From a virus, in IMG/VR virus record IMGVR_UViG_3300046389_000196, positions 1 through 22,082 of that record: a DNA stretch of 22,082 nucleotides; one strand, written 5' to 3'. Both the position numbers and the translations under genes were made by a program. Each line of letters begins with the position of its first letter. Within the stretch, counting starts at the first letter, position 1. This document shows positions 1 through 22,082 of the stretch, one piece after another. The notes beneath the pieces were generated by a model, which worked only from the letters and a program-made list of their open reading frames with translations, was not told the DNA's origin and ran no database searches.

Positions 1-4
1 AGAA

Positions 5-211
5 ATGGATGTGCCAGAAAATATTCTTGTCTATATCCGACAATCAAACGACCCGCAGTATCCGGCGCAGCTATGTGTCCGAGATGATACAGTTGACCCC
101 TCCTACAATGTATGGGGCATGACCCCTCGCGCTTTGTATAACATGGTGCGTATTGGGGTGGGGCTGATGTCACAAGAAAAGTTTTTCAATAATGCACACC
201 ACTCTGAATGA
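5..211 (+). CDS. Unknown 68-aa protein, possibly 5'-truncated by the window edge
   Basis: A short plus-strand ORF that I do not recognise. It opens at ATG 5, but the frame is also open back to base 2, so the true start may lie outside the window. The product is mixed polar/hydrophobic, with no signal peptide and no clear membrane segment. The C-terminal half (from about residue 38) looks like a folded helical stretch and argues that it is coding. It overlaps the next plus-strand gene by 20 bases, which suggests coupled translation. Together they are the 3' end of a plus-strand module, probably early or middle genes, that faces the late operon. No function is proposed. Confidence 0.5.
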   Translation: MDVPENILVYIRQSNDPQYPAQLCVRDDTVDPSYNVWGMTPRALYNMVRIGVGLMSQEKFFNNAHHSE

Positions 212-704
212 AGCAGAGAAAAGACTCTGCCTCTTTGTAGCGCGTTCCCGTAACGCTGCTGCTCGTGAGGTCGCTCCAGAAGATGCACTAAGGGTATCTC
301 CCAAAGACCCTATCTTCGTTGATTACGAAGGTGCGATGGGTGAACTGGCTTTCTCCAAAATGCTAGGCGTTTACCCAACAGAAATCTTCGAGATCTATCA
401 CCGCTCCTCCCTCAATGGTGAAGATCCGGGCGACCTCACATTTAATAACTTAGTCATCGATGTAAAAACAACCGTTCACAAAAACGGCAGATTAGTTTCA
501 ATGAGAAAAAATCCTGCTATCAATATGTTTGTGTTGATGACTGGACAAGATGGGGAGTATGACCTTGCTGGTGGTATGTGGTCGGCAGAACTCTACCTCC
601 CCTCGCGCTATGGTATGCCACCAAACTTTAGAAAAGAGTGCTACAGCGCAACGCAAGATGAGTTGCTAGACCCCAAACAAGTAATGGAATCAATTAGCTT
701 TTAG
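192..704 (+). CDS. PD-(D/E)XK nuclease-like protein, 170 aa
   Basis: Probable small nuclease of the PD-(D/E)XK superfamily. The visible motif set, in order, is a helix-borne Glu51 in GELAF, Asp81 in PGDL, then Asp90-Val-Lys92 (IDVK) on the following strand. This is the E...D...(D/E)xK arrangement that binds metal and cleaves DNA in this fold. Nothing in the sequence tells whether it acts as a resolvase, a host-DNA degrading enzyme or a packaging accessory. ATG 192 lies inside the preceding ORF; upstream there is only a weak purine-rich stretch (aagaaaag) as ribosome site. Its stop codon (702-704) overlaps the stop codon of the opposite-strand gene at 701-703. The fold call rests on motif spacing alone. 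Confidence 0.6.
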   Translation: MHTTLNEAEKRLCLFVARSRNAAAREVAPEDALRVSPKDPIFVDYEGAMGELAFSKMLGVYPTEIFEIYHRSSLNGEDPGDLTFNNLVIDVKTTVHKNGRLVSMRKNPAINMFVLMTGQDGEYDLAGGMWSAELYLPSRYGMPPNFRKECYSATQDELLDPKQVMESISF

Positions 705-865
705 TGTAGGTATGATTGCGGCTCTTCGCCGGACATAATAGCGAACAACTCTTCTGATAGTTCTTCCGCTTCTTCCATATCAGCAAGCCCAGAAAACTCC
801 AGCACTAACACGGGGAAACCATCATCCCCTTCCACGATAGTCATCTTGAAATCATATTGGCTCAT
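701..865 (-). CDS. Small acidic unknown protein, 54 aa
   Basis: The last gene of the late operon. The product is 54 aa, begins MSQYDFKMTI, and is very acidic (several Glu-Glu and Asp-Asp pairs), with a hydrophobic strand around residues 18-27. No membrane segment or known motif is seen. Its ATG overlaps the endolysin stop in an ATGA junction (862-865), so translation is probably coupled to the endolysin. Its TAA (701-703) overlaps the TAG of the convergent plus-strand gene, leaving no intergenic space. A modulator of lysis is possible from position only. Confidence 0.6.
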   Translation of the reverse strand: MSQYDFKMTIVEGDDGFPVLVLEFSGLADMEEAEELSEELFAIMSGEEPQSYLH

Positions 866-1440
866 TTAACTAGACCTTGCTGGTAACTGCGACCATTGAA
901 AGTTAGGGCTTGTTTGCGGTTCTGTCCATCCTTCTTGTAGGACACATGCACCCAGCCGCTGTTGGGTTTGCCGGACTCATAGTGTTCCAGTATCAACTGG
1001 TCATACTCTAGGTTGGCTTGAATCCAAGAAGCGACCTTGTGGTTATCGACCCCAATGATTTCAAAGTCAACAGCCTCCCCCTTACAGTGCTGACTGGTGG
1101 GCTTGCTGCCAATCTCTTCGCACAGAAACTCACTGCGGTAGCCGCTTGATACAATCACAGGGGCATTGAACTGGCTGCGCGTAGGCTCAAGGACTGCTTC
1201 ACACAACGCTCGAAGGGAGGAGATGTGTTCCTCTGTTGGGGTGTTGTCGAGGCCTAGCCGGGTCGCGGTCTGGCTCTTGGTCATCTCCTGCAAAGTAAAG
1301 TTAGGTGTGATCCGCCCTTTGGTGGGGGCGGGTTTACCCGCAGGAGTTACTACTTTTTTCCGCGCATACTCATCAGCTTGTCTGCACCCTTCACCCCAAA
1401 CGAACTTGTCACGGCGATAAACAAGAGATACTGATACCAC
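862..1440 (-). CDS. M15-family peptidase endolysin, start uncertain
   Basis: Cell-wall peptidase that would cleave peptidoglycan cross-links or stem peptides at the end of infection. The domain is Peptidase_M15 type (D,D-carboxypeptidase/L-Ala-D-Glu peptidase fold) from about residue 45 to 175, counted from the GTG at 1440. Motifs are NFTLQEM, then SSGYRS, then SQH118CKGEAVD125F, then WVH165VSY; H118, D125 and H165 are the expected zinc ligands. There is no signal peptide, so it needs a holin. The start is a real problem. GTG 1440 lies 91 bases inside the holin gene and has no ribosome site. There is no other ATG, GTG or TTG before the domain; the next are TTG 1293 and ATG 1284, already inside the conserved NFTLQEM block. 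The frame is -1 relative to the holin (see the slippery-site feature). Confidence 0.85.
   Translation of the reverse strand: MVSVSLVYRRDKFVWGEGCRQADEYARKKVVTPAGKPAPTKGRITPNFTLQEMTKSQTATRLGLDNTPTEEHISSLRALCEAVLEPTRSQFNAPVIVSSGYRSEFLCEEIGSKPTSQHCKGEAVDFEIIGVDNHKVASWIQANLEYDQLILEHYESGKPNSGWVHVSYKKDGQNRKQALTFNGRSYQQGLVK
1312..1359 (-). promoter_or_regulatory. Candidate -1 ribosomal frameshift site (A AAA AAG) with downstream hairpin
   Basis: On the minus strand the holin ends GGA AAA AAG TAG TAA. The heptamer A AAA AAG (1359-1353) is in the right phase for tandem -1 slippage and is the heptamer used in E. coli dnaX. It abuts the holin stop at 1352-1350. After a -1 slip the reading continues AAA AAA GTA GTA into the endolysin frame. 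Eleven bases downstream is a perfect 5-bp GC-rich hairpin, GCGGG-TAAA-CCCGC (1341-1328). An alternative 6-bp stem, CCGCCC/GGGCGG (1331-1312), shares bases with it. The spacer is a little longer than usual, and no clear upstream Shine-Dalgarno-like stimulator is seen. Confidence 0.45.
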
Positions 1441-1739
1441 TGCGGGAGCGTATCCAACACCGCGAACCCCTCCCGCACTTGCTGGGTAAGCGATGGAATA
1501 AAAACTAGAATTGCAGGAAGCATCAAAACAACAAGAGCAAACTCATCCTTCCACGAGCCTTTGGTTGCGTCAGCCATGTTGGCTTCCCAATCAATCTTGC
1601 CTGTTGCAATCTTCTTTTGAACGGCAGCGTCAGCCTTTGCCTTCTCGACCTTGACCTCTGCTTTGGCTTTGGTTTCTTGAACCTTGCCATCTACCCAGTT
1701 TCCGGCGATGCCAGCAACCGCACTAAAGATATTCATCAT
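1350..1739 (-). CDS. Holin, GTA three-TM-like family, 129 aa
   Basis: Probable holin that opens the inner membrane and releases the endolysin. The sequence resembles the GTA_holin_3TM family (PF11351): a charged, Lys/Ala/Glu-rich helical N-terminal part (about residues 18-48), a WKDEFALVVLMLPAILVFIP membrane segment (about 63-82), and an LPQWYQYLLFIAV segment (about 98-112) before a short basic tail. The length (about 130 aa) fits the family. The start is ATG 1739 in an ATGA overlap with the nuclease gene stop. The gene ends with a doubled stop (TAG TAA) right after a slippery A6G run, and the endolysin frame runs through its 3' end. The family call is from recalled motif similarity. Confidence 0.75.
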   Translation of the reverse strand: MMNIFSAVAGIAGNWVDGKVQETKAKAEVKVEKAKADAAVQKKIATGKIDWEANMADATKGSWKDEFALVVLMLPAILVFIPSLTQQVREGFAVLDTLPQWYQYLLFIAVTSSFGVKGADKLMSMRGKK

Positions 1740-2155
1740 TTCCTCTTCCTTACTTTATCCAATGCTTTGCGTATCTGCGTAGCTTCGGGTTCGTCAAACT
1801 CTGTAGCACGGACTGTTGTCCGCTTTTTCTCCACAGATGTAATACACTTTATCACGCACCTTCTTAGTGGCAAGGCCACGAAACAAACCAAGTCTGCGTC
1901 TTCACTATTGATAACGCGCTTTGATTTACTTCCCTTGCTGGTCATAAATTTATAGCGCAATCCACCAGACTGGCTAACGCTGGCGGCCTTTACTTCGACC
2001 CGATAACTTTCATTATTATCATCAAAGATTATTAAATCAAAACCCTCGTGATTTACTCGACAGCATTTCAAACCAGTCTCTTCAAAGACAGCTTCGGCTA
2101 TTAACTCCCCCACGCGACCCAGTTGATGTGCATTACGCACAGTCTGATAGCCCAC
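1736..2155 (-). CDS. PD-(D/E)XK endonuclease, resolvase-like, 139 aa
   Basis: Small nuclease of the PD-(D/E)XK superfamily, similar in layout to archaeal-type Holliday junction resolvases. Visible elements are RVGE17LIAEAVF on the first helix, GFD40LIIF on a strand, VE54VK56AAS as the (D/E)xK motif, and a DADLVCFVAL strand at 86-95. The basic C-terminal tail (KVRKRK) could bind DNA. The likely start is GTG 2155, placed directly after the TAA of the 75-aa gene (TAAGTG); there is no ATG before residue 71. It sits between a small membrane-protein gene and the holin, an odd place for a nuclease. A role in resolving or trimming packaging concatemers is possible but not shown. Confidence 0.65.
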   Translation of the reverse strand: MGYQTVRNAHQLGRVGELIAEAVFEETGLKCCRVNHEGFDLIIFDDNNESYRVEVKAASVSQSGGLRYKFMTSKGSKSKRVINSEDADLVCFVALPLRRCVIKCITSVEKKRTTVRATEFDEPEATQIRKALDKVRKRK

Positions 2156-2383
2156 TTACTTGTCCTTTTCTTCTAGCCTGTCTAGCTTATCAAGCCTACG
2201 CTGCGTTGACTGGTTAAAGAAAGTAAAAAGTTGAGTGATCTTGGATTCGCTATCTTTCAAGCGTTCATCCATTCTATCTGTTTTGTTTTCGAGAGAAGAT
2301 ATAGCCCGGCTAAACCACCAGAGCATAGCCATCGCTGCGGTGAGGATAGGCCAGTAAGCAAGAAGTGTCTCGCCAAAGTTCAC
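2156..2383 (-). CDS. Small membrane protein with coiled-coil tail, 75 aa
   Basis: One N-terminal hydrophobic segment (about residues 7-27, including the run LTAAMAMLWWF) is followed by a charged helical region with regular hydrophobic spacing (about 29-75), likely a coiled coil. This layout is shared by inner-membrane spanins, but also by many small phage proteins, so a spanin role is only a suggestion; no paired outer-membrane lipoprotein gene is seen. The start is GTG 2383, two bases after the stop of the 54-aa holin-like gene, and the stop abuts the GTG of the nuclease gene. Confidence 0.6.
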   Translation of the reverse strand: MNFGETLLAYWPILTAAMAMLWWFSRAISSLENKTDRMDERLKDSESKITQLFTFFNQSTQRRLDKLDRLEEKDK

Positions 2384-2385
2384 GG

Positions 2386-2550
2386 CTAGTCACCTTTGAA
2401 AAACTTTTGAACCGTGTCAGTTTCCCAAATACGAATGATCCACCAGACCAGTGCAAACAGGGCGGCGACTTCGGGCAGTGCATCAAAGAACGCGCCGAGC
2501 GTTACGCCGCCGCTTGCAAGGTCAACAGTGGATTTCATTTCGTCTGTCAT
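2386..2550 (-). CDS. Holin-like single-TM protein, 54 aa
   Basis: The product begins MTDEMKSTVDLASGG and has a hydrophobic segment at about residues 27-41 (PEVAALFALVWWIIR), followed by a short basic tail ending KFFKGD. This resembles small one-TM holins of T7-like and marine podoviruses (polar N-terminus, one TM, basic C-terminus), but the family call is by eye. Its ATG overlaps the stop of the preceding 49-aa gene (ATGA, 2547-2550). It may be an antiholin or second holin relative to the three-TM holin at 1350-1739. Confidence 0.55.
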   Translation of the reverse strand: MTDEMKSTVDLASGGVTLGAFFDALPEVAALFALVWWIIRIWETDTVQKFFKGD

Positions 2551-2696
2551 TTCTCTTTACGCAAGTTAAGGGCTAACTTCTGAATGAAGTCATCAATCTT
2601 AGCGAGGATCTCATTGTCTCGCATAGAGGGGGTTACGTTAGCAATCACTGAAGCGGCTGCTACGATGGCAGTGATATATGTAATTATAGTTTCCAT
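2547..2696 (-). CDS. Tiny membrane protein, 49 aa
   Basis: The product begins METIITYITAIVAAASVIAN. This gives a hydrophobic N-terminal segment (about residues 3-20) followed by a charged amphipathic helix ending in RKEK. No family is recognised. It starts at ATG 2696 in a TAATG overlap with the stop of the 61-aa gene and ends in an ATGA overlap with the next gene; this tight coupling on both sides is the main argument that it is real. A lysis-related role (antiholin, holin partner) is inferred from size, topology and place. Confidence 0.55.
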   Translation of the reverse strand: METIITYITAIVAAASVIANVTPSMRDNEILAKIDDFIQKLALNLRKEK

Positions 2697-2881
2697 TATT
2701 CTGCTTCCTGTATTGTTAGAGTTCCAGCTTCTACTTGACGCATGATTTCGTCATAGTGGCGGTTGCCAGCAGTAAGGGGAACTGACATTTCGATACCATC
2801 AATGGTGGCTTTGATGTTAGTGGCTTCATTAGAAACACTATCAACTTGATATTGTGCTTCAGTAATATTTATTTCGTTCAT
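2696..2881 (-). CDS. Small unknown protein, 61 aa
   Basis: A soluble, acidic 61-aa protein. A beta-like N-terminal part (ITEAQYQVDS, then IKATIDGIEMSVPL) is followed by a block of the form VPL..GNRHYDEIMRQVEAGTLTI. That second block loosely resembles short phage tail-associated proteins with a P..P.N.DY.....W...GN pattern, but this is weak. It follows the fibre-like gene by three bases (TAA GTT ATG) and its TAA overlaps the next start. It could be a fibre assembly helper; this is inference from context. Confidence 0.55.
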   Translation of the reverse strand: MNEINITEAQYQVDSVSNEATNIKATIDGIEMSVPLTAGNRHYDEIMRQVEAGTLTIQEAE

Positions 2882-2884
2882 AAC

Positions 2885-3964
2885 TTATAACTCCGCATCA
2901 ATAAGAAAAGCACTTCTATAAGTGCTATTATCATAAACACAAGCTGCTCTACCGATTGTTAAGCTGCTGCCAGTTACATTAGTATCAAATTCAATTTTAA
3001 CTGTGCTTAAATATGAATTTTCAAACGAAGAATATGTAGCTGTAGCACTTCCGTCATATACCCTAAAATGGGATACAGAACCTGTTTGTTGAAGTGTTAA
3101 AGAAGGATTTGCTCTCATCGTAACAGGCAGTATTACAGCACACCTGTTAGCCCTAGTTGAACTGTTAACAACACCTCGAAAGGGCGGGTTTTCGTAATAC
3201 TGGAAATACCTCTGACACAAAGCCAACTCTTCACCATAACTGCGATGCTCAAACTCGGTGGCTACTGTGCCTACTTCGAGTTGAACGCCTGTGAGGTAGA
3301 ACTCGTTGCTGGTGCTATCAAAAAGATTAACCTGACCAGTTATAGACCTAAATGCGCTATCGTCTGCCCAGTCACGCGGACCAAGCTGGTCATCTGGGCC
3401 AGTCGAAAGATGCCACTGCACTCTAAGGCCAGAAAGGTTGTCATCGTCAAACCCTGCCCCTGTTGCTGTGTCAGGGTTTATTATGATTGTTTTCTTTTCC
3501 CAAGTGTCGGCAGAGTTAATTGTATATGAGTTAATAAAATTTCTAGCTTTAGAACTATGCAATAGTGTAAAACCGTATGTTCCTGTTTTATTAGACTTTA
3601 CCCAAAAAGATGCAACTATATATTTACCAGAAGAAGAACCATAATTTAAATGTGTAGTATTTTGACTTTCAATCTTTTGTTCGAGGACAGCATTCTGACC
3701 TGCGGATGGCGTTGCTGTTGCCTGCACATCTATTTTAAGGGAGTTTGCAAAGCCAGTAGGTGCAAGGCTGCTCTGGGTTACATCAATATCAAAGTTATAA
3801 CTAGACCCGCTAGCAATCTTAAATCGGTCTAATGTGTAGCCTGTTGTGTTTGTGATAGATATTGAAGCTCCACGCTGCGCCACAGTCATAGCACCATTGA
3901 TAATCAGGTTGCGCCGCCCAGAGGGGGTGCTGGGGATTTGCGCTAGTTCTCTTGCGTTACTCAT
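2885..3964 (-). CDS. Tail fibre-like protein with carbohydrate-binding-type fold, 359 aa
   Basis: Probable receptor-binding or fibre tip protein. The N-terminus carries the common phage fibre signature GRRNLIINGAMTVAQRG (about residues 17-33). A beta-rich jelly-roll-like region follows (about 40-235), including SFWVKSNKTGTYGFTL, and ends with FYLTGVQLEVGTVATEFEHR and the ELALCQRYFQYY motif that recurs in phage fibre proteins. The remaining 110 residues are beta-rich and probably the most host-variable part. Its start codon overlaps the end of a 48-aa ORF by eight bases. It belongs to the host-recognition block downstream of the main fibre gene. The fold is inferred from motif memory. Confidence 0.75.
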   Translation of the reverse strand: MSNARELAQIPSTPSGRRNLIINGAMTVAQRGASISITNTTGYTLDRFKIASGSSYNFDIDVTQSSLAPTGFANSLKIDVQATATPSAGQNAVLEQKIESQNTTHLNYGSSSGKYIVASFWVKSNKTGTYGFTLLHSSKARNFINSYTINSADTWEKKTIIINPDTATGAGFDDDNLSGLRVQWHLSTGPDDQLGPRDWADDSAFRSITGQVNLFDSTSNEFYLTGVQLEVGTVATEFEHRSYGEELALCQRYFQYYENPPFRGVVNSSTRANRCAVILPVTMRANPSLTLQQTGSVSHFRVYDGSATATYSSFENSYLSTVKIEFDTNVTGSSLTIGRAACVYDNSTYRSAFLIDAEL

Positions 3965-4103
3965 TGTTGGTCTCCGAGTTGTACTCTAATGGCAATAACG
4001 TACTGCCCTTGTTTTGGCTGTTTTCAAATGTAACACGTTCTCGCTCTATTGCTGACCAAAAACGCCCGTCGATGTCAGATGTGTCTAATTTTATTTCGGG
4101 CAT
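3957..4103 (-). CDS. Tiny unknown protein, 48 aa
   Basis: An open frame from ATG 4103 fills the gap between two fibre-region genes exactly. The product begins MPEIKLDTSDIDGRFWSAIE and ends EYNSETNNE. It is polar and slightly acidic, with no membrane segment. Its ATG shares a base with the TGA of the 275-aa gene (TGATG), and its TAA lies eight bases inside the next gene. The seamless overlap at both ends supports coding. The function is unknown; a fibre chaperone or attachment adaptor is conceivable from position. Confidence 0.6.
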   Translation of the reverse strand: MPEIKLDTSDIDGRFWSAIERERVTFENSQNKGSTLLPLEYNSETNNE

Positions 4104-4930
4104 CAGTCGTCATACCTGTGTCTGATATACGCCTTGACGTTTGCCGTGTCGCCAGTTGTGTCATTATACACAACAGAAAAGCACCACGGCTGGTCGGTAA
4201 CATCGTCAGGGAGTGGAAATGTCAGGCTGTGTTCCTCACACCATTCGCGCATATAGTTGATGGTAGAGATTATATAAACATCGACCCACGGCTCAACAGT
4301 TCCGTCAGCGTTGTGAATACGCGCAAAGAAGATGGAACGATTTGGCGGCAGTGAAGATGGCGCATTAGCCAAGTAAGTGCCGTGGTCTTGAGTAAACACA
4401 AACTTGGCTGTCTTGGTCAGGTTCGTCAGGTCGTGCTTGATGCCGTGCCAGTTTAACAGGTCATCGCCATAAGTTTCTGCATCGCAGTCATAGGCGGCGA
4501 GTGTCTCTGATGATGGTGTCGTAAAGTCATAGAAGCTGATGCTGTTGTCGTTGTATGGCGGCCTGTAAGCACCATATTGACCAATGACGTTTTGTGCCTC
4601 TGCCGTTAATTGCTCAACGGTGTATTCGGGGAACGCCTCAACCAGACGATTGATTTCCGTCAGTGCCTCTGGTCGGTCGCATGAGTAGTCGGTGCGTTTG
4701 ACTGCGCCATTCATGTAGACTTTATCACAAAAGTTTCGCGTAAAATCAGGCCGAATGTTTTGTTCATAGATTGCCTCTGCTTTTTTATCTTCGAAATACT
4801 CGCATAGAACCTGTTGATATTGTGCATCCGTTTCAGCATCACCCGCTTGCACTTCGCAATATCCTACATCTGAGTCTGTCGCGCAGATGCGCGTTAGGCC
4901 GTCTTCAGTGATTAGTGTGTATTTAAACAT
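4103..4930 (-). CDS. Unknown protein in the fibre block, 275 aa
   Basis: Not recognised. It is acidic and rich in aromatic residues, with eight cysteines (16, 25, 43, 68, 84, 149, 231, 250), three of them in Cys-Asp pairs (FCDK, SCDR, DCDA). There is no signal peptide or membrane segment. The first half is helical in character (about residues 34-115). The second half (about 130-260) looks more beta-rich, with WVDVYIIST and WCFSVVYND strands. It starts seven bases after the 207-aa gene, with AGGT as a weak ribosome site, and ends in a TGATG junction. It may be a virion or fibre-assembly protein, by position only. Confidence 0.7.
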   Translation of the reverse strand: MFKYTLITEDGLTRICATDSDVGYCEVQAGDAETDAQYQQVLCEYFEDKKAEAIYEQNIRPDFTRNFCDKVYMNGAVKRTDYSCDRPEALTEINRLVEAFPEYTVEQLTAEAQNVIGQYGAYRPPYNDNSISFYDFTTPSSETLAAYDCDAETYGDDLLNWHGIKHDLTNLTKTAKFVFTQDHGTYLANAPSSLPPNRSIFFARIHNADGTVEPWVDVYIISTINYMREWCEEHSLTFPLPDDVTDQPWCFSVVYNDTTGDTANVKAYIRHRYDD

Positions 4931-4937
4931 TTCATAC

Positions 4938-5561
4938 CTACGCTAATGACACAGTAAAGCTTGCTGTGTTGTCTGAGCTTGGAAACGGGTTTGTTTGGCT
5001 TGACCAAGACCAAACGGCTTGTGAATGAACGACGCCGTTTATATTGCGCACTCCAGTAACAAAATTTCCAGCAGTGCGGTTTAGGGTGCGTGTTTGGCTG
5101 TTTCCGCTAAGTGTCACGCTTGTCCAACCTCCGTTTGCGGGATGACCATTGTAACCAGCCGAAACTGGCACTTGCCCTTTGTCGATTAAGACAAGATTTA
5201 GAACTCCAGATCCATAAGACGTTTGAATAAAACGAGTGCTGCGACTAGAGAGACTAAAATTCGGATGATTCGTTATATATGGAGTTACGATATTAGTAAT
5301 GCCACCTATGTCTGTGGAATATAACCCATGATAAGCAGAAAGATACTGCGAGCCGGGAGTATAGCTTGAATTACCCGCAGCAATCTGACCGATGCCAGCA
5401 CTCGCGCCATAAAAACTATTGAACTTCATCTGACTATTTGCAGACGCATTGAGCAGACCACGGATGTCGCTGTCGTTCATGCTGGCTTCAGTGCCTGTTG
5501 TGCCACCAGCTTCAACATGCAAATCGTTCAGGCTAATCTGTCCGCTACTTTGCAGTGCCAT
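4938..5561 (-). CDS. Fibre-associated virion protein, 207 aa
   Basis: The N-terminus MALQSSGQISLNDLHVEAGG followed by NDSDIRGL is a conserved opening that I recall from many phage structural proteins encoded beside tail fibres. The rest is Gly/Ser/Asn-rich and beta-like, ending in an immunoglobulin-like strand pattern (VWSWSSQTNPFPSSDNTASF). It is probably attached to the fibre or baseplate. The start is fixed by a good ribosome site: GGAG lies seven bases before ATG 5561, inside the end of the fibre gene, which it overlaps by 17 bases. The exact role is not known. Confidence 0.7.
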   Translation of the reverse strand: MALQSSGQISLNDLHVEAGGTTGTEASMNDSDIRGLLNASANSQMKFNSFYGASAGIGQIAAGNSSYTPGSQYLSAYHGLYSTDIGGITNIVTPYITNHPNFSLSSRSTRFIQTSYGSGVLNLVLIDKGQVPVSAGYNGHPANGGWTSVTLSGNSQTRTLNRTAGNFVTGVRNINGVVHSQAVWSWSSQTNPFPSSDNTASFTVSLA

Positions 5562-7893
5562 TCTTCAACTCCTCAATCTCAGCCTTTAATTCCTTAACAG
5601 CCTCGACAAGCAAACCAATAACTTGGTCATACTGCACAGTCTTATATGTCTCGCCTTCTTCGCCGTGGAATACAGCCTCATTCTCAATGACACAAGAGGG
5701 GAGAACCTTCTCTAAATCTTGAGCCAGCAATCCGGCCGACTGGCGGCCATCCTTGAGGTAAGTAAAGGTGCAACCATTAAGCTGCTGCACTTTGGTCACT
5801 GCATTCTCGATAGGTGCAATGTCTTTCTTGAGGCGAATGTCTGAGATGGTGGTTGAGTATGCGACTACGTTGCCATCGACATGCAGGTCGCCATCTGTTT
5901 CAAGACGCATTTTTTCTGGCAGCGACGTGCCACTAGCAGTGCCGTTTCTGAATTTAATTAGACCATCCGGTTCTAGGTCTATGCCAGAGGCCGTGGAGGT
6001 GTTTCCGTTAATGCCTAAATAAGTAAAGCCACTAGAACTGTTTCTGTAACCGTTTGAATAAAGCGAAACAGCATAATTACCGTTTGACCCTAAATATCCA
6101 AGACCCGTGAAAAGCCCAACATTATTGCCACTCCCCCAATATGTAGAGGGTGGAACAACGCCGAGACCAGTATTGCCAGAACTGTCAATGGTCATGCGGT
6201 CACCGCCACCAGTCTTAAAATTAATCTGGTCATCGGTATCGGCAGTGATGCTGGTATCGCCATCAGCGTCTAGGATTAACTCGTTGCCGTTTACATCTAG
6301 TGTGCCGTTGACTGCGACATTACCACTAAACGTGCCGCCCGTGCTGGCAGCAACAGTGTCAGACACAGTAAAGGATTTGAACGCAATGACATTCAACTCG
6401 TCACCCGCAGCAGCACCTACAGTCAACACAATGCTAGTGCCGGAGGTAGCCGTATAGTCAGTGCCGTTCTCCAGCACGATACCATTCAAGGTAACAATCA
6501 GGTTAGCCGCCGTGTAAGACAGTGTGGCTGAGTTATCGTCTGTGCCAGAGAAAGTAGTCTGCCCGGCTGTTGCCGTATAGTTGTATTCCAAGATAGATGC
6601 TGTGCCAGCAGATGAGGCAGCAATCCAGTTAGCACCATCATATACGCGCATCTCATTTGCAGAAGTATTGAAGTATAATGCGCCTTCCACCAAAGCGTCA
6701 CCGTCATTATCGACTGTCGGGTCGGCTGTAAAACTTCCTAAATAAGTATCATCGAAATTATCGAAGGCAGCAGCCGCAGCGGCAGCACTATTAGCAGCCG
6801 CCGTAGCAGAGCCAGAGGCAGCAGTAGCCGAAGTAGCAGCGTTTGTTGCACTGGTAGCTGCCGCAGTTGCAGATGAGGAAGCATTACTTTCAGACGCAGC
6901 CGCCGCAGTTACGCTGTTAGATGCGTTGCTTGCACTGGTAGCAGCGTTGTTAGCCAGTGTGCTTGCAGACGATGCGCTGGAAGCTGCATTGGTCTCGCTG
7001 GTTGCAGCAGCAGTAGCACTATTAGCCGATGCAGTAGCACTCGTAGCAGACGCAGAGGCACTCGTGGAGGCCGCGCTGGCTGAGTTTGAGGCATTGGTAG
7101 CCGAGGTTGCAGCGTTAGTCTCAGAGGTAGCCGCATTGGTTTCTGAGGTAGCCGCAGCAGTGGCAGATGCAGCAGCTTCACCAGCCTTAGTTGTGGCAGT
7201 CGTGGCGTTGGTGGCTGCGTTTTGAATAGCAGTCAGGTTGTCTGTAACGTTTTGCATGTTGGTCGTTTGACCAGCAACAGTCGTTACATTTGCATCGTTG
7301 GTTGCCACAGTTGTTACATCGCTAGAAATGCCAGCAACAGTGGTTACATTGGCGGAGATGCCAGCAACAGTAGAAATATCAGCCTTAATCTGAGCCACAG
7401 TGTTTGTGTCGGCAATGGTCGGGCCGACCTCAACAGCACCAGTGATTGCATTAAACGCAAGAACCGTCCCCTTCCTAGCGTCCTTATTGGCAAGGACGAG
7501 AGTAGCGGATGTATCAGAGTCAGAAAGACGAAGGCCACGATCAGCCAAGTCTTTCATGTCTGCAATCATAGCAACGACTTTATCCAGTTCGGTGTTCAGT
7601 GACGCGACTTGGAATGGGCCGGAGGTGGGGAAGTCAGTTACACGTTCAAGGGTAACGTCACGAGTAATAACGACAACATCATTGAGAGTAGCACCAGTTA
7701 CCAGTGTAATGCTGCCAGTCGAGCCGCTACCACCAGTTACACTGTAATGCGTTGTCAACGTTTGAGGGGTATCATTGATATACACATTCAAGTCTGAGGC
7801 ATCAAAAAACTCGAATGGGACTGTAAATGCAGTCTGCCCTGCCGTAGCAGTATAGGAGATACGAGGGCTGTTATCGCTAATTAAAATTGTCAT
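5545..7893 (-). CDS. Tail fibre with T7-gp17-like N-terminus and S74 self-cleaving chaperone, 782 aa
   Basis: The main tail fibre. Residues 1-125 resemble the T7 fibre attachment domain (TATAGQTAFTVPF at 15-27). Residues 165-215 are repeated short TTVAG-type units. Residues about 225-377 form a long Ala/Ser/Thr/Asn-rich repeat like the lambda Stf fibre repeats, probably a thin triple-stranded stalk. A second TATAGQT module follows at 440-510, then a beta-rich receptor-binding region. Residues 680-782 are an intramolecular chaperone of the Peptidase_S74 type: SDIRLKKDI with Ser684 and Lys689 as the expected catalytic pair, GLLAQDLEKVLP, and a C-terminal coiled coil. Family knowledge says this domain trimerises the fibre and then cleaves itself off before the Ser. 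AGGA seven bases before ATG 7893 supports the start. Confidence 0.9.
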   Translation of the reverse strand: MTILISDNSPRISYTATAGQTAFTVPFEFFDASDLNVYINDTPQTLTTHYSVTGGSGSTGSITLVTGATLNDVVVITRDVTLERVTDFPTSGPFQVASLNTELDKVVAMIADMKDLADRGLRLSDSDTSATLVLANKDARKGTVLAFNAITGAVEVGPTIADTNTVAQIKADISTVAGISANVTTVAGISSDVTTVATNDANVTTVAGQTTNMQNVTDNLTAIQNAATNATTATTKAGEAAASATAAATSETNAATSETNAATSATNASNSASAASTSASASATSATASANSATAAATSETNAASSASSASTLANNAATSASNASNSVTAAAASESNASSSATAAATSATNAATSATAASGSATAAANSAAAAAAAFDNFDDTYLGSFTADPTVDNDGDALVEGALYFNTSANEMRVYDGANWIAASSAGTASILEYNYTATAGQTTFSGTDDNSATLSYTAANLIVTLNGIVLENGTDYTATSGTSIVLTVGAAAGDELNVIAFKSFTVSDTVAASTGGTFSGNVAVNGTLDVNGNELILDADGDTSITADTDDQINFKTGGGDRMTIDSSGNTGLGVVPPSTYWGSGNNVGLFTGLGYLGSNGNYAVSLYSNGYRNSSSGFTYLGINGNTSTASGIDLEPDGLIKFRNGTASGTSLPEKMRLETDGDLHVDGNVVAYSTTISDIRLKKDIAPIENAVTKVQQLNGCTFTYLKDGRQSAGLLAQDLEKVLPSCVIENEAVFHGEEGETYKTVQYDQVIGLLVEAVKELKAEIEELKNGTAK

Positions 7894-7916
7894 GGGGGAA
7901 TCCTATCATAAAGAAT

Positions 7917-10900
7917 TTATTTAGTCCAAAAATCTCTCATATCCTCATTGAGGCCAACAAGCTTTAACAAAGGCAAAGAAGGGGTGTTGTAGTAAAATTT
8001 AGATCTACCATCTTTTGTGTAGCCATCTAGCATATCATTGGTTGCCATATACCACTCTCTCACCATCCCCGGCCCAGCACCCGCCGCGTCCCACAAAGAA
8101 TCGCCTTCCTTTACGCGATAGCGACCCTTTAAAAAGTCATAGCTTTCATCATTTAAGCCATGCTCAATAGCTGCATGATTAGCAAGGTAAAATAAATCAC
8201 CGTAAGCACCAAACAAACCTGAGTGGTCTGCAATCCTAGCCGCGAGTTCACCAGCAGTTTTGCTTTCAAACCACCAATCTGGCTTCTTCAAACTCAAAGA
8301 AATATAAGATAAACCAAGCAGTGCTACTGCACCCTGCAATCTGTGCTGCCTTGCGGGATCAAACATTTGCCCTGTAATCCTGTTGGTAGCAGCCAAAGTA
8401 AAGTTCATAAATTGAAACGGCATACCCAACACACCAGTTTCAATCTTTGCCATCTTTACATTTTGCGTAGATACACGAGGGTCAAAGTCTAGCTTGCCCA
8501 TCGTCAAAGACTTCATCCACGGATACCACCTAACATAGGTAGCCCCATCAACTATAAGCGGTTTATCAAAGGATGTAGCGTGCATAATTGTATTTGCAAC
8601 ACCGCTATTCATAGCCGTGTCCCATCGCAACGCAAGATTTCTTTGCGCCTCAGTATCTGTCAGCCATTTGGAACGATTTGCATAATAAAACTTTCCGCTT
8701 GGATCAGCTTCCCAAACATCTCCCATACTTGCAATGGCGCGCGCATCGTCCTCATTGATACCATATCTTGCAAGATATTCTATGTCAGAGGCTTTTGCTT
8801 TATTTTTGGAAACGTCAATAGACATGCGAATAAGTTCAGATTGTCTAAATACGCCATCCACAATCTTTGAGTATCGTGTGACCATGCCTAAGTTATTGCC
8901 AAGAAGGGGGATGTTGTAAAAAGCATTTGTGATTGGGTTAAACACCCTTTCAACAGCATTAGGTTGGATTCCACGGATAGAGTCACCAATATAACGATCT
9001 TGCACCATGCCACGAGCAAGGCCAGTTTGATCGACAACAGTATCAATGTCTCCGGCGGCTTTTACAAACAGTGGTCGAAAATCTTTATCAATCAAAGGCG
9101 CAATAGTTTTGCCCAAGCCTCTTTCAAAAACAAGCATAGCTGTATCAACAACAGCAGATAAACCAGCACTATGAAGATAAGTAATACCAGCAGTTTCCTT
9201 GATTGCACGAGCAGCTTGGTTTGTAAGACTGTCGGGGTTTTCTATCAAACGCCCCATAACGCGCTGATAGTCACCCATAAACGCAGCCTTTACCTTGGCA
9301 ATCTTTGTTTCTTTTATGCCCTTTGCCTTCATGTCAGACTCAATCTGCAACATTATGTCATTGATTGTTTTGTCGCCAAAGTTGCGAGTCCATTCAATCT
9401 TACGCCCCATACGTTCAGCATAAGTATAAAGAACAGATTCGTTTTTAATAATAAAAGGGGCAACCTCATCAATAGGAATGTCAATAGCACGATGACGTAA
9501 GTGTTTGCCGCCAGCAGGAGAAACAGCAGAGTCCAGAATGTCATCTGGGTTTTCTTCCAAGATGTTGCGAACAATTTGTTCGGCTGTTTCTCGCGGGCTG
9601 TAATCGGTAGGCTTTCTTATCCACTCGCCCGGAGCATCATTTTTTCCTTCTCTCCAGAAGTGAGTTTCTTTTGTAAGATACCGCTCAAAAGCAGCAGTCA
9701 AGCCTTCGCGCGCATCCTCGCTAGATGTTAAAAGTTTCTTATCATAGTAGATTGGAAAAATGTAATCATTGCGAGAACCAGCATAGTTTTGATAGCCCTC
9801 GTAATATGCAATCTGCTCTTCCAAGTCTTGCGCTTTTGCGCGCAAGTCAGCAGTTTGTGACTCTCTTAAGTCTAATTCGCCTAATGATTTTGCTTCAACA
9901 CGATCATGGACAACATTATATTTTCTAACAAACGCATTAGCATCTTCATCTTTCATAAGTGAGGCCATTTGTTTTTTTAAGGCTTCCTTATATTTTTCTG
10001 CGTTTTGCTCTAAGAATATATCATCCGCAGTTTTTTCTCTTGCTGGAGCAAGGTCAAGTTCTTGCTCACGCATGTTTAATTCTTCTAACTCAGCGCGTAT
10101 CTTTGTAAGATGTGCATTTACATTCTTAACATTCCGCAACAAACCTACATCCTGACTGCTCTGAAGAAAGCTGTCGTAATGTTGCCGCAAAAACTCAAAG
10201 GTTTTTTTCTGGGCTGGGCTTGCATCTTGCATAATTTTAGCTCGCTTAGCAGGATTGCTTGCGCGAACATACATATCAGCAGTATCTTCAAACCACTTAT
10301 CAAATTCGGTTTGCCTACCAATCATCTTTCGCTTTTGCCCAGAAGATAAGTCCACACCACTAAGCTGTGTTGTAGCTTCCTTGCCCATAACCTCTTTGTT
10401 GTATTCACGGCGAATACGCAACAACTCATTGTTTGCGCGAACTGTGTATACAGGTATGCGCTGTCTGATTGACTGTGTGCCACGACCAGCAATGTTTTGC
10501 TCCATAGCCATAGCACCATTGCCTTCCATTAACTGATAGTCACGCTTTAACCAGTTGGGAACGTCCTTATCTAGCAAGATTGTTTTGGCTGGGGTAGGGA
10601 TAAGCTTGAACCAAATGCTATCCGTAAACATAGTTTTCTTTATATTGTAGCCTTCGTATGTCCGGCTCAATGCTTCTCTATTGATACGGTTTTGAAAGTC
10701 TGCTGATGACTCAGCAGCTTGGCGCGGGTCTGACTTTCTTAGGCTTTCCCTATTGATTAAAAAGTGTTTGTATTCTGTAGGGGTGTTAAAAGCGTTTTCT
10801 GGAATTAAGTCAACGCCCTCTGGCAAATCAGCTTGATCAGCCATCCACGGCTTTTCGTCAAACGTTTGCTCAATCTTTTTGGGATTAACTCTAATAGACT

Positions 10901-11615
10901 TGCCATCCGAAACTACAGATTCATCCATCTTTTCAGATACAACAATTTTAGTTCCATCTATTTCATCTGCCATCTCGCCACGAGCAAGGTCTCTCAACTT
11001 TCCAGCAGATCTATGAAATGACCCTTGTGTATTAAACACAGCACTACCAGCAGCACCAAGAACCGTTGAGAAAGCGGTGGCAGTCAAAAGATTAAGACCA
11101 GTTTCTCCTGTTGTATTGACAGGGTCAAATGGCGCGCGAATAGTTTCTGCCGCTGCGCCAAAAGCAAGGCCACCCTTTGCGGAGGCAAGAGCAGCTTGCC
11201 TAACAGTCATGCCCCCCTTTGCAAGCAAACCAAGTTGACCCACAATAGGAATTGCAAAACCTAAAGCTAATGGATCTGCAAGCCCGGCGACCAATGCACC
11301 AGAAAAGAAATCAGACTCAGCAAGCACATTTCTACGAGACCTGTTTTCATCAATAGAGTTTTTAATAAACTTAAGGTGGTCTAAGTTTTTTGCTCGCGCA
11401 AAGTCAGACTCAAATCCCTCATAACCATCGGCATCCTCAAATGGATTAAAGTCTGGGTCACGATCCATTGCTCCAAAAAATATTTCTTCTTGCGTCCTAG
11501 CAATGATAGGAGAATAAGAATAACCAAATGCAGCCTTAAAACTTTCGTCAAAGGATGGTTCTTTTTCATGCCTATAAAAATTATTTGGATTAAGACTTGC
11601 GTAATATTCCGACAT
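7917..11615 (-). CDS. Large internal virion (ejection) protein, gp16-like, 1232 aa
   Basis: By size and order this is the large internal core protein of a T7-like particle, which would be ejected and help carry DNA across the cell envelope. Hydrophobic Gly/Ala-rich stretches at about residues 104-160 and 174-194 could insert in membranes. Charged helical, coiled-coil-like segments lie around 500-530 and 590-610. Weaker hydrophobic helices occur at about 808-830 and 1092-1110. I see no lytic transglycosylase motif, unlike T7 gp16, so virion muralytic activity is not supported here. The start ATG 11615 overlaps the previous stop (TAATG), with AGGGA just upstream. The functional call rests mostly on synteny and size. 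Confidence 0.75.
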   Translation of the reverse strand: MSEYYASLNPNNFYRHEKEPSFDESFKAAFGYSYSPIIARTQEEIFFGAMDRDPDFNPFEDADGYEGFESDFARAKNLDHLKFIKNSIDENRSRRNVLAESDFFSGALVAGLADPLALGFAIPIVGQLGLLAKGGMTVRQAALASAKGGLAFGAAAETIRAPFDPVNTTGETGLNLLTATAFSTVLGAAGSAVFNTQGSFHRSAGKLRDLARGEMADEIDGTKIVVSEKMDESVVSDGKSIRVNPKKIEQTFDEKPWMADQADLPEGVDLIPENAFNTPTEYKHFLINRESLRKSDPRQAAESSADFQNRINREALSRTYEGYNIKKTMFTDSIWFKLIPTPAKTILLDKDVPNWLKRDYQLMEGNGAMAMEQNIAGRGTQSIRQRIPVYTVRANNELLRIRREYNKEVMGKEATTQLSGVDLSSGQKRKMIGRQTEFDKWFEDTADMYVRASNPAKRAKIMQDASPAQKKTFEFLRQHYDSFLQSSQDVGLLRNVKNVNAHLTKIRAELEELNMREQELDLAPAREKTADDIFLEQNAEKYKEALKKQMASLMKDEDANAFVRKYNVVHDRVEAKSLGELDLRESQTADLRAKAQDLEEQIAYYEGYQNYAGSRNDYIFPIYYDKKLLTSSEDAREGLTAAFERYLTKETHFWREGKNDAPGEWIRKPTDYSPRETAEQIVRNILEENPDDILDSAVSPAGGKHLRHRAIDIPIDEVAPFIIKNESVLYTYAERMGRKIEWTRNFGDKTINDIMLQIESDMKAKGIKETKIAKVKAAFMGDYQRVMGRLIENPDSLTNQAARAIKETAGITYLHSAGLSAVVDTAMLVFERGLGKTIAPLIDKDFRPLFVKAAGDIDTVVDQTGLARGMVQDRYIGDSIRGIQPNAVERVFNPITNAFYNIPLLGNNLGMVTRYSKIVDGVFRQSELIRMSIDVSKNKAKASDIEYLARYGINEDDARAIASMGDVWEADPSGKFYYANRSKWLTDTEAQRNLALRWDTAMNSGVANTIMHATSFDKPLIVDGATYVRWYPWMKSLTMGKLDFDPRVSTQNVKMAKIETGVLGMPFQFMNFTLAATNRITGQMFDPARQHRLQGAVALLGLSYISLSLKKPDWWFESKTAGELAARIADHSGLFGAYGDLFYLANHAAIEHGLNDESYDFLKGRYRVKEGDSLWDAAGAGPGMVREWYMATNDMLDGYTKDGRSKFYYNTPSLPLLKLVGLNEDMRDFWTK

Positions 11616-13678
11616 TACATTCCCTGTGCAATTTGCCTACCAATAATAGTCTGCTCAAAGTCTAACTCATCTCTAGCTTGGGCAGCTTCCGCCTCTTTTT
11701 GAGCCTTAGATATTTTTCTAACTTGCTTCATACGAAGTTGTGTTGCCTTGTGCTTAACCATATCAGTATCAAACACTAAATACTTACCATCTGATCGAGT
11801 TAAGAACTCACCAGTTTCAGTATTTTCTAAAAAATACATTGCTCGTTTGTGGTCTGATTTTGTTTCAATAGGAACAAGCCTTACATTTCCCTCGTCAGGT
11901 CTAATGTCTAAGTTTTCTTTCCATAAACCGTTTCGATCTATTAACTCTTTATTGATAAAGTAATCAATATAAGTATCACCAAACTCTTCTGGAGACTCCT
12001 CAATCAAAGCTGATTGATTGCTTCTCTCAAAAAACAATTCCGGTGCATATATAGAAGCCTCTTCTTCTGAAAGATACTGAGAGGGTCTTGATATTGTTTC
12101 AAAATATTCTTTTGTTGAACTTTTAACATCAGACAAACTATCGCTTAACCTTACCTGTTCTGCAACAACTGGATAAAGTCTTTCGCGGACAGTGGGGGGA
12201 TAGTCATCAAGAATATTATCAGACAGTTTTTTAATTGACTGCATAAAGTTATCAGAATCTTGAAACTCTACTTCACTTCCGCCTATTGTTTTCACCTTGT
12301 CTAAAAGGTCTGGATTTGAAATGGAGGCGTTAATAACATCAATGCCCTCTTGAAGTCTGGCATTACCATAAGACGCGCGCCAGTTAGAAAGAAACCTCAT
12401 TCGAGAGTATGTAACAGGGTCTAAGCCATTGTTGGTTTTTACAACGCCCCGTGTTGTGCTTCGTTCTTTTGTTCTATCAAAAAACGTAATAGCATTTTGC
12501 ACAGCTACGGAGTCAGCACCAGATTTCCCAGAAACGACAGCCTCAAATAAATTTACTTGATTTGTAGAATATTGACCTTGTTCATTTGCATGTCCAATCA
12601 ACTCACGAGACTCTATAGAATCGGGGTCTCCTAAAAACTCAAGGCCAGTAAGTTGTGCTTCCCTAAATATCTTATCACTATCTTCTGGCGTTGAGACACC
12701 AAGTTGAAAACGCATTGCAGCATTTTGGTCTTCTCTTATTTTAGTTTCTTCCGAAGCAATTTTTCCAGAAAGCTCAGACAAATTACTTGAAATTTTATTC
12801 CAAGTTTCCGTATCAGCAGCTTGCATTTCTTTTAACTGTGGGAATTTTTTTAAACTTTCCTCACTCCAGCCAAGAAGTCTTGCTTCAGAAGATAACTTTT
12901 TTAAATCTCTACTGTTTGCTGCATTAGCTTTTACAGCATAATTTATAATCGCAGCGGATTCGTTTTGAATAAACTCGCGGTCAACAGATGCGTAAGTATC
13001 TGGGGATACGCCAGAGGATTTAAATCTCTCAAGCGCATGCAAGCCCAACTCACGCCCTTCGGAAATGCCCCCATTAGAAATAAGGGTATTAACCCCCCTA
13101 GCAGCATCTTGTATAAAAGTCCTTGCATTAGATTCCGCCAAGTCATTAGCAGCTTGAACTTTTTTTAGTCGTAAGTTGTTGTATGTGTCACTGCCATATT
13201 GGGCTGAAAGGTTTTTGTAATCCTCTAAAAACAACGAGGCATTTGAGCCTGCAATAAGTGCTTCTTTTTCAGAACTATAACTGCTCCAAAGTTCTTTGAA
13301 AATCTCTGGGTCGCCCTTTGATTCAAGGCTTAAGTCAACAGCAGCGTTCTTTAAGTTAATTGTTTCTTTTATTTCATACTGCGCTGCCATTTGTTTTAAA
13401 GCGGCACTTGTCCCTGCTCCACCCATTAAGAGTTGATTGGGAAGTTCTTTAACAGTAATTTCTCCAGTTTCAGAGTCGCGCGTTACAGCTTCTTTTCCAT
13501 ACTCTTCCCCAGCAGACTGAGAAAGAGCGGCTGCAACACGAAAGCCTGCATCTGAAACTGTTTTATAAAAATCGCCTTTTGCTGCTGCTGCTCTGTCAGA
13601 ACCAGTTCTAACATTTACAACACCAATTCTAGGTGTTTTGTAAGATTGTCCTGCAACAGGTCTTTTTAACTCAGCCAT
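11615..13678 (-). CDS. Internal virion protein, gp15-like, 687 aa
   Basis: A predominantly helical, charged protein with an Arg/Lys-containing N-terminus (MAELKRPVAGQSYKTPRIGV) and long amphipathic helices. There is no membrane segment and no enzymatic motif that I recognise. Its place between a 153-aa gp14-like gene and the 1232-aa gene, and its size, match the middle internal core protein of T7-like phages, which assembles in the capsid on the portal and is ejected into the cell. It starts three bases after the preceding stop (TAA GTT ATG) and ends in a TAATG overlap. Confidence 0.7.
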   Translation of the reverse strand: MAELKRPVAGQSYKTPRIGVVNVRTGSDRAAAAKGDFYKTVSDAGFRVAAALSQSAGEEYGKEAVTRDSETGEITVKELPNQLLMGGAGTSAALKQMAAQYEIKETINLKNAAVDLSLESKGDPEIFKELWSSYSSEKEALIAGSNASLFLEDYKNLSAQYGSDTYNNLRLKKVQAANDLAESNARTFIQDAARGVNTLISNGGISEGRELGLHALERFKSSGVSPDTYASVDREFIQNESAAIINYAVKANAANSRDLKKLSSEARLLGWSEESLKKFPQLKEMQAADTETWNKISSNLSELSGKIASEETKIREDQNAAMRFQLGVSTPEDSDKIFREAQLTGLEFLGDPDSIESRELIGHANEQGQYSTNQVNLFEAVVSGKSGADSVAVQNAITFFDRTKERSTTRGVVKTNNGLDPVTYSRMRFLSNWRASYGNARLQEGIDVINASISNPDLLDKVKTIGGSEVEFQDSDNFMQSIKKLSDNILDDYPPTVRERLYPVVAEQVRLSDSLSDVKSSTKEYFETISRPSQYLSEEEASIYAPELFFERSNQSALIEESPEEFGDTYIDYFINKELIDRNGLWKENLDIRPDEGNVRLVPIETKSDHKRAMYFLENTETGEFLTRSDGKYLVFDTDMVKHKATQLRMKQVRKISKAQKEAEAAQARDELDFEQTIIGRQIAQGM

Positions 13679-13681
13679 AAC

Positions 13682-14143
13682 TTACGTCTTTCTATAGTAG
13701 TCAGCTGCTCGTAAAGCAGTATCAAGCAAACTTGCTCGCGCTTCAGATTTATACGCCGCCGCCGCAGACGCGCCTGATCGCCTAACCGCCTCAGCCTCTC
13801 TTTTTATGGACTCACGCTCACGATCAACGCCAGCACGAAGACGGTCAATATTTCTGCCGTATTTTTCACGCCCGGCTTTTCTGATTGCCTCTAAGCTTCT
13901 GTCTGTTCGTCCTGCATATGCAGCTGCCGCAACATTGTAACTTTCCATCTCCTGCAACTGTTCCTGCATATCAAGATGCTCTTGTCCAGCACGCTCTTCC
14001 ATCATGCCTATTTGCAAAAGTATTTCATTAGCTTGACGCGCAGCTTCCTGCCTTGCGCGCCTTGCGGCCTTGCGCTTGCTACGGCTTCCCATAATCCCAC
14101 TAGCTATAGAAAGCCCTGCTGAAATTGCTTGCACGTAAGCCAT
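13682..14143 (-). CDS. Internal virion protein, gp14-like, 153 aa
   Basis: The short hydrophobic N-terminus (AISAGLSIASGIMG, about residues 5-18) is followed by a strongly basic stretch (SRSKRKAARRARQEAARQA). The rest is a long Ala/Arg/Glu-rich helix, probably coiled coil, ending YYRKT. This layout is typical of the smallest internal core protein in T7-like and related podoviruses, which goes to the outer membrane after ejection. The ATG overlaps the previous TAA (TAATG, 14141-14145). The gene order portal ... gp11, gp12, gp14, gp15, gp16 supports the call. Confidence 0.75.
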   Translation of the reverse strand: MAYVQAISAGLSIASGIMGSRSKRKAARRARQEAARQANEILLQIGMMEERAGQEHLDMQEQLQEMESYNVAAAAYAGRTDRSLEAIRKAGREKYGRNIDRLRAGVDRERESIKREAEAVRRSGASAAAAYKSEARASLLDTALRAADYYRKT

Positions 14144-16368
14144 TAGAACGTCACCTCAATAACCATACCATTTAGTTGTAAATCAAAAGGAACAGACTGA
14201 CTAACTGTAACAGACGGGTCTTTTGAAATACCAATTAACCTAAACTCTTTTCTACCAGTAAACTTAGACCTATCCAAAGAGAAATCATCGTTTACATTCC
14301 TGATAATCATATCCTTACTATTGACCGATGCAGACAAGGTATCCTGCAAATCAAGAGTAACCATATCAATCTTGCGCGGCGCAGCAGTCATCGGGCCACC
14401 ACCCATCAACGCATCAATAGGCATTGTCTGTAGGATGGGGGTAAATTGATAGCCAATGTAAGCTGTTGTAATTTCTTTAACGCTAGATACATCAACCTCC
14501 CCAGAGGCCACAGTAAACTCGCCAATGTAATCTGTGCCGCTAACCACGCGAACCACAGCACCATCAGAGAACTGGCTGCTAACGTCAAACACACCAGCGG
14601 TGCCAGTGAACTCATCGCAGTAATCCATCGGCATCTCTTCGTTAAACTTTTCAAGGTAGTAACGATTAGTGCCATCGCCTTGATCCCGAACAGCAATGGA
14701 ATACACATTGCGGTCAACAGCGCAAACACTGTGGAACTTGCCCGATGTATCCCACAGCATCCACCCAGCGCGTTGATCGCCGCGAGAGGAGTAGAAGACA
14801 GACATAGTGCCATCATTGTTAATCAGGAAGCAGTATGACTCAGCCCGGTCAAAGCCACCTTTAATACTTGCAGATTGGATGGGAGAACGCATCAGATGGG
14901 TAGCAGTCACAGACACATTCTCTGTGTTGTAGGCTTGCTCCACTTCACTATACACATAAGACCCCAACATCTTGCCAGAGGCTTGCGTATAGAGGGTTGC
15001 ACCATCAAAGGGCTGTGGTCGCATATAGGATGAACCATAGGGTGTTTGACGCTTGATTATGGCGTTTGCAGGGGTAACAGGCCTATCAGTGAAAGCAGGA
15101 ATGAATGACTCAGAAGAAGCAGAGAATATCTGTAGGTCACGATTAACCACAAGATGACGGATATGAGAGAACTCACCAAAGTTAGAGTTAAGATCAATGG
15201 CATCACTGTCCGCCCCCGTGCCTATGTCGAAGTTAAAGAAGTTGGCAGACTTGGAAGCCCAGACATGACCGGGCTGTGCTGTTGTGCCAGCAAACCACAG
15301 GCGACCTTCGTGGAATGTTACGGCAGCAGGGTAGCCGCGAACAGCAGAGTAAGACTGCTCATACCACTCTGGGGTAGCAGCGGCACTTGAGATTTCAACA
15401 GAGCCGCCACCAATAGCAGAAGAGGAGGCATTAGACCCAGCAATATATTCAAAGGTATTAAGGTCAATAACCTTGCTTACCTGTTTGTTTGTTCCCTCCA
15501 AGTGAGAGGCGTTAAGACCTCCCAAAGACCCCACGCGATCAATAGAAAAAACGTTATTAGGAGCCATGCCGTGAAGAGGCATAGTAACTTGAACAGCACT
15601 AGTGCCAGCAAACACCTCAATAGAATCTGGCGCAAGGCGACGAAGTATCGTGCCAGTAATGTCCACCCTAACTTGAGTTGCGCTAACATATGTTTTTATC
15701 TCACAAGGCGTGTTACCAATCAGCAGATACGAACCAACATGACCAGATACAAAGTAATTACTGCTTGCAGTTACAAGAACATTCGTGCCGGACGTAGCTT
15801 GAGGGTCTAGTGTAACACCACCTTTTTGAAATTTGTAGTAGGGGTGTGTTGGAGAATCATCATTACCATTGTCCTCAAACTCAAATACCTCAGAGACAAA
15901 GGTCTTCAACCCAGTCCGGCGAATAAGGCGAGGGGGGAATGTTTCATGGCAGATAATTGTTACATCGCCAGAGGAGGCCATTGTAATTTCTTTTAGCTTT
16001 GCCGTTGTCCACGGGCAACTGCTAGAGCCAGACAAGCTAACGGGCGTGGTATCAACCTCACCAGTAGTCGGGTTAATAAAGAAAATATCGAGGGCGTTGT
16101 TCTTAAAACAAAAGATATACTGCTCGTCATCCGAAAAGATAAACGGCTCAATGCGAATCTCTAACTCGTTTGCAGGAGTTACAGTATCGCTAAACTGATA
16201 GATGAACTCACCACCAGCGCGTTTCTTTACACCACCCTCATTGATGATAATAAAGTTACGCACCTTCTGCGCGCCAGCCTGATACACAGCAGCATCCACA
16301 CGAGATGTAAAGGATGGGCTAAGTTCGCCAAACTGAAAGCTGTGAAGCGGAATCTTAATCTTCGCCAT
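14143..16368 (-). CDS. Tail tubular protein B/nozzle (gp12-like), 741 aa
   Basis: The N-terminal signature FQFGELSPSFTSRVD, then YQAGAQKVRNFIIINEGGVK and KRAGGEFIY, is characteristic of the podovirus tail tubular protein B/stabilisation protein family. The rest is beta-rich with propeller-like repeats (for example the region around residues 335-420, with GRLWFAG and ASKSANFFNFD). The family length is usually 700-800 aa, so it is complete. It would form the lower tail nozzle below the gp11-like ring and anchor the fibres. The start ATG 16368 shares bases with the TAA of the gp11-like gene (TAATG). Confidence 0.85.
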   Translation of the reverse strand: MAKIKIPLHSFQFGELSPSFTSRVDAAVYQAGAQKVRNFIIINEGGVKKRAGGEFIYQFSDTVTPANELEIRIEPFIFSDDEQYIFCFKNNALDIFFINPTTGEVDTTPVSLSGSSSCPWTTAKLKEITMASSGDVTIICHETFPPRLIRRTGLKTFVSEVFEFEDNGNDDSPTHPYYKFQKGGVTLDPQATSGTNVLVTASSNYFVSGHVGSYLLIGNTPCEIKTYVSATQVRVDITGTILRRLAPDSIEVFAGTSAVQVTMPLHGMAPNNVFSIDRVGSLGGLNASHLEGTNKQVSKVIDLNTFEYIAGSNASSSAIGGGSVEISSAAATPEWYEQSYSAVRGYPAAVTFHEGRLWFAGTTAQPGHVWASKSANFFNFDIGTGADSDAIDLNSNFGEFSHIRHLVVNRDLQIFSASSESFIPAFTDRPVTPANAIIKRQTPYGSSYMRPQPFDGATLYTQASGKMLGSYVYSEVEQAYNTENVSVTATHLMRSPIQSASIKGGFDRAESYCFLINNDGTMSVFYSSRGDQRAGWMLWDTSGKFHSVCAVDRNVYSIAVRDQGDGTNRYYLEKFNEEMPMDYCDEFTGTAGVFDVSSQFSDGAVVRVVSGTDYIGEFTVASGEVDVSSVKEITTAYIGYQFTPILQTMPIDALMGGGPMTAAPRKIDMVTLDLQDTLSASVNSKDMIIRNVNDDFSLDRSKFTGRKEFRLIGISKDPSVTVSQSVPFDLQLNGMVIEVTF

Positions 16369-16955
16369 TATGACAGCCTTTCAGTGATAAACCTCGAAGT
16401 CGTAAGTTTGCGTGTCGTGTTCTGCTGGCTGTCAAGGTTACGGGCTTTTGCCATAAGGTTGTTTGCCTTGATTTCCATAATCTGTGTCAGACCCTCGTTC
16501 CGAGCAATAGAACTTGCAAAGATGGCAGCAAGGGAATACTCGACAGCAAGTGTAAAGTAGGAAGGCCAATCAGACTCATCTGCACGATAGATGTAATCAG
16601 CAATAACCTGATCTTGGTCTGAGGTGTTGGTAAATACCTTGTCGCCGTAGATTGTATGGTTCGTATTGTTATCATTTACAGTAACGGCATTAAGCATCAA
16701 AAGGTTAGATGGAAGCTGATAGGCCGCATCAAAGCGTCCAGTCGGCTCATCTGATAAACGACTAAGCTGCGCTTGCTCAGTAGCAAAACGCCAGCGTGTG
16801 TTGCAGAGACTGGCTTGCGCTACGTCTTCATACATATTAACAGCGACCAGTGCCTCTGTTGTATTGTCTTCAAACGAAGTAATAGGCTCTGCCCCAATAA
16901 GGATCAAAGCCCGTGAACAAATGTCGATAGCACTGTTAGCTACTGTGGATGTCAT
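16368..16955 (-). CDS. Tail tubular protein A/adaptor (gp11-like), 195 aa
   Basis: Resembles the T7 gp11 family. It opens with AIDICSRALILIGAEPITSF, then NMYEDVAQASLCNTRWRFAT, DAAYQLPSNLLML, and a C-terminal region YRADESDWPSYFTLAVEYSLA. The roughly 190-200 aa length fits. It would form the ring between portal and nozzle. GAGG lies five bases before ATG 16955, a good ribosome site. It is separated from the capsid gene by 56 bases that hold a GC-rich hairpin, so its expression may be lower than that of the capsid gene. Confidence 0.85.
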   Translation of the reverse strand: MTSTVANSAIDICSRALILIGAEPITSFEDNTTEALVAVNMYEDVAQASLCNTRWRFATEQAQLSRLSDEPTGRFDAAYQLPSNLLMLNAVTVNDNNTNHTIYGDKVFTNTSDQDQVIADYIYRADESDWPSYFTLAVEYSLAAIFASSIARNEGLTQIMEIKANNLMAKARNLDSQQNTTRKLTTSRFITERLS

Positions 16956-16967
16956 ACTTACCTCGTC

Positions 16968-17003
16968 AAGAAAGGGGGGAGCAGCAGTTTCCCACCGCTC
17001 CCC
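16968..17003 (-). terminator. Hairpin after the capsid gene, possible weak terminator or attenuator
   Basis: On the minus strand a 7-bp stem GGGGAGC/GCTCCCC (arms at 17003-16997 and 16982-16976) with a 14-base loop follows the capsid stop. It is trailed by CCTTTCTT rather than a clean T run. This would make at best a leaky terminator, as seen after capsid genes in T7-like phages, or a 3' RNA-stabilising structure. Confidence 0.4.
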
Positions 17004-17011
17004 TACCAGAC

Positions 17012-17824
17012 TTAGTTGTTGTCCAGAACCTCGTAGATGCCGTTATCGTCGATACCGATAGCACCCATGCTCATGTGAGCAGTGACCAAGTGAGCCACTT
17101 TCTGCGGCACATAGTTCACTTCGGTTTGAACATCAGAACCAACACCCAAACCAATAGCAGAGCTATGATAGGCAAAGTTCTTACCGCCAGCAACAGCAGA
17201 CGTTGAGAAGATCTTGAAGCCCAAGAACTCTTTCATTGTCATGCCGCCAGCAAACGGGAGGTTTTGGTCGCCAACAAAATCGCTAGATGCGAACTCGTTG
17301 ATGCTGAACAGGTCAGCGTAACCAGCAGGAGACATTGCAAGATAGCGGTTGCCATCTTCCGGAATGTCAGCAGAACCCATTGTTTCAAACAGGGTCAGCA
17401 AGTCGCCTTTAACCAGCGCGCCAGAAGTGTCAGCAATCTGAGTGCTGTTTGCGCCAGCGTCGAGAGCAGCAACAATCAACTCGTCAGTCTTACGACCCAG
17501 AGCATAAGCAGCCGACTGAGCAACAGCTTGACGCTCGTCAATGTTGGTTTTCAGTTCGTCCAGCTTGTCGATATACTCAGGTGCGTAGTGATCGGTCAGC
17601 GTTGCTGATACGTTGGTGTGTGCGACTTCCATGCCAGTAACATCGCCGTTACGAGACTTGGTGTTAGCAGCACCTTTACCAATTTTTTGAAATTTAACAG
17701 TAGAACCCGTTACGCCATTAACCTGACGGACAGTGTTACGGAGTTTAGACCCCATACGCTGATACGCCAAATGAACATCAGATTCAAACTGCGTGATGAA
17801 GGCTTGATCAATAGTATTAGCCAT
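17012..17824 (-). CDS. Major capsid protein, 270 aa
   Basis: The major head protein by position (after the scaffold, before the gp11-like gene) and by sequence. It has FITQFESDVHLAYQRMGSKL, a TVKFQKIGKG strand, a DHYAPEYIDKLDE helix, GRKTDELIVAALDAGA, and the MTMKEFLGFKIF and VAHLVTAHMSMGAIGIDD blocks, as I recall them from the small phage coat family described as gp13-like (PF20036). It is shorter than T7 gp10. The start is chosen at ATG 17824: GGAG lies seven bases upstream of it, whereas the in-frame ATG at 17830 is only one base from GGAG. The gene is flanked by hairpins on both sides, consistent with a separate, strongly expressed transcript. Confidence 0.85.
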   Translation of the reverse strand: MANTIDQAFITQFESDVHLAYQRMGSKLRNTVRQVNGVTGSTVKFQKIGKGAANTKSRNGDVTGMEVAHTNVSATLTDHYAPEYIDKLDELKTNIDERQAVAQSAAYALGRKTDELIVAALDAGANSTQIADTSGALVKGDLLTLFETMGSADIPEDGNRYLAMSPAGYADLFSINEFASSDFVGDQNLPFAGGMTMKEFLGFKIFSTSAVAGGKNFAYHSSAIGLGVGSDVQTEVNYVPQKVAHLVTAHMSMGAIGIDDNGIYEVLDNN

Positions 17825-17970
17825 TTTCATTCTCCAGTTTAGAAGTTTCAGTTACAATGTCAGGAATGGTTGTCCGTGCGTTGCGTCATCTAGTTATCCG
17901 TTTCCGGGCTATCCGCGTATCATCGGGCCTCTAACAAAAGAATAATGCCCGAAACAATGTATTTTAGCAA
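17825..17970 (-). promoter_or_regulatory. Capsid gene leader with candidate sigma70-like promoter
   Basis: On the minus strand TTGCTA (17970-17965) and CATTAT (17947-17942) are separated by 17 bases; each matches four of six consensus positions of a sigma70 promoter. The region begins immediately after the scaffold terminator, so a promoter here makes sense. The leader also contains a 6-bp inverted repeat TCGGGC/GCCCGA (17952-17947 and 17928-17923) and two direct CGGATA copies (17915-17910 and 17900-17895). The promoter call is only a consensus match. Confidence 0.3.
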
Positions 17971-18010
17971 TATAAAAAACACCGCCCCAATCGAAAGAGG
18001 GACGGTGTTT
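17971..18010 (-). terminator. Strong intrinsic terminator between scaffold and capsid genes
   Basis: A minus-strand hairpin with arms AAACACCGTCCC (18010-17999) and GGGGCGGTGTTT (17988-17977) forms 12 pairs including one G-T wobble. The loop is 10 bases, followed by a run of T residues (TTTTTT across 17979-17974, then TAT). It lies 22 bases after the scaffold stop. On the plus strand there is no T run after the stem, so it acts leftward only. Confidence 0.85.
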
Positions 18011-18031
18011 AGGAGGGGTCTCGTGTATTAC

Positions 18032-18733
18032 TTATTTATAGAGTTTAGAAAAGCCTTCGTCAACCTGCTTGACAAAAGCTGCATCGCGCCGAGTGTTATC
18101 CCAGTAGCGCGGGTCTTTCATCATAGACTCCAACTCAGCCTTGTCGAGAACTGTCGGAGCAGTAATATCGCCACTAACAGAAGTGTCAGACATTGCACCC
18201 ATGAAATGCTCAAGGAGTTCAATACCCTCAGCAGTTTCACCAAGACGCATAATCTCATCGTTCAATTCAGCGGGGACATTCTTTTGCGACCACAGTGCGA
18301 CAGCCTCAATACGAGCCTCGGCGTTGTCACCCAGCTTGGCTGACTCAGCGTCAAGGTCGGGCTGGTCGGGCATCATACGAGCCAGACCCTCCTCAAACTC
18401 ATCCTGAGAGAAGCCGTTCTCCCAAGCAAAGTTTGCCCACCAATCTACGTCAGGATCATCCGCTAGTTCATCAGCCCCCTCTGGAAGGGTGTAGTCACCA
18501 GATGAATCAGGGCGATTAGCAAAAGCCTCTTGCTCAATCTCACCCATAATAGACTCGCGCAACTCATCTTGCCCCTTACCTAGCTTGCTTTCTAGGGAGG
18601 AATAAGAAGTTACCAAATCTTCTGGCGACTTAAATTTTTCAGGAAGCCACTCAGGGCGGCTGTCTGCTACCTCAGTTGTTACGGCTTCAGGTGCTTCGGC
18701 TTGCGCTTCCACATTATCTGTTGCTTCACTCAT
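18032..18733 (-). CDS. Scaffolding protein, 233 aa
   Basis: An acidic, helical protein lying between portal and capsid genes. The N-terminus is low-complexity Glu/Ala-rich. The motif PEWLPEKFKSPEDLVTSYSS (about residues 28-47) is typical of podovirus capsid assembly/scaffold proteins. The short basic C-terminus (KQVDEGFSKLYK) fits a coat-binding end. It would guide coat protein into procapsids and leave before packaging. The start ATG 18733 overlaps the previous TGA (ATGA). The strong terminator just downstream would keep scaffold and capsid transcripts apart. Confidence 0.85.
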   Translation of the reverse strand: MSEATDNVEAQAEAPEAVTTEVADSRPEWLPEKFKSPEDLVTSYSSLESKLGKGQDELRESIMGEIEQEAFANRPDSSGDYTLPEGADELADDPDVDWWANFAWENGFSQDEFEEGLARMMPDQPDLDAESAKLGDNAEARIEAVALWSQKNVPAELNDEIMRLGETAEGIELLEHFMGAMSDTSVSGDITAPTVLDKAELESMMKDPRYWDNTRRDAAFVKQVDEGFSKLYK

Positions 18734-18981
18734 TTGCTTTCTACCTTTTCTGCATGGTTAATGCGCCGTTCAATTAGCGCGACTATAAAGCGTTGACCCT
18801 CCAAGTGACGGAGTTCGCCATCGCTAATGCCTCCGCCAGCTACCGCATCCAATGTAATAGAGCGGAGATAACGAAGAACCTCTTTGCCCGCCGGAGTTCC
18901 CAGCAAGGCTTTAATATCCATAGAAATCTTTTCGTCCTCTTTTTGTGGTCGAGGAAAACCATCTACTCCAATATGTGACAT
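18730..18981 (-). CDS. Small structural-region protein, Bbp19-like, 83 aa
   Basis: An 83-aa soluble protein. The block TPAGKEVLRYLRSITLD (about residues 29-45), followed by GELRHLEGQRFIVALIERRI (about 55-74), matches the pattern I recall for Bbp19-like phage domains (PAGK.VL..L ... EGQR..V..I). These are small proteins usually encoded between portal and scaffold, as here; the family's role is not well defined. The ATG follows the portal stop directly (TAG ATG), without a clear ribosome site. An internal start at Met21 (MDIKALLG) is possible. Confidence 0.6.
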   Translation of the reverse strand: MSHIGVDGFPRPQKEDEKISMDIKALLGTPAGKEVLRYLRSITLDAVAGGGISDGELRHLEGQRFIVALIERRINHAEKVESK

Positions 18982-20514
18982 CTATACCACACCACCGCCT
19001 TGTTGCTGCGCTTGCATCTGCGCTATCATTTGTTGCATCTGTTGAATCTGTTCACGCTCGGCTTCGTCTCTGATTAGGTTATCAGGAACGCCAAACTTCT
19101 TAGCCAAGTAAACCGCTGTCTCTTCTGAGTCGATAAGCAAGTTGACCATCTCCGGCCCGAAGTTTGCACCAACTACCTCAAGGAATCTCGCAACAGTTGT
19201 GATGTCCTGATTAGACTGGGCTTGCGCCAAGGGAGATACACTCCGAATTTTTACTTCACGACCATTAACTGTTGGGAGATCAATGCGACCCTGCTTACGC
19301 AGAATGTAAACTACACGTTGCAGAATGGGCTGAACCATCTCTGCTTGCAAGCGACCAAAGGCAGAACCAATACGGCGGCTCAAGTCAGCCATGCGTTCTG
19401 CAATTTCGGTAGCCGTGGCGGGTGTCCGGTTCGGATCACCGAGCATATCATTATACAATGCGCGCTTAATGTTCATCCGCATGTCGTTAAGAACAAGATT
19501 GGCAACATCAAAGCTTCCGGCTGCCGCAACAGGCTGTAACCCATTTGAGCCGGGTGCTTTAGGAATGACAGTCCCCGGAACAAGATTGATCGTATCGACA
19601 TTGATAATCCCATCATCATCCATCTGGTAAATACCAGAGATAGCCATCTGTGCATTTTCCAATACAAGCTGGATTGTAAGGTTGGTTGTCTTAATTGCAG
19701 ACAGAGCGTTTACCAATGGGCCGCGACCATATACTTCGCCAGCAGCTTTAGACCAGCGGAAGCAAACAAACGGATTGCTGCCCACGCCTTCAAAGGTGTC
19801 TTCAAAGATTAACTCGCCATGAGTTTTATCAATGGCGTAGTAGCCGTAACGCTCTTGGTTGGGCTTGTCATACAGGCGACATACAACCTCAAGAACCTTG
19901 CACTTCTCCTCACCCTTGCGGTTAATCATATCCTGCATTTTGGGGGAGAGTTTCGCTTTGGGATAAACAATCTTTATGTCGTTATGGCGAATCTCACGCT
20001 CACGATATACATGGTCAATGCGGTCATCGGGGCCATTCTCAAGAACGACCTTTGGAAGGGGGATAGCACTGAAACGGATTGGGTTTACTGCATCTCCCTC
20101 TTCAACCAGCAAGCAACCAGTTCCGACAGCCAAGTCCATGAATGACTCATGCACCTCTTGGGCAAAGTTACTGTTTGCAAGAATCTCAAAGATATATTCT
20201 GTGACCTCATCAAGGCTGTTGTTAATTTCATCTGCTTCTTCGGGCGGCACTTCCGAGCCAGCAACCAAGTCAGACCAACGAGCGAAGTTAGGAACAAGCC
20301 CAGACTGCAAACGAGAGGCAAACTCTTGAACGCCAACTACCGCAGTCTCGTCAAAGATTCGGTCATCACGGCGTTGACCCGGCGCATTAAAGTAAAAGCC
20401 TTCACGCTGGGGGAGAGCATAGTCGTAACACTCTTGGAAGAGATCTTCAAAGGGAGTGCGTTGAGTTCGGGCAGTCTCATACTTCTTGATGTAATTTTTA
20501 GCTATTTTGTCCAT
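18982..20514 (-). CDS. Portal protein (head-tail connector), 510 aa
   Basis: The dodecameric portal through which DNA is packaged and ejected. It matches the podovirus head-to-tail connector family (PF12236) in length and motifs. These are RTPFEDLFQECYDYALPQRE near the N-terminus, the RIFDETAVVGVQEFASRLQS helix, VGTGCLLVEE, FVCFRWSKAAGEVYGRGPLV (about residues 249-268), and PNRTPATATEIAERM (about 363-377), followed by a long helical C-terminal part. It ends in a Gln/Met-rich tail (QIQQMQQMIAQMQAQQQ). The start ATG 20514 overlaps the TAA of the preceding small gene (TAATG), with AGAGG ten bases upstream as ribosome site. Confidence 0.92.
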   Translation of the reverse strand: MDKIAKNYIKKYETARTQRTPFEDLFQECYDYALPQREGFYFNAPGQRRDDRIFDETAVVGVQEFASRLQSGLVPNFARWSDLVAGSEVPPEEADEINNSLDEVTEYIFEILANSNFAQEVHESFMDLAVGTGCLLVEEGDAVNPIRFSAIPLPKVVLENGPDDRIDHVYREREIRHNDIKIVYPKAKLSPKMQDMINRKGEEKCKVLEVVCRLYDKPNQERYGYYAIDKTHGELIFEDTFEGVGSNPFVCFRWSKAAGEVYGRGPLVNALSAIKTTNLTIQLVLENAQMAISGIYQMDDDGIINVDTINLVPGTVIPKAPGSNGLQPVAAAGSFDVANLVLNDMRMNIKRALYNDMLGDPNRTPATATEIAERMADLSRRIGSAFGRLQAEMVQPILQRVVYILRKQGRIDLPTVNGREVKIRSVSPLAQAQSNQDITTVARFLEVVGANFGPEMVNLLIDSEETAVYLAKKFGVPDNLIRDEAEREQIQQMQQMIAQMQAQQQGGGVV

Positions 20515-20984
20515 TATTTAAAATACCTCTGAAAGAAACCAGCACCACCAGCTTCGCCGGACAATAAGGATGCCTTGCCTCGTTTACGCTGCATACCAAT
20601 AGTAGCTTGCTCTACCGCCTTCTCTCTGCGGCGACGAATTTCTTGAAACTCAGGTTGCTTTTGGACATCAGACTTAAGTTGTCCGCGCAAATCAGATGCA
20701 AGAGAACCAACAGTCTCGCCAAGCCCTTTCAGTTTTGAAGAATAATAAGAGCCAACCGCGCCGGGACTGCGCGATTTTTTTTGTATTTCTTTTGCTTCGG
20801 AATATGCTTTCTCAGACTCTTTCCTAAAGTGAGAAATAGTTCGAGGGTCAACGCCAGCCGAAGCGGCTTCCTTAAATAAAGATTCAGGAACAGAGTAAGA
20901 TGCAACAAAAGCAGCTTGCCTTTGTTTAGCTGCTAAAGCTTGACGCTTTCTCTGTCGTTTTTGTGCTGACTGAGATAATCCCAT
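20514..20984 (-). CDS. Small basic protein, paralogue B, 156 aa
   Basis: Unknown function. A basic N-terminus (QKRQRKRQALAAKQRQ) leads to a helical middle with EAASAGVDPRTI and a C-terminal block RREKAVEQATIGMQRKRGK then ASLL and GGAGFFQRYFK. The upstream neighbour has the same C-terminal block and the same EAA.AG.DPRT motif, so the two genes are tandem paralogues. Podoviruses often carry small proteins with a conserved Gly-rich C-terminal tail next to the portal; they are probably minor virion or packaging proteins, but no mechanism is visible. Both of its ends are TAATG overlaps. Confidence 0.7.
   Translation of the reverse strand: MGLSQSAQKRQRKRQALAAKQRQAAFVASYSVPESLFKEAASAGVDPRTISHFRKESEKAYSEAKEIQKKSRSPGAVGSYYSSKLKGLGETVGSLASDLRGQLKSDVQKQPEFQEIRRRREKAVEQATIGMQRKRGKASLLSGEAGGAGFFQRYFK
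20515..20640 (-). repeat. Direct repeat, copy 1 (3' end of paralogue B)
   Basis: This stretch aligns without gaps to 20985-21110, exactly 470 bases away. In the first 40 bases (20511-20550 against 20981-21020) I count three differences. It includes the stop codon and the overlapping start codon of the next gene. It is the DNA trace of a tandem gene duplication. Confidence 0.75.
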
Positions 20985-21592
20985 TATTTAAAATACCTTT
21001 GAAAGAAGCCAGCACCGCCAGTTTGACTTGAAAGAAGTGACGCTTTGCCACGTTTGCGTGTCATGCCAATAGCAGCTTGTTTTACAGCCTTTTCTCTACC
21101 GCGACGAATGCTCACCAAGTCTGCTTGCCGTGCAGCATCAGAGGTTAAGCTGGCCTTCGAGCTTTGAGTCTGCTCTGCAATAGCCTTTTCCCGCCTAATC
21201 CTTTGAGATGCAGAACTGCGTGGCCCTCTGCCTTTAAGTTCGGGCGTGGTGTAAGTCGAAATCAAACTTCTTTTTAATGCTTCAACTGTTCGAGGGTCAG
21301 AGCCAGCAGCAGCAGCTTCCGCTAGTTCTGGCTGTCCAATTTTTGCCAGTTCTGCTTGATAATTTTTTGTAAAAAGATCTGCTGTTTGTTGCTTTGTATA
21401 TTGTCGATAAGAAGCTTTGCCACGCCGAACAGAGTAAACAGGATCGGGAACACGACTAAAGATTGCAGAAGCAATATCGGGATCAACGTCTTTTGCCAAA
21501 CCCAATTCAGAAATAAGGTTTCGTTTAGCTTCGTGTCGACGTTTTTCACGAGCCTCTCTATTACGTTGGATAACTCCACTAGGCAGTCCCAT
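20984..21592 (-). CDS. Small basic protein, paralogue A, 202 aa
   Basis: Unknown function. It is longer than its downstream paralogue. A basic N-terminus (NREAREKRRHEAKRN) is followed by an insertion of about 50 residues not seen in paralogue B, then ELAEAAAAGSDPRT, and a C-terminal block RGREKAVKQAAIGMTRKRGK then ASLL and GGAGFFQRYFK. It is placed directly after the terminase large subunit with a TAATG overlap; AGGA seven bases upstream of ATG 21592 is a good ribosome site. A role at the portal vertex or in packaging is inferred only from location. Confidence 0.7.
   Translation of the reverse strand: MGLPSGVIQRNREAREKRRHEAKRNLISELGLAKDVDPDIASAIFSRVPDPVYSVRRGKASYRQYTKQQTADLFTKNYQAELAKIGQPELAEAAAAGSDPRTVEALKRSLISTYTTPELKGRGPRSSASQRIRREKAIAEQTQSSKASLTSDAARQADLVSIRRGREKAVKQAAIGMTRKRGKASLLSSQTGGAGFFQRYFK
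20985..21110 (-). repeat. Direct repeat, copy 2 (3' end of paralogue A)
   Basis: The partner of the repeat at 20515-20640: same register and same stop/start overlap. Identity is high over the first 40 bases and falls to roughly three quarters by eye further in. Both copies also carry the purine-rich ribosome site that serves the next gene (AAAGG here, AGAGG in the other copy). Confidence 0.75.
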
Positions 21593-22080
21593 TACTTCAT
21601 CCTATTCCAAAAACCTTGTTTCCCTTGCTTGGGTTTCCGTGTAAATATATCAAAGTCCCGCTTCATAGTAAACGGTTTAGCGGTCTTGTTATTTCCGAGG
21701 ACTTCACGGCCTTCACCACCACCAAGCATTAAGTATTGTAAAGCATCATGTATATGAGAGAACCTATTCTTATCGGGCTTGTCATCGTAACGCTCGCCGG
21801 ACACCTGCATACGCCGATACCCATAGCCACCATCAAAACCTTTGATCAACTCCTTGCATCGCGGGTCTATTAAGATACCCGACTTGCCCTCAACCAAACG
21901 ATTAAGTGTGCCAGCCACAGCCTCAATACGCAAGGAAACATCGTTGGATTGTGCGGGACGCGCAGTAAGACCAGCACCCCGAAGCACTTGGAACGGAGTG
22001 CTTTCATCCGTTTGCGCGCGGAAGTCACCAGCAGGGTCACCAATAATATTTACCTCACACCCACTATAGCGTGTGGCAAT
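21592..22080 (-). CDS. terL: Terminase large subunit, C-terminal nuclease part (partial, N-terminus outside window)
   Basis: The frame is open to the right window edge, so the ATPase half and start are missing. The visible 162 residues are the RNase H-like nuclease end of TerL. They contain IIGDPAGDFRAQTDESTPF, GLTARPAQSNDVSLRIEAV, LNRLVEGKSGILIDPRCKEL, GGYGYRRMQVSG, and the closing PDKNRFSHIHDALQYL motif, which carries a conserved acidic metal ligand. TerL cuts concatemeric DNA and, with its ATPase domain, pumps it into the procapsid through the portal encoded downstream. The Met at 21987 is internal, not a start. The gene ends in a TAATG overlap with the next gene. Confidence 0.92.
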   Translation of the reverse strand: MATRYSGCEVNIIGDPAGDFRAQTDESTPFQVLRGAGLTARPAQSNDVSLRIEAVAGTLNRLVEGKSGILIDPRCKELIKGFDGGYGYRRMQVSGERYDDKPDKNRFSHIHDALQYLMLGGGEGREVLGNNKTAKPFTMKRDFDIFTRKPKQGKQGFWNRMK

Positions 22081-22082
22081 CT

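Follow-up and report, generated by a model that had tools for sequence, protein, structure and literature searches.

In the 22,082-nucleotide (nt) stretch of viral DNA analysed here (IMG/VR record IMGVR_UViG_3300046389_000196, hereafter the window), the endolysin appears to be made only by slippage of ribosomes at the end of the preceding holin-like gene. We place the probability that a programmed −1 ribosomal frameshift makes this enzyme at about 0.88 on the basis of comparisons of the gene junction among relatives. As judged from sequence, frameshifting is the only conserved route to translation of the endolysin in the lineage of the window. Relatives are referred to by L numbers. The features on which the analysis is built, all on the minus strand of the window, are as follows.

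1350-1739 (-): holin-like membrane protein, 129 amino acids (aa), assigned to phrog_2524, a PHROG of unknown function; product of the zero frame and N-terminal portion of the predicted fusion
1438-1440 (-): GTG 1440, rejected start codon, out of frame with the holin-like gene, made up of the final base of a holin codon plus the TG of the Trp codon that follows
1353-1359 (-): slippery heptamer A AAA AAG, in the right phase for a −1 slip
1350-1352 (-): zero-frame stop codon TAG, adjoining the heptamer; relatives have TAG or TAA here, displaced by one additional Lys codon in L115-L119
862-1353 (-): −1 frame, 163 aa, with the linker VVTPAGKPAPTKG and the Peptidase_M15_3 endolysin; no start codon of its own; ends at TGA 864-862
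1347-1352 (-): 6-nt spacer between heptamer and predicted stem
1338-1346 (-): 5' arm of the predicted stem, CTCCTG followed by CGG
1285-1293 (-): 3' arm of the predicted stem, TTG CAG GAG, within the codons for NFTLQEM

A holin-like gene precedes an M15 endolysin in an uncultured marine phage group

On the minus strand of the window, a lysis block follows a set of structural genes (head-tail adaptor, major head protein, tail proteins, and internal virion protein) similar to the ones found in T7-like podoviruses. The order within the block is a 75-aa open reading frame (ORF), a PD-(D/E)XK-like ORF, the 129-aa holin-like protein, and the Peptidase_M15_3 endolysin. The nearest sequenced phage is Pelagibacter phage Hodr (head-tail adaptor, 61%; capsid protein, 53%), and no similar DNA was found among sequenced phages. 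The G+C content is 46% in the window versus 33% in Hodr. Phages of this group are uncultured and marine.

Three other loci of the window deserve description. The 75-aa ORF (2156-2383, minus strand) has an N-terminal hydrophobic segment and a charged, possibly coiled-coil tail; it has a relative in 5 of 10 related records and is a possible i-spanin or second holin. The PD-(D/E)XK-like ORF (1736-2155, minus strand) belongs to phrog_5018, matches Pfam PDDEXK_5 below the cut-off, and overlaps the start of the holin-like gene; 9 of the 10 related records have a relative of it, the exception being the record of L052. At 20514-21592 (minus strand), adjacent ORFs of 156 and 202 aa have nearly identical C termini (KRGKASLLS..GGAGFFQRYFK), as if by tandem duplication, and the 156-aa ORF is without a PHROG match.

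We infer that the 129-aa protein is a holin on the basis of its position directly before the endolysin, its hydrophobic segments, and the annotation of its relatives. Its hydropathy profile has one strong hydrophobic segment (approximately residues 67 to 85) and one weaker segment (approximately residues 100 to 116), and its C terminus is positively charged. Relatives are annotated in phages as "putative holin," "TMhelix containing protein," or "DUF3154." The window protein itself did not match GTA_holin_3TM (PF11351), for which a weak match, below the cut-off (E 0.051), was obtained in 1 of 18 relatives. The AF2 model of the holin alone (pLDDT 62) is too uncertain for fixing its topology. Two holin subfamilies that are ∼33% identical, the window type and the L028 type, share the heptamer at their junction with this clade of M15 enzymes. 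Among the cultured holin relatives (HMO-2011, CRP-901, CRP-902, CRP-13, and Vibrio phages), none has an M15 domain in the −1 frame after the holin.

The enzyme encoded in the −1 frame matches Pfam PF08291 (E 1.4e-18; 67.5 bits against a cut-off of 23.2) and the endolysin family phrog_894 (E 8.8e-40), its residues H89, D96, and H136 are invariant among the relatives compared, and its best fold match in the PDB is the Zn DD-peptidase 1lbu. The AF2 model of the −1 segment has a mean pLDDT of 89.7, and only residues 1 to 8 lie in a segment below 50. A preliminary description of this DNA, made from the sequence alone, had proposed a linker of about 17 residues between holin and M15 domain. A linker is present, with a shorter length: the folded domain is predicted from about residue 14 of the −1 segment onward, which leaves ∼12 to 16 residues. 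Each of the 10 related records (18 to 35 kb, none known to be complete) encodes a single M15 protein and no more than one member of phrog_2524. A search of the window and nine of these records turned up neither a phage-lysozyme nor an Amidase_2 domain; therefore, M15 may be the only endolysin of these phages.

The slippery heptamer is invariant at junctions with the endolysin

The holin-like gene ends CGC GGA AAA AAG TAG TAA. After a −1 slip on the heptamer (1359-1353), reading would continue as GTA GTA ACT CCT..., translated VVTPAGKPAPTKGRITPNFTLQEM..., for 163 residues. The predicted fusion is 129 + 163 = 292 aa, in agreement with the preliminary description, which had placed the endolysin exactly in the −1 frame with a product of roughly 292 residues. 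A AAA AAG is among the most efficient slippery heptamers in Escherichia coli (PMC4066793).

Relatives of both proteins were gathered from IMG/VR and scored for heptamer, phase, and start codon. This yielded 37 distinct junction haplotypes in 12 lineages (<90% aa identity of the endolysin), counts that include the contig L178, whose holin is deleted. An in-phase A AAA AAG, the −1 relation, and an open linker were found in all 37 haplotypes and all 12 lineages. The linkers from holin stop to NF motif measure 26, 29, 35, 44, 47, 50, 56, or 59 nt, all of them 2 mod 3, and their sequences differ completely yet stay open in the −1 frame (e.g., in the window, L021, L052, L106, and L028). The alignment of relatives that the preliminary description had called for thus bore out its expectation, in that the heptamer, the −1 phase, and the absence of a start codon are kept in close and distant relatives.

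As controls, we used 83 relatives of both holin types that end in Lys-Lys and have no such M15 frame downstream. None of the 83 has an in-phase A AAA AAG; many mixtures of AAA and AAG and of preceding bases are used instead. Two apparent exceptions (L104 and L105) are in fact truncated contigs of the L052 lineage. The difference between 30 of 30 frameshift junctions and 0 of 83 controls corresponds to a Fisher P of about 5e-28, a value that ignores shared ancestry. The holin of L190 is 99% identical to that of L028, yet its gene ends TTA AAG AAA TAA, and no M15 domain follows in the −1 frame. Synonymous variation gives the same picture: the fraction of synonymous differences is 0.513 in the body of the holin-like gene and 0.006 in its last four codons (two sequences left out of the count).

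A scan of bacterial genomes with the pattern AAAAAAGTARNNRCTCCTG returned no holin/M15 pair among the matches listed, where one chance match with a low-complexity frame passed the ORF filter. Separately, the L028-type holins of L196, L199, L204, and L240 end AAA AAA TGA, and their downstream frames differ, some being long and open at −1; these ends are possible further slip sites.

The endolysin frame lacks a usable start codon

Near the junction, the only ATG, GTG, or TTG codons of the −1 frame are GTG 1440, TTG 1293, and ATG 1284. The last two fall within the conserved and predicted-folded NFTLQEM block, and a start at either would cost the enzyme its predicted first strand and the conserved NF-T-L-Q-E. 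The proposal that the endolysin has no good start of its own was therefore upheld. M15 homologues outside the frameshift arrangement nearly all have an ATG (one has a GTG) 12 to 15 nt before the motif (M-K-L-S-K-N-F type). At the position of this canonical Met, frameshift forms mostly have Gly (GRIT, GRVS, GKIT, GYLS, and GRLS). An open downstream frame without a start codon is thus the rule in the window and most lineages, but not in L109-L113 and the L305 group (L305, L345, L353, L382, and L385), where an ATG is present.

A predicted stem begins 6 nt downstream of the heptamer

Stimulators of bacterial frameshifting generally lie 5 to 8 nt downstream of the slippery site (PMC4066793). The predicted stem of the window starts at 6 nt, and the spacing is exactly 6 nt in the 19 haplotypes listed with a CTCCTG stem. 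It is a long-range pairing, CTCCTG(Y)...(G)CAGGAG, in which the core pairs join 1346-1341 with 1290-1285; the first six pairs are standard in all sequences counted. In the folding minimum of the window, CTCCTGCGG.. is paired with ..TTTGCAGGAG (−26.7 kcal/mol; z of −3.0 against shuffles). The mean folding z was −3.2 for 15 representatives versus −0.25 for 101 control junctions, and values below −2 were obtained for 11 of the 15 representatives versus 7% of controls. Across relatives, the stem persists despite complete replacement of its loop. Its 3' arm lies in conserved enzyme codons with low synonymous variation, the fraction of synonymous differences being 0.23 for TTG, 0.14 for CAG, and 0.00 for GAG, against 0.4 to 0.8, or about 0.6, for most other codons.

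The stimulator suggested in the preliminary description, a GC-rich hairpin 11 nt downstream, did not hold up: its GCGGG/CCCGC pairing is disrupted in L010 and L012. Changes within the pairs of the conserved stem are one-sided (C-G, U.G, and U-A at pair 7; U-A to U.G at pair 5). No two-sided compensation was found in the main helix, and the shuffle control was not exceeded; this variation is compatible with a stem but is no proof of one. L115, L116, and L118 have a local hairpin instead and L028 has another fold, the structures of L028, L115, and L118 being weaker (z of −1.1 to −2.0). An Rfam search gave no match.

Relatives differ in their use of start codon, signal, and holin

The preliminary description had named an ATG directly before the NFTLQEM region in homologues as evidence against frameshifting. 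Such homologues exist, and relatives fall into four states.

State a: own ATG, no heptamer, and no stem (L192/L193); L177 likewise has its own ATG and no heptamer, with a different upstream gene
State b: heptamer, stem, and canonical ATG (L109-L113 and the L305 group)
State c: heptamer and no canonical ATG (the window and most lineages), with the stem in nearly all
State d: holin deleted (L178, one contig, IMGVR_UViG_3300021958_000764, 2438-2530)

The homologues of state a have the ATG but not the signal, which argues for the frameshift mechanism. Those of state b keep both, and for them the objection stands in part: the fusion would be additional, not obligatory. In the L305 group, the retained ATG sits in the loop of the stem (MKLSPHFSLQEM), and this lineage probably makes both fused and free endolysin. 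In L178, an ATG overlapping the stop codon of the preceding gene reads MWGSLIGLIVNKKVEAPVVPEGYLSPNF in frame through a relic AAAAAAG into the endolysin. The N terminus of this reading frame is similar to that of L192-type holins (MWQALIGPV), and the 18.8-kb record retains no match to phrog_2524. We rejected a count of two separate holin losses (L178 and L381) because both are the same contig.

In the tree of M15 sequences, in which many branches are weakly supported, frameshift forms lie apart from most own-start forms, and L177 and L193 are nested among frameshift forms. Their position therefore reads as a reversion to an own start. Wherever loss of the signal is inferred, a different in-frame start is present, which would be expected if translation of the enzyme depended on the signal. 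The family thus offers natural versions with an own ATG and no signal, with signal and ATG, with the signal only, and with the holin lost. With these, one could test how programmed frameshifting arose and whether a free endolysin is needed.

Other routes to the endolysin

Could the endolysin be translated by termination and reinitiation, in which ribosomes that finish at the TAG restart nearby on GTG, TTG, or a noncanonical codon and the stem regulates the coupling? The stop codon is close to the endolysin, a GTG overlaps it in some haplotypes (TAGTG in L002, L005, and L025), and L109-L113 and the L305 group have an ATG. Within the lineage of the window, however, no start codon occupies any shared position (TAGTAA, TAGCAA, TAACAA, and TAGATA are all found). 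Moreover, reinitiation would not require the −1 phase to stay fixed over eight different linker lengths or A AAA AAG to be invariant and in phase. We consider it unlikely as the main route, and it is a possible extra route where an ATG exists.

Slippage of RNA polymerase on the A6 run could also yield mRNAs that fuse both frames, and there is a homopolymer run at the fusion point. However, six A residues are short for slippage by bacterial polymerase, every haplotype has AAG as the end of the heptamer and none extends the A run, and the RNA stem is conserved at a spacing suited to ribosomes. These observations make transcriptional slippage very improbable.

Less probable still is an ordinary overlapping gene with its start at GTG 1440, inside the holin-like gene, which the preliminary description had kept as an option. 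GTG can serve as a start codon, and in the window and its close relatives no stop interrupts the frame after it. However, in L106 and L109-L114, stop codons 28 to 31 nt ahead of the holin stop close the frame. The GTG itself arises as a side effect of a Trp codon of the holin, and TTG or ATG is found in its place elsewhere. The overlapped stretch of the holin-like gene is under no synonymous constraint (0.527 versus 0.513, or 0.53 versus 0.51); the absence of a drop in the last 31 holin codons therefore speaks against double coding from GTG 1440. A start there accounts for neither the frozen heptamer nor the stem, and automatic annotation would give the endolysin of the window this wrong N terminus.

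We regard it as negligibly likely that the two frames are an artefact (an erroneous indel in the A run) or the remains of an in-frame fusion broken by a genuine frameshift mutation. The data are metagenome-derived contigs, but the same A6G and phase recur in 37 haplotypes of 12 lineages from many independent samples, and the catalytic residues of M15 are conserved.

Proposed mechanism

Under programmed −1 frameshifting, ribosomes translating the holin-like gene would reach A AAA AAG, where the Lys-tRNAs would slip back by one base while the stem starting 6 nt downstream holds the ribosome. Most ribosomes probably stop at the TAG and release the 129-aa holin; the remaining ribosomes would enter the M15 frame and produce a 292-aa holin-linker-endolysin. 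For the host, we infer that slippage takes place at some rate, that the fusion is produced, and that the fused enzyme is active and works while anchored in the membrane. The positively charged C terminus suggests that both ends of the holin part are cytoplasmic, and together with the membrane segments, it would keep the endolysin in the cytoplasm until the membrane is opened. The enzyme would wait at the inner face of the membrane and reach the wall once holins open it, with a set fraction of holins carrying the enzyme. It may act tethered via the flexible linker or be cut free. We lean slightly toward an arrangement in which, in the lineage of the window, the only endolysin is solely holin-tethered, with no free endolysin gene; its dose relative to free holin would be set by the frameshift rate, and a fraction of the hole-formers would bring the enzyme to the hole.

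Comparison with known systems

In textbook lysis, a separate holin (timing) and endolysin (killing) act independently. Coupling the two by frameshifting would, within a small genome, lock them at a fixed ratio and bring the enzyme to the membrane. We found no precedent for a frameshift-made holin-endolysin among the titles and abstracts of open-access papers, and the part of a long review of frameshifting that was covered had no match for holin or endolysin. Frameshifting at −1 on A AAA AAG is already well known and an in-frame holin-endolysin fusion has been reported; the frameshift-made version would be new.

The lysis gene of phage MS2 overlaps another gene, and ribosomes are thought to reinitiate there. 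Kastelein (1982) reportedly proposed that this gene depends on frameshifting, and Berkhout (1987) is said to have tied it to translation termination (both cited in PMC5009743). In contrast to MS2, the strong heptamer, fixed phase, and absent start codon of the window argue against reinitiation.

The signal itself most resembles those of dnaX and IS911/IS3 (PMC4066793; PMC5009743), which share with the window an in-phase A AAA AAG, a downstream stem spaced within 5 to 8 nt, a downstream frame without a conserved start, and synonymous-site conservation over the signal. Unlike these systems, the window has no visible Shine-Dalgarno-like stimulator upstream of the heptamer, and the 3' arm of its stem lies inside conserved enzyme codons. 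The products also differ: slippage gives a shortened product in dnaX and a transposase in the insertion sequences, whereas in the window it would attach a wall hydrolase to a membrane protein.

With respect to the product, signal-arrest-release endolysins are likewise held at the membrane before lysis (PMC7912344). These enzymes have their own N-terminal signal-anchor (PMC7912344), whereas in the window, frameshifting would supply the anchor in the form of a holin-like protein that is also made on its own. Another counterpart is the natural in-frame holin-endolysin fusion of Clostridium sporogenes, of the TpeE family, in which the holin is N-terminal and the endolysin C-terminal in one polypeptide (PMC9527704), as predicted for the window. 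It is a plain in-frame fusion in a Gram-positive host, and every endolysin is fused (PMC9527704); its holin probably belongs to another family (TpeE/BhlA) than the window protein, which matches phrog_2524. By contrast, the two parts lie in different frames and not in a single ORF in the window and in every lineage with a holin, and the −1 slip would leave free holin beside the fusion.

Follow-up and report, generated by a model that had tools for sequence, protein, structure and literature searches.

Two small genes lie between the terminase gene (TerL) and the portal gene of an uncultured phage, and their products end in the same C-terminal tail. What are these proteins, how did they come to share an end, and on which partner might that end dock? 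The original prediction, made from the DNA sequence, had been a tandem gene duplication whose tail docks on a shared partner, perhaps portal or terminase. The window analysed here (the whole stretch of DNA, 22,082 bases) is an uncultured virus record that belongs to a podovirus, judging by its genes, and its source is a marine short-tailed phage. On the minus strand the genes run TerL (3′ part), A, B, portal, Bbp19-like, scaffold, major capsid protein (MCP), adaptor, nozzle and gp14-like. The features are as follows.

20984–21592, minus strand: gene A, 202 aa, A-type helical body with the shared tail (ORF, BLASTP, body tree, AF2)
20514–20984, minus strand: gene B, 156 aa, B-type helical body with the shared tail (ORF, BLASTP, body tree, AF2)
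20987–21052, minus strand: tail of A, last 22 codons, conserved (alignment; profile 62.7 bits, by construction)
20517–20582, minus strand: tail of B, last 22 codons, conserved (alignment; profile 64.0 bits, by construction)
21278–21322, minus strand: A.AG.DPRT block of A (G, D and R the same in all 32 proteins of the alignment)
20829–20873, minus strand: A.AG.DPRT block of B (alignment)
20996–21000, minus strand: AAAGG in the tail of A (codons CAA AGG), resembling a ribosome-binding site for gene B (codon use)
20526–20530, minus strand: AGAGG in the tail of B (codons CAG AGG), resembling a ribosome-binding site for the portal gene (codon use)
18982–20514, minus strand: portal, the head-tail connector (PF12236, E 2.5e-101)
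21592–22080, minus strand: TerL, 3′ part, running off the window (phrog_6672, E 1e-4)
14143–16368, minus strand: nozzle (tail tubular protein B, gp12-like), the proposed docking partner (PF25675, E 2.3e-9)
16368–16955, minus strand: adaptor (tail tubular protein A, gp11-like; PF17212, E 7e-5)

The full size of TerL is 506 aa in the near-identical contig L003. In L178, also near-identical to the window, the nozzle frame is broken (502 of 741 aa), possibly through an assembly error.

Two paralogous genes with a conserved tail

Both ORFs of the original prediction were recovered, A at 20984–21592 and B at 20514–20984, and the stop codon of each overlaps the next start. As had been claimed, the two proteins share the DPRT block and the entire tail GGAGFFQRYFK (BLASTP, 57/124 residues identical, 46%, E 5e-28), and the DNA at 20515–20640 aligns with that at 20985–21110 without gaps, with 97/126 bases equal. 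The best alternative placement of this 126-base stretch in the window, on either strand, reached 54/126, and TATTTAAAATACC, allowing at most one mismatch, occurred in the window at 20515 and 20985 alone; two matches were found in 0/100 shuffles. The extra length ascribed to one copy is real and comes to 46 residues instead of about 50. An origin of A and B as unrelated genes with only the tail in common is ruled out by the 124-aa homology. In more distant arrays (L069–L071, L075–L081 and L085–L093), the bodies look unrelated by eye.

A and B carry both features that define the group, namely a C-terminal tail match and a position in the TerL–portal slot; their tail scores are high by construction, because the profile was built from tails including theirs. 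It was derived from 82 interval proteins, of which 64 passed a motif filter, and reduction to unique sequences and removal of L038 and L039 left 56. In a scan of 3039 ORFs (the window plus 25 loci), A and B were the only window ORFs listed with a tail-profile match, and every listed match above 7 bits was a small ORF in the TerL–portal interval; the diverged tail of L039 was absent from the listed matches.

The tail follows the pattern G[KR].SLL[ST]..GG.GFF..YF. Across 32 aligned proteins, conservation covers G.DPR, a single Q and several tail positions, LL, GG.GF and Y among them, and the aligned bodies of the close group mostly carry the DPRT block and a Q..IR.RR helix. The AF2 model of A has a helical body with block pLDDT values of 72–90 up to residue 180, save for 58 at residues 121–130, and 14 of its last 15 residues are below 50. 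The body of B was also modelled as helical, with pLDDT of 54–60 from residue 131 onward and a short predicted helix at 148–155. With the A model as query, a Foldseek search of the PDB yielded nothing at E 0.001. The net charges are +20 (A) and +17 (B); tail-bearing array proteins average +7.4 per 100 aa, compared with +10.1 for T7 gp7.3, and some distant tail proteins carry almost no net charge (0 to +2).

The arginine codon of QRYF and ERYF tails was AGG in 18/18 genes of types A, B and C (the last a third body type, found in relatives), many of which are closely related, while AGG made up 37/338 arginine codons elsewhere. This codon apparently doubles as the ribosome-binding site of the overlapping next gene. 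The last 21 coding bases of A and B are identical at 20/21 positions, and GG.GF..Y is encoded by several synonymous codons across tails. The DNA signal is not universal, because the first gene of L049 (TRYF) uses AGA, with no overlap with the next start, and GGY-type tails are without the AGG. At the end of TerL, KQGFWNRMK (21592–21621, minus strand) also has AGG for arginine, just ahead of the overlapping start of gene A; its likeness to GFFQRYFK perhaps reflects only an embedded ribosome-binding site.

Relatives and history of the array

Relatives were found by scanning viral contigs with A, B, C, the portal and two nozzles; the portal scan contributed the best 80 of 561. In the TerL–portal interval, A is present alone in L002, L005 and L016, B alone in L006, A with B in the window and L001, B with C in L009 and L012–L015, and all three in L008; the remaining relatives have other bodies there. 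At the score cut, the 53 distinct intervals held one tail gene (33), two (14), three (2) or none (4), counts that are not population frequencies because similarity to the window's genes decided which loci were used. Closer inspection of the zero-scoring intervals showed one tail gene in each of two (L073 and L097) and a diverged tail bearing an insertion in each of the others (L038 and L039). A tail gene scoring at least 7 bits occupied the slot in 89/89 loci (48 distinct) in which TerL, portal, MCP, adaptor and nozzle follow one another in this order, a set again picked by similarity to the window's genes and compiled without the cultured-phage and gp7.3 loci (L108–L151), L018, L019 and L021–L023. 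The number of such genes per relative is one to three, not simply one or two. In L075–L081, the second gene of the interval ends in GQRRSLLRPAARRPYYG or near it, a different tail that the profile missed, and in some of these a 58-aa protein with HYLKDGTK comes next. Among annotated phages, tblastn gave nothing for A or B at E 0.1, nor for two relatives of 72–75 aa at E 1.

In a tree of 30 bodies, A (100/99), B (86/80) and C (100/99) each formed one group, the B clade being moderately supported. Paralog tails from the same genome (nine pairs) showed synonymous differences of 0.57–0.77 and nonsynonymous differences of 0.12–0.20. Because synonymous sites are near saturation and amino acid changes are few, the pairs are old and the tail has been kept as protein; A and B are an old pair under purifying selection. 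Recent duplication or gene conversion within a genome was rejected for the nine pairs on the basis of the near-saturated synonymous sites and the clade structure. Nor does the predicted tandem duplication in this lineage stand, since the three body types fall into distinct clades, and different relatives carry different subsets of them.

A tree of the tails, which offer few columns, disagrees with the body tree. L005 (A body) and L063_2 (which groups with B) fall among nine rows of GGY tails (92/91), together with L049_1, L053_1 and L055_1, and L006 (B body) sits with the A tails of L016 and L001 (92/87). L006 and L016 are equal at 100/102 terminal bases and diverge beyond. These comparisons indicate that tails were swapped between paralog types of different genomes and that bodies and tails recombine. 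As read from the two trees, the history would be that of a mix-and-match set of one to three genes, not of a tandem duplication.

The partner of the tail

Tail distances were compared with those of TerL, portal, Bbp19, scaffold, MCP, adaptor and nozzle. In 11 close loci (near-duplicates L001, L008 and L012 excluded), tail and nozzle distances correlated with rho 0.63 (0/2000 permutations). The correlation was 0.57 given the portal (2/2000) and 0.57–0.63 given each other gene, and the values for TerL, portal, Bbp19, scaffold, MCP and adaptor fell to −0.13 to −0.01 given the nozzle. With L008 and L012 added (13 loci), the nozzle reached 0.72, and the portal given the nozzle 0.09. In 34 loci outside the close group, the portal given the nozzle gave 0.55, and the nozzle given the portal 0.06 (137/500); over all 47 loci the two were equal, at 0.63 each. 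A flawed 24-locus run that included the broken nozzle of L178 gave 0.61 for the portal and 0.49 for the nozzle. In the mosaic close group, then, tail type tracks the nozzle, and outside it the portal is the better correlate, a signal that may come from linkage of neighbouring genes. The co-variation depends on few independent exchanges, and sliding windows on the 502-aa nozzle part gave rho values of 0.42–0.66, with no sharp contact region. The original prediction of paralogous proteins with a docking tail is supported. Of its two suggested partners, TerL finds no support near the window (rho 0.06 for the C-terminal 162 aa), and the portal fails in the close group (−0.01 given the nozzle) and is favoured only outside it.

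Individual exchanges are informative. L039 resembles the window in portal (96%), MCP (97%) and TerL C-terminus (98%), its nozzle is 65% identical, and its tail is FFGGYLKG. L016, with an adaptor of 66% and a nozzle of 95% identity (the contig ends inside the nozzle), has kept QRYF, and QRYF is retained in L032, L035 and L036 despite gp14 identities of 42, 42 and 50%. The nozzles of L039 and L048 are about 92% alike, with a tail distance of 0.61; both tails end in GGY[LF]KG, and that of L039 is without GG.G and carries an insertion.

Exchanges were also seen in neighbouring genes. Adaptor and nozzle were swapped separately in L016, L039 and L048, phages with 94–97% identical portals, and in L016 the adaptor is of the L039 type (93%) and the nozzle of the window type. 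The gp14-like gene (13682–14143, minus strand) and the following core genes (11615–13678, minus strand) diverge strongly beside a nearly identical nozzle; in L036, identity to the window is 50% for gp14 and 21% for gp15.

Our preferred reading, which we hold to have about an even chance of being correct, is that A and B, both small and basic, function in the tail channel in the manner of T7 gp7.3 and have diversified as a cassette array, with the tail docking on the nozzle. Docking on the portal instead, with the proteins acting as portal-associated assembly factors or as gp6.7-like core proteins on the portal barrel, is possible, although we regard it as unlikely. The portal gene adjoins, the tail tracks it outside the close group, and relatives of about 70 aa have an MC plus P/K-rich start in common with gp6.7, which surrounds the portal barrel according to excerpts of PMC11784390. 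Against this, A and B are without the MC start, the tails of L039 and L048 differ from the window's despite portal identities of 96% and 93%, the portal correlation disappears close to the window once the nozzle is accounted for, and adjacency alone can co-inherit tail and portal. It is rather improbable that the bodies are cargo, that is, variable host-directed or DNA-protecting domains that a shared targeting tail brings into the virion for ejection into the cell. Such a role would fit the body/tail swaps and the presence in each genome of one to three proteins whose widely differing bodies carry the same kind of tail, as well as the ejection of both T7 gp6.7 and gp7.3 from the virion (excerpts of PMC11784390), but the close-group bodies mostly share the DPRT block and the Q..IR.RR helix, and the tested A, B and C proteins had weak Pfam/PHROGs matches, none to an enzyme, toxin or anti-defence protein.

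We consider it very unlikely that the bodies are DNA-binding packaging proteins like the terminase small subunit. The matches to phrog_4044 that suggest it, along with the position beside TerL, are not significant (B, E 0.038; C of L008, E 0.016; second gene of L063, E 0.021), and A has none; its one PHROGs match is phrog_23209, of unknown function (E 0.0041), and its model is without a Foldseek match at the cut given above. In MEP301, moreover, the gene annotated as terminase small subunit is placed elsewhere, upstream of TerL. Slighter still is the chance that the shared 3′ ends are conserved at the DNA level, as a ribosome-binding site, a joint for recombination or a product of recent conversion, and not for protein function. 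The 20/21 match between A and B, the invariant AGG of the 18 genes and the A-type tail on the B body of L006 speak for this reading, which can account for the last few codons only; as a full explanation it is contradicted by the synonymous divergence of same-genome tails, by the several synonymous codons that maintain GG.GF..Y, and by the AGA of L049 and the GGY tails.

Comparison with cultured phages and T7

The same slot is found in the Pelagibacter phages Hodr (gp012), HTVC028P (gp50, gp49), HTVC034P (gp59, gp57) and Skadi-7, and in Bordetella phage BPP-1 (Bbp22). On the tail profile, 5/44 upstream proteins of cultured phages outscored each of their own 2000 shuffles: Hodr gp012 (31 bits), HTVC028P gp50, HTVC034P gp59, MEP301 gp42 and Skadi7_5. 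By eye, three of these phages have two tail-sharing small proteins each, with different bodies and GRRSTILT-like tails, encoded upstream of the portal:

L109, 1788–2672: small-protein pair of HTVC028P
L110, 2381–2986: small-protein pair of HTVC034P
L112, 2169–2986: small-protein pair of Skadi-7

Except in Hodr, the Pelagibacter tails end GRRSTILT...KKSLLG, not GGAGFFQRYF, and the second copies were missed by the tail profile. HTVC034P gp57 is linked to Bbp22 by a tblastn match with E about 1; a PDB search with the BPP-1-like protein gave nothing relevant. Among the matches listed (titles and abstract openings) in mostly open-access literature on gp7.3 and gp6.7, terminase–portal small proteins, nozzle or plug proteins and Bbp22, no paper describing the array appeared.

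In T7, six copies of gp7.3 anchor through residues 84–98 on two adjacent gp12 subunits where nozzle and adaptor meet, the N-terminus, mostly basic and not resolved, surrounds the end of the DNA, and residues 2–15 of gp6.7 encircle the portal barrel (excerpts of PMC11784390). By analogy, the predicted helical, positively charged body of A or B would lie in the portal–tail channel near the DNA end, and the flexible C-terminal tail would attach to the nozzle hexamer close to where the adaptor joins, as T7 and the tail–nozzle co-variation together suggest. The proteins might assist in mounting the nozzle, keep the DNA end in place and depart at the start of infection, as inferred from T7; T7 particles without gp7.3 do not adsorb. 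Phages of this group encode one to three of them, with differing bodies and with tails that would suit their own nozzle, recombination has reassorted bodies and tails, and, as codon use suggests, each next overlapping gene would be translated from a site within the preceding tail codons. More tentatively, and with the balance of probability against it, the array may form a combinatorial plug, in which non-identical proteins share the six nozzle sites via one exchangeable tail, and a new nozzle leads to re-matching of the tail cassette by recombination. The tail would then act as a transferable address label specific to the nozzle and would mark gp7.3-like proteins in podoviruses. Together, the tail motif and the slot make it possible to look for candidates in uncultured podoviruses at large; the array may reveal where the counterpart of a T7 tail protein is encoded in such phages, and the partner to which the tail has to be matched can be read from mosaic genomes. 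An array of one to three copies also raises the question of whether different proteins sit on one hexameric docking ring.

Profile searches did not place A and B in the gp7.3 family. Against Pfam and PHROGs, neither matched the gp7.3 family at E up to 1, and T7 gp7.3 as a control matched PF11653 (VirionAssem_T7; 2.8e-61) and phrog_1320 (9.7e-30). The tail HMM missed gp7.3 (−0.9 bits, 993/2000 shuffles as good). In a PSSM test of the GGKKSLSVARSSGGGIN tail, T7 was borderline and off register (109/5000), and Dickeya phage JA10 was in register (36/5000). hhalign aligned the tails of the window proteins with those of gp7.3 in a single register at the C-terminus, with a score of 15.5 and a probability of only 7.5%; 0/300 full column shuffles and 4/300 shuffles of the last 25 columns were as good. 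The 31 gp7.3 relatives yielded 16 distinct tails, all with GGKKSLS and otherwise variable, a universality that is partly selection because AGGKKSLS was one of six search patterns. Membership of A and B in the gp7.3 family thus fails on these searches; since the HMM fails and the register support is modest, we claim a likeness of working, not membership. Excerpts of the P-SCSP1u and PhiM1 papers (PMC11440229, PMC10575957) make no mention of gp7.3.

Like T7 gp6.7 (PF17570), A and B are small proteins encoded upstream of the portal, gp6.7 being a virion protein, and the single-gene relatives of about 70 aa start, as gp6.7 does, with MC followed by P/K-rich residues. Unlike gp6.7, A and B are without the MC.SPK start and without a PF17570 match (control: T7 gp6.7, 3.4e-28), and the tails differ. 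The likeness to T7 gp7.3 (PDB 9jyz) is broader. Both kinds of gene lie shortly upstream of the portal gene, with gene 7.7 between 7.3 and portal gene 8 in T7, and both encode basic proteins with a diverged upstream part and a conserved Gly/Ser-rich C-terminal tail of similar pattern, G[KR].SL......[GS]G.G. In contrast to the 99-aa product of the single T7 gene, the array proteins have larger helical bodies with a DPRT block (up to 247 aa), an aromatic FF..YF end and one to three paralogs. Taken together, the view that A and B work like gp7.3 is moderately supported.
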